From: Burkholderia pyrrocinia
Lineage (GTDB): Bacteria > Pseudomonadota > Gammaproteobacteria > Burkholderiales > Burkholderiaceae
Assembly: GCF_003330765.1 (NCBI RefSeq)
Contig: NZ_CP024903.1
Location: 2,728,001-2,792,000, forward strand
Length of the DNA: 64,000 bases
Direction: 5' to 3'
The translations under genes and the position numbers were made by a program. Positions 1-64,000 of this stretch are shown one piece after another. Under the pieces are notes generated by a model, which saw only the letters and a list, made by a program, of their open reading frames with translations, had not been told where the DNA came from and made no database searches. Position 1 is the first letter of the stretch. Every line of letters begins with the position of its first letter.

Positions 1-1
1 C

Positions 2-448
2 AGCAAGACGCTGTTCTATCCGGCCGTCGTGTATCCGGTGTCCGAAGGGATGAAGCTGTACCGCGAGGAACAGTTCGGGCCGATCATTCCGGTCGCGCCG
101 TTCGACGACGTCGAAACCGCGCTCGACTATGTGACGACGTCGGATCACGGCCAGCAGGTCAGCATCTTCGGTTCCGATCCGGCGCAGATCGGCGCACTCG
201 TCGATCCGCTCGTGAACCAGGTGTGCCGCGTGAACATCAACTGCCAGTGCCAGCGCGGGCCCGACGTGTTCCCGTTCGCGGGCCGCAAGGATTCGGCCGA
301 AGGCACGCTGTCGGTGAGCGACGCGCTGCGCGCGTTCTCGATCCGCTCGATGGTCGCGGCAAAGCAGACCGACAGCAGCAAGCAGTTGCTCGACTCGATC
401 GTGTCGGACCACCACTCGAAGTTCATCCATACGGGCTTCATTTTCTGA
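2..448 (+). CDS. GapN-type aldehyde dehydrogenase, C-terminal part (5' end outside window)
   Basis: The reading frame is open from base 2 to the stop at 448, so only about 148 C-terminal residues are present. The sequence carries the aldehyde dehydrogenase C-terminal segments EEQFGPIIPV and NINCQCQRGPDVFPFAGRKD, followed by SAEGTLSVSDALRAFSIRSM. This C-terminus is typical of NADP-dependent non-phosphorylating glyceraldehyde-3-phosphate dehydrogenases (GapN), which oxidise glyceraldehyde-3-phosphate to 3-phosphoglycerate in the cytoplasm. The catalytic Cys and the general-base Glu lie upstream of the window and cannot be checked. A GTG at 29 is internal and is not the start. Another NADP-dependent aldehyde dehydrogenase remains possible. 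Family assignment is firm, substrate less so. Confidence 0.8.
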   Translation, partial: SKTLFYPAVVYPVSEGMKLYREEQFGPIIPVAPFDDVETALDYVTTSDHGQQVSIFGSDPAQIGALVDPLVNQVCRVNINCQCQRGPDVFPFAGRKDSAEGTLSVSDALRAFSIRSMVAAKQTDSSKQLLDSIVSDHHSKFIHTGFIF

Positions 449-517
449 AGCAACCGCGATGCGGGAACCCTCCACCGCGCGCCGGTGCGGTGGAGGGCTT
501 CGGCGGGCACCGCCCTG

Positions 518-1150
518 CTACACGTTCGACACCAGCAGCCTGATCCCCGCCACGCCGAACACGACGGCGAGACACGCTTCCATCGCGCGCCGGCCGCGCA
601 CGTACAGCCGGCGTGCGCCGTCCATCGAGAACACCAGTGCATAGCCGCCGAACACCAGGCACCCGATCACGAGGCAGCCCGGCACGACGGCGCCGTGCGA
701 CGCACCTGCGCCGTTCGACGACAGCGCGACGATCGACACCCACACGAGGATGGCTTTCGGATTGGTCAGGTGCAGCATCGCGCCGCGTGCGTAGAAGCGC
801 GACAGCCGCTGCTCGCGCGCCGCGTTCAGCGACGCCGCCGCCGGGCCCGACAGCGCCGTGCGCCCCGACTTGAACGCGAGCCACAGCAGGTACAGCCCGC
901 CGAAGATCTTGATCGCGACCAGCAGTTTCGACCACGCCAGCAGCGCGGCCGACACGCCGAGCGCCGCCACCGTCGCCCAGAACATCGACCCCGAAATGAC
1001 GCCGAGCGCGAACGCCAGCGCCGCCTTGCGGCCCTGGTTCGCGGCCACCGACATGATCGCGAGATTGCTCGGCCCCGGGCTGGCCGTACCGATGAAATAG
1101 GCCGTGTAGGCCAGCAGCAGGTTGGCCGAGAAGAAGGCGTGGACGCTCAT
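518..1150 (-). CDS. LysE/RhtB-family amino-acid exporter
   Basis: This 210-residue membrane protein has the usual LysE/RhtB length and about six hydrophobic segments. It begins MSVHAFFSANLLLAYTAYF and has the family GTASPGPSNLAIMS signature near residue 25, plus LTNPKAILVW in the middle. Members export amino acids or homoserine-lactone-like compounds through the inner membrane; the substrate here is unknown. The frame extends upstream to 1249, but I place the start at 1150: that ATG has GAGG about six bases upstream, and the extra 33 residues are polar and unlike the family. It converges on the aldehyde dehydrogenase with a 69-bp gap. Confidence 0.85.
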   Translation of the reverse strand: MSVHAFFSANLLLAYTAYFIGTASPGPSNLAIMSVAANQGRKAALAFALGVISGSMFWATVAALGVSAALLAWSKLLVAIKIFGGLYLLWLAFKSGRTALSGPAAASLNAAREQRLSRFYARGAMLHLTNPKAILVWVSIVALSSNGAGASHGAVVPGCLVIGCLVFGGYALVFSMDGARRLYVRGRRAMEACLAVVFGVAGIRLLVSNV

Positions 1151-1744
1151 TTCAAACCTCGCAGGGACGATTCGGAGATTGTTGGCAAACGCGCGCCGTC
1201 TGCCCATGGACAGTTGTCCGGCAATTCGCTGGGCCAGTTCGATGACCATGCAGCCGGATCGCCACTCGCAAAACCGTCTCGGTTATGAAACACCCGGTGC
1301 ATTCGCCGTCCGTTTCCGCTGAGCAATGGAGGTTGTCCCTTACCGCCGCTTCCGCCGGCCGAACGCTTTGCAGGCGCAGGTGGAACGCGCGGGTCGGCAC
1401 GTTTCGGCCGCCCGCCGGCAGTAACGCACGACGCGTTTTATCCGGCGTTACGTTACATCCGTGAAGCATTTCGCCTCGCCGACCCGCTTGGTGTGCCCGA
1501 CGTTCGTCGCGCCCCCGCGTATGGATGGACGCCTCGACCGCCTCCGCAGCCCAGTATCGGCGGGACCCGCCGACCGGTGCCGTATCGCGGCTCAACCTTG
1601 CTCAACAATCGGATTGCGGCGCTGGTACGGAACCTGCATTCCATTTCGGTGAAAGCCGCGCCGATCGCCGCGCGGACATAAACCCATCTTCGGGCGCGCC
1701 CCACGGATACGCCCGAACGATCCGCGCAAGTAACGAGGCCCGTC
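1151..1744. other. Intergenic region, no supported gene
   Basis: These 594 bases lie between the divergent starts of the LysE exporter and the small protein at 1745, so they should hold both promoters. Open frames here are in all phases, have arginine- and alanine-rich shadow-like translations and match nothing I recognise. A short 7-bp inverted repeat (GTAACGC at 1421, GCGTTAC at 1445) is the only structure noticed, and it is too weak to name. Confidence 0.4.
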
Positions 1745-2068
1745 ATGAATGCGCTGCCCAACTCGTCCGATACGTCGTTCCAGCTCTTTCTCGCGAAGCT
1801 GCTCGAACAGCCGCTGCCCGACTGGACCGAAAAACAGCAGATGGAACTCGAGATGGCGCACACGCTGTCCACCGAAATGGTTCACCTCGCCGAAGACATG
1901 CGCAGCCGCACGCCCGATCTCGCGCGTTGCCTCGTGCTGCTCCGCTACGCGAAGGTGCTCGACTTCATGCTGACGTCGCTCGCCGCGCACCGCGACATTC
2001 ATCCGCAGACGCTGCGCACGCTGTTCCGGCTCGCGAACCTGAAGGTCGACGATGCGTATCCGGCGTGA
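1745..2068 (+). CDS. Hypothetical 107-residue protein
   Basis: I do not recognise a named family. The protein is small, soluble and predicted helical, with acidic and basic residues spread throughout: it opens MNALPNSSDTSFQLFLAKLL and contains ELEMAHTLSTEMVHLAEDM and a leucine-rich stretch LARCLVLLRYAKVLDFML. No signal peptide or membrane helix is visible. The ATG at 1745 has GAGG seven bases upstream and the codon use matches its neighbours, so I treat it as a real gene. It is separate from the metal cluster that follows and no operon partner is evident. Confidence 0.65.
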   Translation: MNALPNSSDTSFQLFLAKLLEQPLPDWTEKQQMELEMAHTLSTEMVHLAEDMRSRTPDLARCLVLLRYAKVLDFMLTSLAAHRDIHPQTLRTLFRLANLKVDDAYPA

Positions 2069-2308
2069 GGCGGCCTGACGAATCGGCTTCCATCGCGGGC
2101 AATGGCGACCATCGCGGCCATTCCCGATTCGGGCGAATGCGCGCAATCGCTCGGCGCCACGATCACGACGCCGAGCGAGTCATGAGGCGCTAGCCCCCGC
2201 CCGGGCGTGTCGACCCGCCCGCGCTCCCTTCCGACTACACGCCGGCTTATCCCGCCCATCAGCGCGGCGGCCGGCCGCTCCCCGCAAACGGAGGTACAAT
2301 CGCGCGCC

Positions 2309-2794
2309 ATGAATGCACTTCGCCGCTTTCTGCTCCGCCAAGGCGTCGCGCGACAGCTTCTGTGGGGTTTCCTCCTCGTGACGCTGCTGTCCCGCGCGCT
2401 GATGTCGGGCGCCGTGATGCTCGATCCGGACGGTCCGGATGCGGGTTCGGTGGTGCTGTGTTCGGGCCGCGGCCCGCTGATCGTCGATATGGCCGCGCTG
2501 ACCGCCCGTTTCGATGCCAGCGCGCCCATCACGCTGGCCAACGATGCGCTGGCGCTCGTCGATGCGCTCAAACATGACGCGCACACCGGCAAAGCGGCGT
2601 CCGCCGGGAATGGCGACAGCCTCTGCGCATTTGGTGCCGCGCTGTTCACGGCCCTGGCGTCGTTCGTGCTGCTGGTGCTGTTGTTTCCCGCCGCGGCGCC
2701 GCGGCGTTTCCGGATACCCGTCGACGGTCTTCCCTTCGTGCGATCGATCTTCGACGATCGCCCGCCCTCCCGCGCTCCTCCACTGTTCTGCTGA
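2309..2794 (+). CDS. DUF2946-like membrane protein
   Basis: The protein has 161 residues with a hydrophobic segment near the N-terminus (LLWGFLLVTLLSRALMSGAV) and another near residues 110-130 (ALFTALASFVLLVLLF). It carries two cysteines in DUF2946-like positions, VVLCSGRG and GDSLCAF. DUF2946 proteins are small inner-membrane or periplasm-facing proteins commonly found beside copper genes; their biochemical role is not settled. The frame is open from 2207, but the ATG at 2309 is preceded by GGAGG and gives a membrane N-terminus. It precedes a PepSY protein and a TonB receptor on the same strand, and a second DUF2946 protein sits across the cluster at 8119-8502. The classic C-P-x-C pair is absent, so family membership is moderate. 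Confidence 0.6.
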   Translation: MNALRRFLLRQGVARQLLWGFLLVTLLSRALMSGAVMLDPDGPDAGSVVLCSGRGPLIVDMAALTARFDASAPITLANDALALVDALKHDAHTGKAASAGNGDSLCAFGAALFTALASFVLLVLLFPAAAPRRFRIPVDGLPFVRSIFDDRPPSRAPPLFC

Positions 2795-3036
2795 ACGTTC
2801 CGCCAAGCGGCTCGTGCGCGTCGATGTGCATGAGCCTTCATGCCGTTCGTTTCACGACACCCGATTCAAGCGTTCACCCGAATGCCCGCGCCGCGCGGGC
2901 GACGCCGCCATGCGCACCGTCTGCGCATGACGCCGCGTCGCCCGTTCCGTCGACGCGCGCCTGCGGGTGTGCCGCACGTTGACGACAGCCGGCCCGCGCC
3001 GGCCTGACCGATCGACGAACACGAGGAGCTGACACC

Positions 3037-4500
3037 ATGTCGACCACCGTCGAGCGGGCGATCTCGCCCGCCCGTTCCGCAAGCGCCGGTTACCGGACGC
3101 TCTGGCGCTGGCACTTCTACGCCGGCCTGTTTGTCATGCCGTTCCTCGTGATCCTCGCGATCACGGGAACGCTTTATTGCTTCCAGCCGCAGATCGAGCC
3201 GCTGCTGTATCCGCACCGGCTGATCGTCGAGCCGCGCGCCACGCCGCGACTCGCGCCCGACACGCTGCTCGCGAACGCGCGCACCGCGATGCCGGCCGGC
3301 GCGACGCCGGTTTCCGTCCAGGTATCCACCGCGCCGGACCGCAGCGCCGAGTACGTGTTCCGGCTCCGTGACGGCAGCCGCGAGAGCGTGTACGTGAACC
3401 CGTACGACGGCAGCGTGCTCGGCACGCTGAGCGTTGAGCGCCGCTTCATGCAGGTCGACCGGATGCTGCATCGCAAGCTGCTGCTCGGCAAGACGGGCGA
3501 GTTGCTGATGGAGCTCGCCGCGTGCTGGACCTTCGTGATGATCGGCACCGGCATCGCACTGTGGTGGCCGCATGGCGCCGCGCGCGTCGGGCGCGCACTG
3601 TGGCCCGACCTGTCGCTGCACGGCCGGCCGCTGTGGAAGAGTGTCCACGCGACGGCGGGCATCTGGCTCGCGGCCGGCACGGTGGCGTTCATCCTGACGG
3701 GGCTGCCGTGGTCGGGCTCGTGGGGCAAGAACTTCAAGGCGCTCGCCGCGACCGTGAACCTCGGCGCACCGGATGGCGCATGGGGCGGCGCGTCGGTGCG
3801 CTCGACGCGTCCGGGCGCCGCGGCGGTGCCGCCGCACGCGCAGGCCGCTGCGCCATCCGGCCATCACGATGAATCGGGAGCGTCGATGCCGGGGATGGTG
3901 ATGGACGACCTGCCGTTGCCGCAAACGCCGTGGGCGGTCGGCAACGTGCCCGTTCCGCATTCGCCGTCGGCGCCGACACCCGCACCACTGCCGCTGGCAC
4001 GCGCAATCGCGATCGTCGCGGGACTCGGCGTGACGAGCGGCTATACGCTCGCGTTGCCGTCGGGCGCGGACGGCGTGTTCACCGCGTCGTACTTCCCGGC
4101 CGACCCGAAGGCGGAGCGGACGATCTACCTCGACCAGTACAGCGGTGCCGTGTTGAAGGACATCCGCTATGACGACTACGGCGCGGTATCGCGGGCCGTG
4201 TCGTACGGCACGTCGCTGCACATGGGCCGCTACTTCGGGCTCGCGAACCAGATCGCCTGTACGGTGCTGTCGCTCGGGCTGGCCGCGATGGCCGTGACGG
4301 GCGCGGTGATGTGGTGGAAGCGCCGCCCAGCGGGCAAGCTGGGCGCGCCGTCGCGCGAACGCGGCACGCCGCCGATGCGCGGCTGGATCGCGGGACTCGT
4401 GCTGCTCGGCATCGTATTCCCGCTGATGGGGATGACGATCGTCGCGGTCTGGCTGACCGACCGTGTGCTGTTCGGCCGTGCGGCGCGCGCGGCTGCCTGA
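3037..4500 (+). CDS. PepSY-associated TM-helix protein (PiuB-like)
   Basis: This 487-residue inner-membrane protein begins with a cytoplasmic lead and then WRWHFYAGLFVMPFLVILAI, the typical first helix of PepSY-TM proteins. Further helices lie near residues 165-180, 205-225, 410-430 and 455-475, with PepSY-like extracytoplasmic segments between them. A His/Met-containing loop (PSGHHDESGASMPGMVMDD, around residue 270-290) is suggestive of metal contact. Family members are coupled to TonB receptors and are thought to help release or reduce metal during import. A good AGGAG lies upstream of the ATG, and the TonB receptor begins 38 bases after the stop, so the two are probably co-transcribed. Copper as the metal is inferred from the neighbouring copC and DUF2946 genes. 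Confidence 0.85.
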   Translation: MSTTVERAISPARSASAGYRTLWRWHFYAGLFVMPFLVILAITGTLYCFQPQIEPLLYPHRLIVEPRATPRLAPDTLLANARTAMPAGATPVSVQVSTAPDRSAEYVFRLRDGSRESVYVNPYDGSVLGTLSVERRFMQVDRMLHRKLLLGKTGELLMELAACWTFVMIGTGIALWWPHGAARVGRALWPDLSLHGRPLWKSVHATAGIWLAAGTVAFILTGLPWSGSWGKNFKALAATVNLGAPDGAWGGASVRSTRPGAAAVPPHAQAAAPSGHHDESGASMPGMVMDDLPLPQTPWAVGNVPVPHSPSAPTPAPLPLARAIAIVAGLGVTSGYTLALPSGADGVFTASYFPADPKAERTIYLDQYSGAVLKDIRYDDYGAVSRAVSYGTSLHMGRYFGLANQIACTVLSLGLAAMAVTGAVMWWKRRPAGKLGAPSRERGTPPMRGWIAGLVLLGIVFPLMGMTIVAVWLTDRVLFGRAARAAA

Positions 4501-4538
4501 TCGCACAACGATTCCACCGATACAAAGGATACCGAAAC

Positions 4539-6656
4539 ATGAAGTTCAGCTTGATGCTGCCCGCCGCCTTGCTCGCGGCCTTCGCGCCGGCCGGGCAGGC
4601 CCAGGAAAACGACGCCGGCGGCACCGGTACGACGCTCGCACCTATCCGCATCAACGCACAGAAGCCGGCCCCGTTGACGCGGCCGCTCGACACGGGCAGC
4701 CATCTCGGGCTGTCGCCGCTCGAAACGCCCGCGAGCATCGAGCAGATCGACCGAGCGACACTCGACACGCGCGGCGACAGTTCGATCGTCGACGCGGTGA
4801 GCCGGGCCGCCGGCATCAGCGCATCGCCGCACCCCGGCAACGGCGACTCGGAGCTCGGCGCGCGCGGCTTCGTCGGTGCGTCTTCGGTGACGCAGCTGTA
4901 CGACGGCGTGCGCCCGTACGGCGCGATCGGCGTCACGTTCCCGTTCGACACGTGGTCGGTCGATCATATCGACGTGCTGCGCGGCCCGGCTTCGGTGATC
5001 TATGGCGAAGGCGCGATCGGCGGCGTCGTCAACATCGTGCCGAAAAAGCCGGCACGCACGCCGATCCGGAACGAGCTGCAGGTCGGCGGCGGCACCGAGG
5101 GCACGGCGCGGGTCGCGTTCGGCAGCGGCGGCGCGATCAACGACAAGCTGTCGTACCGCTTCGACATCAGCGGCAACCGCTCGTCGAACTGGGTCGACCG
5201 CGGCGATTCGCGCAACCTGTCGATCTCGGGCGCGCTGCGCTACGACGTGACGCCCGACCTGTACGTGACGGCATCGTACGCGCAGGGCTTCCAGCATCCG
5301 ATGCAGTATTTCGGCGTGCCGCTCGTCAACGGCGCGCGCGATCGGGCGCTCGACAAGAAGAACTACAACGTCGGCGACAGCGACATCGCGTTCCGCGACA
5401 GCTGGGCGACGGTGTCGGCGAACTGGCAGCCGAGCGACAGCCTGAACGTGACGAGCACGCTGTACCGGATGAAGAGCAACCGCCACTGGAAGGACGCCGA
5501 GTACTACACGTACCTGCCGTCGACCGCGCAGATCCGGCGCAGCAGCTACACGGAGATCTTTCACGACCAGGAGCAGTACGGCAACGTGACGACGGCCACC
5601 GTGACCGGCGCGCTGCTGGGGATGCGCAACACGTTCTCGGCGGGGTTCGAGTTCAACCACACGACGTTCCAGCACGACAACAACTCGCCGTATTCTGGCA
5701 CCTCGACCGTCGATCCGTTCAACTTCGACCCGGGCAGTTTCATCAATACCGCCGGCACGTATCCGAAGTACCGCAGCCAGTCGAACCAGTACGCGCTGTT
5801 CGCGGAGAACCGGCTCGAGATCACGCCGCGCTGGTCGGTGATCGGCGGGCTGCGCTACGACCACGCGAGCGTGAACCGCGACGATCTCGTGAACGGCGGC
5901 GCATTCACGAAGGTGTTCGCGAACACGGGCTGGCGCGTCGGCACCGTATACGACGTGCGGCCCGGCCTCGCCGTGTACGGCCAGTACTCGGTCGCGGCCG
6001 ATCCGGTCAGCTCGCTGCTGTCGCTGAATGCATCGAAGGCCAACTTCACGCTCGCGACCGGCAAGCAGGTCGAGATCGGCGTGAAGCAGTCGTTCCTGGA
6101 CGGCAAGGCCGAGTGGACGCTGGCCGCGTACCGGATCGTGAAGAGCAACCTCCTGACGGCCGATCCGCTGAACCCGAACCAGTCGATCCAGGTCGGCCAG
6201 CAGTCGTCGCGCGGGCTCGAGGCGACGGTCGGCGCGGAGATCGCGAAGGACTGGCGCGTCGACGCGAACGTGTCGATCCTGCGCGCGAAATACGACGACT
6301 TTCAGCAGGTGTCCAGCGGCACGACGGTCTCGCGCGCGGGCAACGTGCCGGTGTCGGTGCCGCAGCGTCTCGCGAACCTGTGGGTGAGCTGGCGCTTCGC
6401 GCCGGACTGGACGGGCATCGCGGGCGTCAAGTACATCGGCAAGCGCTTCGCCGACACCGCGAACCAGCTCGTGATGCCGTCGTACACCACGGTCGATCTC
6501 GGCCTCGCGTGGAAGCCGCGCAAGGACACGACGATCACGGCGCGCGCGTACAACGTGTTCAACCGCCGCTACGTGCAGTCCGCGTACTACAACGAGACGC
6601 AGTATCTGCTCGGCAACGACCGGCGGCTCGAAGTGCTGGCGAACTACCGGTTCTGA
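4539..6656 (+). CDS. TonB-dependent outer-membrane receptor
   Basis: The product has 705 residues, beginning with a signal peptide (MKFSLMLPAALLAAFAPAGQ, cleaved after AQA). The plug domain shows the receptor motifs DVLRGPASVIYGEGAIGGVV and NIVPKKP at about residues 145-175. A long beta-barrel follows and the chain ends in an aromatic residue (VLANYRF), as expected for assembly by the BAM machinery. Such receptors import metal chelates or siderophores using TonB energy. Plug motifs resemble siderophore receptors, but its neighbours (PepSY, DUF2946, CopC) point to copper or a copper chelate; I cannot decide from sequence alone. AAGGA lies about ten bases before the ATG. Confidence 0.9.
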   Translation: MKFSLMLPAALLAAFAPAGQAQENDAGGTGTTLAPIRINAQKPAPLTRPLDTGSHLGLSPLETPASIEQIDRATLDTRGDSSIVDAVSRAAGISASPHPGNGDSELGARGFVGASSVTQLYDGVRPYGAIGVTFPFDTWSVDHIDVLRGPASVIYGEGAIGGVVNIVPKKPARTPIRNELQVGGGTEGTARVAFGSGGAINDKLSYRFDISGNRSSNWVDRGDSRNLSISGALRYDVTPDLYVTASYAQGFQHPMQYFGVPLVNGARDRALDKKNYNVGDSDIAFRDSWATVSANWQPSDSLNVTSTLYRMKSNRHWKDAEYYTYLPSTAQIRRSSYTEIFHDQEQYGNVTTATVTGALLGMRNTFSAGFEFNHTTFQHDNNSPYSGTSTVDPFNFDPGSFINTAGTYPKYRSQSNQYALFAENRLEITPRWSVIGGLRYDHASVNRDDLVNGGAFTKVFANTGWRVGTVYDVRPGLAVYGQYSVAADPVSSLLSLNASKANFTLATGKQVEIGVKQSFLDGKAEWTLAAYRIVKSNLLTADPLNPNQSIQVGQQSSRGLEATVGAEIAKDWRVDANVSILRAKYDDFQQVSSGTTVSRAGNVPVSVPQRLANLWVSWRFAPDWTGIAGVKYIGKRFADTANQLVMPSYTTVDLGLAWKPRKDTTITARAYNVFNRRYVQSAYYNETQYLLGNDRRLEVLANYRF

Positions 6657-6710
6657 CGCCGCGCGATACGATGCGGTGCGGCGACGCCGCCGGCGCATGC
6701 GCGGCCCTCG

Positions 6711-7076
6711 TCACTTCACCGTGAATGCATAGTGCCCCTGCGTGCGATGGCCGTCGACCGCGACGGCCACCCACGTGACCGTGTAGACGCCCGGCGTCAA
6801 CGGGTTCAGCGCGACGGACATGTGCTTCCGGTTCGACGCGTCGACTTCGGCCTTGCCGTTCGTGACGGCACGGCCCTGTGCATCGGCGACGGCGATCGAA
6901 CTGAACGCGGGTTCGAGCCCATCGTCGAAATCGATCGCGACGCGCTTCGGCGAAGCCGTCACGGTCTCGCCCGCGGACGGCGCCTGATGCGTCGGAAACG
7001 CATGCGCATGCGCGAGCTGCGCGCCGGCGAGGAGCAGCGCGGCGGCGGCCGTGCGCATCGTGGTCAGGAGGTTCAT
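6711..7076 (-). CDS. copC: CopC-domain periplasmic copper-binding protein
   Basis: The 121-residue product has a signal peptide (MNLLTTMRTAAAALLLAGAQ) cleaved around AHA-HAFPTHQAP, which leaves the N-terminal His that CopC proteins use as a Cu(II) ligand. The rest is a compact Ig-like fold with SPKRVAIDFDDGLEPAF and the closing GVYTVTWVAVAVDGHRTQGH. CopC binds copper in the periplasm and usually hands it to CopD or a similar partner; no CopD is present here. I start at 7076, where GGAG lies upstream; the 25 residues further upstream in the frame are arginine-rich and lack a signal peptide. The gene lies 16 bases after the outer-membrane protein gene and is co-directional with it. Confidence 0.85.
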   Translation of the reverse strand: MNLLTTMRTAAAALLLAGAQLAHAHAFPTHQAPSAGETVTASPKRVAIDFDDGLEPAFSSIAVADAQGRAVTNGKAEVDASNRKHMSVALNPLTPGVYTVTWVAVAVDGHRTQGHYAFTVK

Positions 7077-7092
7077 GCGGGTTCTCCGTGGA

Positions 7093-8010
7093 TCAGAAGA
7101 GCGGCTTGCCGAGCGAGCCCGGGAACAGGTCGTCGAAATACAGATGCGCATCGAAGATCACGCCGACATGGTTGCCGCTCGCGCGATTGACCGGAATCTG
7201 CGCCTCGACACCGAATTGCCCATAGCGATTGACCCACAGTACACCCGGGTTGATCGTTCCGGTCGTCTGCCCCGAACACGCGCCCGCGGTGCAGGTGCTC
7301 ATCGGCGCCTCGACGACGAAGATCATGTTGCTGAGCGGTTGCGGAAGACCGAGATTCTTCACCTGCTGCTGCAGGTACGGGATGCTGTATTGCAGCGTCA
7401 GGCCCCAGCCGAGCGAATTCGGCCCCTGGTCGGACGAGGCCGTGGTCAGGTTCGGTCCGAGCTCGCCCGTGAGCGCGAACGGGCGCAGATAGCCGAGCGA
7501 CGCGGGCAGATCGCCGAAGCCCTTGCCGACATAAACGGCCGGCGTGAACGTCGAGTACGGATTCGCGATCGATTTCGCGCCCGTGCCGCCGATCTCGGTT
7601 TTGAGACCGACCGATGCCATGAACTCGTGAGCAGGATTCGCATAGACGAGGTATTTCACGCCCAGCGTCACATTGTCCCAGCCCTTCGCGGAGCCGCCGT
7701 CCGGGGCGTTCTGCGACACGTACTGGCTGGCGACGCTGAACGCGAGGTTCTTCGTGATCAGCTTGTCCCACTCGTACGAAACGGTATTGACGTTGATGTT
7801 GTTGCCGCTGTCGTCGGAGGTCTTGATGTGGCCGAACTGCGTATCGAATTCGTCGCCGACGCCCGGGTCGTCGACGGTCATCGTGGCGGGAAAGACGCGA
7901 TCGCCGACCACGGCGTGCGCGTTCGCGAATGAAGCATGGGACAGGCCGGCGATGGCGGTCAGCAGCGCGGCACATGCGCGTGGCGCGTGCCGTTCGGTAA
8001 TGCGGGGCAT
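7093..8010 (-). CDS. Probable outer-membrane beta-barrel protein of the metal cluster
   Basis: The product has 305 residues with a signal peptide ending near SFANAHA. The mature part alternates polar and hydrophobic residues in the manner of a transmembrane beta-barrel, with repeated aromatic-girdled strands (NTVSYEWDKLITKNLAFSVA, LGWGLTLQYSIPYLQQQ), and ends KPLF with an aromatic terminal residue. I know similar proteins only as hypothetical or putative transporters. Two cysteines in TCTAGACSG could form a disulfide or bind metal. Its position between DUF2946 and CopC genes suggests a role in copper handling, which is inference. The start at 8010 is chosen because GGAG precedes it and it gives a signal peptide. 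Confidence 0.7.
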   Translation of the reverse strand: MPRITERHAPRACAALLTAIAGLSHASFANAHAVVGDRVFPATMTVDDPGVGDEFDTQFGHIKTSDDSGNNINVNTVSYEWDKLITKNLAFSVASQYVSQNAPDGGSAKGWDNVTLGVKYLVYANPAHEFMASVGLKTEIGGTGAKSIANPYSTFTPAVYVGKGFGDLPASLGYLRPFALTGELGPNLTTASSDQGPNSLGWGLTLQYSIPYLQQQVKNLGLPQPLSNMIFVVEAPMSTCTAGACSGQTTGTINPGVLWVNRYGQFGVEAQIPVNRASGNHVGVIFDAHLYFDDLFPGSLGKPLF

Positions 8011-8118
8011 AGGTATGTTCTCCGGTTGTCGTTCGATGCCGTCGCGCACGCGCGCGACAAACAACCGCTCGCTTCGGTCGTGAAGCGGCGGCTTGTCAGA
8101 TGGAAGAATCAGACGAAC

Positions 8119-8502
8119 TCAGGAGAACGCGGGCGGCGCACGCGATTGCGCGATGGTGTGGACAACACGAACGCGGGCCGGAATCGATGCCGACGCGACC
8201 GGCACCTGCGCGTCCGGAAGCGGTACGGCGAATGCGACCGGATAGCCCGGCAGCACGGTCGCATGCGCGACGAAGCTGCAATAAGGACACGCTTGCCAGT
8301 GTGCCTTTGCCTGAGGTGCGGGCTTGCCGTCGTCGTGCGCGACCGGCGCATCGTCGATGCTGGCCGAGCAATAGACGGCCAGTACGTCGACAAGGCGGTG
8401 GCGCGACGCCATCATCTGCGAAACCGCGGGGGCGAGCGCCATCATCAGGATTGCGATCAATCCGATCAGGCTGCCGGGTTTGCGGAAACGAGCGACGTGC
8501 AT
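8119..8502 (-). CDS. DUF2946-family protein
   Basis: The product has 127 residues with one N-terminal membrane segment (PGSLIGLIAILMMALAPAVS) and the DUF2946 signature: an early cysteine (VLAVYCSASIDD) and a later cysteine pair in WQACPYCSF. The C-x-x-C pair suggests metal or redox chemistry at the periplasmic face. It is the first gene of the minus-strand trio DUF2946, outer-membrane protein, CopC. It mirrors the DUF2946-like gene at 2309 that heads the plus-strand set. I place the start at 8502 because the upstream 20 residues disrupt the membrane segment; the 193 bases between it and the oxidoreductase gene should hold the promoter. Confidence 0.75.
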   Translation of the reverse strand: MHVARFRKPGSLIGLIAILMMALAPAVSQMMASRHRLVDVLAVYCSASIDDAPVAHDDGKPAPQAKAHWQACPYCSFVAHATVLPGYPVAFAVPLPDAQVPVASASIPARVRVVHTIAQSRAPPAFS

Positions 8503-8695
8503 GACGCGCGAAGATGACGGAGTGCAATGAAGGTGGCGAATTATGCCACGCTGAAATCGCAATCAGGCGCCTGAATAATGCAGTAAACGCGCTCGATATT
8601 TCGGAAAGCAATCCGAAAGTATCGGCCCGGAAAGCGACCCGCCGGGCGACAGGCCAATCAATCCGGAATGGCCGTTTCAGACATACCCATCCGCG

Positions 8696-9940
8696 TCACG
8701 CACCCGGAGCCGCCGCGCGCCCCGCCATCCACTTCCGATAGCGCCGCGTCTGGCACTGCGCGGCCAGTTGCTGCCCGACCAGCGCGCGCAGCGGCGACAC
8801 CTGCGGATGCGTGCGCCGCCCAACGCTTAACCGCGCGAGCTGGAACTTGACGACGGCCATGTTGGCCAGCGCGCCCAGCGCCTTGCTCTTCCACCGGATC
8901 GGCTGCAGCACTGGCGCGCTGTCCTTGCCGGCCCGCCAGTCGCGCGGCAGGTTCGGCTCGATCGACAACGCGGTCGCGATGCCGACCATCGCCACGCCGC
9001 TGTCGACCACCTGCTCGGCGACCGCGCGGCGCCGAATGCCGCCCGTGACCATCAGCGGCATCCGCGCGATGGCCGTGATGTCGCGCGCGAATTCAAGGAA
9101 ATACGCTTCGCGGGCGAGCGTGCGCCCATCGCGCGCCTCGCCCTGCATCGCCGGCGCTTCGTAGCTGCCGCCCGACAATTCGACGAGATCGACGCCGAGC
9201 GGATTCAGCAGTTCGACCACGCGCTTCGCGTCGTCCGCGCTGAAGCCGCCGCGCTGGAAATCGGCCGAGTTCAGCTTGACCGCTACAACAAACGCGGGCG
9301 ACACCGTCGCGCGCACGGCCCGCACGATGTCGAGCAGCAGGCGCGCGCGATTTTCGATGCTGCCGCCCCACTGGTCCTGCCGGCGGTTCGTCAGCGGCGA
9401 CAGGAACTGGCTCAGCAGGTAGCCGTGCGCCGCGTGGATCTGCACGCCGGTGAAGCCGCCTTGCTCCGCGAGCTGCGCGGCGCGCACGAAGCGCTGCTGC
9501 ACATCGGCGATATCGGCTTGCGTCATCTCCTTCGGCACCGGGAACTGCTTCGACAACGCACCGAGCGCGAGCGGCACGGCCGACGGCGCCAGCGTCGTCT
9601 GGCCGAGCGCCGCCTGCATCTGGCGCCCCGGGTGGTTGACCTGCATCCACACGTGCGCGCCGCACGAGCGCGCGATCTGCGCCCAGCGGCGGAAGCGGTC
9701 GAGATGCGCGTCGCTCTCGAGCACGACGCCGTTCGGCCCCGTCATCGCGCGGCCGTCCACCATCACGTTGCCGGTCACGATCAGGCCGGCCTGGCCGTCG
9801 GCCCACGCCTGGTACAGGCGCAGCAACGCGTCGGACGGCGCGTGATCCGCATCGGCCATGTTCTCTTCCATCGCGGCCTTGGCCAGCCGGTTCGGGATCA
9901 CCGCGCCGTTGGGCAGCGTCAGGGGCGTAAACAGGTTCAT
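8696..9940 (-). CDS. NADH:flavin oxidoreductase (old yellow enzyme family)
   Basis: This 414-residue TIM-barrel flavoenzyme starts MNLFTPLTLPNGAVIPNRLA, the standard FMN-binding opening. It contains QIHAAHGYLLSQFLSPLTN and WGGSIENRARLLLDI in the middle, both family hallmarks, and LMVTGGIRRRAVAEQVV for the phosphate-binding end. Such enzymes reduce alpha,beta-unsaturated carbonyl compounds or other electrophiles with NAD(P)H in the cytoplasm. No Fe-S or second flavin domain is attached, so it is a single-domain type. It is divergent from a MerR regulator 75 bases away with a MerR-type promoter between them, which suggests induction by an electrophile or other small molecule. Confidence 0.88.
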   Translation of the reverse strand: MNLFTPLTLPNGAVIPNRLAKAAMEENMADADHAPSDALLRLYQAWADGQAGLIVTGNVMVDGRAMTGPNGVVLESDAHLDRFRRWAQIARSCGAHVWMQVNHPGRQMQAALGQTTLAPSAVPLALGALSKQFPVPKEMTQADIADVQQRFVRAAQLAEQGGFTGVQIHAAHGYLLSQFLSPLTNRRQDQWGGSIENRARLLLDIVRAVRATVSPAFVVAVKLNSADFQRGGFSADDAKRVVELLNPLGVDLVELSGGSYEAPAMQGEARDGRTLAREAYFLEFARDITAIARMPLMVTGGIRRRAVAEQVVDSGVAMVGIATALSIEPNLPRDWRAGKDSAPVLQPIRWKSKALGALANMAVVKFQLARLSVGRRTHPQVSPLRALVGQQLAAQCQTRRYRKWMAGRAAAPGA

Positions 9941-9967
9941 GAGGGCATCCTCGATTGACGATGCCCA

Positions 9968-9998
9968 ACGATAACTTTAAAGTCAACTTTAAGGTCAA
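9968..9998 (-). promoter_or_regulatory. MerR-type promoter of the oxidoreductase gene
   Basis: Reading the minus strand, TTGACC (9998-9993) and TATCGT (9973-9968) are separated by 19 bases, longer than the normal 17 and typical of promoters that MerR proteins twist into activity. The spacer contains the dyad CTTTAAAGT/ACTTTAAGG (plus strand 9974-9994). It lies directly between the oxidoreductase start at 9940 and the merR start at 10016. Confidence 0.75.
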
Positions 9999-10015
9999 GC
10001 CCCTTTGGAGCACTG

Positions 10016-10474
10016 ATGAAAATCGGCGAACTGGCGCGGGCCAGCGGCATCGCGGCGTCGCGCATCCGTTTCTACGAAGCGAGCGGCCTGCTCGAACCGG
10101 CCCGCCGGCAGGCGAACGGCTATCGGGAATACGGGCCGGAAGCGTTGACGCGGCTCGCGATCATCGACCGCGCGCAGCGCGCGGGTTTCGCGCTTGACGA
10201 AATCCGCGCGGTGCTGCCGCCCGATCTCCGCGCGTGGCCGCGCGACGAACTGCTGGTCGCGCTGCGGCACAAGGTCGACGAAATCGCGCTGCTCGAACAG
10301 CGTCTCGCGCAGAACCGGCGCCATCTGCAGGCGCTGATCGACGAGATCGAGAACAAGCCGGCGGGCGAGGATTGCGCGGGCGCCGCGCAACGCATGCTCG
10401 ACCGGCTGTGCGAACAGGCCAGCGAACCGCTGGCGCCGGCGCCCGTCGCACGGCCGACGCGCAAGCGCGCGTGA
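10016..10474 (+). CDS. MerR-family transcriptional regulator
   Basis: The product has 152 residues. The N-terminal winged helix is typical: MKIGELARASGIAASRIRFY, then EASGLLEPARRQANGYREYG. A dimerisation helix follows (LLVALRHKVDEIALLEQRLA) and then a short C-terminal tail with two cysteines (EDCAGA, RLCEQ). The cysteines are not arranged as in SoxR or metal sensors, so the ligand is unknown. GGAG precedes the ATG at 10016 by five bases. It is divergent from the flavin oxidoreductase, and the long-spacer promoter between them is its obvious target. Confidence 0.9.
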   Translation: MKIGELARASGIAASRIRFYEASGLLEPARRQANGYREYGPEALTRLAIIDRAQRAGFALDEIRAVLPPDLRAWPRDELLVALRHKVDEIALLEQRLAQNRRHLQALIDEIENKPAGEDCAGAAQRMLDRLCEQASEPLAPAPVARPTRKRA

Positions 10475-10578
10475 CTGATTACACGGCGTCACCCACCGAT
10501 CCATCAACCCGCGCTGCGGCGAGACGAGACGACGCGTGCGCGTCGGCTGCCGCACCGCGACCTCACGACCCGACCCGC

Positions 10579-11274
10579 ATGACGATTCCCCGCATCCAAG
10601 GATTCCTCGTCGCCGTGCTGCTGACATTCGGCATCGGCAATGCAGACGCCACGCAGTGCGGCGACACGCCTGCGTCGCTCCGTTGCCCGGACACGTCAGA
10701 TCTTCCGGACGACATCGTCGCGCAGCTTCCCGCCGGCTACGAAGCGCTGGATGCCGCGTCCGGACGCCTGACCGACAGCCCCCGCACCGGCTATGTCGTC
10801 GTCGCGCATCGGCCCGGCGATTCGATGCGCAATCCGGCGCCGCGTCCGCTGCTGCTCTTCCTTCAGGGCAAGGACGGGCGCTACCGGCTGGCGGCGCGCA
10901 ACGACACCGTTATCATGAAAGCCGACGAAGGCGGCATGGGCGACCCGTATCTCGATGGCGTCGCCGAGAACGCGCTCACGGTCGGGGCTCGCGCGTTCAC
11001 GATCGAACAGGGGGTGTTCGCGGGCCCGAGCCACTGGCGCGACCGCCTGACCTTTCGCTACGACGCCGCGCACCGCACGTGGGTGTTTCATCGGGAAGTA
11101 TTCCGGAACTGGCGGTTCAACGACGACCCGAACGGCGATGCGCTGAAAGCCGATCCCGTCCACGTCACGCGCGCCAATGCGGCGCAAACCGTCGCGTTCG
11201 AAGCGTGGCGGCCGAGTGACTGGTGCGAATCGAGCGAGCGGCGCGAGACCGATCCGGTTTGCCGCAAGCATTGA
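10579..11274 (+). CDS. Secreted hypothetical protein
   Basis: The predicted 231-residue product begins with a signal peptide (MTIPRIQGFLVAVLLTFGIG, cleavage near ADA). The mature protein has four or more cysteines, including ATQCGDTPASLRC near the new N-terminus and WCESSERRETDPVC near the C-terminus, consistent with periplasmic disulfides. The middle resembles small uncharacterised periplasmic proteins with PLLLFLQGKDGRYRLAARND. I cannot name a function. The frame is open from 10234 over the end of merR, but that part is a shadow; the ATG at 10579 starts the signal peptide. It stands alone. Confidence 0.7.
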   Translation: MTIPRIQGFLVAVLLTFGIGNADATQCGDTPASLRCPDTSDLPDDIVAQLPAGYEALDAASGRLTDSPRTGYVVVAHRPGDSMRNPAPRPLLLFLQGKDGRYRLAARNDTVIMKADEGGMGDPYLDGVAENALTVGARAFTIEQGVFAGPSHWRDRLTFRYDAAHRTWVFHREVFRNWRFNDDPNGDALKADPVHVTRANAAQTVAFEAWRPSDWCESSERRETDPVCRKH

Positions 11275-11387
11275 CGCCGGCGAGGCTGGCGCCCGTACGC
11301 AACGCACGTCGGCCGACACGGCCTGACAACACCCGCGCCGCGCCGGTCGACATGGCGCCGGTTACTGCGGCCAGATGACCTTGCCGC

Positions 11388-12221
11388 CTACCCCTTCCGC
11401 TCCATCGGCTCGCCGACGACAAACCCGCCGCCCTGGAACCGCTGCGCGGGATCGTCGTACTCGGCGGTCGGCGCCGCGACCGGGAACAGTCCGGCGAACT
11501 GCTCGGAGCTGTCGCGCGGGCGGAAGCCGAGGAAGCCGGCCTTCGTGTTGTCCCACCACTTCACCGGGTTGTCCGACGCACCGTAGACGATCGCGTGCCC
11601 GACGCGGTTCGTCAGCAGCGAGCAGCGCACCAGTTCGATAAAGTCGCGATAGCTGAGGAACGTCACGAGCATGCGCGGGTTCTTCGGTACCTCGAACGAC
11701 GAGCCGATCCGCAGGCACACGGTCTCGATCCCGAAGCGGTCGAAGTAGTAGCGCGACAGCGATTCGCCGAAGCACTTCGTCACGCCGTACAGGCTGTCCG
11801 GACGCAGCGGCGAATCGGCATCGAGCACTTCCGTGACTGGATGGAAGCCGATCGCATGGTTCGAGCTCGCGAACACGACGCGCTTCACGCCGTACTTGCG
11901 TGCGGCTTCGTACAGGTTGTACGTGCCGGTGATGTTCGCGTCGACGAGATCGTCGAATGGCGCGTCGACCGAAATGCCGCCGAGGTGGACGATCGCGTCC
12001 ACGCCGTCGACGAGCTGCATCACGGCCGACCGGTCGGCCAGATCGACGACGCGGGTTTCTTCATGCGCAGCGGCGTCGTCGAGCACCGCGATGTCGCTGA
12101 CGCGCACGACGTCGGCCCAGTCGGCAAGCGCGCCGCGCAACTGGCGGCCGAGGTTGCCGGCCGCGCCCGTCAGCAGCAGGCGCCCGAACGGTTTGCGCGC
12201 GCCGGTGGATGAGGCGTTCAT
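11388..12221 (-). CDS. udh: Uronate dehydrogenase
   Basis: The product has 277 residues, close to known bacterial uronate dehydrogenases, and belongs to the extended SDR/epimerase superfamily. It has the NAD-binding LLLTGAAGNLGRQLR at about residues 15-30, the ASSNHAIGFHP segment characteristic of Udh, and the catalytic YGVTK. Udh oxidises galacturonate or glucuronate to the aldarolactone, the first step of the oxidative uronate pathway. The start at 12221 leaves a short lead before the Rossmann fold; the 34 residues further upstream overlap the LacI operator and are not used. A LacI regulator is divergent and a hexuronate-type transporter lies beyond it. Confidence 0.85.
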   Translation of the reverse strand: MNASSTGARKPFGRLLLTGAAGNLGRQLRGALADWADVVRVSDIAVLDDAAAHEETRVVDLADRSAVMQLVDGVDAIVHLGGISVDAPFDDLVDANITGTYNLYEAARKYGVKRVVFASSNHAIGFHPVTEVLDADSPLRPDSLYGVTKCFGESLSRYYFDRFGIETVCLRIGSSFEVPKNPRMLVTFLSYRDFIELVRCSLLTNRVGHAIVYGASDNPVKWWDNTKAGFLGFRPRDSSEQFAGLFPVAAPTAEYDDPAQRFQGGGFVVGEPMERKG

Positions 12222-12278
12222 CGAATCTCCTTCTCCTTGAATCAGACCTGGGCTCCGATCCGGCATTTGACCTGAATC

Positions 12279-12292
12279 GGAAAACGTTTTCC
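12279..12292. promoter_or_regulatory. LacI-family operator upstream of udh
   Basis: GGAAAACGTTTTCC is a perfect 14-bp palindrome with the central CG typical of LacI/GalR operators. It lies 58 bases upstream of the udh start. A near-identical site sits before the transporter gene at 14908-14921, so the divergent LacI regulator probably controls both. Confidence 0.8.
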
Positions 12293-12414
12293 AACTATAC
12301 GCGGGAGCCGCGCCGAACGTCAATGGTTGGCTCCGTTCGCAGCCATCCGCACTTTCCCGATGTCGGCACGTGGCCGCGCGCCGGCTTTTTCTGCCACAAT
12401 CCGGCGTTATCGAA

Positions 12415-12426
12415 CGAAAACGTTAC
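12415..12426. promoter_or_regulatory. Partial LacI-type operator at the regulator's own start
   Basis: GAAAACGTTACC matches the left half and centre of the udh operator but diverges on the right. It ends seven bases before the LacI start codon at 12434, a position suited to autoregulation. Weaker than the other two sites. Confidence 0.45.
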
Positions 12427-12433
12427 CCTCCCG

Positions 12434-13426
12434 ATGAAAAAAGTTTCCCCGACGATCCGCGACGTGGCCGCGGATGCCGGCGTGTCGGTCGCGACGGTAT
12501 CGAAGTACGTGAACGGCACGCAGCGCTTCTCGCCGACCGTCGAGGCGCGGCTCAAGGAGGCGATCGAACGGCTCGGCTACCGTTCGAACCCGCTCGCGCG
12601 TTCGATGATCACCGGGCGCACGCGCACGATCGGCCTCGTGATCCTCGACATCAGCAACCCGCACTTCACGAACGTGGTCAAGGGCGCGAACCGGGTCGCG
12701 CTGCAGCACGACTACACGCTGCTGCTCGTCGATACCGAGGAGAGTCAGGCACGCGAACGCTCGCTGATCGAGGCGCTCGCGCAGCGCGTAGACGGGCTGA
12801 TCGTCAGCACGCGGATGCCCGACGACGAAGCCGGCTGGATGCTCGATCTCAACAAGCCGCTCGTGCTGCTGCGTCGCAGCCCCGGCCTGCCGATTCCGAG
12901 CGTCGGCATCGACAACCGGCTGTCGACCTACATGCTCGCGCGTCACCTGCTCAATCTCGGGCATACGCGCATCGCGTATCTCGGCTTCGGCACGGCGCGC
13001 GTGAACGACGAGCGGATCCAGGGCGCGCGCGACTGCCTCGCCGAAGCCGGGCTCACGCTCGACGTGCACGACGCGCATGCGCCGACCGCCGAGGCCGGCG
13101 AGCGCGCCTGCTCGCGCGTGATGCTCGGGCCGCAGCGCCCGCAGGCCGTGATCTGCTACAACGACCTGATCGCGCTCGGCTTCATGAAGGAAGCCGCGTC
13201 GCTCGGCTTCCGGCTGCCGCAGGACGTATCGGTCGCGGGCATCGACAACGTGCCGTACGGCGCCTACGCGGCGCCCGCGCTGACCACCGTCGACATCCAG
13301 AGCGAAAACATGGGCGAGCTCGCGATGCAGAAGCTCATCGACGCGCTCGCGGGGCGCACCGACGCGAGCTATTCGACATTCGAGCCGCGGCTGATCATGC
13401 GCGCGTCGACGGCCGCGGCCGGCTGA
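12434..13426 (+). CDS. LacI-family regulator of the uronate module
   Basis: The product has 330 residues. The N-terminal LacI helix-turn-helix is clear: TIRDVAADAGVSVATVSKYV at residues 7-26, with the hinge RSMITGRTRTIGLVI. A periplasmic-binding-protein-like sensor domain follows to the end, with the family motif VAGIDNVPYG near residue 270. It is divergent from udh and convergent with the transporter gene, and palindromes with the GAAAACGTTTTC core precede both targets. The ligand is probably a uronate or a pathway intermediate; this is inferred from neighbours. The frame opens at 12209, but the ATG at 12434 begins the DNA-binding domain. Confidence 0.88.
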   Translation: MKKVSPTIRDVAADAGVSVATVSKYVNGTQRFSPTVEARLKEAIERLGYRSNPLARSMITGRTRTIGLVILDISNPHFTNVVKGANRVALQHDYTLLLVDTEESQARERSLIEALAQRVDGLIVSTRMPDDEAGWMLDLNKPLVLLRRSPGLPIPSVGIDNRLSTYMLARHLLNLGHTRIAYLGFGTARVNDERIQGARDCLAEAGLTLDVHDAHAPTAEAGERACSRVMLGPQRPQAVICYNDLIALGFMKEAASLGFRLPQDVSVAGIDNVPYGAYAAPALTTVDIQSENMGELAMQKLIDALAGRTDASYSTFEPRLIMRASTAAAG

Positions 13427-13452
13427 GTCACCGGTTCCTCACCGCGCCCCAA

Positions 13453-13487
13453 AAGCAAACGCGCCGCCATGGGCGGCGCGTTTGCTT
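13453..13487. terminator. Bidirectional terminator between lacI and the transporter
   Basis: Two perfect 16-base arms (13453-13468 and 13472-13487), starting AAGCAAACGCGCCGCC, are separated by three bases. The hairpin sits between two convergent genes, 26 bases after the lacI stop and 12 bases before the transporter stop. A-rich and T-rich edges flank the GC core on both sides. Confidence 0.85.
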
Positions 13488-13499
13488 GACGACACGCCA

Positions 13500-14792
13500 T
13501 CACGCGTCGAGTTTCGCGGGCTTCATCTTCGGCGTGAGCACCTGCATGATCGCGAGCGCGAGCAGGTACGCGAGCGCGCCGATCGCGAACAGCACCCAGT
13601 AGTGGCCCGTGCGCTGCAGCACCTGGCCGATCACTTCCGAGAACAGCACGCCGCCGATCGAACCGGCCATCCCGCCGATGCCGACCACCGACGCAACCGC
13701 GCGGCGCGGGAACAGGTCGGATGCCGTCGTGAACAGGTTCGCCGACCAGCCTTGGTGCGCGGCGGCGGCCAGCCCGACGATCAGCACTGCGATCCACAGG
13801 CTCTGCACTTGCGACACGAACGCGATCGGCAGCACGCAGCAGGCGCAGATCAGCATCGTCGTCTTGCGCGCGCCGTTCACGCTCCAGCCCGCGCGCAGCA
13901 GCCTCGACGACAGCCAGCCGCCGCCGATGCTGCCGACCGTCGTCAGCGCATAGATGCAGACGAGCGGAAGGCCGATATGTTGCATATCCATCCCGCGCGA
14001 CTCGTTGAGCCACTTCGGCAGCCAGAACAGGTAGAACCACCACACCGGGTCGGTCAGGAACTTGCCGATCAGGAACGCCCACGTCTCGCGCTTGCGGATC
14101 AGTTCGCCCCAGCGCGGCGCACCGGCGTTCGCGTTGGCCGCGTCGAGCGCTTCGGCCTCGTCGCGCGGCTCGTCGTACTCCGCGGCGAGCGCGCGCGTAT
14201 CGGCCTGGCGATAGAACACGAGCCACACCGCGAGCCACACGAGGCCGATCGCGCCGATGATCACGAACGCCGCGCGCCAGCCGTAAGCCACCGCGATCGC
14301 CGGGATGATCGCCGGCGCGAACACCGCGCCGATGTTCGCACCCGAGTTGAAGATGCCGGTGGCGAGCGCGCGTTCGCGGCGCGGGAACCATTCGGCCGTC
14401 GTCTTGATCGCGGCCGGGAAGTTGCCGCCTTCTCCGATCCCGAGCAGCGCGCGCACGAACGCGAAGCCCATCACCGAGCCGACCATCGCGTGCAGCATCG
14501 CGGCGATGCTCCACACCAGCATCGCCGCCGCATACGAAATGCGCGTGCCGAGCCAGTCGACGATGCGCCCGAAGCCAAGCAGGCCGAGCGCATAGAACGC
14601 GGAAAACGCCATCACGATGCGGCCGTACTGCACCTGGCTCCAGCCGATGTCGTGCTGGAGCATCGGCGCGAGCAAGCCGAGGATCTGCCGATCCATGTAG
14701 TTGATGACGGTCGCGAAAAACAACAGCGCACAGACGGTCCAGCGGTAGCGGCTGGCAGCGGCGCGCACCGTGCTGACGACGGCAGATTGCAT
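13500..14792 (-). CDS. MFS transporter, hexuronate/aldarate type (ACS family)
   Basis: The product has 430 residues with about 12 transmembrane helices. It opens with the anion:cation symporter motif FATVINYMDRQILGLLAPML and has GIGEGGNFPAAIKTTAEWFP near residue 120, both characteristic of ExuT/GarP-type carriers. The central loop (residues about 200-235) is charged and cytoplasmic. Its place in the udh regulon indicates galacturonate, glucuronate or a related sugar acid as substrate. I use the start at 14792, because the residues upstream are arginine-rich and non-membrane. A LacI-type operator lies 116 bases upstream at 14908. Confidence 0.85.
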   Translation of the reverse strand: MQSAVVSTVRAAASRYRWTVCALLFFATVINYMDRQILGLLAPMLQHDIGWSQVQYGRIVMAFSAFYALGLLGFGRIVDWLGTRISYAAAMLVWSIAAMLHAMVGSVMGFAFVRALLGIGEGGNFPAAIKTTAEWFPRRERALATGIFNSGANIGAVFAPAIIPAIAVAYGWRAAFVIIGAIGLVWLAVWLVFYRQADTRALAAEYDEPRDEAEALDAANANAGAPRWGELIRKRETWAFLIGKFLTDPVWWFYLFWLPKWLNESRGMDMQHIGLPLVCIYALTTVGSIGGGWLSSRLLRAGWSVNGARKTTMLICACCVLPIAFVSQVQSLWIAVLIVGLAAAAHQGWSANLFTTASDLFPRRAVASVVGIGGMAGSIGGVLFSEVIGQVLQRTGHYWVLFAIGALAYLLALAIMQVLTPKMKPAKLDA

Positions 14793-14907
14793 GAATGTCT
14801 CCGATGCGCGGCCGCGCCCGTCGCGCCGCACGATGTTCGTTGACCGGCGACCGGCGCCGGGGCGGGCGGCGGCGCGCTGTCGCGCACGGCCGATCACCAA
14901 TCAATCT

Positions 14908-14921
14908 GGAAAACGTTTTTC
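14908..14921. promoter_or_regulatory. LacI-family operator upstream of the transporter
   Basis: GGAAAACGTTTTTC matches the udh operator at 13 of 14 positions. It is in the 335-base gap between the transporter start and the divergent Ada/AlkA gene. The rest of that gap shows no gene; it should also hold the Ada/AlkA promoter. Confidence 0.75.
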
Positions 14922-15127
14922 AAAGCATAGGGCGTCTGCCGGCGCCCTGTCAGTCGGGGATTTCGATGAGTCATCTCAAATTTGTCGCTGCAAAAGAGAC
15001 GACTGTTTCGCCAATTGGCATTAACCGTTTTTCCCGGATTTTCCAATGCTCGAATTGGGGCACGGCTGCCGAGACACATGTCCGATTCCAGCCAGAATCG
15101 ATCGCGCGGATGGTTTACAGTCGTTTC

Positions 15128-16591
15128 ATGCGCCTCGATCCCGACACCTGCTACGACGCCCTGCTTTCGCGGAATCGCCGCTTCGACGGCTGGTTCTTCG
15201 TCGGCGTCGCGACGACGGGCGTATATTGCCGCCCCGTCTGCCCGGTGAAGCCGCCGAAAGCGCAGAACTGCAGCTACTACCCGACCGCCGCGGCCGCCGA
15301 GAAAGCCGGCTTCCGGCCGTGCATGCGCTGCCGCCCCGAGCTTGCGCCCGGCCATGGGCTGCTCGACCTGTCCGGCAATCTCGCCGACGCGGCCGCCACG
15401 CTGATCGAGGACGGTTTCCTGAACGAGCACTCTGTCGACGCGCTCGCGCATCGCGTCGGCGTGACCGAACGCCATCTGCGCCGGATCTTCGCCGCGCAGT
15501 TCGGCGTGTCGCCGGTGGAGTTCGCGCAGACGCACCGCCTGCTGATGGCCAAGCGGCTGCTGACCGATACCGCGCTGCCGGTGGCCGTCGTCGCATCGAC
15601 CGCCGGGTTTGGCAGCGTGCGGCGCTTCAACGACCTGTTCCGCCAGCGCTACGGCCTCAATCCGTTGCGGCTGCGTAAAGGGGCCCGTGCATCGGCCGAC
15701 GGCGACATGACGTTCCCGCTGCCGTACCGGCCGCCGTTCGCGTGGGCCGACCTGATGCGCTTCCTCGCGCAGCGCCAGATCGACGGCGTCGAGCGGATCG
15801 ACGCGCAGGGCTACGCGCGCGTCGTCGAACTGCCGAACCGGAACGGCAACAGCAACGTCGGCGGCAACGGCCGCGTGACGGGCTGGCTGTCCGTCGCGCA
15901 TGTACCGCAGCGGTTCGTGCTGGCCGTCACCGTATCGCCCGCGCTGACGCCGGTCGTACCGGCCGTGCTCGCGCGCGTGCGGCGGCTGTTCGATCTCGAC
16001 AGTCGCCCCGACGTGATCGACGCGCATCTCGGCGAACTCGCGAGCGGCTCGCCCGGCCTGCGCGTGCCGGGCGCGTTCGACGGCCTCGAGATGGCGATCC
16101 GCGCGATCGCAGGCGAGCAACTCGCGGCGGCGCATGCGGGTGCGATGCTCGCGCGCGTCGCCGAACGCTTCGGCACGCCGGTGGACGGCGCGCCGCCGGG
16201 GCTGACTCACGCGCTGCCTGCCGCTGCGACGCTGGCCGCCCTGCCGCCGGCGGCCCTCGAGGCACTCGGCATCGCGCGCGATGCGGCGCAGGCGATCGTG
16301 TCGCTCGCACGCACGGTCGCCGACGGCACGCTCGCGCTCGAACCGATGGCGCCGCTCGACGCAACGCTCGCCGCGCTGCGTGCCATGGCGGGCTTCGACG
16401 AGCACGCAGTGCAGTACGTCGCGATGCGCGCGATGGCCTGGCCGAATGCGTTCCCCGCCGACGACGGGTTACTGCCCGCACGCACCGAACGCACGCGCAT
16501 GCCATCATCCGCGCGTCATGCGGCGCGCTGGGCGCCGTGGCGCGCGTATGCCGCACTGCATGTATGGCGCCTGCATGGAGATGCTCTGTGA
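15128..16591 (+). CDS. Ada-type methyl-transfer regulator fused to AlkA-type 3-methyladenine glycosylase
   Basis: The 487-residue protein has three parts. Residues 1-80 form the Ada zinc domain with C34, C38, C65 and C68 (VYCRPVCP, FRPCMRCRP); C34 corresponds to the methylphosphotriester acceptor. Residues about 85-190 are an AraC-type DNA-binding domain (HRVGVTERHLRRIFAAQFGV). Residues about 200-487 are AlkA-like, with the catalytic Asp retained in FPADDGLL (D446). Such fusions sense methylated DNA and excise alkylated bases. The helix-hairpin-helix is unusual: MAGFDEHAVQYVAMR replaces the usual PGIGxWTA. No strong ribosome site marks the start; ATG 15128 gives the standard MRLDPDTC opening, although ATG 15110 is also possible. 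The ogt gene overlaps its stop. Confidence 0.85.
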   Translation: MRLDPDTCYDALLSRNRRFDGWFFVGVATTGVYCRPVCPVKPPKAQNCSYYPTAAAAEKAGFRPCMRCRPELAPGHGLLDLSGNLADAAATLIEDGFLNEHSVDALAHRVGVTERHLRRIFAAQFGVSPVEFAQTHRLLMAKRLLTDTALPVAVVASTAGFGSVRRFNDLFRQRYGLNPLRLRKGARASADGDMTFPLPYRPPFAWADLMRFLAQRQIDGVERIDAQGYARVVELPNRNGNSNVGGNGRVTGWLSVAHVPQRFVLAVTVSPALTPVVPAVLARVRRLFDLDSRPDVIDAHLGELASGSPGLRVPGAFDGLEMAIRAIAGEQLAAAHAGAMLARVAERFGTPVDGAPPGLTHALPAAATLAALPPAALEALGIARDAAQAIVSLARTVADGTLALEPMAPLDATLAALRAMAGFDEHAVQYVAMRAMAWPNAFPADDGLLPARTERTRMPSSARHAARWAPWRAYAALHVWRLHGDAL

Positions 16592-17124
16592 AGACTCCCG
16601 CTTACCTGATTCCGAGCCCGCTGGGCGACATCGCCGTGCGCATCGAGGACGATGCGCTGACCGGCCTGTTCTTCGTCGGCCAGAAATATTTCCCGTCGCT
16701 TGCGATCGCGCACGAAGCGGACCCGCGCGTCATGTCGCCGCTCGCGCGCAAGGTTGCGGAAGAAATCGCGGAATACTTCACCGGCGCACGCGAAACGTTC
16801 TCGGTGCCGATCCACCTGCGCGGTACCGCGTTTCAGCGGCGGGTGTGGAAGGAATTGCTTGCGATTCCGTTCGGCGAACTCGTGTCGTACGGTGACATCA
16901 CCGAACGCGTCGGGTTGCCGATGAGCGCCGCGCGAGCCGTTGGCGGCGCGGTGGGCCGGAACCCGGTGTCGATCATGGTGCCGTGCCATCGCGTGGTCGG
17001 CGCATCGGGCAGCCTGACCGGCTATGCGGGCGGCATCGACCGCAAGCGCGCGCTTCTGTCGCTCGAAGGCGCCGGGTTCGAACGCGGCGCGCACCATTCG
17101 GTGCAGCAGGCGTTCGCGTTCTGA
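16588..17124 (+). CDS. ogt: Methylated-DNA--protein-cysteine methyltransferase
   Basis: The product has 178 residues and carries the invariant active-site motif IMVPCHRVVG with the acceptor cysteine at C133. The Arg-finger/helix region is present (AFQRRVWKELLAIPFGELVS, then YGDITERVGLPMSAARAVGG). The enzyme removes O6-methyl groups from guanine in DNA by irreversible self-alkylation. The GTG start at 16588 overlaps the stop of the Ada/AlkA gene in GTGA, with GGAG upstream, so the two are translationally coupled. Together they form an adaptive-response operon. No ATG in frame gives a better start. Confidence 0.92.
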   Translation: MKTPAYLIPSPLGDIAVRIEDDALTGLFFVGQKYFPSLAIAHEADPRVMSPLARKVAEEIAEYFTGARETFSVPIHLRGTAFQRRVWKELLAIPFGELVSYGDITERVGLPMSAARAVGGAVGRNPVSIMVPCHRVVGASGSLTGYAGGIDRKRALLSLEGAGFERGAHHSVQQAFAF

Positions 17125-17235
17125 ATCACGAGGTGCGGCAGCGCGTGTTTCCCGAGCCGGCCCATTGCTTCGGATACGGCAAGCCGCTGCAACTGGCGGA
17201 CGCGGCCGCCGCGTGATGCCACGCGAACGACGCGC

Positions 17236-17727
17236 TCACGCGCGCTTGCGCAGCGCATGCGCGACCCGCGCGTTCGCCTCGAATTTCGCGCGATGCGTCG
17301 AGAAGAACGTCCGCACGTTGCGCACGTTCGATGCGCCGGTGAACAGCCGCCGCGCGAATTCGTCGTATTCGGCGACGTCGGCCAGATCGGCCAGCACGAC
17401 GAAATCGGGGCCCGGCGACACGCGGTAGCACTGCGTAACCGCCGGCTCCGCACACACATACGCTTCGAACGCGTCGTAGTCTTCGGCCGTCTGCCGGTCG
17501 AGGCTGATCTCGATCAGCGCCGTGACGGCCGTGCCGATCGCCGCCGGATCGAGCACCGCGACCTGCCGGCGGATCACGCCGGCTTCCGTCAGCCGGCGCA
17601 CGCGGCGCATGCAAGTGGGCGGCGACGACAGCGCGCGCTCGGCCAGTTGCAGGTTCGACACCGACGCGTCGTCCTGCAGGATCGCGAGGATGCGCAGGTC
17701 GAGATCGTCGAGGGTGATGCCGGCCAT
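17236..17727 (-). CDS. Lrp/AsnC-family transcriptional regulator
   Basis: The product has 163 residues, the normal Lrp length. The helix-turn-helix occupies residues about 5-60 (LDDLDLRILAILQDDASVSN, then LQLAERALSSPPTCMRRVRRL) and an RAM-type effector domain follows (VTQCYRVSPGPDFVVLADLA). Lrp proteins bind amino acids and act as octamers on repeated sites. The gene is divergent from the glmS paralogue. Two 15-bp near-identical palindromes lie in the 156-bp gap between them, so autoregulation and control of glmS are likely. The effector is unknown. Confidence 0.9.
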   Translation of the reverse strand: MAGITLDDLDLRILAILQDDASVSNLQLAERALSSPPTCMRRVRRLTEAGVIRRQVAVLDPAAIGTAVTALIEISLDRQTAEDYDAFEAYVCAEPAVTQCYRVSPGPDFVVLADLADVAEYDEFARRLFTGASNVRNVRTFFSTHRAKFEANARVAHALRKRA

Positions 17728-17751
17728 CGGCGGCTCCTTCCGGTCAGGGTG

Positions 17752-17766
17752 TGAAATTTAATTTCA
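17752..17766. promoter_or_regulatory. Lrp-type palindrome, site 1
   Basis: TGAAATTTAATTTCA is a perfect 15-base dyad around a central T, immediately upstream of the Lrp gene start at 17727. A copy with one changed base lies 59 bases away at 17811. AT-rich 15-mers of this form are typical Lrp/AsnC sites. Confidence 0.7.
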
Positions 17767-17810
17767 GCATGATAGACGATCCATGATTCATTTCATTTGT
17801 GGTTATATTT

Positions 17811-17825
17811 TGAAATTTAATTCCA
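17811..17825. promoter_or_regulatory. Lrp-type palindrome, site 2
   Basis: TGAAATTTAATTCCA repeats site 1 with a single substitution. It sits 59 bases upstream of the glmS start, in the most AT-rich part of the intergenic region, so it probably overlaps the glmS promoter. Confidence 0.7.
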
Positions 17826-17883
17826 TTCGACCGCCTCTACCATCGCTGTCACGGGTCCAGACAGGACATTTACGGAGCGCGAT

Positions 17884-19713
17884 ATGTGTGGAATTGTCGG
17901 GGCGGTCGCCCAGCGGGACATCCTGCCGAACCTTGTCGACGGCCTGAAGCGGCTCGAATACCGCGGCTACGATTCGTGCGGCGTCGTGGTCTACCGCGAC
18001 CGTGCGCTGGCGCGCGCCCGCAGCGTCGATCGCGTTGCCAACCTGCAGCGCGAGATCGCCGAGCATGCGCTGTCGGGCTATACCGGCATCGCGCATACGC
18101 GCTGGGCCACGCATGGCGCGCCCGTCACGCTCAACGCGCATCCGCACTTCTCGCCGAGCGACGCCAACGCGCGCATCGCGCTGTCGCATAACGGGATCAT
18201 CGAGAACTGCGACCAGTTGCGCGCGGAACTGCAGGCGCACGGCTATGTGTTCGCGAGCCAGACCGACAGCGAGGCGATCGCGCACCTGATCGACCACCTG
18301 TACGACGGCGACCTGTTCGACGCGGTCCGGCTCGCGGTCGCGCGATTGCGCGGCAGCTACGCGATCGCGGTGATGTGCCGCGACGAGCCGCACCGGATCG
18401 TCGGCGCGCGCGACGGGATGCCGCTCGTGGTCGGCGTCGGCGAAGGCGAGAATTTCCTGGCATCCGACGCGATTGCGCTGTCGGGCATCACGGATCGCAT
18501 CGCGTATCTGGAGAACGGCGACGTCGCCGACATCCAGTTGCATCGCTACTGGATCGTCGATGCGGCCGGCCAGCGCGTCGAACGCGCGGTGCAGCGGGTC
18601 GCCGCGCATAGCGGCGCGGCCGATCTCGGGTCGTATCGCTACTACATGCAAAAGGAGATCTTCGAGCAGCCGCAGGCGGTGGCCGATACGCTGCTCGACG
18701 TCGCGTCGATCATGCCCGAGCTGTTCGGCGACGGCGCATGGCGCGTGTTCAACGACGTCGATTCGGTGCTGCTGCTCGCGTGCGGCGGCAGCTATCACGC
18801 GGCGCTGACCGCGAAATACTGGATCGAGAGCATCGCGAAGCTGCCGGCGAGTGTCGAAATTGCCAGTGAGTTTCGTTATCGCGACAGCGTGCCGAATCCG
18901 CGCACGCTCGTCGTTGCGGTGTCGCAAAGCGGCGAGACGGCCGACGTGCTCGGCGCGGTGCATGTTGCGAAGCGCAGCGGAATGACGCATACGCTCGCGA
19001 TCTGCAACGTCGCGACGAGTGCGTTGATGCGCGAGTGTGCGCTGCAATTCGTGACGCGTGCGGGGATCGAGATCGGAGTGGCTTCGACGAAGGCGTTCAC
19101 GACGCAGCTCGTTGCGCTGTTCCTGCTCACGTTGTCGCTTGCGCAGGTGCGCGGACGGTTGAGCGATGACGAGGAGAAGGAACATCTGCGCGCGCTGCGG
19201 CACTTGCCTGACGCGATGTCGAAGGTGCTCGCGCTGGAGCCGCAGATCATGGCGTGGTCGGAACTGCTCGCGAGACGCGACAACATGCTGTTTCTCGGGC
19301 GCGGGATGCATTATCCGATCGCGCTTGAGGGTGCGCTGAAGATGAAGGAGATTTCGTATATTCACGCGGAAGCGTATCCGGCGGGTGAACTCAAGCATGG
19401 GCCGCTTGCGCTCGTTAGTAACGAGATGCCGGTGATTGCGGTTGCGCCGAATGACATGCTGCTTGAGAAGCTCAGATCGAACATGCATGAGGTCAGTGCG
19501 CGGAACGGGCGGCTTTTTGTCTTTGCGGATGTGGATTGCGGGTTGGTGCCGAGTGACGGGATCGAGGTGATTCGGCTTAACGAGTACTACGGGCCGCTCT
19601 CGCCGATTTTGCATACGGTGCCGATGCAGTTACTCGCTTATCACGCTGCGCTGGCGCGGGGGACGGATATTGATAAGCCGAGGAATCTGGCGAAGTCGGT
19701 GACGGTGGAGTGA
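17884..19713 (+). CDS. glmS: Glutamine--fructose-6-phosphate aminotransferase paralogue
   Basis: The 609-residue product is full length. It begins [10 protein letters not shown], exposing the catalytic Cys2 after Met removal, with [17 protein letters not shown] and [10 protein letters not shown] of the glutaminase domain. Two SIS sugar-isomerase domains follow ([47 protein letters not shown]), and it ends in the canonical [13 protein letters not shown]. It makes glucosamine-6-phosphate from fructose-6-phosphate and glutamine for cell-wall and polysaccharide synthesis. Placement beside an Lrp regulator rather than glmU suggests a secondary copy with special regulation. The last 600 bases use visibly less C-ending codons than the first part. 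Confidence 0.92.
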
Positions 19714-19714
19714 G

Positions 19715-19747
19715 GGTGGCGGGGGCAACGCCGAATGCCCCACCACC
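19715..19747 (+). terminator. Possible terminator of glmS
   Basis: GGTGG plus GGGGCA pair with TGCCCC plus CCACC across an eight-base loop just after the glmS stop, with a small internal mismatch. There is no T-run, so factor-independent termination is uncertain. The sequence from 19748 to 19974 is strikingly AT-rich and has no gene; it should contain the promoter of the nuclease gene. Confidence 0.45.
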
Positions 19748-19974
19748 AACAGCCATGTTCACAATCGAATCGATTCTCCACCAACTCGATTAATCAACAC
19801 TTTCAAAGTCAATCAACCAAATCATTCACAAATCAATGAACATTTAAAAATATATTAACCCCAGAAAATTACATTCCTGACAAATATAACAGTTACATTT
19901 CATCGAAATAGAAATTTAAATCGAGGCGCCGCAAATAAAACGCCATTTCGATTATTGAACAGTCAGGAGGGGAT

Positions 19975-21081
19975 GTGATTCATCGAACGCTATTTGGCCG
20001 GCTGCTTGCCGGTGCGGTCGTGTTTGCAACCGCGTTGCATGTACACGCGGAAAGCGCAACGGACGTTTCACCGGTCTGCACGACAGTCCGCACCGAAGCA
20101 TCCAGAGACTCACTGTTGAGTCGAGGTGGTCATTGTCAGAAATCCGTCCCGCTCGAGTATGTCGCCAAGGACGATCAAAATAGCGAAATCGGGCGAGTGG
20201 CTATCGACGCTTATGCCTATTCAGACAATCCGTCGAATCAGCTCGCATGGACCCTGAAGTTCCGTTTCCGAACCCGTGTCATTTCCGGCAACCCGGGCGG
20301 CCTGATGATCAAGCCCATCGTCGAATGCGGGTCGGCTTGTACCGTATCCCCCAATGCAGGTGTGCCGCTCGCCCTTGGCGGACTCTCCAACGAGGTGACG
20401 GTAACGGTCACGCCGAACATGGGAGCCGGTAATCCGCTCGAGTTCAGTCCGACCGTCGAGTACCGCGTCGCCAAGTCAGGCGACTCGCTCGAGAACGGCG
20501 CAAGTGTGAGTCCGTACGCGGGTGTCGGCTACATTCCTGTCATTCGCTGCGACGTCGGGCTCGCAAAAAGCAGCTCGCAAGGGTGTGTCTACCCGGAAGC
20601 ACCGGCGATACTGCGTACCATCACCGCCACGAATCCTGATGTCGACGAATCGGCCATCCATATTCGCGAGGCGCAAGCGGCCGGACATCCCGGCAGATTC
20701 GTACCGCGAGGGGATGGCACGATCTTTCCGGATACCTGGGCGTCGAAGCCTCTGGCACGCACACGCGACGCAGTACTGCGGCGACAGAATCGGGACACGT
20801 CCAAAAAGCAATGTCTCGCGATCTACGGTTCGGTCAATGGCCAGTGCACGTTCACCGGCGACCCGGACGAAACGCCGACGGATTGCGACTGCGATGAATA
20901 TCCATTTGCCTCGACAGAGGAAGGCGCATCGAGGGATGACGCGTCGGTCAAGCGTATCGATGCGAGCGATAATCGACGCGCGGGCGCTTTTCTCGGCAAT
21001 TTCTATTTGAACCAGCGCGTGCTCGATGCAGAGAAATTCTACGTCGATGTCGATTCTCAACAGCCCTCGTCGAAACGTTAA
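19975..21081 (+). CDS. Secreted NucA/NucB-type deoxyribonuclease
   Basis: The product has 368 residues. A signal peptide ends near residue 26 (ALHVHA). Residues about 55-215 form a beta-rich, cysteine-containing region of unknown role (VECGSACTVSPNAGVPLALG). The C-terminal domain, residues about 220-360, contains the NucA/NucB signature DCDCDEYPFASTEEGAS (304-319), with GNFYLNQRVLDAEKFYVDVD closing the fold. Family members are metal-dependent DNases first described in Bacillus. The GTG start at 19975 has AGGAGG four bases upstream; the ATG overlapping it is followed at once by a stop. A MoeA-like/SUKH gene follows after 77 bases on the same strand. Use as an antibacterial toxin is inference. 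Confidence 0.82.
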   Translation: MIHRTLFGRLLAGAVVFATALHVHAESATDVSPVCTTVRTEASRDSLLSRGGHCQKSVPLEYVAKDDQNSEIGRVAIDAYAYSDNPSNQLAWTLKFRFRTRVISGNPGGLMIKPIVECGSACTVSPNAGVPLALGGLSNEVTVTVTPNMGAGNPLEFSPTVEYRVAKSGDSLENGASVSPYAGVGYIPVIRCDVGLAKSSSQGCVYPEAPAILRTITATNPDVDESAIHIREAQAAGHPGRFVPRGDGTIFPDTWASKPLARTRDAVLRRQNRDTSKKQCLAIYGSVNGQCTFTGDPDETPTDCDCDEYPFASTEEGASRDDASVKRIDASDNRRAGAFLGNFYLNQRVLDAEKFYVDVDSQQPSSKR

Positions 21082-21158
21082 CCCGCAACCGACGAAAACA
21101 GTCCGCATGCCGCGGCTCGCAGGCACCTTCGAACCGCGGCATCGAGATACAAAGCACC

Positions 21159-23168
21159 ATGAGCGATCACGAGAACTTTCCCTTTTGGCTCACTCAAGCC
21201 TACGAGCGCTGTCGACGTGCCGTTCCAGGCGCGATGCAATGCGAGACGGTTTCGATCGAGGACGCAGTCACGCGGGTGACGGCGGCCGACGTTTTCGCAC
21301 CCGAGAACGTACCGTCAGTTCCACTCGCCGCAGTCGAAGGCTATGCATTGCGCGCGTCCGATACTTCGCATGCGACCCCTCGCGCACCAGTCGAACTCGA
21401 CTTCGAATTCAGCCGACGCGTACTCGCGTCGCCGACAAGCAGTCCGGAGGCACGCGCGATCGGCGCGCAGTGCGCGGTGGATATCCCGCCGTATTTTCCG
21501 TTGCCGGAGAACGCGGATGCTGTCGTCCCGAAACGCGACCTTGAAGTCATGTATCGCGGCACTCGATCTTTCATCCGGCTGCACGTCCCGTTGTCGCCTG
21601 GACAGCACGTGATCGCACCCGGCAGCGAGCATCGGAAAGGTAGTCTTCTCCTGCCCAAGGGCAGCCGGATAACGGCTGAACGGCACGTCGTGCTGATCGC
21701 GGCAGGCGTGCGCGACATCGAGGTGACGAAGCGGCCACGAATCGGCGTGGCGATCGTCGGGTACGAACATCGCCCGCCCGGCGCCGCTCGCGAGCCCTGG
21801 CAGCGGCCCGACACGAGTGGACCGTATATCCGTGCCGTATTGCAGCGCTGGGGATACGAGGTACCTCCGGTCGAGTATGTCGAGCCGCCAAACATGACGC
21901 GACCGCCGCTCGAGGTGCAACGGGACGAATATGCATTCAACAAGAAGCTGTTCGATCTCGCGCAACGTTACGACCTGATCATAGGCGCCGGATTGCCTGC
22001 CGTGCCGCCATTCCAGAGATTGGGTCTGAATGCGCAGCCGATGTACTCGAACGACGAGACTACCGTCGACATCCAGCAAACGCCGGCCGGCCGCTTCAAC
22101 TTCGGGCGCAGCAGCGATCGCTCGCCGCCGACGAAGACCACGCTGCCGTACACGCGCCCCGACGGCACACAAAGCGGGCTGCGGGTCCTCACCAGTTACG
22201 ATCAGGCAACGCTGATCAATCTGCCTGGCCACACGTGTGCGGTGGCGATGCTGATGCATGCGATCATGCCGCGCGTGCTCGATTTGCTCGAGCACGCGGC
22301 AACGCCGGCCCCGCATTGGGAAACTGCCGTCATCGGGCACCTCGTCGAGCGCAATGCCGAACTCAACGGAATGCAGTGGGGCAACCTGTATCGGGACGTC
22401 GACGGCAACTCGTTCGTCCGCCTGCTACCGTCCGAAGCCGATGGGTCGATCAGCGGCATCGCTCGTGCCGATGTACTCGTCGCGATCCCCGCCGCGAAAC
22501 ACCCGTTGCCGGCGGGCTCGTCCGTGCTGTTCCTGCGTCTCGACCGTGTCTGCCCGGGCGTGCCGCCGAGCGATGCTGCAACGACGGCCGCCGACGCAGC
22601 GTCGCCACCTTTGACAGTCGGTGGCACCCCGAATCCGCCCCGCGATTCCGGGGTCGGGCCCACCGATCTTCGCGCGACGTGGCAACGACTCGACGCCGGC
22701 TTCGCCGCCGATTCGACGCGTTTGCCGGTCGGACTCAACGGAGCGGCGTCCGACGACGAGATCGCAACCCTGCAGGCCGCGCTGGGAGCCGTACTACCTG
22801 ATGCATTCGTCGACAGTCTGCGCATTCACAATGGCCAGGCCGACCCCGGAGACGAATTTTCCGGAAGCGATGCGCTGTTGAGTTCGGGCGAGATCATCGC
22901 GCAATGGCGCATCTGGAAAGGTCTGGTCGATGGCGGGGATTTCGACGGTGTGACATCGGAACCGGATCCCGGTATCCGGGACGACTGGTACAACCTGAAG
23001 TGGATACCGTTCACGCACGACGGTAGCGGCAATCATCTGTGTCTCGATCTCGATCCCGCAGAAGGCGGTGTGGTCGGACAAGTGATTCGGGTCTGGCATG
23101 ACGATGAGCGGCGCGAGCGGATTGCGGGTGGGTTTCCGGAATGGCTCGCTCGCATCGCCGCCGAGTGA
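21159..23168 (+). CDS. MoeA-like protein with a C-terminal SMI1/KNR4 (SUKH) domain
   Basis: The 669-residue protein appears to be a fusion. Residues about 10-190 resemble MoeA domains I and II (VPLAAVEGYALRAS at 55-68; PLPENADAVVPKRDLEV at 114-130; GSLLLPKGSRITAERHVVLI). Residues 193-380 resemble the MoaB/MogA-like domain (KRPRIGVAIVGYE; TLINLPGHTCAVAMLMHAIM), and 385-460 resemble MoeA domain IV. A proline/alanine linker (465-500) leads to a SUKH domain at 504-660 with LRIHNGQADPGDEF, WIPFTHDGSGNHLCLDLDP and GQVIRVWHDD. MoeA inserts molybdenum into molybdopterin, but key residues look altered (M-D-G-Y is V-E-G-Y; the S-G-G-V-S-V-G-D motif is absent). SUKH proteins often neutralise nuclease toxins, and a nuclease gene precedes it. 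Immunity is therefore plausible, not shown. Confidence 0.75.
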   Translation: MSDHENFPFWLTQAYERCRRAVPGAMQCETVSIEDAVTRVTAADVFAPENVPSVPLAAVEGYALRASDTSHATPRAPVELDFEFSRRVLASPTSSPEARAIGAQCAVDIPPYFPLPENADAVVPKRDLEVMYRGTRSFIRLHVPLSPGQHVIAPGSEHRKGSLLLPKGSRITAERHVVLIAAGVRDIEVTKRPRIGVAIVGYEHRPPGAAREPWQRPDTSGPYIRAVLQRWGYEVPPVEYVEPPNMTRPPLEVQRDEYAFNKKLFDLAQRYDLIIGAGLPAVPPFQRLGLNAQPMYSNDETTVDIQQTPAGRFNFGRSSDRSPPTKTTLPYTRPDGTQSGLRVLTSYDQATLINLPGHTCAVAMLMHAIMPRVLDLLEHAATPAPHWETAVIGHLVERNAELNGMQWGNLYRDVDGNSFVRLLPSEADGSISGIARADVLVAIPAAKHPLPAGSSVLFLRLDRVCPGVPPSDAATTAADAASPPLTVGGTPNPPRDSGVGPTDLRATWQRLDAGFAADSTRLPVGLNGAASDDEIATLQAALGAVLPDAFVDSLRIHNGQADPGDEFSGSDALLSSGEIIAQWRIWKGLVDGGDFDGVTSEPDPGIRDDWYNLKWIPFTHDGSGNHLCLDLDPAEGGVVGQVIRVWHDDERRERIAGGFPEWLARIAAE

Positions 23169-23205
23169 AATTCAAGCTGACGTCCCGCCGGTATTCAGCC
23201 GGCGC

Positions 23206-23277
23206 CTAGCCCATCAGCTTGCGGAAATCGCGCGTAAAGTGCGTCGGGTCGAAATAGCCGAGCACGGAAGCCCCCAT
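23206..23277 (-). pseudogene. Remnant of an AraC-family regulator, C-terminal end
   Basis: The minus strand reads SVLGYFDPTHFTRDFRKLMG followed by a stop, which is the second helix-turn-helix of AraC proteins (G-F-x-D-x-S-H-F-x-R-x-F-K). Nothing upstream in frame resembles the rest of an AraC protein; the sequence turns into unrelated codons beyond 23265, where a 10-bp inverted repeat begins. It lies between two convergent modules and is probably what is left of a regulator deleted when one of them arrived. Confidence 0.6.
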
Positions 23278-23302
23278 GCAACTCCACAAGTGGCATGGGG
23301 GC
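23270..23302. terminator. Hairpin between convergent genes
   Basis: GCCCCCATGC (23270-23279) and GCATGGGGGC (23293-23302) form a perfect 10-bp stem with a 13-base loop. It lies between the MoeA-SUKH gene and the converging PaaK-like gene, so a bidirectional terminator is the simplest reading. No T-run is seen; an element-end scar is an alternative. Confidence 0.4.
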
Positions 23303-23370
23303 GAGTCCTGTTCCAGGCACGCACTTTGCCCGATAGACCGGTGCGTCCAAACACCCCGCAAGCCACTCCA

Positions 23371-24861
23371 TCACGCGATGTACTTGTTCTTGATGCGGAT
23401 ATCTCGCCCCTGAAACGGGCCGGTATCGTGATCGTGCACATGCACGATCATCTGCATCGGATCGAACAACCTCGATACCTCGCGAAAATCCTGATTCACG
23501 CGCTTCATGCCCTCGAACATCTCGCCATGCAGCGCTGCGTCGTCGAGCTGAATCGGCGCACTACCCGACGCCCGTTCGAGATGGACGTGCAGGAAGCTCG
23601 TCAAGTGCTCGTCCTCGGTCGCCGCGAGTTGGAACGTGCTGATCGCATCGTGCAGCACGGGCGAGGCAGACAGAACCTGCTCGACATCGGACGGAAACAC
23701 TTTTGCGCCGTAGAACGGCACGCTCGAATCGTTGCGGCCGTAGACAAACAAAAACGGGAAATGGCTGGTCCGCGATGCGAAGTCCGTCAGGCGCATGCCA
23801 TGCGCCGCCAGACGCTTGCTCAACATCCGGAACGTATACGTCCCCCCCGAATCGCGAATGTTGTAGCGGATCTTCGGCGCCGCGCCGGACTGGCGCCCGA
23901 TGGTCACAAGCAGTTCGCCGTCGACATTCGTTTCGATCACGTAGTCGAGCGCGTTGTACTGAAAGATCATCGGTGGCGTATCGCGGCCAAACACTTCGCG
24001 GCACAACTCAGGGCGGCCCAGCAGCGCGCGCCGCAGGCCGATCGTCGTCGGTGTCTCGACGCCGATGTTGATCTCGAGGTCCGACGCGCCATACGACGAA
24101 ATCACCGTGCTCGCCTTGCGCAGCAGATGGTCGCGCAACGCTTCCGACAACCCCTCCCCGCCAACGATGAAATCGATGTGATAAGGCGTCAGGTCGAGAT
24201 CGCATTCGTCGACCACCGAGCGGATAAACGGCGGGTAGCCAAATATCAGGTACTGATATTTCGGCCCGAACAGCTTCAGCGTGTTGATCAGCTTGGCCTT
24301 GTCCGGCCCGATGGACTTCATGATGCCGACGTCGACGAGCGACATCGATACGTTCATGCCCGTCGCCCACGGCCCGAGCGCAAAGCAGTTCAGCAATATC
24401 TTGCCGGAGTCGCGAAAGACAAGCTGATAGTTCAATTGCAGGATGCGCTTGACGTCGCTGCGTTCGGCCGCGCTGCGCACCCAATTGTTTGGCTGGCCGG
24501 TCGACCCCGACGACTCGTCGATGACCACGCCTGACTTCGGAATGGCTCCGCCATAGCAGCGCTGCTCGATCGAATAGCGCTTGATGTAATTCTCCTTGGT
24601 CATGGCGGGCAGGTCCGACAACCGCCATCTCCCGCCGGCCTGGTAGCCCTCGGCCTTCAGGAACGCGATGTACGCCGGGCACGCCGTGCTTGCCTTGAGG
24701 TATGCCACGCGGGCGCGCATGCGGCCGACATAGGCCAGATAGGGCTGAAACACCGGTGCGTTGAGGAATACATAAAGACGTCCGTCGACGCTGATCACGC
24801 GGCGAAGGAACCATAGCGTCCAGAGAATGGCTTCGAGAAAGAGGCGATAGAGCGTGTTCAT
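23371..24861 (-). CDS. PaaK-like adenylate-forming enzyme
   Basis: The product has 496 residues and matches the phenylacetate-CoA ligase/CapK-like group. It has the phosphate-binding VIDESSGSTGQPNNWVR near residue 135, the acceptor region VISSYGASDLEINIGVETP and the C-terminal FVYGRNDSSVPFYGAKVFPS, which in PaaK enzymes positions the hinge Asp. Such enzymes activate carboxylic acids as acyl-adenylates and often pass them to CoA or another acceptor. The N-terminus has a hydrophobic, possibly membrane-associated stretch (LYRLFLEAILWTLWFLRRVI), unusual for PaaK itself. The ATG at 24861 overlaps the nitroreductase stop by four bases, so both are one transcription unit. The substrate is unknown. 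Confidence 0.78.
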   Translation of the reverse strand: MNTLYRLFLEAILWTLWFLRRVISVDGRLYVFLNAPVFQPYLAYVGRMRARVAYLKASTACPAYIAFLKAEGYQAGGRWRLSDLPAMTKENYIKRYSIEQRCYGGAIPKSGVVIDESSGSTGQPNNWVRSAAERSDVKRILQLNYQLVFRDSGKILLNCFALGPWATGMNVSMSLVDVGIMKSIGPDKAKLINTLKLFGPKYQYLIFGYPPFIRSVVDECDLDLTPYHIDFIVGGEGLSEALRDHLLRKASTVISSYGASDLEINIGVETPTTIGLRRALLGRPELCREVFGRDTPPMIFQYNALDYVIETNVDGELLVTIGRQSGAAPKIRYNIRDSGGTYTFRMLSKRLAAHGMRLTDFASRTSHFPFLFVYGRNDSSVPFYGAKVFPSDVEQVLSASPVLHDAISTFQLAATEDEHLTSFLHVHLERASGSAPIQLDDAALHGEMFEGMKRVNQDFREVSRLFDPMQMIVHVHDHDTGPFQGRDIRIKNKYIA

Positions 24862-25925
24862 GCGGATCTCGGAGAGGAGGACGGAACCGGTGTATCGACG
24901 AGGATATCGGCGAGCGCCCTGCGCTGGCTCTGCGGCGGAGTACGCGAGTAGCCGACCTTGAAAACGAGCCATGCCCGGTCAACCTGGGCATGCGCGTTGA
25001 ACCACGCGGCAGCGTCAGGGTTCGTGACCAGGTTGCCGTACGGATGCAGGTACAGGCCGAGGCTCGTCAGCGCAAGCCAGAAGCGCAGCAGGAAACGGCC
25101 CGACTCGATCGCATTCGCCGGGTTGAAGAAATCGCCGCTCAGCACGCCGATCGCGGGTACATGGCCCAGTTGCGCGCGATACCGGCGCTTGAAATAGAAA
25201 CGCGTCGGCCTGAACGTCAGGATTTTCGACAGATGCGCGGAAAGCCAGAACTCGGCGCGCGACAGGTTCATGCAGCGCCAATCGAGACCGTCGCGATGCC
25301 GGGTGGTCGAGCGTTCGGTGAAGCGAAACCAGCTGGTGATTTCGTCGTGGTAATCCGCAACGTTCATGTCGCGGAACACGGCGTCGATGTTCGCAGCGAT
25401 GATCGGCTCGATCAGTTCCGTATCCGACAGGTGCGTATATCGATGCCCCCATTCGCTGGCCAGCGCCGCCAGTTGCGTGACGGCCGCGTCCGGCACCGGT
25501 GTCGGATCCATCGAAATGCGCGACGTGCGGCGCGCCATCATCAGCGCGGACGGGTCGTCGCGCAACGCCCCGGCGTTGGCGACGAGCCGCAACGCAGCGA
25601 ACGGAATCAGCTCCCGCGGGGTCGGCCGGGACAGGATGGCCGCGAATTCCTGCACCGGGCGATGCAGTTGCCATTCGACACGCAAGCCATGCGGTGCCGC
25701 GAGCAGATCGATCGCCTCGATGAACATGCCCATCGCGGACAACAGGAACGACCCGGTCGTGTCTTCTTTCGGCAGGGTGCGCGTGCCATCGATGAATAGC
25801 TCCGCGCTATCGTCCGATATCAGTTTCACACGCCACGGTTGAACGTTGTGGGGCGACGGTGCATGTCGAGCAACGGACAGGATCGTGTGCCAGACGGAAA
25901 AGGCTTCAGTGGAAATCCCCGGCAT
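24858..25925 (-). CDS. Nitroreductase-family flavoprotein
   Basis: The product has 355 residues. The FMN-binding opening is clear: HTILSVARHAPSPHNVQPWR near residue 13. The C-terminal half contains HLSKILTFRPTRFYFKRRYR and SGRFLLRFWLALTSLGLYLH, then PYGNLVTNPD, seen in long Acg-like or cyclisation-associated nitroreductases. It is longer than ordinary nitroreductases (about 200 residues), so a duplicated or extended fold is likely. The gene overlaps the adenylate-forming enzyme by four bases in ATGA. Together they could make or modify a small molecule; no other biosynthetic gene is adjacent. I start at MPGISTEAF (25925), dropping 22 arginine-rich residues. Confidence 0.75.
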   Translation of the reverse strand: MPGISTEAFSVWHTILSVARHAPSPHNVQPWRVKLISDDSAELFIDGTRTLPKEDTTGSFLLSAMGMFIEAIDLLAAPHGLRVEWQLHRPVQEFAAILSRPTPRELIPFAALRLVANAGALRDDPSALMMARRTSRISMDPTPVPDAAVTQLAALASEWGHRYTHLSDTELIEPIIAANIDAVFRDMNVADYHDEITSWFRFTERSTTRHRDGLDWRCMNLSRAEFWLSAHLSKILTFRPTRFYFKRRYRAQLGHVPAIGVLSGDFFNPANAIESGRFLLRFWLALTSLGLYLHPYGNLVTNPDAAAWFNAHAQVDRAWLVFKVGYSRTPPQSQRRALADILVDTPVPSSSPRSA

Positions 25926-26349
25926 ATCGCGTGGCTTCCTTATTGTTGTTCGGCGGATTGCCGTTGTGCGCGAGAACCCGGTCCCTCTCAAGACCGGGGT
26001 TAAGCTGTGCGCATCTTACATGATGGTCAATGTCCCTTCACGCGTGCCTTGGCGGACCACAACTGGGAGAAGGGGGCTCGCCTCCCACTTGTCCGGCCGA
26101 TCAATCCTTTCCTTACTTTGCGACGGGAACGCGGCCGCGGTTCTTCGCGTCGCGAACCCAGAGCGACGCAACGCCCCCTCGAAAACGACATACCGGAACA
26201 TTGGTGCATGGCGCGCACGGCTGTATTGTTTCGACCGGACGCCGACTACACCGCGGCCGCACGCACTCGTGCAGAGGATCGGCGTCGAAGCACGGGACAT
26301 GCGTGCGCTCCGGAAGCCGGTCAAGATCAGCGCCTCGTACAGGAAAACG
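25926..26349. other. Intergenic region, no supported gene
   Basis: These 424 bases lie between the nitroreductase start and the end of the secreted protein gene. Frames are open on both strands, but none has a convincing ribosome site, motif or coding bias. The minus-strand part nearest 26040 has a TTGACC that may be a -35 element for the nitroreductase operon. Composition suggests decayed DNA, but I cannot identify a parent gene. Confidence 0.35.
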
Positions 26350-27162
26350 CTACTTCGACAGACGCAGCTTCTTCGACAGCACGGCACCGCTCGACGGACT
26401 CACCAGCCAGATGGCATGGAGATCCATGTGCAATCTGGAGATCCTGGTCGTAATGTCCGTCGGCTCGTCAATGCTCGGATCGACATGCTCGATTTGTTCG
26501 GTCAGGTAAGGCCGAACCAGGCGTCCGGAAAAAACGAGTGCGAAGTCGCCATGCGTTTGGGCGTACACGGCGGGCGAAAGCCGCATGCGGCTACGAACCG
26601 TGGTCATTTTGCCTTTCCCGGACTCGAGTTCGATGATGTCGACCTGCTGGATGTACCCTTTTGCCTTCGCTTCGGGTGCAATCACCAGCCCTCGCCCTCG
26701 TGGCCCCGTCGTGACCTTTCTGAGCAGGATGCCCGTCCGGTCGTCGCGCTCTGCGTCGAACAGGTCGACGTCCAGTGTCAATAGGTTCCGCTGCGACCGG
26801 TACCTCAGCCCGTACCGCACCGGCACCACGAACGTCACGTCACGATCCAGATCGACGGCCGCCAGGTCGGGATTCGGGCCATGCCGGTCGGCAGCGCCGG
26901 AGACCAGGCCACGAACCCGGACGCTCAACGAAGGTGGGATGGTGCTGATGTGCTGCTTCTTCAGGGCATCCCGAATTGCAACCGGGTCGTCGCCGACAAT
27001 CGGTCGTGCGGGTGACATGTCGTGATTGACAGCGGGCGCGATGCGCGTCGTGCCGTCGACAGCCTCCGCCTCTGCATGCGCCGCGACTGGCGCCAGCATC
27101 ATCGTCAGGGCGACGACGCACACGAAGTTCGAACGACCCAACTTGGATTTCCGGTGAAACAC
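26350..27162 (-). CDS. Secreted hypothetical protein
   Basis: The product has 270 residues with a signal peptide (SNFVCVVALTMMLAPVAAHA). The mature part has few cysteines and a beta-rich pattern: VTFVVPVRYGLRYRSQRNLL, then LTLDVDLFDAERDDRTGILL, and RSRMRLSPAVYAQTHGDFAL. I do not recognise a family. The GTG at 27162 is chosen over the TTG at 27195, because AGGAG lies eight bases before it and it leads straight into the signal peptide. It has no evident operon partner: the porin gene is 277 bases upstream on the same strand with a hairpin between them. Confidence 0.65.
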   Translation of the reverse strand: MFHRKSKLGRSNFVCVVALTMMLAPVAAHAEAEAVDGTTRIAPAVNHDMSPARPIVGDDPVAIRDALKKQHISTIPPSLSVRVRGLVSGAADRHGPNPDLAAVDLDRDVTFVVPVRYGLRYRSQRNLLTLDVDLFDAERDDRTGILLRKVTTGPRGRGLVIAPEAKAKGYIQQVDIIELESGKGKMTTVRSRMRLSPAVYAQTHGDFALVFSGRLVRPYLTEQIEHVDPSIDEPTDITTRISRLHMDLHAIWLVSPSSGAVLSKKLRLSK

Positions 27163-27397
27163 GGCGAACTCCTGATTTTCTTGCAGATCGGTCAACGACG
27201 AGCACTATAGGGTGGAATCATCGGCAACGCATCCGCTGTTTGAATTCACCGATGGTCGGCGCACCTCATCGTAGGCTCATTGTCGGCCCGGCAGCAGGTC
27301 AACGGGCACACTACCGTGTTGCCCGGGCGACAACAACCGACCGGAAGCGAGCGGCGGCGCGCATGTCGGCATGTCGCCGCTCGACTAGTCCGGTGCC

Positions 27398-27424
27398 GGG
27401 CGGAACTTGCGTCAAGTTCCGCCC
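27398..27424 (-). terminator. Terminator after the porin gene
   Basis: GGGCGGAACTTG and CAAGTTCCGCCC form a perfect 12-bp stem with a three-base loop. In the minus-strand direction it begins 16 bases after the porin stop codon at 27440. It would end the porin transcript and possibly the whole catabolic operon. Confidence 0.7.
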
Positions 27425-27439
27425 ACTGCCCCACGCCAA

Positions 27440-28528
27440 TCAAAACACCGTATGCACCCCCACCCGAGCCACCGCCTGACTAGCCGAACTTGAAGCACCG
27501 TTCGGATCCAGCACACCGTTGACCTGCGCATTCGCGCCGCCGTTCGCCCGCTGATAATCAGCCGAAACATAAACCATAGTCCGTTTCGACAGCAGGTATT
27601 GAAGCGCCACGCTGACCTGATGAGCGTAGTTGTTGCTCACCGCTTCGTTGCCCTTCATGTACATGTATTTGGCGCCCAGGACGACGTCCGGCCTGACCCG
27701 CCACGCACCACCGGCTTCGGCCATCCACACACCGGCATCGTTGAACGAATTGCGAACGGTGGTCACCAGCGCCTTCGCGGTCACGATACCAAAGTCGTAG
27801 TGCATCCCGACGCCCCAGTTGCGCACACTGGTCGACGGCGTGCCGGGTGCCGGACCGTACTTCTCGTTCGTGTAGGCCGCGCCCACACCGAAGGGCCCCA
27901 GCTCATAGTTCAGCCCGACGCTGACAGCATTGTCCGCGCCGATCGCGCCGGCCACCCCGCCGAACGCATACATCACGCCGCCGGACAGGCCCGCAACCGT
28001 CGGCGAACTGTATTTGACGGAATTCGCGATCGGCTTGCTGCCTGCCGTGCGGTCCCAATCGAACGCACCGGTCGGATTGTCCGGCAGCGCGAGACGCTGG
28101 AACGGGCCGTTCCTGAAACCGTACAGCCCCGTGAGTTCCCGCGAAATTTCATTTCCCCTGGAAAAGAGCGAATCCACCATGAAGTCGTACTGATTGCCCA
28201 GCGTGATGCTGCCGAACCGGCCGCTCTCGAGGCCTACGTACGCATTGCGCCCGAAAATCCCGGACCCGATGATCGCGCCGTTCGCCATCGAGAACTGGTT
28301 CACGAGCGCGAACGTGGCGCGATACCCGCCACCGAGATCTTCCGTGCCGCGCAAGCCAAAGAGGTTGGGCGTGAATATGCCGTCGTCGAACTTGACGTTC
28401 TTTCCGCCGCCCTCGTTGCTGACATACGAGATGCCGGAGTCAATCAGACCGAACATCGTCACACTGCTCTGCGCCCATGCGCCCTGCGCCACGGCAAGAA
28501 TCGCCACTACTCCAAACCTGAGTTTCAT
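27440..28528 (-). CDS. General porin (OmpC-type, Gram-negative porin family)
   Basis: The product has 362 residues with a signal peptide (AILAVAQGAWA), then QSSVTMFGLIDSGISYVSNE, the standard opening strand of Burkholderia/Bordetella trimeric porins. It shows the constriction-loop region (SRGNEISRELTGLYGFRNG) and ends GVHTVF with the terminal phenylalanine recognised by the BAM complex. It would form an outer-membrane channel. It lies 168 bases downstream of the Rieske gene on the same strand as the hydroquinone operon, so it may serve aromatic-substrate entry. Regulation may be separate. Confidence 0.9.
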   Translation of the reverse strand: MKLRFGVVAILAVAQGAWAQSSVTMFGLIDSGISYVSNEGGGKNVKFDDGIFTPNLFGLRGTEDLGGGYRATFALVNQFSMANGAIIGSGIFGRNAYVGLESGRFGSITLGNQYDFMVDSLFSRGNEISRELTGLYGFRNGPFQRLALPDNPTGAFDWDRTAGSKPIANSVKYSSPTVAGLSGGVMYAFGGVAGAIGADNAVSVGLNYELGPFGVGAAYTNEKYGPAPGTPSTSVRNWGVGMHYDFGIVTAKALVTTVRNSFNDAGVWMAEAGGAWRVRPDVVLGAKYMYMKGNEAVSNNYAHQVSVALQYLLSKRTMVYVSADYQRANGGANAQVNGVLDPNGASSSASQAVARVGVHTVF

Positions 28529-28696
28529 TTTGTCTCCGTCTTTTTATGGAAATGCGAGCCCGCCACCCGCTACGTGGCGGGTGCCCGCCCGATGCTTCGT
28601 ATCAATGCGCTGCGAATATGATTAGTTTTACTGATTTATATAGATAAAAATCGTCACATGGACTGACTCCAACCCGTACTGATCAGAACGCTCGAA

Positions 28697-29032
28697 TCAA
28701 GCGCCTCGAAAGATGACCCACGCGGTGGAATCCACCTCGACAGCCACGGCTTCCAATGCCGCGCCCGAGCACGGTCCGTCGATACACACGCCATCGTCGA
28801 ACCGGAACAGCGCACTGTGATGGGCACACATCAATACCTGCGACCGATAACAGGAAACACTGCCCGGTACAAAATCGAGCGGGACCGAGAAGTGCGGGCA
28901 ACGATTCACATACGCCCACACCTGCTCGCCGCGCCGCACCACGATCACGGGCCGTCCGATGCATGCTTCGTCGACGACCCGCGCGCCGCCATCAGGCACG
29001 TCTGAAATGCGGCAGAGTTGTCTTGCCTCCAT
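28697..29032 (-). CDS. Rieske [2Fe-2S] ferredoxin-like protein
   Basis: The small 111-residue protein has the Rieske cluster ligands C45, H47, C69 and H72 (NRCPHFSVPL, VLMCAHHSALF). The spacing between the pairs (21 residues) is longer than the usual 15-17. It has no signal peptide or membrane helix, so it is a soluble cytoplasmic electron carrier. It is the last gene of the tightly packed hydroquinone operon, three bases after the YciI-like gene. It may reactivate an iron dioxygenase or feed an unseen oxygenase; no oxygenase alpha subunit is present here. Confidence 0.85.
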   Translation of the reverse strand: MEARQLCRISDVPDGGARVVDEACIGRPVIVVRRGEQVWAYVNRCPHFSVPLDFVPGSVSCYRSQVLMCAHHSALFRFDDGVCIDGPCSGAALEAVAVEVDSTAWVIFRGA

Positions 29033-29035
29033 GAC

Positions 29036-29347
29036 TCACACTCGCTGCTCGGGGTTTCCCAGGCTCCAGTCCCAGGGACGCACTTCCACGCGCGAAAACA
29101 ACCCCTCCTTCACGTACGGGTCGTTTCCGACAAACTGCATCACGGCATGGATATCGTCCGCCTCGATGACGAGCAGCGTTCCGTTCATCGCGTCGCACTG
29201 CGGGTCCAGCGTCGGGCCGCCGAGCCGCACATACACGCCGTGCTGGGCGGCCGCGCGCAGGTAGGACCGATGAATCGGCCGCACGCGGTCACGCACCTCG
29301 CGCATACCGGGCTGGTCCGTCGCAAACACCGCGAAAAATCGAGCCAT
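29036..29347 (-). CDS. YciI-like protein
   Basis: The product has 103 residues and a dimeric alpha/beta barrel pattern typical of the YciI/YCII family: MARFFAVFATDQPGMREVRD, RPIHRSYLRAAAQHG with the conserved His, and the ending VEVRPWDWSLG. YciI-like proteins include enzymes that act on chlorinated or hydroxylated aromatic breakdown products and lactones, but most are uncharacterised. It lies five bases after the dioxygenase gene and three before the Rieske gene. A role in isomerising or dehalogenating a ring-cleavage intermediate is possible but unproven. Confidence 0.8.
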   Translation of the reverse strand: MARFFAVFATDQPGMREVRDRVRPIHRSYLRAAAQHGVYVRLGGPTLDPQCDAMNGTLLVIEADDIHAVMQFVGNDPYVKEGLFSRVEVRPWDWSLGNPEQRV

Positions 29348-29352
29348 ATCGA

Positions 29353-30225
29353 TCAGCTCCGGTCGAGAACGAAGTCGTACGTCGCTTCGCGGTACGGGCC
29401 GTTCAGGCCGATCTGGCGGGCGAGCTCGTCATGCGCATCACGCTCGCGATACGCGACCATCAGCGACGGCTTCACGCCGAAGACGGCGTCCGACTTCAGA
29501 TACGGGTCGTCCTCGTCAAAAAGATGCGTGACGAGCGTACGGTAGCCCGGCGCGTCGATCATGAAGTGCAGATGCGCGGGCCGCCATGGATGCCGGCCGG
29601 TGGCGTCGAGCATCTTCCCGACCGGGCCGTCGGTCGGAATGGGATAGCTGACGGGCAGAATCGTCGCGATCGCGTAGCGGCCTTCGGCATCGGTCCGGTA
29701 GCGGCCACGCAGGTTGCCGTGCGGCTGCGCCATGTCCTGCCCGGAATACATGCCGTTTTCCGCCGTCTGCCACACGTCAAGCACGGCGTCCGTCACTGGC
29801 GCACCGTCGGTGGTCAGCACGCGACCGCGCACCACAACCGGCGCGCCCGGCGTGCGGGCCATATTCTCGCCATACGCACGCTCGGGCATCCCCTCGATGT
29901 AGAACGGGCCGAACACCGTCGTTTCCGTGGCGCCGGTCGCGAAGCGATGGTTGATCGCATCGACCAGCATCGAGACGCCCAGCGTGTCCGACAACAGGAT
30001 GAACTCCTGGCGCACGACGTCGTCGCACGTCTTCCCGGTCTCGGTCAGGAAGCGAATCGCCGCCATCCACTCCGCTTCCGTCAGCTCCGTTTCGCGTACG
30101 AATGCATGAAGATGGCGCACGAGGCTCTGCATCAGCGCGCGCAAGCGCGGGCTCGGCGTGCCGTCGAAGCTGGCGACGACCTGCTCGGTCAGCCTCGCGT
30201 CGCCGTCATGATGGTCGTGGGTCAC
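29353..30225 (-). CDS. Intradiol ring-cleavage dioxygenase, hydroxyquinol 1,2-dioxygenase type
   Basis: The product has 290 residues. The N-terminal helical dimerisation domain (residues 10-95) precedes the catalytic beta-sandwich. The Fe(III) ligands of intradiol enzymes are visible as Y160 (NGMYSGQD), Y194 (PVSYPIP), H218 and H220 (RPAHLHF). FGPFYIEGMPE and DVWQTAENG are family motifs. The length and sequence fit hydroxyquinol (benzene-1,2,4-triol) 1,2-dioxygenases, which give maleylacetate. In hydroquinone (hap/pnp) clusters a homologue accompanies the hydroquinone dioxygenase, as here. It would act on a hydroxylated by-product and feed the same maleylacetate pool. Confidence 0.87.
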   Translation of the reverse strand: MTHDHHDGDARLTEQVVASFDGTPSPRLRALMQSLVRHLHAFVRETELTEAEWMAAIRFLTETGKTCDDVVRQEFILLSDTLGVSMLVDAINHRFATGATETTVFGPFYIEGMPERAYGENMARTPGAPVVVRGRVLTTDGAPVTDAVLDVWQTAENGMYSGQDMAQPHGNLRGRYRTDAEGRYAIATILPVSYPIPTDGPVGKMLDATGRHPWRPAHLHFMIDAPGYRTLVTHLFDEDDPYLKSDAVFGVKPSLMVAYRERDAHDELARQIGLNGPYREATYDFVLDRS

Positions 30226-30253
30226 GTCTGTCTCCCTTTATGCTTCGGGTTGT

Positions 30254-31321
30254 TCAATCCGGCGCACGCCCTTCCCACGCGTGCTGGAGCAACGCGCGAA
30301 TCGCCGCGCGCTCGATCGGCCGCGGATTCGCATACGGGTTCCGGCACGCAAGGTCGGCCGCTTCGTCGAGGCCCGCCTGCGGCATCCCGATGTCGGCGAG
30401 TGCCGGCGCGATGCCGAGCTGCTCGTTCAGCCTGAACAGCAGCGGGCCGGCGTCGGCTGCGTCGTTCCCGCCCAACGCCCGCGCGACGCGGCGCAGCGCG
30501 TCGGGCGCAGCGGCGTGGTTGTAGTGCGCGGTATGCGGCAACATGGCCGCGTGCGTCTGCGCGTGCGGCAGGTTGAAGGTGCCGCCGAGCGTGTGACAGA
30601 GTTTGTGGTGCAACGCCATGCCGACCGCGCCAAGGCAGGTTCCCGCGAGCCATGCGCCATATAACGCGCGGCTGCGCATCGTGCGGTCCTCAGGATCGCG
30701 CACCACGACAGGCAATGCTTCGCCGAGCGCGCGAATCGATTCTTCGGCCATCAGGCTGATCACCGGGTTCGCATCTTCCGCATAGAGCGCCTCGACGGCG
30801 TGCGCCATCGCATTGATGCCGGACGCCGCCGAAATGCCCGGCGGCAGCGACACCGTCAACGACGGGTCGTACAGCACGGTACGCGGCAGCACGCGTGCGT
30901 CGCGCCCGGTGCGCTTCAGCCGGCCTTCCGTGAGCCCGAAGATCGGCGTCATCTCCGAGCCGGCGTAAGTCGTCGGCACGGCCAGGATCGGCAGCAAAGA
31001 CTCGAGCGCAATGGCCTTGCCCAACCCGATCGTCGAGCCGCCGCCGATCGCGATGCAACAGTCCGCGCCCAGCTCGCCGGCCATCTCGCGAGCGGCGTGC
31101 GCGACTTCGACCGGAACGTGCATGACCGCCTGCGCGCACACACCGGCAGCACGCTCGCCGAGCACCGCCATTACGCGTTCGGCGAGCGGTCGCTGCTCGG
31201 GTGTGGACAGGATGAGTGCACGGCGGGCGCCGAGCATCGACAGCTCGTCCGGCAGTCTGGCGAGCGCGCCCCATTCGAACACCACGCGGGAAGGGGTTCC
31301 CTGATAGACGAATCGCTCCAT
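30254..31321 (-). CDS. Maleylacetate reductase (iron-type alcohol dehydrogenase family)
   Basis: The product has 355 residues, the usual size. The nucleotide-binding GGGSTIGLGKA lies near residue 94 and the conserved IPTTYAGSEMTPIFG-like stretch (VPTTYAGSEMTPIFG) soon after. The histidine-rich HHKLCHTLGGTFNLPHAQTH carries the metal-ligand region of the family. The enzyme reduces maleylacetate to beta-oxoadipate with NAD(P)H. In hydroquinone degradation it follows semialdehyde dehydrogenation, and it is hapI-like in context. The start at 31321 is eight bases from the aldehyde dehydrogenase stop; the 15 residues upstream are not family-like. Confidence 0.88.
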   Translation of the reverse strand: MERFVYQGTPSRVVFEWGALARLPDELSMLGARRALILSTPEQRPLAERVMAVLGERAAGVCAQAVMHVPVEVAHAAREMAGELGADCCIAIGGGSTIGLGKAIALESLLPILAVPTTYAGSEMTPIFGLTEGRLKRTGRDARVLPRTVLYDPSLTVSLPPGISAASGINAMAHAVEALYAEDANPVISLMAEESIRALGEALPVVVRDPEDRTMRSRALYGAWLAGTCLGAVGMALHHKLCHTLGGTFNLPHAQTHAAMLPHTAHYNHAAAPDALRRVARALGGNDAADAGPLLFRLNEQLGIAPALADIGMPQAGLDEAADLACRNPYANPRPIERAAIRALLQHAWEGRAPD

Positions 31322-31328
31322 GACGGCC

Positions 31329-32795
31329 TCAGCGCTTGAAGTGCGGCGGCACGTTGCCGTCGACATTGACCCACACCGACCGCGCTTCCGTGTAGTCGTG
31401 CATGGCCTCGAAGCCCATCTCGCGGCCGTAGCCCGACTGGCCTACGCCGCCGAACGGGCTGCCCGGATTGACGCGCTTGTAGCAGTTGATCCAGCACATT
31501 CCCGCATTGATTTGCGACGCCATCTTGTGCGCGCGGGAGAGATCCCGGGTCCAGAGACCGCTGCCCAGCCCGTATTCCGTCGCGTTGGCGATGGACAGTG
31601 CTTCATCGTCGCTGCCGAAGCGCAGCACGGTGACGAACGGGCCGAACACTTCCTCCTGGGCGACGCGGTCGGTCGCGCTCTTTGCCTCGATGACCGTCGG
31701 GCGCACATAATAGCCGTTGGCGAGCGCCGGATCGTGCGGCACGCTGCCGCCCGTGAGCACGCGGCCGCCCTGTTCGCGCGCCACGTCGACGAACGACAGC
31801 ACGCGCTCGAGGTGTTGCTTCGAGGTCAGCGGACCCATCTCGGTATTGGCATCGAGCGGGTTGCCGATCCGGATCGACGATGCCAGCGCAACGAATCGCT
31901 CGAGGAACGCATCCGCGATGCGTTCGTGCAGCACGAGACGCGAGCCGGCGATACACGCCTGCCCCTGGTTGTGAAAGATTGCCCAGGCGGCGCCGTTGAT
32001 GGCCGCGTCGAGATCGGCATCGTCGAAGACGATGTTCGCGCCCTTGCCGCCCAGCTCCAGTTGAATGCGCTTCAGGTTGCCCTGCGACGCTTCGACAATC
32101 CGGCGGCCGGTTGCCGTCGAACCGGTGAACGCAATCTTCCCGACACCTGGATGCTCGGCGAGCCGCTGGCCCGCCGTATGGCCGTAGCCGGGGACAATAT
32201 TGACGACGCCCGCGGGAAATCCGACCTCGGCCATCAGTTCGACGATGCGCAACGTCGACAGCGGCGTGATTTCCGACGGCTTGAGCACCACCGTGTTGCC
32301 GGCGGCAAGCGCCGGGCCCATCTTCCAGCTGGTGAACATCAGCGGAAAATTCCACGGCACGATCTGGCCGACCACACCGATCGGCGCGCGCTGCACATAG
32401 TTCAGAAAGCCGGTTTCGACGGGAATCACCGAACCCTGAAGCTTGTCGGCCATGCCGCCGAAGTAACGGAAGCAGGCGGCCGTGCGCGGCACGTCGAGCG
32501 AACGCGAATCGCGAATCGGGTGGCCGGTGTCCAGCGATTCGAGTTGCGCCAGCTCCTCGGTGTTGGCCTCGATGGCGTCGGCCAGGCGCAGCAGCAGCCG
32601 GCCACGTTCGGCGGCCGGCATGGCCGACCATCCGGGGAACGCGCGGGTCGCCGCTTCGACGGCCAGATCGACGTCCGCCGCGGTGGCCGCCGCGATCTTC
32701 GCGATGACGGAACCGTCGTGAGGATTCAGCACGTCGATCGTGCCGCGGTCGACGGCGTCAACGAAGCGCCCGTCGATGAAGAGTTGGGTTTGCAT
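31329..32795 (-). CDS. 4-Hydroxymuconic semialdehyde dehydrogenase (ALDH family)
   Basis: The product has 488 residues and is a complete aldehyde dehydrogenase: NAD-binding FTGSTATG (223-230), general base E247 in QLELGGKGA, and catalytic C281 in FHNQGQACIAGS. GQIVPWNFPLMF and PFGGVGQSGYGREMG complete the family set. In the hydroquinone route (hapH/pnpE-like) it oxidises 4-hydroxymuconic semialdehyde, the ring-cleavage product, to maleylacetate. Substrate choice is inferred from its place immediately between the hydroquinone dioxygenase and maleylacetate reductase genes. It is 38 bases from the hqdB stop. Confidence 0.85.
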   Translation of the reverse strand: MQTQLFIDGRFVDAVDRGTIDVLNPHDGSVIAKIAAATAADVDLAVEAATRAFPGWSAMPAAERGRLLLRLADAIEANTEELAQLESLDTGHPIRDSRSLDVPRTAACFRYFGGMADKLQGSVIPVETGFLNYVQRAPIGVVGQIVPWNFPLMFTSWKMGPALAAGNTVVLKPSEITPLSTLRIVELMAEVGFPAGVVNIVPGYGHTAGQRLAEHPGVGKIAFTGSTATGRRIVEASQGNLKRIQLELGGKGANIVFDDADLDAAINGAAWAIFHNQGQACIAGSRLVLHERIADAFLERFVALASSIRIGNPLDANTEMGPLTSKQHLERVLSFVDVAREQGGRVLTGGSVPHDPALANGYYVRPTVIEAKSATDRVAQEEVFGPFVTVLRFGSDDEALSIANATEYGLGSGLWTRDLSRAHKMASQINAGMCWINCYKRVNPGSPFGGVGQSGYGREMGFEAMHDYTEARSVWVNVDGNVPPHFKR

Positions 32796-32833
32796 GAATC
32801 GTCCTCGGTGTATGGCTGGAGCTGAAGCGCTGC

Positions 32834-33853
32834 TTAGAACGCGATCGGATACGGAGCCAGTTCGCCGCTCTCGTATCGTTGCGGCAGGTCAGGCGTCGCG
32901 TTTTCCCAGACCAGCAGCATCGAACGCTTCGTGGAGTAACCCTGGTGCCGGATGTCGGCGGGCATCGCGCAAATATCGCCCGCACGCATCGTGATGCGCG
33001 CCCGCGGCGCGCCGGTGTTCTTGTCGCCGACGTCCCACACGATTTCGTCGGACAGTTGCAGGAACCATTCGACACGGTCATTGCCGTGGAAGACCGGCAG
33101 GATGAATTCCTCGGTGGTCGGGCAGAACAGGCTGCGCCCGCACACCGATGTGACCGACGGATTCCACGTCACGTCCGAGCGCGACAGATACTTGAACAGG
33201 TTGAATGCGTGAAGCTCGCCTTCGAAGCCTGGTTCGACATGCACTTCCGGTTCGTCCTGGGCGACGTCGAGGAACGCGCGGTTGACCGGCAGCGTGTCGC
33301 GCAGCGGCGAGTCGCCTTCGAGGCCGGGCATGCGGCGCGTCGCGATGCGCGTGCGTTCGATTGCCGAGCCGTTGTCGCCGTGCTTGCGCCCGAATGCCGT
33401 GCCCGTTTCTTCAGGTGCCGCGAACGGGTCGAATCCTTCGTTCGTCCAGTCGTGCAGCATGGCCTTGAAGGTCGCCATGATGGTGGGCGTTTCGAAGGTC
33501 TCGGTGTAGTCGACCCCGGCGTCTTTCAGGATGCCGTTGAAGGTGCCCGCATACATGTCCACTTTGCCGTAGTGATTGCGCGTGCCGAACACGTGGTCGA
33601 AATTCACCCAGCCGTAGAAGAAGCCCCACGCCACATCGCGCATCATCGCGCGCAGGAATGCGTCCGCCGGTATCGCATGCGTGCGCGTCTGGCCTTTCGC
33701 CGGCCAGCTGATCTTCACGAAATATTCGTCGCGCTGGAACGCGAACTCGCCGAGCTGGAAGCGGCGGTAGCCGGTCACGGCATCGGCGTCCGTGGCGCGC
33801 ACCAGATCGGCTGCAAAGCCCGCGGATGGGTCGAGGGTCTCGAGGGTGGCCAT
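32834..33853 (-). CDS. hqdB: Hydroquinone 1,2-dioxygenase, large subunit
   Basis: The product has 339 residues and is the HapD/PnpD-type large subunit of two-component hydroquinone dioxygenases, which cleave hydroquinone to 4-hydroxymuconic semialdehyde. The iron ligands I recall from the PnpCD structure occur at the same positions: H256, N258 and E262 in VFHGNDRVEW, and H303 in DIRHQGY. FGTRNHYGKVDMYAGTFNG is also conserved. Because ligands and spacing agree, activity is expected. It follows the small subunit by 42 bases. This is an Fe(II) cupin-like enzyme unrelated to classical intradiol or extradiol enzymes. Confidence 0.88.
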   Translation of the reverse strand: MATLETLDPSAGFAADLVRATDADAVTGYRRFQLGEFAFQRDEYFVKISWPAKGQTRTHAIPADAFLRAMMRDVAWGFFYGWVNFDHVFGTRNHYGKVDMYAGTFNGILKDAGVDYTETFETPTIMATFKAMLHDWTNEGFDPFAAPEETGTAFGRKHGDNGSAIERTRIATRRMPGLEGDSPLRDTLPVNRAFLDVAQDEPEVHVEPGFEGELHAFNLFKYLSRSDVTWNPSVTSVCGRSLFCPTTEEFILPVFHGNDRVEWFLQLSDEIVWDVGDKNTGAPRARITMRAGDICAMPADIRHQGYSTKRSMLLVWENATPDLPQRYESGELAPYPIAF

Positions 33854-33895
33854 AACTTGTCTCCTGGAATAGTCGAATGGGGTCGGTCGGAACAG

Positions 33896-34390
33896 TCAGT
33901 GCAGGCAGATCTCGGCCCACTTCTCCACGGACAGCTCGCCGAGGACGGTCTGTACGAGCGCGACGCCCGGCTGGCTTGCGGTGAAGCGGTAGGCACAGCC
34001 GGCCGGGAGCAGCGCCTGATGTCCTTTGCGCAGGACGACGTACCCCATGTTGCGGCCGGCCGGCTGCGCACCGGCGCTCACGGTGCCGCGACCCGCTTCC
34101 GGCGGGGTATCGAGCTTGATGAATTCGATCCGGACTTCGTTATCCATCTGGATAACGAACTCGTCATGCGCGCATGCGAACCAGGGCGACTGGCCCTCGG
34201 TCCTCATCACTTCGATCACGTATTCGAGATTCTTGCCGGCGACGACCTTTTCATAAGGGGCCGACTTCGATGCCACCTCGAAGACATTCGAGAAGGCGTA
34301 GTGCTGGGCGCTGCCGCTGGTGATTTCGATCTCGCCCTTCCTGTAGCTGTCGAGCGAGCCAAGGACGGTGTGGAATGCCGTGTCGGTCAT
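33896..34390 (-). CDS. hqdA: Hydroquinone 1,2-dioxygenase, small subunit
   Basis: The product has 164 residues and corresponds to the HapC/PnpC-type partner of the large subunit. It begins MTDTAFHTVLGSLDSYRKGE and carries SPWFACAHDEFVIQMDNEVR, then GRGTVSAGAQPAGRNMGYVV and LRKGHQALLPAGCAYRF, a cupin-like beta-barrel. The small subunit lacks catalytic iron ligands and supports the active site at the interface. The start at 34390 has AGGAGA just upstream. It is the first gene of the operon, with a LysR-type site and a plausible promoter in the 114-bp gap to the regulator gene. Confidence 0.85.
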   Translation of the reverse strand: MTDTAFHTVLGSLDSYRKGEIEITSGSAQHYAFSNVFEVASKSAPYEKVVAGKNLEYVIEVMRTEGQSPWFACAHDEFVIQMDNEVRIEFIKLDTPPEAGRGTVSAGAQPAGRNMGYVVLRKGHQALLPAGCAYRFTASQPGVALVQTVLGELSVEKWAEICLH

Positions 34391-34401
34391 TGCTGTCTCC
34401 T

Positions 34402-34454
34402 GAGTTGAACCGCTTGTTGGATTCAACTCTAGGGGCAAGGGACGACAGCAACAA
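34402..34454 (-). promoter_or_regulatory. Predicted hqdA promoter and overlapping dyad
   Basis: On the minus strand TTGTTG (34454-34449) and TAGAGT (34431-34426) are 17 bases apart, giving a predicted start near 34419. GAGTTGAA and TTCAACTC (34402-34409, 34422-34429) form an eight-base dyad that straddles the -10 element and ends at the hqdA ribosome site, and it could be an extra operator or a 5' hairpin. Confidence 0.55.
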
Positions 34455-34476
34455 GGCAGGGGATGGCGATTACGGC

Positions 34477-34493
34477 ATTTGCGTTTCGCGAAT
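34477..34493 (-). promoter_or_regulatory. LysR-type binding site upstream of hqdA
   Basis: ATTTGCGTTTCGCGAAT has the interrupted dyad ATT-GCG...CGC-AAT and contains the T-N11-A motif of LysR sites. Its centre lies about 66 bases before the predicted hqdA transcription start, the usual activator position. An exact copy in the opposite orientation is at 37035-37051. Confidence 0.8.
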
Positions 34494-34504
34494 AATCGCG
34501 CGGT

Positions 34505-35434
34505 TCACCGCACCCAGCCACGCTCCAGCAGCGGCCGGTCCCACGGGGACTCATCGCCGATGTACTCCGCGAGGAATTCGACCAGCGCCTTCACCTTCAA
34601 CGCCTGTCGCTGCGTTGCGGGATAAACGGCGGCAAAGCTCAGCGGAGCGAGCTGGTATTCGGTCAGGATGGGCACCAGCCGGCCCGCGACGAGCGCGTCG
34701 CTCGCCACCAGCGTGGGCAGGCAAACGACGCCGCCGCCCGTCAGCGCGCACTCGCGCAGCAGGTGAACGGAGTTCGAGCGAATCATGCCCGGCAACTCCA
34801 TTTCGACCACCTCGTCGTCTCGCGTCATCGTCCAGCGGTTGCGCGACGGGTAGCCCGAATACAGCGCGGTCGTGTGCTGCAGCAAATCGCGCGGATGTTG
34901 TGGCGCACCATGCGCTTCGAGGTAAGCGGGTGACGCGCAAAAGAGACGCCTGACCGTGAACAGCCGCCGCTCGATAAGCGACTCGGAAATCGGCGGAAAG
35001 ATCTGGAAAGCGATGTCGAACCCTTCTTCGACAGGGTCCACGACACGGTCATTGACGATGACGTCGAGCTGGATGCCCGGGTAGCGCCGGTTGAATTCGA
35101 CCAGCGGCGCGCCAAAGTGATCGAGTGCGAACCCGGGCAGCATCTGGATGCGCAGCCGCCCGGTCGGCGTCGCGCGAAGCTCGCGCATCTGGTCCGTCAA
35201 CTCGTTGACGCGCCCCACCACCTCGGCACACTCGCGATAAAAGGCCTCGCCCACTTCGGACAATCGCACGTGGCGCGTGCTGCGATGGAACAGCGGCGCG
35301 TTGACGAACTTCTCGAGCTGCTGGATGCGGTTCGTTACCACTGAACTGGTCACGCCAAGCTGCCGCGCCGCCTCGGCGAAGCTGCTCGTCTCCGCCACTC
35401 TGACGAATGCCTCGATGCTCAGAAACCGGTCCAT
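34505..35434 (-). CDS. LysR-family regulator of hydroquinone catabolism
   Basis: The product has 309 residues. The DNA-binding domain is typical (EAFVRVAETSSFAEAARQLG, VTSSVVTNRIQQLEKFVNAP, LFHRSTRHVRLSEVG). The effector domain begins near residue 90 (GRLRIQMLPGFALDHFGAPL) and includes FDIAFQIFPPISESL. LysR proteins activate with a small inducer, probably hydroquinone or a pathway product. Unusually it points the same way as its operon rather than away from it, sitting between the transporter and hqdA. Matching sites before hqdA and before the transporter define its likely regulon. Confidence 0.88.
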   Translation of the reverse strand: MDRFLSIEAFVRVAETSSFAEAARQLGVTSSVVTNRIQQLEKFVNAPLFHRSTRHVRLSEVGEAFYRECAEVVGRVNELTDQMRELRATPTGRLRIQMLPGFALDHFGAPLVEFNRRYPGIQLDVIVNDRVVDPVEEGFDIAFQIFPPISESLIERRLFTVRRLFCASPAYLEAHGAPQHPRDLLQHTTALYSGYPSRNRWTMTRDDEVVEMELPGMIRSNSVHLLRECALTGGGVVCLPTLVASDALVAGRLVPILTEYQLAPLSFAAVYPATQRQALKVKALVEFLAEYIGDESPWDRPLLERGWVR

Positions 35435-35589
35435 ACCGCACCCTTTTCGACAGCGAAACCGGCAGTCTACCCGTACCGGGCCACGGGCTGGGTCATGCAG
35501 GAGGCGTCACTGTGTCACCCGATCGATGTCAATCACGGATGGCACCGACACCGGCGTTCGCCGCCGCGTCCGCGCGGACTTGACCTCGG

Positions 35590-36834
35590 TTACTTTCCTG
35601 CCGTGAGCTCCGGCTGCACGACCACACGACGCTGCAGGACGGCAGGCGCGGTTTCCTTCAACAGCAGGCTGACCAGGATGCCCAGCACGACCGCGCACAT
35701 CGGCAACCACAGAATGTTCTGGATGCCAAAGTGTGCGGCAACGTAGCCGCCCATCGCCGGCGCGATGCCACCACCGAAGATCTCGCCGACGCCGACCACC
35801 ACACCGATGGACGTCGACACCAGGCCGACGGGCGCGGCTTCGGTCGCCACCGGGCCGGACAGCAGCGACACCAGGCCGAGCGTGAAGAACGAGGCGACGA
35901 ACAGGACGCCGAACAGCGCGAGCGGCTGCGGGCCGAGGCCGCGGAAAATATAGAGCATCACGGCCGTTCCCGTGAAGCCGACGATACTCGCGAGGCGGCG
36001 GCCGACCAGGTCGGACAGGCCGGGCAAGCCGAACTGCCCGAGAAAGCCGCCGAAGCCGATCGCCGACACGACGAGGCCCATCCTCTGCGTGCCGAGCGAC
36101 AGGTAATCCGTCAGATACAGCGGCAGCAGCGCGCCGAGCACGAATACGCCGGTCATCGCGCAGCACAGTGCAGCCATCGCCACGAGGATGTTGCGGCTCT
36201 TGAGAACATGCCCGAGCGAAGCCGGCGCGTGCTCCGACGCAACCTCTCTCGTGACCTTCGGCTCACGGATGACGAAGAACATGATCGTCCCGAGGATCAG
36301 GCCGGGAATCGCCACCAGCGCAAAGACCCAGCGCCACGACATAAAACCGAGCAGTTGCGTGGCGATGATGGGCGACAGCGCCAGTCCGAACAGCGCGAAG
36401 CCGCTTTGCTGCAGGCCGAGGTTCAGGCCGCGCCGCCGCGGATGCGACGCGTCGGCCGTCGCCGCGAAGCTCGTCGGGCAGAACGAGCCCTCCGCGACGC
36501 CCATCAGGCCGCGAATCGCCATCAGACCGAGCAGGCCGCCCGCGAGCCCCGAAAAGCCCGACAGCAGCGAGAACGCGATGATGGCCGGAATGAGCACTTT
36601 CCGCCGGCCGATCTTGTCCGAGATACCGCCCATCAGCGCCGCGAAGACACCCCACGACAGGCCAAGCACGCCGATGCAGTTGCCGACGTCCTGCGCGGTC
36701 AGGTTGAGGTCCTTCATGATCGAAGGGAACAGCGGCGCGATGAGCCAGCGATCCAGGCCGACCAGCCCGAAGCCGAGCGCCAGCAGCGTCACCGCCTTCC
36801 ACTCATAGGAGGTATCCCACTCGTTTGCTTTCAT
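35590..36834 (-). CDS. MFS transporter of the hydroquinone cluster
   Basis: The product has 414 residues with about 12 transmembrane helices. Motif A is present after helix 2 as GGISDKIGRRKVLIP, and GLMGVAEGSFCPTSFAATAD lies near residue 120. The type resembles metabolite:proton symporters of aromatic-acid clusters. The substrate may be a phenolic compound or its acid; this is context only. The start at 36834 has GGAG upstream and drops 62 polar residues that read through the promoter. A LysR-type site matching the one before hqdA is 200 bases upstream. Confidence 0.85.
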   Translation of the reverse strand: MKANEWDTSYEWKAVTLLALGFGLVGLDRWLIAPLFPSIMKDLNLTAQDVGNCIGVLGLSWGVFAALMGGISDKIGRRKVLIPAIIAFSLLSGFSGLAGGLLGLMAIRGLMGVAEGSFCPTSFAATADASHPRRRGLNLGLQQSGFALFGLALSPIIATQLLGFMSWRWVFALVAIPGLILGTIMFFVIREPKVTREVASEHAPASLGHVLKSRNILVAMAALCCAMTGVFVLGALLPLYLTDYLSLGTQRMGLVVSAIGFGGFLGQFGLPGLSDLVGRRLASIVGFTGTAVMLYIFRGLGPQPLALFGVLFVASFFTLGLVSLLSGPVATEAAPVGLVSTSIGVVVGVGEIFGGGIAPAMGGYVAAHFGIQNILWLPMCAVVLGILVSLLLKETAPAVLQRRVVVQPELTAGK

Positions 36835-37034
36835 TTCCGTCTCCGTGGACGCTGGTTCGCCTGCGCGCGCCGGAGCGCCTGCGCATGAGCCAGGTCCGAT
36901 GTCTTTGTATGCGACGTGAATCGCGAGGGAGCGCCGGCCGCCTTTCCGGTTCGAGGCGTCGAATCCAATCAGCCGACGCCACAACGATAGGTGCAAGGCT
37001 GCCGATCGGGTATCGAACAACCGGCGAACGCGCC

Positions 37035-37051
37035 ATTCGCGAAACGCAAAT
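37035..37051 (+). promoter_or_regulatory. LysR-type binding site upstream of the transporter
   Basis: ATTCGCGAAACGCAAAT is the exact reverse complement of the site at 34477-34493. The distance from its edge to the -10-like TATCGT is the same 46 bases as at hqdA. The LysR regulator therefore probably controls this transporter too. Confidence 0.8.
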
Positions 37052-37299
37052 AATCGGGAGCGGTGGGCGGGAAGTGTCTGCGGGGAAGCGTGGAGCGAAT
37101 CGGCGCGGTGCCGAAGTGACGCTCATTCACGCGCCACGGGGAAATCCCTCATGGACATCGAGGAATCGGCGTACTGCCCCGTTTACACCCTGCATGCACA
37201 CGGTCCGGCAAGCTCAGCGCCAGCATGTGCAATCCGGATACATGACACGAATCATCCTGCACCACCCGACGGTGCTACCGGTGTGAACCTTGCGACAGG

Positions 37300-37331
37300 C
37301 GTTTGTTTGACTGTACATGGTCAAACAAACG
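37300..37331. repeat. 12-bp inverted repeat, TetR-operator-like
   Basis: CGTTTGTTTGAC (37300-37311) and GTCAAACAAACG (37320-37331) are perfect arms around TGTACATG. TetR-family operators often have TTGAC...GTCAA cores like this. No TetR gene or efflux gene lies beside it. Confidence 0.65.
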
Positions 37332-37732
37332 TGCGCGGCACGCGCACGAGCGCGATCCTGTTCGGGCCCCTTCCGACACCGCAATGTGTCGCTGTCCATT
37401 CTGGATTTTGAAAAGTCTGATTTTTAATTTTTGCAACTCAATTTAGTTCGACGAAAAAGTCAGTCACCGCGGCGCGGCGGACTAGCAAAGAGCAGATACG
37501 AATATCAGTGAATATGTCCGACATAGGATTTTCCTTAAAAAATCCACCCTCACCGAAACGTTAAACACTGTTTCTTAAGGCGCGATTTTTCATCTCAAAA
37601 TATCAATATGACTTTCAAGCGATATATGTTTGATATCCTCCACATCCAAATTACGAGTGCCGTCGCTTTATTAAACTGAGAGTCCGATTCGAACAAGTCC
37701 GAATCCGGAAAAATAACAACGAGATTGCCGTT

Positions 37733-40501
37733 ATGTCGATAGCAGCAACACTTCGAAACTTTGCCTCCGGTCTTGTCGACAGGAACAGGCGACCGGTCGC
37801 CCTTCATTTCGGGCAAGCGCAACGCACAGTCGGCCATCTGCTGGCGCTCCATCACGCCGATATCCGCGAAGGGTTGATGTCGGGAATCGACGGGCACCTG
37901 ACCTGCGTTTCCACACGTGACCATCTATCCCCCACGTTGTTTCTTGGCCTGCCTGTATCGGTCCTGCTAACGACCGACCGGGGCAACGTGCAGGCGATCA
38001 ATGCGATCGTGCGTGATGTGCGAATGGGTCAATCCGATGGCGAACTGACGGTGTACCAGTTGCACGTCTGTGATGCGCTTTCGTTGATGGACCGCCGCAC
38101 CAACTCCCGCATCTTCAGGTCGCGCAGTGTTATCGAGATTCTGGCCACGCTGACGAACGAGTGGCAGCAACGTAGTCCCGCGCTCGCGCGGGCATTCGAT
38201 TTCGACCTGTCAGGAGTACGAGCCGAACACTATCCGGCGCGCGAACTGACGCGGCAGGTCAACGAATCGGACGCGCGCTTTGTGCGCCGGCTGTTGCGAC
38301 GCGAAGGCATCACGGTTTTTGCGAAGGCCGGGCCGGTCGGAGGGGCACGCGGCATGACCGACGATCGGCCGATTCACACGCTCGTGTTCTGCGATGACCC
38401 GCTTCGATTGGCGGAATCGCCGGCCGGTGCGGTGCGTCTTCACCCGCGCGATGCAGGAACCGAGCAACGCGATACGGTGACGCTCTTTGCGCATTATCAA
38501 AGCCTGTCCGCCGGCAAAGCCAGCCGTCCGTCGTGGGACTACAAGAAAGCCCGCGTAGACGATTCCGCCGTCGCTACCAGCATCGATCAGGGTGAATCCG
38601 GTAACGACCTTGCGCGATTGCTGACCGATGTTGCGATCGACATTCCGCACGTCGGGGATTCATGGAACGATCACGACCGCATCACACACGACCGGATACT
38701 CGCCCACCAGTTCGAAGCGGAGCGCTACGACGGCATCAGTAGCGTGCGCGATATGCCGGTCGGTTACTGGTTCACGCTGACGGGCGACCCCGAACTTGAC
38801 ATGAAGCCTGCCAACCAACGCCAGTTCGTTGTCACGTCGGTTCGGCACGATATCTGGAACAACCTGCCGAAAGACCTGACGAGCCGCGTGATCGAGCTAT
38901 TCGCGGCGAGCCGGAACCTCACGCAAACCGCACCGCTCGCGCCGATCGATGCGTCCGGACAGACGGACACGCGCTACGAGAACAGTTTCACGTGCGTGCG
39001 TCGCGGCGTGCCGCTCAAGCCGTCCTACGATCCGAAACTCGACCTGCCGCCGGCTCACCTGCTGACCGGCACGATCGTCGGCACGCAGGGGGAAGAAGTG
39101 TTTTGCGACGAAGCCGGCCGCGTGCGCGTGCAGATACACGGTTTCGATCCCGCGGATCACGCCCACGCGCAAGGCGTCGGAACGAATGGCTTGGCCGGTG
39201 ATAGTGCGCCTATTCGTGTCGGGGCGAGTTTGGCGGGCGGAAACTTCGGTGCGCTTTTCCTGCCCCGTGTCGGGATGGAAGTCCTATTGGGATGTCTTTC
39301 AGGCGACCCGGACCGTTTGGTCATCATCGGGGTGTTGAGCAACGGCGCGAACCCGCCCGCGACTTTCAGCCATACCGGCGCGCTTCCCGGCAACCGCTAC
39401 CTGTCCGGCATCAAGACCCAGGAAATCAAGGGCCGTCGGTATAACCAGCTGCGGCTAGACGACACGCCATCGCAGATTTCAGCGCAGCTCGCGAGCGAAC
39501 ACGCGCATACCCAATTGAATTTGGGGTATCTGACGCAGCCACGGCAAGACGGACACGGCACCGATAGAGGCGAAGGCGCGGAGTTGCGTACCGATGCCGC
39601 CGCCGCGTTGCGCGCCGCCCAAGGCATTTTGTTGACGACCTATGCGCGCACGCAGGCAAGCGGCGGCCAGCTCGATCGCGACGAACTCGTTAGCCTGCTC
39701 GGCGAGTGCACCGAACTGTTCAAATCGCTCGGCGACTATGCCGGTCAGCATGGCGGACAGTCCGCCGATACCGCCGGCCAGGACAAGATCGCCGACGCAT
39801 TCCGTAACTGGACGGCCGGCGTCGGCGAGTCCGGTGCAGCCTGCGACGTGTCTGCGTTGATGGCTTTCGGCGCGCAGGCCGGATCGCTGCATGTCACCCC
39901 TAAAACGCATGTCATGTATGCGGGCGAGAACATCGATCAGATCGCCCGGCAACACGTGCAACTCACTAGCGGCGAGCGCATCAATTTGCATGGTGGTCAC
40001 GGCGTGGCGATGTTTGCGCACAGCGAAGGTGTGTCGGCGATCGCCAATCAGGGGAAGGTGACGATCCAGTCGCAGAACGACGACACGCGGGTGGATTCAG
40101 CCAGGAACATCCAACTGACTGCGGCCGGCGGCAAGCTTGCCGGCATGGCAAACGATCAAGTGGTGTTCGTCACGTCGGGCGGCGCGTATCTCAAGCTTGA
40201 CGGCGGAAATATCGAACTGGGCTGCCCTGGCACGTTCACGGTGAAGTCGGCGGGCCATTCGTGGGGTGGCCCCGCCAGCATGAACACCGATATGCCGAAG
40301 TTCGATAAAGCCCCGCTCGGCCGTGTGCCGAAACTCGTTCTCGCGACCGATGGCGCTGCGGCGTCGGGTTTCGACGGGCAAGTACAGAAGGCGTCAGGGG
40401 CGCTGTCAAACCTGACGACCGACACGGCTGGCGAACTGCCACCGGTCCATACCGACCACTTCGAAAAGCTGGCGGTGCAGTTCATCAAGAAGAACGTTTA
40501 A
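37733..40501 (+). CDS. vgrG: Type VI secretion spike protein VgrG
   Basis: The product has 922 residues in VgrG order: gp27-like base (residues about 25-400, with AGASAR-type KASRPSWDYKKARVDD near 260), the gp5 OB-fold beginning LTGTIVGTQGEEVFCDEAGR near 442, and a C-terminal DUF2345-type region (SGERINLHGGHGVAMFAHSE, then GKVTIQSQNDDTRVDSARNI). It ends without an extra effector domain. VgrG trimers tip the Hcp tube and carry effectors. The Tle3-type effector, its adaptor and a PAAR gene follow at once, so this VgrG probably delivers that effector. No core T6SS genes are in the window. Codon use is less GC-rich than the flanks. Confidence 0.93.
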   Translation: MSIAATLRNFASGLVDRNRRPVALHFGQAQRTVGHLLALHHADIREGLMSGIDGHLTCVSTRDHLSPTLFLGLPVSVLLTTDRGNVQAINAIVRDVRMGQSDGELTVYQLHVCDALSLMDRRTNSRIFRSRSVIEILATLTNEWQQRSPALARAFDFDLSGVRAEHYPARELTRQVNESDARFVRRLLRREGITVFAKAGPVGGARGMTDDRPIHTLVFCDDPLRLAESPAGAVRLHPRDAGTEQRDTVTLFAHYQSLSAGKASRPSWDYKKARVDDSAVATSIDQGESGNDLARLLTDVAIDIPHVGDSWNDHDRITHDRILAHQFEAERYDGISSVRDMPVGYWFTLTGDPELDMKPANQRQFVVTSVRHDIWNNLPKDLTSRVIELFAASRNLTQTAPLAPIDASGQTDTRYENSFTCVRRGVPLKPSYDPKLDLPPAHLLTGTIVGTQGEEVFCDEAGRVRVQIHGFDPADHAHAQGVGTNGLAGDSAPIRVGASLAGGNFGALFLPRVGMEVLLGCLSGDPDRLVIIGVLSNGANPPATFSHTGALPGNRYLSGIKTQEIKGRRYNQLRLDDTPSQISAQLASEHAHTQLNLGYLTQPRQDGHGTDRGEGAELRTDAAAALRAAQGILLTTYARTQASGGQLDRDELVSLLGECTELFKSLGDYAGQHGGQSADTAGQDKIADAFRNWTAGVGESGAACDVSALMAFGAQAGSLHVTPKTHVMYAGENIDQIARQHVQLTSGERINLHGGHGVAMFAHSEGVSAIANQGKVTIQSQNDDTRVDSARNIQLTAAGGKLAGMANDQVVFVTSGGAYLKLDGGNIELGCPGTFTVKSAGHSWGGPASMNTDMPKFDKAPLGRVPKLVLATDGAAASGFDGQVQKASGALSNLTTDTAGELPPVHTDHFEKLAVQFIKKNV

Positions 40502-40520
40502 GACACGCGCAGGAGTGTGG

Positions 40521-42833
40521 ATGACCGCCCCTTTTCTCGATCCTCGACCGGTAGCGGACACGCGAGCCGATGGACCCGCCACAACGACCGATGCCCCCGA
40601 CACGGCTGCATCGCGCTCCGATCCGCCGCCTATCATCGTCGGCCGAACCGAAGGGCCGACGTTGTTCGACAAGGACAATCGGCTTATTTGTGTCAAGCAA
40701 CTTCCATTGCCCGGTGTCGTCATCTTCGTTCACGGCGTCAACTCTGAAGGCGAATGGTTCGACGCGTCCGAAGAAGGACTGTGCGCCGGACTGAATCGCC
40801 GGCTTGGGCGCCTGGACGATCAGATGAAGTATCTCGGCGTCGACGCCGGACAATTGACGCCCGCGAAGTACACCGAAGGCGTGACGCCCGACGGGTTTCT
40901 GAATCCCAAGCTGCTGGCCGACAATTACATCAAGCCCGATCCCTCGTTCTCGCCTGTCATCCATTTTCGGTGGGGCTATCGGGCTACGCTCGAAGAACTC
41001 AAGGAGTACGGCGACAAGATTTTTCTTAACGAGAAGGATTATTGGGGCGGCGGCCCGTTCACCAATGGCTGCTCAAGCCTGCCTGATCTTTGGCACGGCG
41101 GCCTCGATGACCGGGCGTTCGGATGGACGTCCGTGCAGGGTATCAACCCGACCAACCGGCCACTATATCGCGCGCCGCCGCGTGCGTATGGCGTGCTTGC
41201 CGCCTTGCGGCTCGCCAAGCTGATCGAGTCTATCCGCAAGATGCGGGCCGACGTACCGATCACGGTTGTGTGCCACAGCCAAGGCAACATCGTCGGCCTG
41301 ACGGGGGCATTTTTCGGTGACGCGTTGCCGGAAGTTGAAGATCCGTGGGGACGTAAGGGGCGCTGCGTGGCGGACGCCTATGTGCTGGCGAATGCACCGT
41401 ACAGTTTTGCGACCGGGACAGGTCCGGGAAAATCATCAACGGGAATGGATACGTGGTCGCAACGTGAGACGAAGGACGCCAAGGGCAATCGTGGACGACA
41501 GACCTACGCGGCGCGCGTACAGACGTTCGGAAAATTCCTGTCCATCGTGGGCAGCCGCGCCGCATACGAGCCTTCACCCGATAAGGTTGATGAAGACATG
41601 GCGAACAGCCGCGTATCGCCGACGAGCAACAAGTCCTATGCTGCTCAGGATGATCGTATGCGACACGGCCTGAACGGTTCGACCTATGGGCGCGTCACAG
41701 CGTATTGCTGTCCGCACGATCAGGTAATCTCGGCCGTGACCGTACAGGGTATCGGCTGGCGCGGTATCGGCAAGCATGAACTCAACGACATTGGCGTATC
41801 CGGCGTCCTGACGCAGCGCGTGTTCGCGTCAGGCTTCCCGGTCGGCGTGCAGAAGCCCTATCGATATTGGGAAGACGACTGGCGGCATGACAAGAAAGGG
41901 GCGACACCGGGTTTCTGGTATCCACCGTCGCCGCCGGCTAAATTCGGTTTGGTCGGTGCGCTCAAAGGAAACGAATCGATCTTCGGGATGATGGGAACAT
42001 TGATCACTGCGCCAATCATGTATGCGGCGACCGCAGCGACTTCCGCAATGAAAATGTTTCGTGTGAACGAAGACCCGCCGAAGGGATGGACGGTCGTTGC
42101 GGATGCACCTGAATTAGACGAGTCGTTCCCGCCGAAGGCGCTGCGTTTCGGCAAGTCGATCGAGACGAAGGACGGCGACGCGGTGAGTGACTTCAACGAA
42201 GGCAACGATCCGCCGTCTGCATGGCGTGACGCGAGCAAGACTGATGCAGACAAACAGGCCGACGATCCTTATGACCAGTACAAGGCAATGAACAAGGACG
42301 GTGACGCCCACGGCACGGCCGAGAGTGAAGCCGGACAGCGTTACGAGGATCGCGCACTGATGCGCATGGAGGCGCGCCGCACGTTGAACACGGTGTGGGT
42401 CGACAGCGACGGCCATGTAATCGGAGAGGATGGAGAAAGCGATATCCCCTGTGGCTACAACATATGGCGCAACAAGCAGATCACAGACGGGATGGATCGC
42501 GGTCAGACCAATAACCCGACGAACCACTCAACGACGATGACCAACCCGGAACATGCCGAAAAAGCGCTTGCGTATGATGTGGCGATTGGCCTTTGTTACT
42601 TGACTCCTGACCAGATGTACGATTTTCGGATTGAGGCGGATTGGCGCATGGGAAAAGGCATTGAAAAGGACAATCCAAATAAGAAATACAGCAAGTACTT
42701 TGAGACTGGACAGCTTGATCGTTTGACGATGCAAGAATGGGCGCACGCCAAAGGTAGTGAGGGCAACGTGCCTGACAAGATCGTGAATGATCGTGAAGGG
42801 CAAGCCTATCTGAGCATCGGAGTGGCAGTATGA
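40521..42833 (+). CDS. tle3: Type VI lipase effector, Tle3 family
   Basis: The product has 770 residues and the alpha/beta-hydrolase features of Tle3 (DUF3274) effectors: oxyanion-hole segment VVIFVHGVNSEGEWF at about 66-80 and nucleophile elbow VVCHSQGN with S253. A helical C-terminal half follows, with the segment RRTLNTVWVDSDGHVIGE that recurs in the decayed copy downstream. Tle effectors hydrolyse phospholipids of rival cells. I start at ATG 40521, five bases after AGGAG, rather than GTG 40515. It is 19 bases after vgrG and its stop overlaps the DUF2875 gene start in ATGA. Confidence 0.87.
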   Translation: MTAPFLDPRPVADTRADGPATTTDAPDTAASRSDPPPIIVGRTEGPTLFDKDNRLICVKQLPLPGVVIFVHGVNSEGEWFDASEEGLCAGLNRRLGRLDDQMKYLGVDAGQLTPAKYTEGVTPDGFLNPKLLADNYIKPDPSFSPVIHFRWGYRATLEELKEYGDKIFLNEKDYWGGGPFTNGCSSLPDLWHGGLDDRAFGWTSVQGINPTNRPLYRAPPRAYGVLAALRLAKLIESIRKMRADVPITVVCHSQGNIVGLTGAFFGDALPEVEDPWGRKGRCVADAYVLANAPYSFATGTGPGKSSTGMDTWSQRETKDAKGNRGRQTYAARVQTFGKFLSIVGSRAAYEPSPDKVDEDMANSRVSPTSNKSYAAQDDRMRHGLNGSTYGRVTAYCCPHDQVISAVTVQGIGWRGIGKHELNDIGVSGVLTQRVFASGFPVGVQKPYRYWEDDWRHDKKGATPGFWYPPSPPAKFGLVGALKGNESIFGMMGTLITAPIMYAATAATSAMKMFRVNEDPPKGWTVVADAPELDESFPPKALRFGKSIETKDGDAVSDFNEGNDPPSAWRDASKTDADKQADDPYDQYKAMNKDGDAHGTAESEAGQRYEDRALMRMEARRTLNTVWVDSDGHVIGEDGESDIPCGYNIWRNKQITDGMDRGQTNNPTNHSTTMTNPEHAEKALAYDVAIGLCYLTPDQMYDFRIEADWRMGKGIEKDNPNKKYSKYFETGQLDRLTMQEWAHAKGSEGNVPDKIVNDREGQAYLSIGVAV

Positions 42834-44311
42834 AGGCGCTGATCGCTACATGGCCGCGACGTATCGCCTTGGCTGCCGTGGTATGGATAATGGCGGCTCT
42901 GCTAATGGTCGTGCTGATGGCACATTTTGACCAACAGCACCCGGCATTACTCGAAACAGGAGATTGGATGAAACGATTAGTGATTGCCCCCGGTCTGCTG
43001 GCGCTGATGGCGTTTCTGTTGACGACGGCAACGATGGGCCCTGCACAGGCCGCACCGAGCCACAATACGGATGCCAGCGTAGCTGCGCCGACTGAAGAAC
43101 CTGCCAAACCGTTCGTCGCGCAGGTCGTCGGCCTGATTTGGTTGAATCCGTTGCAGCGGATGGACTACCCGACGGAATGGCAAACGTTGTGGACGCAAGG
43201 ACTTGTCACACCGAACAAGAACGATGACATGGTGCGCACGGACCCGAACTCGTTTGCGACGCTCAAATCAATCGGAGCGTTGGTTTACGGCAATCGCGGG
43301 AAAGAGACGTTCAATGGCTTCTATCAAAAATACGTAGACGAATCCTTATTATTGCTACGGACACGCTATGCGAGCAACGCAAAATACTTCTATACCGTGA
43401 AGTCGGAGAATCAAAAAGATTGGCGAGAACTCGCAGGCACGCATGTCGAATTAGCGATACCCAAACGACTCGCGCCGACTGACGCGAAATCGTATTTGAC
43501 CAGCGCAATCGTTGAATACTTCGAGATTGGACCGCCATCGTCGAAAACGCTTTGGAGCCGTGACACGCCCCCCGACGTGCAAGTTACGCAAGGCGGTGCG
43601 AATGCTGGTTTCACGTCGCTGAACAAAGCATTGGCTTATCTGCAAGCGAACCCAGACAAGAGCGTCTGGGTGATGAATTGGGACGCACCCAATTTCCCGC
43701 CGACCGACGCACAGATCAACGAAAACCTCGTTGTGCTGTTCCTCGCCGGCCCGACCTTCAACATGGAGCGCGAACCGCTCGCGTGGATTGGCAAGGCCGC
43801 TACCGGAAACACCGACGAGTTTTCGCAGAAGGTCGGCACGACGCGAACGGTACAAGCCTGGAAGGCGACCATCGATCAGGCAGCGCACAACGCAGGGATA
43901 GCCGTCCCGGATATCAAGTACATCGTTCACGATGCCGGTGCCGGTAGCGATGCCGCTTCGACGCGACTCGTCGGGCTGTCGCAGACACTCACCGAAATCC
44001 TGCCGGATTACGACCACCAGAAACAGACCTTCAACACGGCGGCGCTGCTCGGCGACATGGGAACCGGTAGCGCATTGACCGACGTCGCACTGGCAATCGG
44101 CCGGATCAATCACTTCGGCGGCAATGCATTGGTTGCAGGCACAACGGACCCGGAACATCCCGTCGCCGTCGTAGTAATGCCGCCATCGAAGCTGACGCCA
44201 ATCGATCCGAGCAAGGATTGGTTCCGCGCGCGCGGTGGGAACAACGCCTACCTGCCGTGGTGGGGACGCCGACACGATACCGATTACGGCATGCAGGGTT
44301 ATTCGTGGTGA
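42830..44311 (+). CDS. tla3: DUF2875 protein, Tla3-like effector adaptor
   Basis: The 493-residue product has two hydrophobic segments near the N-terminus (AAVVWIMAALLMVVLMAHF; LVIAPGLLALMAFLLTTATM), so it is membrane-anchored or exported. The rest is soluble with a DUF2875 pattern (VVGLIWLNPLQRMDYPTEWQ; WVMNWDAPNFPP; GRINHFGGNALVAG). In Pseudomonas aeruginosa a DUF2875 protein encoded with Tle3 (Tla3) helps load it onto VgrG. The four-base overlap with the tle3 stop supports paired synthesis. A separate Tli3 immunity protein is not obvious in this cluster, so this protein could also provide protection. Confidence 0.78.
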   Translation: MKALIATWPRRIALAAVVWIMAALLMVVLMAHFDQQHPALLETGDWMKRLVIAPGLLALMAFLLTTATMGPAQAAPSHNTDASVAAPTEEPAKPFVAQVVGLIWLNPLQRMDYPTEWQTLWTQGLVTPNKNDDMVRTDPNSFATLKSIGALVYGNRGKETFNGFYQKYVDESLLLLRTRYASNAKYFYTVKSENQKDWRELAGTHVELAIPKRLAPTDAKSYLTSAIVEYFEIGPPSSKTLWSRDTPPDVQVTQGGANAGFTSLNKALAYLQANPDKSVWVMNWDAPNFPPTDAQINENLVVLFLAGPTFNMEREPLAWIGKAATGNTDEFSQKVGTTRTVQAWKATIDQAAHNAGIAVPDIKYIVHDAGAGSDAASTRLVGLSQTLTEILPDYDHQKQTFNTAALLGDMGTGSALTDVALAIGRINHFGGNALVAGTTDPEHPVAVVVMPPSKLTPIDPSKDWFRARGGNNAYLPWWGRRHDTDYGMQGYSW

Positions 44312-44381
44312 CGTAAGCCAGCGCGCGGCGCGTTGCGTGCGAACGTGACCGCCGCGCCGAATCATTCAGGGGATCGGAAAT

Positions 44382-44639
44382 ATGCGGGGAATTGTTCGGG
44401 TAGGCGACATGCACACCCACGGCGGCCGGGTTGAATCCGGAGCGGGTACGAGCGAGGTGATGGAGCGAGCGGTCGCCCGCATTGGCGACACGTGTTCATG
44501 TCCGATTCACGGAGCCTGCGTGATTGTCGAAGGTGATATGGCTTTCGACGTGGAAGGCCGAGCCGCCGCGTTCGATGGCCACAAAACTTCCTGCGGAGCG
44601 GCGTTGATTTCTTCCCTACAAACTTCCGGGCGCGTCTGA
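44382..44639 (+). CDS. PAAR-domain spike-tip protein
   Basis: The 85-residue protein is almost entirely a PAAR domain: VRVGDMHTHGGRVESGAGTS, then ARIGDTCSCPIHGACVIVEG and AAFDGHKTSCGAAL, with the cysteine and histidines that bind the single zinc at the tip. It sharpens the VgrG spike and may help attach Tle3. It has no fused effector domain. ATG 44382 follows an AGGGGATCGG stretch, and the next gene starts right after its TGA. Confidence 0.85.
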   Translation: MRGIVRVGDMHTHGGRVESGAGTSEVMERAVARIGDTCSCPIHGACVIVEGDMAFDVEGRAAAFDGHKTSCGAALISSLQTSGRV

Positions 44640-44972
44640 ATGCGGCAGAGCCGACGCATGACCGCCGAACAGTTCCAACTACTGCGGCTGCACGATACCC
44701 GGATCAAGCCCATGAATCATTGGGCCTTGTTTGAAATCTTCGTGAAGGGCCGGCCACAGCGCGCACTTGCCGCCGAACTCGGCATGACGCGCTCCGCAAT
44801 GTCGCAACTTGTGCGGAAGGTTTGGCAACGGTATCTGGAACTGCCAGGCAACGACACGCGCCTGACCACGCTCACGATCACGATCCCGGCGAAGTACGAA
44901 AGCGCATTGCATGCGTGGGTTCGTGATGCTCACCGATTGGCCAGGCCATCCGATCCACAGCTGACGCCTTGA
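44640..44972 (+). CDS. KorA/TrfB-like DNA-binding protein
   Basis: The 110-residue product carries a helix-turn-helix like that of the plasmid repressor KorA/TrfB: VKGRPQRALAAELGMTRSAM, then SQLVRKVWQRYLEL. Nothing follows but a short tail. KorA-type proteins repress plasmid promoters by binding palindromes; finding one as the last gene of a VgrG/PAAR effector cassette suggests local regulation or transfer with the cassette. The ATG at 44640 abuts the PAAR stop (TGAATG), favouring translational coupling; ATG 44658 is an alternative start. Confidence 0.7.
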   Translation: MRQSRRMTAEQFQLLRLHDTRIKPMNHWALFEIFVKGRPQRALAAELGMTRSAMSQLVRKVWQRYLELPGNDTRLTTLTITIPAKYESALHAWVRDAHRLARPSDPQLTP

Positions 44973-45164
44973 CCGAACCCGGAGAACGGTAGCGACTGCA
45001 TCCCGGCAATGAAGACACGCCGCGTGATGAACACGGAGTGGATCGATAGCGACGAACATGTTATCGGGGAGGGCGACACGCGCATCCGCATGGCCGATCC
45101 ACCACCGCCACGCACGATCGTGTCCGCCGACCACGAAGAAACAAATTCCACCATTCCACATTAA
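44972..45164 (+). pseudogene. Decayed C-terminal fragment of a Tle3-like effector
   Basis: From 45009 the frame reads MKTRRVMNTEWIDSDEHVIG, matching the RRTLNTVWVDSDGHVIG segment of the intact Tle3 effector. Just before it, LTEPGER is in another frame and aligns with SEAGQRYED upstream of the same segment, so a two-base deletion near 44990 is likely. The remaining 25 residues after the match are proline- and charge-rich and do not continue the alignment. It marks an old effector-cassette replacement. Confidence 0.55.
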
Positions 45165-45277
45165 AAGAAAACGTTATTCCATATCAAGCTGAATTGTCGA
45201 CCGATTTTGGATCCATTTTCCCGCCTGTCCCCCGTATCATTTCTCCCATTCCGAAAGAGAAAGAGCAAGAGAAGGAC

Positions 45278-46756
45278 ATGAGCGATAGCACCACGTTGCA
45301 CTACCTCGACTACGCGGCCACGACGCCCGCGGATCCCCGCGTGATCGAGGCGATGACGGCCTGCCTCGGCGCCGACGGCATCTTCGGCAATCCCGCGTCG
45401 AGCTCGCACGCCGCCGGCCGGCTGGCCCGGGAACAGGTCGAGCGCGCACGCGCGCAGGTCGCCGCGCTCATCGGCGCGGATGCCGACGAGATCGTCTGGA
45501 CGTCGGGCGCCACCGAATCGAACAACCTCGCGCTGAAAGGCTATGCGGAAACCGCGACCGACAAGCGCCACCTGATCACGAGCCGCATCGAGCACAAGGC
45601 CATCCTCGATACGATGGCGAACCTGTCGAAGCGCGGCATGTCGGTCAGCTATCTGACGCCCACGCCCGACGGCGAAATCACCGCCGACGCGGTGGCTGCC
45701 GCGATCGGCCCCGATACCGGCCTCGTGTCGCTGATGCTCGTGAACAACGAACTCGGCACGCTGACCGACATCGGCACGATTGCTCGCATCGTGCACGCCG
45801 CGGGCGCCCTGCTCCACGTCGACGCGGCGCAAGCGCTCGGCAAGACGCCGATCGACGTGCGCGCGCTCGGCATCGACATGATGTCGATGTCCGCGCACAA
45901 GGTTTACGGCCCCAAAGGCATCGGTGCGCTGTTCGTCCGCCGCGACATCGCCGACCGGATCGCCCCTCAGATTCATGGCGGCGGACACGAGCGCGGATTG
46001 CGCTCGGGCACGCTCGCGACTCATCAGATCGTCGGCATGGGCGTCGCGTGCGAACTGGCCGCCGAAAAACTCGACGGCGAAGCCGCGCGGATTGCGGCGC
46101 TCGGCGCACGTTTGACGAACGCGCTGCTCGCGCTCGGCGACGTCACGCAGAATGCCGCCTCGGCGCGCCGCATCCCGCACACGTTGAGCCTGACGGTGAA
46201 TGCACCCGGCTTTTTCCCGTTCATGCTCGGCGAGGCACTCGCCGTGTCGTCGACCTCCGCGTGCAACTCGACCAGCGGCGCACCGTCCCATGTGCTGACC
46301 GCGATCGGCCTCGATGCGGAAGCGGCTGGCCGCACGGTGCGCGTGAGCTTCGGCCGTTTCACGACGGAGCAGGACGTCGACTTCGCGGTCGCCTGTTTCC
46401 GGAACGCGATCGAACAATGCCGGGCGACGGCGTCGAACGGATTTTCCGCTTCGCGGCAGATCACGCCGGCCGACCTGAAAGCGATCCGGAATGCCGGCTT
46501 CCGCTCGATCATCTGCAACCGGCCCGACGGCGAAGGCGATGACCAGCCGGCCTTCGACGAGATCGCCGCGGCAGCCCGCGAGCTGGGCCTCGAAGCGCGC
46601 TACCTGCCGGTCGTGCGCGATCGCATCGGCGACACCGAGGTCGATGCGTTCGGTGCGTTGCTCGACACGCTGCAGAAGCCCGTGCTCGCGTATTGCCGCA
46701 GCGGGAGCCGCTCCGGCATGCTGTGGAATCGTTTGTCGAGCCGGCGCACGGCCTGA
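45278..46756 (+). CDS. Cysteine desulfurase fused to a DUF442 phosphatase-like domain
   Basis: Residues 1-385 are a class V aminotransferase of the IscS/NifS type: TSGATESNNLALKG, PLP lysine K208 in MSAHKVYGPKG, H106 in RIEHKAILDT and catalytic C329 in STSACNSTSGAPSHVL. Residues about 388-492 match the DUF442/TIGR01244 (BLH-type phosphatase-like) domain: RQITPADLKAIRNAGFRSII near its start and the PTP-like loop AYCRSGSRSG at 471-480. DUF442 domains usually go with persulfide dioxygenases or sulfide:quinone reductases, so coupling to a persulfide-forming enzyme is striking. I start at ATG 45278, after GAGAAGG. No Fe-S assembly genes are adjacent. Confidence 0.85.
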   Translation: MSDSTTLHYLDYAATTPADPRVIEAMTACLGADGIFGNPASSSHAAGRLAREQVERARAQVAALIGADADEIVWTSGATESNNLALKGYAETATDKRHLITSRIEHKAILDTMANLSKRGMSVSYLTPTPDGEITADAVAAAIGPDTGLVSLMLVNNELGTLTDIGTIARIVHAAGALLHVDAAQALGKTPIDVRALGIDMMSMSAHKVYGPKGIGALFVRRDIADRIAPQIHGGGHERGLRSGTLATHQIVGMGVACELAAEKLDGEAARIAALGARLTNALLALGDVTQNAASARRIPHTLSLTVNAPGFFPFMLGEALAVSSTSACNSTSGAPSHVLTAIGLDAEAAGRTVRVSFGRFTTEQDVDFAVACFRNAIEQCRATASNGFSASRQITPADLKAIRNAGFRSIICNRPDGEGDDQPAFDEIAAAARELGLEARYLPVVRDRIGDTEVDAFGALLDTLQKPVLAYCRSGSRSGMLWNRLSSRRTA

Positions 46757-46919
46757 CGCAGAACGCCGCCCGAACACGCTACGCCATCCGCCTTCGCACT
46801 CGAAGGGAGCCGATGCGTTGCTATGTCGCCGGGCGGTGACGCCGGCCAATCACGCCTCGGCCGCCCGGCTGACGCCTGCCGTTACATCACCCGCCGGCAA
46901 TCCTGTCGCACGCACGCCC

Positions 46920-47717
46920 CTATTCGCCGACGTCCCCATCGCCACTCACCGGCGTATAAATCGCCAGCTTCAGCGCAGGATCGTCGTTCGCCTGGAACGT
47001 CGCGTACTCGTAACGCTGCGTGCCGCGTTGCGCATGCACGAGCACCTTCTGGCCCGACACGCCGCTGCGCACGTCATGCGCGCCCCACCATTGCGCGAAC
47101 GCGTCGCTGCTCGCGCGCAAGCGCTCCACCAGCGCGATGAACGCCGGATCGCTCGCATAAAGATCATGGCTCGCGCGAAACAGCGCGATCATCCGGCATG
47201 CCTCGTCGGCCCAGCCCGCGGCGAAGAGCCGGCGCGCGTGCGGCTCGACGAACATGTAGATCAGGACGTTGCGGTCGGCTTGCGCGAGCCGATCGAAGCC
47301 GAGCAGGTCGGCCGCGGCGGCATTCCACGCGAGGATGTCCCAGCGCTGCCCGGTCACGTACGCGGGCAGGTGAAGATTCGCGACGAGCCGCGCGATGGTG
47401 GGCGGCACGCTCTCCGGCACGAACGCGCGCGACACGTCGCGCCGCGCGAGCGTGCGCAGATGAGCAGCCTCGGCCTTGTTCAGCCGCAACGCACGCGCCA
47501 GTGCGTCGAGCGTCGCGTCCGACGGGCTGACATCGCGCCCCTGCTCCAGCCGCACATACCAGTCGATGCCGATGCCCGCTAGTTCCGCGACCTCCTCGCG
47601 CCGCAGGCCGGGCGTGCGCCGGCGCGGGCCGTTGTGCAGGCCGACGGCATCCGGTTGCAGCTTCTTGCGCCGCGAGCGCAGAAAATCGCCGAACGGGGTT
47701 CGCGTCGTGACGGTCAT
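46920..47717 (-). CDS. XRE-family regulator with MmyB-like ligand domain
   Basis: The product has 265 residues. The N-terminal helix-turn-helix is typical of the MmyB group: RTPGLRREEVAELAGIGIDW, then YVRLEQGRDVSPSDATLDAL. A PAS-like ligand-binding domain follows (WDILAWNAAAADLLGFDRLA; VHAQRGTQRYEYATFQANDD). Such regulators commonly sit divergent from one oxidoreductase that they control. Here the divergent gene, 110 bases away, is an alcohol dehydrogenase-like protein. The start at 47717 is at the DNA-binding domain; the extra upstream 32 residues are not conserved in type. Confidence 0.87.
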   Translation of the reverse strand: MTVTTRTPFGDFLRSRRKKLQPDAVGLHNGPRRRTPGLRREEVAELAGIGIDWYVRLEQGRDVSPSDATLDALARALRLNKAEAAHLRTLARRDVSRAFVPESVPPTIARLVANLHLPAYVTGQRWDILAWNAAAADLLGFDRLAQADRNVLIYMFVEPHARRLFAAGWADEACRMIALFRASHDLYASDPAFIALVERLRASSDAFAQWWGAHDVRSGVSGQKVLVHAQRGTQRYEYATFQANDDPALKLAIYTPVSGDGDVGE

Positions 47718-47827
47718 CGGGTTCGCTCCGTGCAGGGTGGTATCGGGCAATCCTGGGCTCGTGCCGGGCCTTGTTGCGGATTCTAAGCCTGCCAGAATCG
47801 GCTCGTCCCCCACTGTCTGGAAGAGTC

Positions 47828-48907
47828 ATGAAAGCTGCGATTCTGAAGTCGCTCGGCATGCCGCTCGCTATCGAAACGATGCCGGACCCCATGCTCGGCA
47901 CCGGCGAGGTCATCGTGGATGTCGTCGCGACGCCGGTGCTGTCCTATGCGCACGAAGTGTTCAGCGGCGAGCGCCAGTATCCGATCGAGCTGCCGATCGT
48001 GCCCGGCTGCGGCGCAATCGGCCGTGTCCGGCAAACCGGCCCCGACGCGACGCAGTTGCAGCCGGGCGACTGGGTGTTCTGCGATCCGACCGTGCGCTCA
48101 CGCGACGATGCGCTCCAGCCCGACATCGTGCTGCAGGGCTGGAGCGCGCGCGGCGACGGCGGCAAACGGTTGCAGCGCCATTTTCACGACGGCCCGTTCG
48201 CCGAACGACTACGGGTGCCGACCGAAAACGCGGTACGCATCGGCGACATCGAGCCGGCCGACGCCGCGCGCTGGTGCGCGCTCAATACGCTGCTCGTGCC
48301 GTACGGCGGGCTGCTCGCGTCCGAGCTGCGGGCGGGCGAGATCCTGCTCGTCAGCGGCGCGACCGGCAACTTCGGCAGCGCAGGCATCGCGGTCGCGCTG
48401 GCGATGGGCGCGCGGTGCGTGGTCGCGCCGGGCCGCAATGCACGCGCGCTCGCGGAGCTCGAACGCCGCTTCGGCGAACGCGTGCGCACCGTCGCGCTGA
48501 CCGGCGACGAAGCCGCGGATCGTGCACGCATGCAGCAGGCGGCGCCGGGGCCGATCGACTGCGTGATCGACCTGATGCCGCCGTCGGTGCCCGCGACGAC
48601 GGTGCGTACCGCGGTGATGACGGTGCGCCCGTACGGGCGCGCGGTGCTGATGGGCGGCGTCGGCATGCTCGGCGGTGCCGGGCTCGAACTGCCGTATCCG
48701 TGGATCATGCGCAACGACATCACGCTGCGCGGCAAGTGGATGTACCCGACCGAAGCCGTGACGTTGATGGCGGGGCTCGTCCGCGGCGGGCTGCTCGACC
48801 TCGGGCACTTCGACGTGACGGTGTTCGCGCTCGACGACGCGAACGACGCGGTCGCGCATGCAGCGGCGAACGGCGGGCCGTTCAGGATGACCGTGATCGC
48901 GCCTTGA
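47828..48907 (+). CDS. Zinc-type alcohol dehydrogenase-like oxidoreductase
   Basis: The product has 359 residues. The N-terminal GroES-like part begins MKAAILKSLGMPLAIETMPD and has the VPGCGAIGRVRQTGPDATQL region. The Rossmann fold follows at ILLVSGATGNFGSAGIAVAL near residue 175. The typical structural-zinc cysteine quartet is missing and the catalytic zinc ligands are not clear, so it may be a zinc-independent quinone-oxidoreductase-like MDR enzyme. Substrate unknown. It is divergent from the XRE/MmyB regulator at 46920-47717, its probable controller. Confidence 0.82.
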   Translation: MKAAILKSLGMPLAIETMPDPMLGTGEVIVDVVATPVLSYAHEVFSGERQYPIELPIVPGCGAIGRVRQTGPDATQLQPGDWVFCDPTVRSRDDALQPDIVLQGWSARGDGGKRLQRHFHDGPFAERLRVPTENAVRIGDIEPADAARWCALNTLLVPYGGLLASELRAGEILLVSGATGNFGSAGIAVALAMGARCVVAPGRNARALAELERRFGERVRTVALTGDEAADRARMQQAAPGPIDCVIDLMPPSVPATTVRTAVMTVRPYGRAVLMGGVGMLGGAGLELPYPWIMRNDITLRGKWMYPTEAVTLMAGLVRGGLLDLGHFDVTVFALDDANDAVAHAAANGGPFRMTVIAP

Positions 48908-49175
48908 CACGTGTATCCGGCGTCGTACCGGGTCGGCCTGCCATGACACTGCACCACGCCCCGGAACGGTGCACGCATCCGGATTTTCACTACGTTGCCG
49001 AAATCTGATATTGCCGGGAGATTTGGTTTCATACCGTTCACGTATCGGGCCGGAAAGTGATTGCCGTTCAACCGCGGCATCGCCTGCCGCCGACGAATTC
49101 CAGGAGCGGGCCGTATCACATGGCCCGGGCGGCGATGACGGTCCTGCCACGCAGGACATTCGTGACGGAGCGACT

Positions 49176-50708
49176 ATGGATACAAAATTCCAGCCTGATT
49201 CAGGCACCGACAGTGACGTAAGCCTCCTGCACAAGATGGGCTATGCGCAGGAACTGTCGAGACGTATGAGCGGTTTCTCGAACTTCGCCGTTTCTTTTTC
49301 GGTTATCTGCATTCTGTCGGGCGGCATTACCGCGTTTCAGCTCGCGTTTTCGGCCACCGGCGGCGCGTCGGTCGGTCTGGGCTGGCCATTGGGTTCGCTG
49401 TTCGCGCTGATCGTCGCCGTGTCGATGTCGCAAATCGCCTCCGCGTTTCCGACGGCGGGCGGCCTCTATCACTGGGGCGCCATCCTCGGCGGCAAGAAAT
49501 GGGGGTGGATGACGGCGTGGCTCAACCTGATCGGCCTCATCTTCGTGATCGCCGCGATCAATTTCGGCACCTACGATCCATTCTTCAAGACGCTGATCGC
49601 GCCGATGTTCGGCGTCAGTCCGGACCACCTGACCTGGTGGCATCAAACGGCGTTCATCGCGCTCATCACGATCTCGCAGGCCATCCTGAACGCACGCGGC
49701 ATCAGGATTGCGAGCAAGATCACCGACCTGTCGGGCTACCTCATTTTCGTGGTGACGATTGCGCTGGTTGTCTCGCTGCTCTACTACTCGCCGGTCGCAT
49801 TCGATCCGCACCGGCTGGTCACCTTCACCAATTTCACCGGCGTCGACGGCGGTGCGTGGCCGAAACAGGCCACGCCGCTCGCGTTCCTGTCCGGCCTGCT
49901 GCTGGTGACCTACACCATCACCGGTTTCGACGCTTCCGCGCACACGTCGGAAGAGACGCACGATGCGGCCAGGAACGTGCCGCGCGGCATCATCGGGTCG
50001 GTGTTCTGGTCCGCGGTCTTCGGCTACGTGATGGTGTGCGCGTTCGTACTGGTGATGCCCGACCTGACCGCCGGCATGAAACAGGGCACCGGCTTTTTCG
50101 AAGCGATACTCGCGCCGATTCCGAAGACCTTGCGCGTCTGCCTCGAACTCGCGATGTTCTTCATCAACTACGTGTGCGGGCTCGCCGCGATCATGTCGAC
50201 GTCGCGGATGGTGTATGCGTTTGCGCGCGACGGCGGGCTGCCGGCCTCGAAGCTGCTGCGCAGCGTGAATCACGCGCACCGGACGCCCGGGCCCGCGATC
50301 TGGACGTGTGCGGTGCTCGCGATCGTCGTCACGTTGTACGGCGACGCGTTCTCGGTACTGAGTGCCGGCAGCGCCGTGTTCCTGTTCATCTCGTATGCAA
50401 TGCCGATCGGCTCCGGGATGCTGGCCGAAGGCCGCACGTGGACTGAAAAGGGTCCGTTTCAACTGGGCATCTGGTCCAAACCGTGCGCGTTGCTCGCGCT
50501 GGTAGGCGCCTGTGTGCTGGCCTATGTCGGCATCCAGCCGCCGAATGAAAAGGTGCTCTACGTGCTGGTCGGCTTCGTGGCGGCGCTCATGGTGATCTGG
50601 TATGGCTTCGGGGTGCGCAACACCTTCGCGGGTCCGCCGGTGCTGAAGGACACGCGAAATCTCGACCGCATCCGCGAACTCGAGGCGAACGTCGACCCGT
50701 CCGTCTGA
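49176..50708 (+). CDS. APC-superfamily amino-acid permease
   Basis: The product has 510 residues and about 12 membrane helices. The first helix region, RRMSGFSNFAVSFSVICILS, and the following SQIASAFPTAGGLYHWGAIL match the amino-acid/choline transporter (ACT/GabP-like) branch of APC carriers. ETHDAARNVPRGIIGSVFWS is the conserved cytoplasmic loop. It imports an amino acid or related amine; GABA or choline-like substrates are possible but unproven. ATG 49176 follows GGAG. A 36-base partial copy of a downstream terminator lies just after its stop. Confidence 0.85.
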   Translation: MDTKFQPDSGTDSDVSLLHKMGYAQELSRRMSGFSNFAVSFSVICILSGGITAFQLAFSATGGASVGLGWPLGSLFALIVAVSMSQIASAFPTAGGLYHWGAILGGKKWGWMTAWLNLIGLIFVIAAINFGTYDPFFKTLIAPMFGVSPDHLTWWHQTAFIALITISQAILNARGIRIASKITDLSGYLIFVVTIALVVSLLYYSPVAFDPHRLVTFTNFTGVDGGAWPKQATPLAFLSGLLLVTYTITGFDASAHTSEETHDAARNVPRGIIGSVFWSAVFGYVMVCAFVLVMPDLTAGMKQGTGFFEAILAPIPKTLRVCLELAMFFINYVCGLAAIMSTSRMVYAFARDGGLPASKLLRSVNHAHRTPGPAIWTCAVLAIVVTLYGDAFSVLSAGSAVFLFISYAMPIGSGMLAEGRTWTEKGPFQLGIWSKPCALLALVGACVLAYVGIQPPNEKVLYVLVGFVAALMVIWYGFGVRNTFAGPPVLKDTRNLDRIRELEANVDPSV

Positions 50709-50720
50709 AGCGCTGTTGAT

Positions 50721-50756
50721 ACAGGCTGAAACCGCCGACTCGCAGGTGTCATGCCG
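50721..50756 (+). repeat. 36-bp repeat, copy 1 (truncated terminator)
   Basis: The sequence starting ACAGGCTGAAACCGCC matches 53215-53250 at 34 of 36 positions. It includes the left arm CCGACTCGC of the terminator seen there, but the right arm and T-run are missing and unrelated sequence follows. Confidence 0.75.
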
Positions 50757-50869
50757 GTGATCTTCGCGAGGGTCGCGTTGCCGATCACTACGGTCCTCGT
50801 GTGCGACCAGGGTACCGACCACGCGGCTGCCGATGATCCAGGCGGCCGCGCCGGTTCGTCACGCCGCCC

Positions 50870-51139
50870 CTATTGCCCGCCGCCGTAGAACTGATCGAGC
50901 CGATCGAGCTCGCCCGACTTCCGCGCACGAATCAGTTCCTCCTTCACCTGTGCGCGCGTGATCGCTGCGGGGCCGCCCGCCTGTGACCCAGCACTGGGCA
51001 TGGAGCCCACTGCGGTGGCGCTGATCGCTGCATCCGAGGGCGTGCCGGGGCCCTCGTCGGCTCCGCCGGCCGCCCGAGCAAGCCCGGCCGCACCCAGCAT
51101 GCAAACGGCGACCAGCGCCGCCTTATACATCGTCTTCAT
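50870..51139 (-). CDS. DUF4148-domain secreted small protein
   Basis: The 89-residue product has a signal peptide (YKAALVAVCMLGAAGLARA) and the DUF4148 motif ITRAQVKEELIRARKSGELD near the C-terminus, ending DQFYGGGQ. DUF4148 proteins are small periplasmic proteins abundant in Burkholderia; their role is unknown. The middle is rich in Gly, Ala and Ser. It has its own promoter region to the right and no operon partner. Between its stop and the permease gene lies only the truncated repeat and a short unassigned stretch. Confidence 0.78.
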   Translation of the reverse strand: MKTMYKAALVAVCMLGAAGLARAAGGADEGPGTPSDAAISATAVGSMPSAGSQAGGPAAITRAQVKEELIRARKSGELDRLDQFYGGGQ

Positions 51140-51706
51140 CGTGGCACCTCATATGAAAAGATATTGCAACTCATATGGCGGGGACGGAGCCGATGTCCGG
51201 CCGTCCGCGCGATTCGACACACCTCGCCGATGCGACAACATCGACCGTGACGGCATGCACCGCTCCTCGCGAATCGCGAGCATTCTGCTGCGTCACTCCA
51301 GTCATCGGCCGGCTTCACACGTTCGAGTTTCCATGCGACCTTCGCGTCCTCCAGTGACGTCCCCCGGGCCAGCGCATTCGCATGTGAATGCGCAATATTG
51401 CCTCGCAGCAGCCTCGCGCATGCGCTTGCCTGCGCATCGTGCCGCAACGCGGATCGAACATTCCTGCAGCACGCACCCGCCATTGGGCGGATCTCGCGCT
51501 TCGAGCCACCGCGCACCGGGCGGGGCAACCAGCAGGAATGGATCAATGATAGAAATCAGCCTGCCGGTTTAACGCCCCCTGACGAGGGGGCAATTGTGGA
51601 ATTCGTCGACTTGCCGACCTAAACTGGACACCGTATGCGCAAGGCTCAGGCGGCCCGCGTTGCGACGCAGTCGCGCGCAAGCCCGTCGTAGCTCAAGGGG
51701 CGCACC
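51140..51706. other. Intergenic region, no supported gene
   Basis: These 567 bases separate the divergent DUF4148 and LuxR genes and must contain both promoters. Open frames on either strand are cysteine- and arginine-rich shadows without a ribosome site. I see no repeat or palindrome worth naming. Confidence 0.4.
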
Positions 51707-52789
51707 ATGTCCGACAAGTATGTCGCGCTAGCGGGCCACATCCGGCGACTATGTTCGTTTGGCATCGAGCCGCGCCTCGTTATTCCTCATGTGGTTGAAG
51801 CGACGCGGCGCATCGTGGGCGCCGACTGGGGCATGTTCTTCTATACCGACGAGCACTATGCCGTGTCGGACGTATACAGTGAAAACGATACCGTCTATCA
51901 AGTTCTGCCCACCTACTTTGCCGAAGTCCACAACACCGAAAAACAGGAAGTGCTCGGCGTCACGTTCTCGGATGCGATGCGCCGCGGCCGCGGATTCGAA
52001 AACAGCGCCCGTTACGACGCCGCGCTGCTGAAGAGTGCAATGTATGCCGAGCTGTGGCGGCCGGTCAGCATGCGGCATTGTCTCGAGCTAACGGCGACCG
52101 ATGGCGCCCGTGGCTGGGGAAGCCTGAAATTGTGCCGCGCGCCCGGCGGTCGCCCGTTCTCGGAAAAGAATCATCGGGACATCGAGCCCTTCGCGCGACA
52201 TATCGCTCATGCGCTTTCGTGCCCGATACATCCGCCGTCGCGCGAAGCGGAAGGCTGCCAGTCAGCGATCATGGTCGTCGACAACACCGGGAAGCTCTTG
52301 CTGCAGAGCGAGGACAGCACCAGAATGCTGGCGCTCGCATCCGGCGAACCGCTTGCGTTCTATCGTCGCGACTGCTTTCCGAACTGGCTTGCGCCGCTGC
52401 TGACGAATGTCAATCGCATCTGGTGCGGCCTCCCGGTGGCACCCGCCACGATGGAACGCCGCAATGCGGCCGGCCGCTTCCGATTCAAGGCGTATCGCTT
52501 TGCACACGCGAGCGAGATGCACTGCGAACAGGCGATCGTGATCTACATCGAGCATTTCCTCCCGCACGAACTGGAAATCGAGCGACTCGGCTTCGAGTTC
52601 GGTCTGACGGAACGACAACGGCAGCTCTGTTCGCTACTCGTTCTCGGCCACTCGCAAACCGCAATAGCGCGCTGCCTCTCGCTGCACGACAGCACCGTCG
52701 TCGATCATGTGCGAAAGATCTACCGCAAGCTCAACGTCCACAACCACGACGAATTGCGCAGCGTCTTTCGCCTTGGCCGGCACGATTAG
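51707..52789 (+). CDS. LuxR-family regulator with a variant GAF-like sensor
   Basis: The product has 360 residues. The C-terminal helix-turn-helix is a clear LuxR/GerE domain (FGLTERQRQLCSLLVLGHSQ, then TAIARCLSLHDSTVVDHVRK and IYRKLNVHNHDELRSV). The N-terminal part (residues 1-170) has a GAF-like pattern (VEATRRIVGADWGMFFYTDE; HCLELTATDGARGWGSLKLC). It is not an autoinducer-binding LuxR of the TraR type, because the sensor lacks that conserved set. It is alone, with no adjacent synthase or two-component partner, and its targets are unknown. Confidence 0.85.
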   Translation: MSDKYVALAGHIRRLCSFGIEPRLVIPHVVEATRRIVGADWGMFFYTDEHYAVSDVYSENDTVYQVLPTYFAEVHNTEKQEVLGVTFSDAMRRGRGFENSARYDAALLKSAMYAELWRPVSMRHCLELTATDGARGWGSLKLCRAPGGRPFSEKNHRDIEPFARHIAHALSCPIHPPSREAEGCQSAIMVVDNTGKLLLQSEDSTRMLALASGEPLAFYRRDCFPNWLAPLLTNVNRIWCGLPVAPATMERRNAAGRFRFKAYRFAHASEMHCEQAIVIYIEHFLPHELEIERLGFEFGLTERQRQLCSLLVLGHSQTAIARCLSLHDSTVVDHVRKIYRKLNVHNHDELRSVFRLGRHD

Positions 52790-53214
52790 CGTCGCATGTC
52801 GTGTCGCGTCGAAAGTGCAGTCGCCACCGGGCGGCACGGCACCTTCCCGCTAACCATCGAGCAATGCCGGTGCATTGCGGTCGGCGCAAGGCGCTCTGCC
52901 CCGCGAGCCTTCCGGGCGGTACTGTCCGAACTTGATTCGATGAAGACTCGAGCACGTATGCGCAGCGCTCGTGGCTGCCCGGCATGTCGAGCGCGCCGCA
53001 GCCGATCATGGTGACAATGGCCGAGTTCAATCCGCCCGAAATGCGGGTTACGCGACGCAACCGAGGTCAGCGCAATGCGATGCAAAGCGCTGACCGACGT
53101 GGGCTCGTTTTGCGGGACACAATCGCATGTCTGCAGTCGACTCGTTCAACACCACCGACGATGAAGTCGGCGCGGCGTTGCTCGCCTTCATACAAGCGAG
53201 CCGATAGCGCTTGA

Positions 53215-53250
53215 ACAGGCTCAAGCCGCCGACTCGCAGGTGTCATGCCG
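53215..53250 (+). repeat. 36-bp repeat, copy 2 (within intact terminator)
   Basis: This copy matches 50721-50756 at 34 of 36 positions and contains the left arm and loop of the terminator that ends at 53269. Confidence 0.75.
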
Positions 53251-53269
53251 CGAGTCGGTTTTCTTTTTT
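53229..53269 (+). terminator. Rho-independent terminator
   Basis: CCGACTCGC (53229-53237) pairs with GCGAGTCGG (53250-53258) around a 12-base loop, followed by TTTTCTTTTTT. Orientation is plus-strand, converging on glyA. Confidence 0.85.
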
Positions 53270-53328
53270 CGACATCGATGGGGAACGACAAAGTTCGACC
53301 GCGTTGCGGCGGTTGAACCTCGCGGGCA

Positions 53329-54576
53329 TCAACCGTAGACGGGGAACCGCTGGGTCAGCTCGGCGACCTGCCCGCGCACGCGCTCGAGGGTGGCGGCATC
53401 TTCCGGGCTTTCGAGGACATCGGCGATCAGGTTGCCGACGAATTCGGCTTCCTTCACGCCGAAGCCGCGCGTCGTCATTGCCGGCGAGCCCAGACGGATG
53501 CCGCTCGTCACGAACGGCTTTTCCGGATCGTTCGGGATCGCGTTCTTGTTCACCGTGATGTGCGCCGCGCCCAGCGCCGCTTCCGCCGCCTTGCCCGTAA
53601 TCTTCTTCGCGCGCAGGTCCACCAGCATCACATGGCTTTCCGTGCGGCCCGACACGATCCGCAGCCCGCGCTTCACCAGCGTTTCAGCCAGCACCCGCGC
53701 GTTCTCCGCCACCTTCTCCTGGTACGCCTTGAACTCCGGCGACAGCGCTTCCTTGAACGCCACCGCCTTCGCCGCGATCACGTGCATCAGCGGGCCGCCC
53801 TGGATGCCCGGGAAGATCGCCGAGTTGATCGGCTTCTCGTACTCGGCCTTCATCAGGATCACGCCGCCGCGCGGGCCGCGCAGGCTCTTGTGCGTCGTCG
53901 TCGTCACGAAATCCGCGTGCGGCACCGGGTTCGGGTACACGCCCGCCGCGATCAGCCCCGCGTAGTGCGCCATGTCGACCATCAGGTACGCGCCCACCGA
54001 CTTCGCGATCTGCGCCATACGCTCGAAGTCGATCTTCAGCGAGAACGCCGACGCGCCCGCGACGATCAGCTTCGGCTTGTGTTCCTGCGCGAGCTTCTCG
54101 GCCGCGTCGTAGTCGATGTCTTCGTTCTCGTTCAGGCCGTAGCTGACCACGTTGAACCACTTGCCCGACATGTTCACCGGCGAGCCGTGCGTCAGGTGAC
54201 CACCGTGCGCGAGGCTCATGCCCATGATCGTGTCGCCCGGCTTGAGCATCGCGAAGAACACGCCCTGGTTCGCCTGCGAACCCGAGTTCGGCTGCACGTT
54301 CGCGGCTTCCGCGCCGAACAGCTGCTTCACGCGGTCGATCGCCAGTTGCTCGACCACGTCGACGTATTCGCAACCGCCGTAGTAGCGCTTGCCCGGATAA
54401 CCTTCCGCGTACTTGTTCGTGAGCTGCGAGCCCTGCGCGGCCATCACGGCCGGGCTCGTGTAGTTTTCCGACGCGATCAGCTCGATGTGATCTTCCTGGC
54501 GGCGGTTTTCGTCCTGAATGGCAGTCCAGAGTTCCGGATCGACGTTTGCGACGGTGCTGGTGGTGCGATTGAACAT
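53329..54576 (-). CDS. glyA: Serine hydroxymethyltransferase
   Basis: The product has 415 residues and is a complete Gly[36 protein letters not shown], the PLP-lysine segment [15 protein letters not shown] and the C-terminal [18 protein letters not shown]. It converts serine and tetrahydrofolate to glycine and methylene-tetrahydrofolate in the cytoplasm. Burkholderia often carries more than one copy; isolation here from nrdR/rib genes suggests the secondary one. The start is MFNRTTST at 54576; the 25 residues upstream in frame are not conserved. Its own promoter must lie in the 144 bases up to the SDR terminator. Confidence 0.95.
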
Positions 54577-54720
54577 GATGATTGACCAAAAGAGAGTGAT
54601 TGACTGACCGCGGGATGCCGGCTGATTGGTGGTTCGGCCCTCCCATTCCATCAGACGCGCCCCTTGTTCAGCTAGAAGGATTACGACAATCCGCTAGGAC
54701 GCCCCGCGCGATGAACAGAC

Positions 54721-54759
54721 AAAAAAAATCGAAGGTTCGCATCGCTGCGGAACCTTCGA
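54721..54759 (-). terminator. Rho-independent terminator after the SDR/ALO operon
   Basis: On the minus strand TCGAAGGTT pairs with AACCTTCGA (outer stem, 54729-54759) around an inner CGCA/TGCG stem and is followed by eight T (complement of 54721-54728). It lies 61 bases after the SDR stop. Confidence 0.88.
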
Positions 54760-54820
54760 CCAGGCTCGCTGACCTTGCAGGCGTGGCGCCTGCCCTTCAG
54801 CTTCTTGCGAGCATCAGTGA

Positions 54821-55600
54821 CTAGACGGCGGAAAAACAGTTGTCGACGAACAGATGGGTGCCGTTGACGAAACTCGATTCGTCGGACGCGAGGAACAGCG
54901 CGGCCGCCGCGACTTCCGACGGCTCGCACAAGCGACCTTGCTGAAGCGCGATCGCCGCTTCGGTCGCGTCGACGCCCATGGCCTGCAGGTCCCTGAGTTC
55001 GCGCATCCCGTGCGGCGTGCGGATGAACCCCGGCGCCAGCGCGTTGCAACGAATCCCCCGGTCGCGGTACTCGACCGCGATGGCCCGCGCGAACATGTGG
55101 CAGGCGCCCTTGGTCGCGTCATACAGCACCTCGCCCGGCGTCGCGCAGACCGCGGAAATCGACGACGTACAGACGATGCTGCCCCGTCCCTTCTCGAGCA
55201 TCTGCGGCAGCACCGCTTTCGTCATCAGGAACATGCTCTTGACGTTCACGCCCATCAGCCAGTCCCATTCCGACTCTTCGATGTCGAGAAACGGTTTGAC
55301 GATCAGCGTGCCGGCATGATTGAACAGGATGTCCGCATTGCCGTACTGCTGCTTCGCCGCATCGACCGCCTGCTGGACATCCGCCTGTTTCGACACGTCC
55401 GCGCCGAGGCCGATCGCCTGCAAGCCGGCCTCGCGCAGCCTGGCCGCGAGCGTTTCGGCCGCGTCGCCGTCCCGGTCGATGATCGCGACCTTCGCGCCCT
55501 GCGCGGCAAACAGTTCGGACGCGGCGCCGCCGCATCCGCCGGCGCCGCCGCTCACGATGGCGACCTTGCCGGCAAGGCGACCGTCAATCCTGGCATTCAT
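54821..55600 (-). CDS. Short-chain dehydrogenase/reductase
   Basis: The product has 259 residues and the classical SDR frame: the cofactor loop VSGGAGGCGGAASELFA near residue 16, where T-G-x3-G-x-G reads S-G-G-A-G-G-C-G, the catalytic Ser in CTSSISAVCATPGE and Y-x-x-x-K in LYDATKGACHMF. The closing LFVDNCFSAV is the usual C-terminus. D39 after the second strand (IIDRDGDAAE) favours NAD(H). The start at 55600 has GGAG upstream. It lies 34 bases after the ALO-like gene and shares its transcript, so the pair may oxidise a sugar or sugar lactone. Confidence 0.87.
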   Translation of the reverse strand: MNARIDGRLAGKVAIVSGGAGGCGGAASELFAAQGAKVAIIDRDGDAAETLAARLREAGLQAIGLGADVSKQADVQQAVDAAKQQYGNADILFNHAGTLIVKPFLDIEESEWDWLMGVNVKSMFLMTKAVLPQMLEKGRGSIVCTSSISAVCATPGEVLYDATKGACHMFARAIAVEYRDRGIRCNALAPGFIRTPHGMRELRDLQAMGVDATEAAIALQQGRLCEPSEVAAAALFLASDESSFVNGTHLFVDNCFSAV

Positions 55601-55634
55601 GCTTCGTTCTCCCATGTAGTTCGTTCGGGCCGGC

Positions 55635-56882
55635 TCAACTGAACAGCGTCCGAAGATGATCGTTGAGGAAATAGCCTTCGGGGTCCACGCTGCGGCGCAG
55701 TGCGCGGAAGGCTTCGGCTTTGGGGAACCAGCGGTCCACGTCTTCGCGGTTCGTGAAATGCAGCTTGCCCCAGTGCGGACGCGAGCCGTAGTCGCGCAGG
55801 ATGTCGTCGACGTCCTTCAGGAACGGCCAGTAGTCGACGCCGTTCGGGCCGCCGGAGCATGAAATGGTGACGCTGTCCTGGTGGTTGAACGGGCTGATCC
55901 ACGCCGGGTCGCCCTTCGTGAAGCGGTACTCGACCGGGAAAATGCAGTCGCGATGTTTCGTGAGAATGAGGTCGCGAACCCGGCGCAGCGCTTCCTTGCC
56001 GTGTTCCGCGGGCACCGCGTACTCGAGTTCATGGAAGTTCGGCACGTAGTGAATCGCATACACCTCGGCGCTATAGGCGATCTTCTCGTGCTCGCCTTCA
56101 TGGAACGTGCGCTGGTCGGTGATATCCATCACCTTGATTTCGCACACGTCGTAGTCCTTCTTCGAGTTCGACACTTTGGCGGTGTCGGGCAGGCAGTACA
56201 GGTGGCGGCTTTCGGACGTCGGACACCAGAAGAAGCCGAAATGCCGATGCTTCGCCGCCAGGTCGTCGTACTGTTCCATCAGCGCGTCGAAGTCCTCGCG
56301 CCAGACACGATCATGCAGCCAGAACGCATCGGTCACCTGCAGCGTCATCTCCGAGACCACGCCGAACATCCCGATATTCACCTGCGTCGCATGCAGCAGG
56401 TCGATGTCCTGCGCGTCGCTCACTTCCATGATCGAGCCGTCCGGACGAACGATGCGCATCCCGACGACCTGCGACGACAGGTTGCTCAGCGTCGTCCCCG
56501 TGCCGTGCGTGCCGGTGGCGAACGCGCCGGCAATCGCCTGCGAATCGATGTCGCCCTGGTTGACGAGCGACAAGCCGATGTCCTTCAGGTGGCGCGTCAC
56601 CGCATTCAGTTTGGTGCCGGCCTTCACCGTCACGCGCTTGCGCGCTTCATCGACAGCGACGATGCCCTGGTAATCCTGAAGCGACAACAGCAGGCCGCTG
56701 GTTGCCACGACGGGCGTGAACGAGTGCCCCGATCCCGAGCATCGGACATTCTTGCCCTGGCGCGTCGCGGTGCGCACCAGTTCCGCGATCTCGGCCTCGC
56801 TGGTCGGCGACGCCATGTGCGCGGCCACGCATGATTGATTGCCAACCCAGTTTCTCCAGAATCCGCCACGGGGAAGTTCCAT
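55635..56882 (-). CDS. FAD-linked oxidoreductase, sugar-lactone oxidase (ALO) type
   Basis: The product has 415 residues of the VAO flavoprotein fold. VRCSGSGHSFTPVV near residue 48 includes the His that carries covalent FAD in aldonolactone oxidases, and THGTGTTLSNLSSQVVGMRI is the second FAD segment. The ALO-specific C-terminal PHWGKLHFTNREDV is present. Such enzymes oxidise aldonolactones or sugar alcohols with O2 and make H2O2. The start is ATG 56882; a TTG three bases earlier is less likely. It precedes the SDR gene and is divergent from an AraC regulator at 57148. Confidence 0.85.
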   Translation of the reverse strand: MELPRGGFWRNWVGNQSCVAAHMASPTSEAEIAELVRTATRQGKNVRCSGSGHSFTPVVATSGLLLSLQDYQGIVAVDEARKRVTVKAGTKLNAVTRHLKDIGLSLVNQGDIDSQAIAGAFATGTHGTGTTLSNLSSQVVGMRIVRPDGSIMEVSDAQDIDLLHATQVNIGMFGVVSEMTLQVTDAFWLHDRVWREDFDALMEQYDDLAAKHRHFGFFWCPTSESRHLYCLPDTAKVSNSKKDYDVCEIKVMDITDQRTFHEGEHEKIAYSAEVYAIHYVPNFHELEYAVPAEHGKEALRRVRDLILTKHRDCIFPVEYRFTKGDPAWISPFNHQDSVTISCSGGPNGVDYWPFLKDVDDILRDYGSRPHWGKLHFTNREDVDRWFPKAEAFRALRRSVDPEGYFLNDHLRTLFS

Positions 56883-57147
56883 CAACGTCTCTCCAGATAG
56901 GGTCCGAGGTGCTTTGTCGGAATGGCTCGGCGGGTCGGCGGTTGGCTGCCCCGTCGAGCCGCTCGATCAAGGAAACCGGGTGTTCGTGGACACCCGGCCG
57001 ATGCATCGTGTCAGTGCCAAAGGTAGGGCGCCGAAAGGCTTTCCACTATCGGATTTCGGCAAGCAAGGGTTTCTACGAGGATGTGGCGGAGCGGAGCTTT
57101 TTGACCGGCTACAATGATTCGATCCGGCCCGCCCCTTCCCGACCCCG

Positions 57148-58152
57148 ATGACGCCGTCTGCCCACCCGAGCGATTTCTCTGGCGCCCCGTTGTTCGCGCG
57201 AACGGTCGCGTTCTGCGCGTTCACCGACGTGGCGGAGCAGGCGCGGTCGTTCGACGGCTGGGACCTGAATTACACGCAGATCTCGGGCGGCCTGTTTCAT
57301 GGCTCGTCGTCGATCGTTTCGCTCGGCGGCATCCGGCTGCTGGTCGAAGACCTCGACAAGGTCATCCTGCAGCAGGGCGCCGTGCCGTCGGACCGGATCG
57401 CCGTGGCCGTGCCGCTGGAACTGGAAGGGCATGCGCGCATGTGCGGCGAGAAGAGCGGGCGCGACAGCCTGCACGTGTTCTCGAGCCTGCCGGAATTCGA
57501 GTTCTATTCGCCCGACCGGCACGTGCTCGTGAATGTCGAAATCGAACCCGACAAGCTGTCGACGCAGGCGATGCGCACGCTCGCTTCATCCCTGCGCGCG
57601 CGAACCCTCGCGCCGCTGATCCCGATGGCCAGCGAGGTCGCCGACAATCTTCGCGACCTGCTGCGCCAGACGCTGGCCGCGGCGGCGAAAAACACGCCCG
57701 TCGACGACGTGGCGACGCAGGACAGGATCGAACTGCTGGAGCGCACCGTCCTGTACGCGATCTCGGAAGTGATGACGGCGGCCACGCCGGAGGCCGGCGC
57801 GCAAGCCGCGCGCCCGACGAAATACTGGTCGCTGGTCAACGCGGTACAGGAGCGGCTGCAGGACGCATCGACCTGCCCGTTGTCGATCGCCGAGCTGTGC
57901 GTGCAGCTCGGCATCAGCCGGCGCACCGCGCAATATGCGTTCCACGACGCGCTCAACCTGAACCCGATTGCGTATCTGCGGGCCGTTCGACTGAATCACG
58001 CACGCCGCGAGCTTCGGCTCGGCGAATCCGTGACGTCCGCCGCAACCAAATGGGGCTTCTGGCACCTGAGCAGTTTTGCGCAAGACTATCGCGCGATGTT
58101 CGGCGAACTGCCGTCGGCCACGGCCAGGCGCTACGCGCGCCAGGCCAGCTAG
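57148..58152 (+). CDS. AraC-family regulator of the SDR/ALO operon
   Basis: The product has 334 residues. The C-terminal AraC domain has two helix-turn-helix units (CPLSIAELCVQLGISRRTAQ, YAFHDALNLNPIAYLRAVRL, and SVTSAATKWGFWHLSSFAQD, YRAMFGELPSATARRYARQA). The N-terminal 200 residues form a cupin-free sensor region similar to EutR/OxyR-like companions of this group, with no recognised ligand motif. The gene is divergent from the ALO-like gene across 265 bases, where both promoters lie. Its target is probably that operon. Confidence 0.85.
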   Translation: MTPSAHPSDFSGAPLFARTVAFCAFTDVAEQARSFDGWDLNYTQISGGLFHGSSSIVSLGGIRLLVEDLDKVILQQGAVPSDRIAVAVPLELEGHARMCGEKSGRDSLHVFSSLPEFEFYSPDRHVLVNVEIEPDKLSTQAMRTLASSLRARTLAPLIPMASEVADNLRDLLRQTLAAAAKNTPVDDVATQDRIELLERTVLYAISEVMTAATPEAGAQAARPTKYWSLVNAVQERLQDASTCPLSIAELCVQLGISRRTAQYAFHDALNLNPIAYLRAVRLNHARRELRLGESVTSAATKWGFWHLSSFAQDYRAMFGELPSATARRYARQAS

Positions 58153-58214
58153 ATGCCTGTCGCGATTCGGCGGCCGGTGCAAACCTCGCACCGGCCGCCG
58201 CCCTGCTCACGCCA

Positions 58215-58634
58215 TCAGTCGTCCTGCTGTTCCTGCTGCGCCTGCACCTGCCGCTGCTGGATGAACTGCCGCACATCGCTCATCGTCACGCGGCCGGTGT
58301 GCTTCGCATCGATCTCGTCGAAGTGCTTCGACACGAAACCGAGCCCGCTGCTCTGCGCCTGCGCCTTCGTCACGGCCGCGCCATTGCTCAGCACCGTATT
58401 GGCGCCGAGCCTCGCGTCGACACGCCGCTGCGCCTGCTGCTGCAGCGTCGCGCCGGTCGACGGCAAGACCGGCGCCGCGCGCGTCGAAGGAAAGAACGGA
58501 CCGTCGACACCGCGCCCGCCGTGCGGCAGCTTCACCGGCGCCACCGCCTGCGGCGGCAATGCGTAGGCGCTGCTCACCACGGCACCGAGGACGATCAACG
58601 AAGACATACGCCGCATCAAATTGATTAGGGACAT
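58215..58634 (-). CDS. Secreted EF-hand-like small protein
   Basis: The 139-residue product has an N-terminal hydrophobic segment (MSSLIVLGAVVSSAYALPPQ) that looks like a signal peptide. Near the C-terminus KHFDEIDAKHTGRVTMSDVR resembles one EF-hand: D-A-K-H-T-G-R-V-T-M-S-D fills the loop with acidic first and last positions but a Lys at position 3. A Gln-rich tail (QQRQVQAQQEQQDD) follows. Ca2+ binding is only plausible. ATG 58634 is chosen, but the ATG at 58646 is almost as good. It is co-directional with the S10-like gene further on, though separated from it. Confidence 0.65.
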   Translation of the reverse strand: MSLINLMRRMSSLIVLGAVVSSAYALPPQAVAPVKLPHGGRGVDGPFFPSTRAAPVLPSTGATLQQQAQRRVDARLGANTVLSNGAAVTKAQAQSSGLGFVSKHFDEIDAKHTGRVTMSDVRQFIQQRQVQAQQEQQDD

Positions 58635-58689
58635 GATCACTCGCATTCAATGGATGAATAGAGGGTTCCTTTGACAAGGAGTCCGTCGC

Positions 58690-60540
58690 TCAGGGGGCCG
58701 CCGCCAGCGTCGTCGCTGCCGTCGCGCCCGGGACGCTGCCGGTCGGCACGCTGGGCGGGTTTTCATCCGGCCACGGCGGCGGCAGCGTGTGCAGCGTCAG
58801 CGCCGTCGGAATCCGCTTGCCGCGATAGAACGTCGTCAGGTCCCGCTTCATCTGCGGACGGGCGACGTCGTCCAGATAAGTCATGTGTCCGCCCTGGAAG
58901 AAGTTCACTTGCAGCTTCGGGTTCAGGCCCTTCACCGTCTGCAGCCGCGCGAGCTGCTTCTCGGTGTTGAAGAACGGTGTCGCGAGATCGTGGAAGCCGT
59001 TCTCCGCGAGCACGCGCAGCTTCGGGTTGAGCTGCAGCGCACCGAGCAGATCGGGGATCGTGTCGGGCATCGGCTGGCCGTCGTGCGTGAAGTCCCATAC
59101 GCCGATGATGTTGTCGTTCAGCGGCAGGTAGGTCGCGTTCGGCGCGGTGTAGCCGAGGTAGTCGGGCATCTGCGTCGCGAGCGCGTTCGTGAACGGCTGC
59201 GATATCAGGATGTCCGACGGGTCGCCATCGGTTTGCAGGCGCGGATCCGAATTCGGCAACGACACGCGTCCGTCATACCGGCCGACCGTCGTGCCGGGCA
59301 GCAGGCTCGTCCCGAACGGGTTCGCGTTGAAGTAGCCGCGCAGCGCCTGTTGCGTCAGGCTCGACGGGATCGACCACAGCCTGAGCGTCGCATCGCTCGG
59401 GAACACCGGCGTGCCGAGCGCATCCGGAATGCCGAGCTGGCTCAACACCCATGACTGCGAGTACTTCTGCAGCTGGTTGTAGATCAGCGTCGTGAACAGT
59501 TCCGTCTGCAGTGCGTACAGATCCTGGTTCACCGGCGCGGGCGATACCTGGTTGAAATACGCCGCGACCGCCGCATAGCCGGGCAGATAGCCGGCCACGG
59601 TATCGGTATCGAGCAGCAGCCCCTCCGTCGACTGCGTGATCGCCACCGCTTCCACCGCATCCGCGAAGTAATTCAGGATCGACGACTGCAGCACGATGCC
59701 CGTCAGGTGCACGCCGGCCGATTCGAGCGCGAGCGCCAGCATGTCGGTACGCGGCGTGCCGTACGATTCGCCGTACAGGTAGATCGGCGAACTGCTGCGG
59801 CTGTTGACGTTCAGGTAGCGCTGGATGAAGTCGCGCATGATGTTCACGTCCGCATCGGAACCCCAGTACTTCTGGTTGGTGTTCGGCAACACGGCTTCCG
59901 ACAGCCCGGTCCCCGGCGGGTCGATGAATACGAGGTCGCTGGTGTCGATCAGGCTGTCCACGTTGTCGACGAGCGGATAGTTCGGCCAGTTGTTGCCGAA
60001 CAGTGGATCGGGCGTGGCGACGCGGGTCGGCGCGAACGAGCCGAGACGCAGCCAGATCGACGACGAGCCGGGGCCGCCGTTATACACGAACGTGACGGGA
60101 CGCGGCTTGCCGTTCGTGCTCGGCGCGGTGTACGCGACATACGACATCGACGCTTCCGCATTGCCGTTCGCGTCCTGCGCGGTCAGGTGGCCGGTGGTCG
60201 TCGTGTAGTTGACGGCCGTGCCGCCGGACTTCCACTGGTAATGCATGACGGCCGCTTTCTCGGACACCTGCGCGGCGGCAAGGCCGTCGGTCGCATTCAT
60301 CGAATACGCGACCTGATCGACGTAAGGCTGGTTGGCCGCCGGCGTCTGGCTGCCGGCCGATTGTTGCGCGCTGGCCTGCTGGCTGGCAGTCGCCTGCGCG
60401 AGGCTCGACGCGCCGACGGACGACGAATCGTCGCCGCCGCACGCCGCGAGGACCAGTGTCATGACGGTCAATGCACCTAGCCCGGCCAACCGGCCGTGAC
60501 GGCCACGGCGGCTGCCGGTACAGCTCCTGTCTGGTTTCAT
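58690..60540 (-). CDS. S10-family serine carboxypeptidase-like lipoprotein
   Basis: The product has 616 residues. The lipobox is LVLAACGG with C34 as the lipidated residue, so the protein is an envelope lipoprotein. A Ser/Gln/Ala linker leads to the alpha/beta-hydrolase domain with TFVYNGGPGSSSIWLRLGSF near residue 150 and nucleophile elbow LYGESYGT with S259. The motifs VLAENGFHDLATPF (Asp region) and QGGHMTYLDD (His region) complete the S10 triad. It probably trims peptides in the periplasm. No operon partner is clear; the EF-hand-like gene lies 56 bases downstream. Confidence 0.88.
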   Translation of the reverse strand: MKPDRSCTGSRRGRHGRLAGLGALTVMTLVLAACGGDDSSSVGASSLAQATASQQASAQQSAGSQTPAANQPYVDQVAYSMNATDGLAAAQVSEKAAVMHYQWKSGGTAVNYTTTTGHLTAQDANGNAEASMSYVAYTAPSTNGKPRPVTFVYNGGPGSSSIWLRLGSFAPTRVATPDPLFGNNWPNYPLVDNVDSLIDTSDLVFIDPPGTGLSEAVLPNTNQKYWGSDADVNIMRDFIQRYLNVNSRSSSPIYLYGESYGTPRTDMLALALESAGVHLTGIVLQSSILNYFADAVEAVAITQSTEGLLLDTDTVAGYLPGYAAVAAYFNQVSPAPVNQDLYALQTELFTTLIYNQLQKYSQSWVLSQLGIPDALGTPVFPSDATLRLWSIPSSLTQQALRGYFNANPFGTSLLPGTTVGRYDGRVSLPNSDPRLQTDGDPSDILISQPFTNALATQMPDYLGYTAPNATYLPLNDNIIGVWDFTHDGQPMPDTIPDLLGALQLNPKLRVLAENGFHDLATPFFNTEKQLARLQTVKGLNPKLQVNFFQGGHMTYLDDVARPQMKRDLTTFYRGKRIPTALTLHTLPPPWPDENPPSVPTGSVPGATAATTLAAAP

Positions 60541-61235
60541 CTCTATCCTTGTGTGGGTTCGGATACCGCTTCACAAAGGCCGCCAACGCTCGAGAAACGC
60601 GCAGGCCTACCCGCCACTCGCGTTGCACGGTCGGCAGTCGGCGGTTGGGGATTGGACTTCTAAGAGACTGAACTTGATACAGACACAGCAAACTGCTGGC
60701 GAGAATGGTGCTCGGACGCCCCCTGCAGTCTGGACAACTTTTATATGACCAAAATTTACGACATGACAAAAATAGGCGGTGCTGCGCCGCGTTGTCAAAG
60801 ATCATTCCGATATTAAAAATCCCGTAATGATGCAAACGCCAGTCAGTGTCTGGCATTTGAAAGAAAACGGGATTATTCGTGCAAGGCGCGCTGTATCGGC
60901 AATGTCTCGCCGAATATTTTACTTTTCACGTACAACGCTGAAGCCTTTACTGTATTGATACAGCGCCTCTAAAACCTTCATATCGACAGGATTTTTCTTT
61001 CATTTTTATTATCCAGAATCGATTAAGGCCGCGCGGCGGCATGCGCACGTGATTCGATTCACTTCAACCACTCGTCAATCAAGATGCTTATGCGCACCTC
61101 GTCACCCATAAAATACCGATTTCGTTAATACGCGCGGGCTTCAACGGAATTATTTACCCGACATTCGACCGGATTTTCCGAGCGGGCGACGGCATGCAGC
61201 ATCGCCGCTCGCCGTCGCCCGCCTTCAACCCGCTA
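60541..61235. other. AT-rich intergenic region, no supported gene
   Basis: These 695 bases lie between the S10 lipoprotein start and the ExeM stop. Frames are short shadows. The centre (60730-61020) is AT-rich and should hold the S10 promoter. At 61182-61222 GCGGGCGACGGC and GCCGTCGCCCGC form a 12-bp hairpin 14 bases after the ExeM stop, probably its terminator. Confidence 0.45.
61182..61222 (-). terminator. Terminator after the ExeM-type nuclease gene
   Basis: A perfect 12-bp GC-rich stem with a 17-base loop lies just downstream of the stop at 61236 in the minus direction. There is no T-run. Confidence 0.6.
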
Positions 61236-63047
61236 TCAACGCCCGCCGCCCGGCAGTGCGATATCGATCAGCACCGGATCGTGATCCGACGAGCGATATG
61301 CATCCGGCGCGTAGTACGTCTTCTGCTGCTCGGCCGACTTGTACGCGAGCGTGTACTGCAGCGCGAGCGGCTCGTCCGCGTTGATGTGCCATTCGTGCAC
61401 GGCCTTCACGTGCGACGCGAGCGGCAGCGTCGCGAGCGCGTGATCGAGATAGCCGGCTTCGCCGTTGTACACGTAGCTGTACGCGTTCGCGCCGATCCAG
61501 CGCGCGACGAGGTTGCGGTAGCCGCGCGATTCGAGCGTGCGGATCGGGTCTTCATGCGTGTAGCTGTTGAAGTCGCCGATCAGCAGCACGCCCTGGCTCG
61601 CGACGCCCGTCGGCGTGCCGGCGAGCCAATCTGCCAGCTTCGCCGCGGCGCGCGTGCGCGTCGGGTTCCAGCAGCCCTGGCCGTCGCCCTGGTCGAGATC
61701 GTCGTTCGCGGCATCCGGGCAGTTCTTCGACTTCAGGTGGTTGACCGCGACGGTCAGCGCCTGCTTGCCGCCGATGCGGCGGAACGACTGTGCGAGCGGC
61801 TGGCGGTTCTTGTCGTCGATCGCGAGCGTCGCCGCGCGGCCGACCGGTTCGACCTTGCGGCTGTCGTAGATCATCGCGACCGCGATCGCGTCGCCGCCGA
61901 GGCGCGACGTGCCCGGATCGACCACGCGCCAGCTGTTGCCGAGCTTCGCCGCAAGCTGACGCACCGCGCTCAGTTCGCCGTAGCCGTTGTTCTGGATTTC
62001 CATCAGGCCGATCACGTCGGCGTCGAGCGCCTTCAGTGCGCTGACGATCTTCGCTTCCTGACGCTGGAATTCCGGGTAGTTCTTCGCGCCGCGGTTGTTC
62101 GGATCGTCGAAGCCGCCGCCGAGGCCGTTGCCGTTGAAGTAGTTGAGGACGTTGAACGACGCGACGCGCAGGTTCGATTTCGGATCGCGCGCGGGCGCGT
62201 TGGTGCGCGGGTTCGCACGCGCGTCGAATGCCGGCACGGCCGCGCCGGGCAGCGGCTGCACGCGCCATGCGCCGTACCGCACCTCGAGTACGCCTTCGAC
62301 ATTGCGCACGGTGTAGCCCGCGCGCAGCGTGTTCGCCGCGGAAAGCTCCGGCGCCGGATACGGCACGGTCGCGGGGTTCTGCTTGTTCGAGCCGTCGTCG
62401 AGGATCAGGCGGTTGCGCGCGTTCGCGTCGATCTGCGTCTGCGCCTGTGCGGGCGGCACGACGCTCGTCGGCGTGCGCAGGCGGCCGTTGCTGAGCATCA
62501 CGCTGCCGTAGCGGCCGAGCTCGTAGTTATCGGTGACGTTCAGCGTCTGCGGCAGGCGGACGAGCATCCCTTCATACGCGGCGAACGCGTTCGGGCTGTC
62601 GACCGGCAGCGTGAGCGTCGTGGGCGTGACTGCCTGGCCGTTCGCGCACACCGCGATCGCGCCCGACAGCGTGAGCTGCGTCTGCCCGTATTTCTCCTCG
62701 ACCTTGCCCGTCACGTGCACGAGATCGCCCGCCTTCGCGCGCACTTTCGGCGCATAGACGAACAGGCCTTCGGACACGCCCGGCTGGTTGCGGCGCTGCG
62801 CGTCGGCCTGCTGGACGAAGAAGCCGCCGAAGCCATCGGTGCCGCCGAAATCGGCGGTGACGACGGCTTCGATCGACGCGTTCTGGCCGGCGAGCGGCGA
62901 CGGCGCGCCCGGCCCCTGGATATCGGCGATCGGCGTCGTGCTGCCGCCGCAGTTCGGGCTGACGGGCGCGACGGTGGCGGCGAACACCGGCGCGGCGAGC
63001 GTCGGGAGCAGCAATAGCGGGGTAAGCAGGCGGATTGTCGAGCGCAT
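61236..63047 (-). CDS. ExeM/NucH-type extracellular endonuclease
   Basis: The product has 603 residues with a signal peptide (LLTPLLLLPTLAAPVFA). An OB-like N-terminal region (residues 60-200) precedes the endonuclease/exonuclease/phosphatase domain from about residue 300: LRVASFNVLNYFNG, VIGLMEIQNNGYGE, LTVAVNHLKSKNCPD, LLIGDFNSYTHEDP and the closing SSDHDPVLIDI. The HLKSK, GDFN and SDHDP signatures are catalytic. It would degrade extracellular DNA for nutrition or matrix removal. The start at 63047 follows from the signal peptide; upstream codons add an unlikely polar stretch. Confidence 0.9.
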   Translation of the reverse strand: MRSTIRLLTPLLLLPTLAAPVFAATVAPVSPNCGGSTTPIADIQGPGAPSPLAGQNASIEAVVTADFGGTDGFGGFFVQQADAQRRNQPGVSEGLFVYAPKVRAKAGDLVHVTGKVEEKYGQTQLTLSGAIAVCANGQAVTPTTLTLPVDSPNAFAAYEGMLVRLPQTLNVTDNYELGRYGSVMLSNGRLRTPTSVVPPAQAQTQIDANARNRLILDDGSNKQNPATVPYPAPELSAANTLRAGYTVRNVEGVLEVRYGAWRVQPLPGAAVPAFDARANPRTNAPARDPKSNLRVASFNVLNYFNGNGLGGGFDDPNNRGAKNYPEFQRQEAKIVSALKALDADVIGLMEIQNNGYGELSAVRQLAAKLGNSWRVVDPGTSRLGGDAIAVAMIYDSRKVEPVGRAATLAIDDKNRQPLAQSFRRIGGKQALTVAVNHLKSKNCPDAANDDLDQGDGQGCWNPTRTRAAAKLADWLAGTPTGVASQGVLLIGDFNSYTHEDPIRTLESRGYRNLVARWIGANAYSYVYNGEAGYLDHALATLPLASHVKAVHEWHINADEPLALQYTLAYKSAEQQKTYYAPDAYRSSDHDPVLIDIALPGGGR

Positions 63048-63270
63048 GACGGGGAATCCCGGTTGTGAGGGTGGCGAAAGCTTAGCGGCGCTCGGTGACA
63101 GTTTTTGGTAATCGACAGACAGGTCTATGTAATTTTCGTGATCACGCCGCGATCGCAACCGGCCGCACGGTTGCGCATGAAAAACGGGGAATCGTCTGAC
63201 AAAAAGCCCTGTCGCGACGATTCCCCCTGATGACCTTCGGCAACGCGCCGGCGCGGCGCGCTTCGCTGCA

Positions 63271-63301
63271 CGGATGCGGGCGACGGCAACGCCCGCATCC
63301 G
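63271..63301 (-). terminator. Terminator after cusF
   Basis: CGGATGCGGGCG and CGCCCGCATCCG form a perfect 12-bp stem with a seven-base loop, five bases after the cusF stop. Confidence 0.65.
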
Positions 63302-63306
63302 GACGA

Positions 63307-63675
63307 TCAGGACGCTTTCGCCAGCTTGACGATCGTCAGCGTGCCGTTGACCTTCTCGATCCGCACCTTGACCTTGTCGCCCGCGTGAACCTGCGCGAGC
63401 ATGGCCGCGTCCTTCGCCTTGAACGCCATCGTCATCGGCGGCATCCCGACGTTCTCGAGCGCGCCGTGCTTCAGCGTGACCATGCCGCTCGCGGCATCGA
63501 CCTTCTTCACTTCCGCATCGGTCAGCGCGGCATGCGACTCGGCCGCGTCGCCCGACGACATCTTCATGCCGGACATGTCCATGCCCGACATGTCGCCGGC
63601 CGCCGATGCGGGCGCTGCGACAGCGCCGAACGCGAGCGTGGCGGCAACGGCCGCAATCAATTTCATCTTTTTCAT
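63307..63675 (-). CDS. cusF: CusF-like periplasmic copper/silver-binding protein
   Basis: The product has 122 residues with a signal peptide ending near ASA, then a Met-rich lead ([16 protein letters not shown]) and the CusF fold. The ligand set is [19 protein letters not shown]70, M81 and M83 match the Cu(I) ligands of E. coli CusF, but the capping tryptophan (W44 there) is M78 here. CusF hands Cu(I) or Ag(I) to the CusCBA efflux pump. The ATG at 63675 overlaps the stop of cusA, so both are one operon. The extra Met could change affinity; this is inference. Confidence 0.87.
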
Positions 63676-64000
63676 CGAGATTCTCCAGTGTGGGTGGATG
63701 GCACATTCATGCCGGAAGGAACTGCGGGGAAATGCCGCGCATCGCTCGCGCTTCGCACACGACGGCGCTGAAGCAGAAGCCACGCGGCGGGAATGACGAA
63801 CATCGACAGCAGCGGCGCCGTGACCATGCCGCCGACCATCGGCGCGGCGATGCGCTGCATGACTTCGGAGCCGGCGCCGTGCCCGACCATGATCGGCACG
63901 AGGCCGGCCAGCACGACGGCGACCGTCATCGCCTTCGGCCGCACGCGCAGCACCGCGCCTTCGCGGATCGCGTCGAGCAGCAGCGCATCGGTCAGCGGCT
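63672..64000 (-). CDS. cusA: CusA-type RND heavy-metal efflux pump, C-terminal end (5' part outside window)
   Basis: The frame is open to the right edge of the window and reads, towards its C-terminus, [20 protein letters not shown], then [20 protein letters not shown] and [13 protein letters not shown]. This is the last pair of membrane helices of HAE-1/heavy-metal RND pumps, which expel Cu(I) and Ag(I) from the periplasm. The C-terminal tail is short. Only about 109 residues are visible, so the metal specificity is inferred from the attached cusF-like gene. Confidence 0.82.

What the first reader, a model, noticed from the sequence alone, without database searches (positions are those of the whole stretch)
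19975..23168. Secreted NucA/NucB nuclease gene paired with a MoeA-like/SUKH fusion
A signal-peptide NucA/NucB nuclease (signature at residues 304-319) is followed after 77 bases by a protein that ends in a SMI1/KNR4 domain. SUKH domains are known immunity modules for nuclease toxins, so the pair looks like a toxin with its antidote. Two things are odd: the SUKH domain is attached to a degenerate MoeA-like region, and the nuclease has a Sec signal peptide instead of a contact-dependent or T6SS delivery domain. I know of no described system with this arrangement. Co-expression is inferred from spacing and direction only.
Basis: partly seen in the sequence, partly recalled or inferred. Interest (0 to 1): 0.8.

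Follow-up and report, generated by a model that had tools for sequence, protein, structure and literature searches.

The report
Secreted nuclease with two-headed antidote partner
Next to a gene for a predicted DNA-cutting enzyme that is likely secreted, this Burkholderia carries a gene for a protein joining an apparently dead cofactor-making enzyme to a domain family known for blocking bacterial toxins; the two genes stay together across related species, and the second likely encodes the antidote to the first.

Summary
19975-21081 encodes a NucA/NucB nuclease with a Sec-type signal peptide and the catalytic residues in place. 21159-23168 encodes a real, conserved fusion of a whole MoeA/gephyrin-E fold to a SUKH-1 domain. 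The pairing is conserved: all 12 apparently sound close nuclease genes found in held Burkholderia and Trinickia-type genomes (one cut by a contig end) are followed, same strand, 18-87 bases on, by MoeA-SUKH, in eight different flanking settings. The nuclease was apparently lost or decayed at least four times while MoeA-SUKH stayed intact under purifying selection; a sound close nuclease without the partner was not seen. That asymmetry is what an immunity gene shows. The core is not new: Zhang et al. 2012 list this nuclease domain (Tox-ComI) as a toxin with Sec/T2SS export and Imm-SUKH or Imm-ComJ as immunity. What I found in no paper search is the MoeA part: key molybdopterin-site residues are gone in 45 of 45 fusions, yet it is conserved, and it also occurs without SUKH beside damaged nuclease genes in Trinickia. 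A predicted hairpin lies between the genes in ten of ten wide-spaced pairs. Verdict: a new variant of a known kind. Activity, inhibition, binding and delivery are untested.

The parts
19975..20049 (+). Predicted Sec signal peptide of the nuclease (about residues 1-25, ...LLAGAVVFATALHVHA)
   Evidence: sequence; a hydrophobic N-terminal 10-mer is present in 39 of 40 full-length close relatives. Cleavage site judged by eye, no signal-peptide program was available
20092..20592 (+). Ig-like beta-sandwich domain of the nuclease protein (about residues 40-206), role unknown
20602..21054 (+). NucA/NucB nuclease domain (about residues 210-360); D307, E308 and N333 align with B. licheniformis NucB D93, E94, N117
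19975..21081 (+). Predicted secreted NucA/NucB nuclease gene, 368 aa, GTG start, GC3 0.64 against 0.83 in the gene upstream
21107..21142 (+). Predicted intergenic hairpin (13-position arms with one mismatch, 10-base loop), ending 16 bases before the MoeA-SUKH start; no T tract after it
   Evidence: some pairs with changes on both sides in two clades; no Rfam match
21183..22553 (+). MoeA/gephyrin-E-like module (residues 9-465) lacking key molybdopterin-site residues
22554..22658 (+). Linker (residues 466-500): pLDDT under 50 over 464-500; dN/dS 0.55-0.83 (residues 466-503) against 0.13-0.34 in the two modules
22659..23165 (+). SUKH-1 (SMI1/KNR4) domain (residues 501-669)
21159..23168 (+). MoeA-SUKH fusion gene, 669 aa, no signal peptide recognised by eye, predicted cytosolic immunity protein

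Best explanation
The two genes are a conserved pair, likely an operon, in which the predicted secreted NucA/NucB enzyme would act as an antibacterial DNase and the adjacent MoeA-SUKH protein is likely its cytosolic antidote. Steps: (1) the nuclease is made with a Sec signal and probably leaves through the type II route; export is inferred. (2) Its NucB active-site residues are in place; activity is inferred. (3) MoeA-SUKH has no signal recognised by eye and would stay in the cytosol, where it would bind nuclease that has not been exported or that comes in from neighbours; binding is untested. (4) The SUKH domain probably binds the nuclease domain, as SUKH proteins do for a WHH nuclease effector; covering the catalytic face is a guess. 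(5) The MoeA fold, which has lost its enzyme motifs, probably works as a dimeric scaffold and second binding head, as gephyrin and the actinobacterial MoeA that binds FtsZ use this fold to grip other proteins; this step is the least certain. (6) Species that lost the nuclease keep the antidote, as orphan immunity does.
For: Same order and strand in 12 of 12 apparently sound close nuclease genes (57-100% identity; one cut by a contig end) of held genomes, spacing 18-87 bases, plus two named records, B. cenocepacia NZ_CP091013 and B. stagnalis NZ_CP156686. Flanks differ: 8 upstream groups among 13 pairs and 9 downstream groups among 14 by blastn. Association in the genus: 7 of 7 genomes with a sound nuclease have full MoeA-SUKH against 11 of 58 others, Fisher p 4.6e-5, not corrected for kinship. 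One-way loss: 8 genomes of one clade and G020 have MoeA-SUKH and no nuclease match, and G013 (twice) and G023 have nuclease remnants beside full MoeA-SUKH. MoeA-SUKH stays under purifying selection in the orphan clade: median dN/dS 0.34 over 28 pairs. Ten cysteine columns in the nuclease, nine of them cysteine in 40 of 40, fit an exported protein; a GspD gene is in the genome. Precedents: Tox-ComI with Imm-ComJ/Imm-SUKH; Nin inhibits NucA and NucB in lysates; SUKH proteins, orphans included, bind and neutralise a nuclease effector (preprint).
Against: No interaction or toxicity data. No delivery domain or receptor-binding part is recognised, so entry into target cells is unexplained. Two more distant nucleases in the family sample (G179, G238; 38-41% identity over residues 189-352) have no MoeA-SUKH. 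A nuclease remnant in G069 and one in G178 (C1) do not lie beside a partner. Three Trinickia-type loci have the MoeA part without SUKH beside damaged nuclease genes, so SUKH is not always present. Acinetobacter carries the SUKH-less MoeA-like protein widely, and the three copies examined have no nuclease beside them, which suggests that the module has another role too. Selection on the orphans is somewhat weaker than on the paired copies (0.34 against 0.24). Mirror-tree partial correlations do not single out either module once lengths are matched.
Confidence: 0.7

Rival explanations
1. Self-protection only, barnase-barstar (recalled) or NucA-Nin style: the nuclease is an ordinary extracellular DNase for feeding on or remodelling extracellular DNA, and MoeA-SUKH only neutralises precursor left in the producer's cytosol. 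No attack on neighbours.
For: No toxin-delivery domain is recognised; B. licheniformis NucB is a biofilm-dispersing extracellular DNase and Nin inhibits its B. subtilis kin.
Against: MoeA-SUKH is kept under purifying selection where the nuclease is gone (8-genome clade) and intact in G020, which pure self-protection does not predict.
Confidence: 0.17
2. MoeA-SUKH is an export escort: the MoeA part holds the nuclease unfolded and hands it to Sec, and SUKH is an accessory. Inhibition would be a side effect.
For: Both modules look cytosolic and are tied to a signal-peptide protein; SUKH-less MoeA also sits beside nuclease genes in Trinickia-type genomes.
Against: An escort should be lost with its client; instead it outlives it. 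I know of no MoeA-fold export chaperone (recalled).
Confidence: 0.05
3. MoeA-SUKH has a nuclease-independent job (for example a metabolic or division scaffold, as with the actinobacterial MoeA that binds FtsZ) and the nuclease is a frequent passenger.
For: Orphans under selection; widespread SUKH-less homologues in Acinetobacter; MoeA2-FtsZ complex 8bvf among the structure matches.
Against: A passenger would not be expected beside this one gene in 12 of 12 sound close cases and in eight flanking settings, nor does it explain a domain from a nuclease-immunity family.
Confidence: 0.07
4. Chance neighbours.
For: None after the comparative search.
Against: 12 of 12 conserved order in genomes whose partner proteins are 40-77% identical to this one.
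Confidence: 0.01

Closest known systems
Tox-ComI polymorphic toxins with Imm-SUKH or Imm-ComJ (Zhang et al. 2012, PMC3482391)
   Same: Same nuclease superfamily (ComI/NucA, DE dyad), toxin gene followed by immunity gene, SUKH as one listed immunity, T2SS (signal peptide) as one listed export route
   Different: No MoeA module is mentioned in the held text; here the nuclease carries an Ig-like domain and no recognised toxin-delivery domain, and the immunity protein is a 669-aa fusion
Bacillus subtilis NucA (ComI) and its inhibitor Nin (ComJ)
   Same: Nuclease of the same family with its inhibitor encoded next door; Nin inhibits NucA and NucB in lysates
   Different: Pfam finds no ComJ/Nin domain in the partner; 18 kDa there against 669 aa here
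SUKH orphan immunity of Bacteroidales rAID systems (PMC12247911, preprint)
   Same: SUKH proteins without a cognate toxin in the genome still neutralise a nuclease effector
   Different: Dual-SUKH, not MoeA-SUKH; T6SS WHH nuclease effector
Tde5 with Tdi5a and Tdi5b (PMC13392607)
   Different: Two separate proteins, T6SS effector; no SUKH, MoeA or NucA in the text
MoeA / gephyrin E domain / Glp (MoeA2)
   Different: Key molybdopterin-site residues lost in 45 of 45 fusions

Membership tests
NucA/NucB (ComI) nuclease | PF14040 domain above its cut-off | tested here: met
   49.6 bits against 23.8
NucA/NucB (ComI) nuclease | Catalytic D-E dyad and metal-binding N (BlNucB D93, E94, N117) | tested here: met
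   D307, E308, N333 by PDB alignment; 50, 50 and 49 of 50 aligned proteins. The equivalent of His53 is probably H229, judged from aligned ranges only
NucA/NucB (ComI) nuclease | DNase activity | not testable with these tools
   needs an assay
SUKH-1 (SMI1/KNR4) | PF09346 above its cut-off and SUKH fold | tested here: met
MoeA molybdotransferase | MoeA fold | tested here: met
   MoeA_N 92.4 bits against 30.8; structure match over residues 9-465
MoeA molybdotransferase | Conserved molybdopterin-site motifs (GGxSxGxxD, PGKP, LPGNP; motif names recalled) | tested here: not met
   second G 0 of 45, following D 0 of 45, K 0 of 45, N 0 of 45 fusions; 8, 7, 3 and 7 of 8 MoeA controls, so K alone tells little. 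The D of MDGYA is kept in 12 of 42 fusions with a letter there and 8 of 8 controls
Polymorphic-toxin-type toxin-immunity pair (Tox-ComI / Imm-SUKH) | Toxin gene followed by immunity gene, conserved across genomes | tested here: met
   12 of 12 apparently sound close nuclease genes in held genomes
Polymorphic-toxin-type toxin-immunity pair (Tox-ComI / Imm-SUKH) | Variable C-terminal toxin domains on a shared N-terminal delivery part | tested here: inconclusive
   Precomputed domains of the 68 listed relatives are PF14040 (66) or none (2); the search uses words of the query and would favour that
Polymorphic-toxin-type toxin-immunity pair (Tox-ComI / Imm-SUKH) | Partner neutralises the toxin | not testable with these tools
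   no complex prediction or assay
ComJ/Nin inhibitor | ComJ/Nin domain in the partner | tested here: not met
   Pfam lists only MoeA, MoCF and SUKH families up to E 1

The most novel reading that the evidence does not exclude
A dead molybdenum-cofactor enzyme has become an immunity module: MoeA-SUKH is a two-headed antidote in which the gephyrin-like MoeA dimer grips an exosite of the secreted nuclease while SUKH plugs its active site, and the degenerate MoeA family, with or without SUKH, across Burkholderia, Trinickia and Acinetobacter is a new class of immunity proteins.
Probability: 0.33. Interest if true: 0.78.

Novelty: new variant of a known kind. Interest (0 to 1): 0.6.

Why it matters
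Immunity proteins are usually small binding domains (general knowledge). Here one is fused to a whole repurposed metabolic enzyme fold that is conserved although its enzyme motifs are gone. If the MoeA part binds the nuclease, the MoeA/gephyrin fold would gain a new role as a toxin inhibitor, and proteins now named after molybdenum cofactor biosynthesis in Burkholderia and Acinetobacter records would be misnamed. The orphan copies would also be evidence that a plain Sec-exported nuclease is used against neighbours, which bears on how such DNases get into other cells.

Tried and rejected
Chance pairing: rejected. MoeA part still an enzyme: judged unlikely on motif loss; four further MoeA-type matches exist in the genome, three of them listed. 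Tox-NucA of Zhang et al. as the same family: rejected, that name there means an HNH nuclease (GH, N, N, E); the right entry is Tox-ComI.

Another toxin beside the orphan copies: my ORF picker gave high-GC antisense frames there; I saw nothing convincing, and did not scan those neighbours against Pfam except two. A recombinase-linked orphan system as in Bacteroidales: the integrase-family gene beside the orphans matches at 90-95% identity in 4 of 6 checked genomes from other lineages (G000, G011, G005, G017) besides one orphan genome, so it is a resident gene and no specific link is claimed. Nuclease-MoeA pairs in Acinetobacter: not settled; plasmid, phage, viral-contig, class-level and protein searches gave Acinetobacter MoeA-like genes without a nuclease beside them in the three copies examined, and Acinetobacter nucleases (P0048, P0051) whose neighbours I could not see. 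First alignment of all ten hairpins misplaced the two clades and was replaced by one alignment per clade. The hairpin does not look like a canonical terminator: no T tract follows it; the scan does not list it, but its loop limit of 8 would leave it out anyway. Papers: searches for SUKH with MoeA, NucA, gephyrin, SMI1/molybdopterin, Burkholderia, for Tox-ComI, NucB/Nin and MoeA-like immunity and PDC-M40 showed no report of the fusion in the rows listed; most subscription papers are not held, and a paper I recalled as the original SUKH paper is not held under the DOI I tried.

Paper basis: PMC3482391, PMC5758888 and PMC12247911 by passages only; PMC13392607 outline, abstract and passages; all others by search listing only.
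Full report

Conserved pairing. Among 65 Burkholderia genomes, 10 hold a nuclease match at E 1e-8, 7 of them apparently sound, and 20 hold a MoeA-SUKH match at E 1e-25, 18 of them full length. All 7 sound nucleases are directly followed by MoeA-SUKH. In a sample of 398 genomes of the family, 19 have a nuclease match: the same 10 Burkholderia, 7 of genus g49 and 2 of another genus. In g49, 4 sound nucleases and 1 cut by a contig end are each followed by full MoeA-SUKH. That makes 12 of 12; the stop reported inside the G207 nuclease is its terminal one. The 2 distant ones (G179, G238) have no MoeA-SUKH, and remnants in G069 and G178 (C1) do not lie beside one. Two named records, B. cenocepacia NZ_CP091013 and B. 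stagnalis NZ_CP156686, add two pairs. Spacing, measured to the aligned start, is 18-25 bases in four g49 pairs and 77-87 in the other eight. The 3-kb flanks fall into 8 upstream groups (13 pairs with enough sequence) and 9 downstream groups (14 pairs) by blastn, so the pair seems to travel as a unit; the low GC3 of the nuclease gene (0.64) fits that.

One-way loss. Eight Burkholderia genomes forming one clade carry MoeA-SUKH with no nuclease match; G020 also has none although its sister G081 has the pair; G013 (two loci) and G023 keep only pieces of the nuclease beside a full MoeA-SUKH. On the tree, read by parsimony, this is at least four separate losses or decays. The nuclease and partner trees show compatible groups, but many nuclease forks are weakly supported (2 of 15 starred). 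The opposite case, a sound close nuclease without the partner, was not seen in these genomes. The orphan clade stays under purifying selection (median dN/dS 0.34 over 28 pairs, against 0.24 in paired groups). This is what an immunity gene is expected to do, and SUKH orphans have been reported to protect against a nuclease effector in Bacteroidales (PMC12247911, preprint, passages).

Variants without SUKH. Three g49 loci (L095, L096, L100) have a MoeA-like part without SUKH beside shortened or interrupted nuclease genes. In L095 and L100 the MoeA-like frame is open through to a stop right after domain IV; in L096 only about the last two thirds align. The stops flagged are these terminal ones. 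The 423-residue protein P0118 of T. caryophylli corresponds to L100. The opposite, SUKH without MoeA, occurs in B. lata (L041 and L099, one place seen in two collections) and as a separate 185-residue ORF in G084. Acinetobacter carries a SUKH-less MoeA-like protein of about 463-475 residues widely: 98 relatives listed, the named ones almost all Acinetobacter. In 72,556 plasmid records, at E 1e-20 or better, it matches only 5, Acinetobacter and the Burkholderia fusions, so it belongs with the fusion's MoeA part rather than with ordinary MoeA. The three copies whose neighbours I saw have no nuclease beside them. These facts allow two readings: MoeA is itself an immunity module, or it has an additional task.

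Intergenic hairpin. In the ten pairs with the wide spacer (seven held Burkholderia genomes, G207, B. cenocepacia, B. stagnalis) the best stem, 10-16 positions per arm, lies 15-25 bases before the MoeA-SUKH start. The stem score beats the best of 30 shuffles in 6 of 10, ties in 1 and falls short in 3; energy z-scores run from -0.9 to -4.2. So single sequences are often unremarkable and the case rests on the fixed place and on paired changes. In one clade's alignment of 7 (2 nuclease-dead), 3 of 13 pairs changed on both sides, a count reached by 10 of 500 shuffles; in the other's alignment of 6 (5 distinct, 1 nuclease-dead), 2 of 15, reached by 86 of 500. Sliding the arms lowers both. The hairpin is still recognisable in the three nuclease-dead loci. 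In the four compact g49 spacers and the nine orphan loci no stem exceeds its shuffles. It has no T tract and no Rfam match. I take it as an mRNA element that sets the ratio of nuclease to partner; this is inference.

Known and new. Zhang et al. 2012 name this nuclease domain Tox-ComI, list T2SS and T6SS as export and Imm-ComJ and Imm-SUKH as immunity, and note that the nuclease-inhibitor operon of B. subtilis resembles toxin-immunity pairs (PMC3482391, passages). So nuclease plus SUKH with a signal peptide is a known predicted kind. MoeA is not in the held text of that paper (first 300,000 of 357,715 characters held), and my paper searches listed no report of a MoeA-SUKH protein. I therefore file it as a new variant of a known kind.

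Mechanism. Most likely the nuclease is exported through Sec and the type II route (a GspD gene is present), and MoeA-SUKH neutralises cytosolic nuclease by binding. SUKH binding follows the SUKH precedent; its place on the nuclease is a guess. MoeA as dimer scaffold and second head is a proposal that borrows from gephyrin and the FtsZ-binding MoeA2 (entry titles) and from the two-inhibitor DNase Tde5 (PMC13392607, abstract). Shown here: domains, residues, conserved pairing, loss pattern, selection, motif loss. Inferred: export, DNase activity, co-transcription, inhibition, binding geometry, antagonism, role of the hairpin. How the nuclease would enter another cell is open.

Noticed in passing
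window 21107-21142: Predicted intergenic hairpin before the MoeA-SUKH start, at the same place in ten of ten wide-spaced pairs, with some paired changes on both sides; also recognisable in three nuclease-dead loci, not in orphan or compact loci.
   Followed up: partly
L116:5977-7380, L114:4258-5649, L115:6034-7425: SUKH-less degenerate MoeA-like proteins (463-467 aa) widespread in Acinetobacter, also on small plasmids, named after molybdenum cofactor biosynthesis in many records; function unknown.
   Followed up: partly
L095:6767-8873, L096:6724-8958, L100:6025-7876: Trinickia-type loci with a MoeA-like part lacking SUKH beside shortened or interrupted NucB genes.
   Followed up: partly
L033:7995-11869, L047:5605-9701: Orphan MoeA-SUKH genes sit next to a phage-integrase-family gene (DUF3701); that gene is also present at 90-95% identity in genomes without the orphan, so it may only mark a landing site.
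   Followed up: partly
window 22671-23156: The SUKH domain scores 3.2e-52 against PADLOC candidate defence model PDC-M40A; no paper in the library searched names that system.
   Followed up: partly
L102:5907-7346, L103:6183-7637: Another Burkholderiaceae genus (g27) has lipoprotein-like or secreted NucB proteins of about 480 aa with the same CDEYPFAS motif and no MoeA-SUKH in the genome.
   Followed up: no
L112 (G569:C52): A PF14040 nuclease domain in an open frame of 1168 codons in a distant gammaproteobacterium, possibly a large polymorphic toxin.
   Followed up: no
L058 (G033:C3:112757-112954): A 62%-identical fragment of the MoeA part (residues 325-390) on another replicon, probably the remnant of a second copy.
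   Followed up: no
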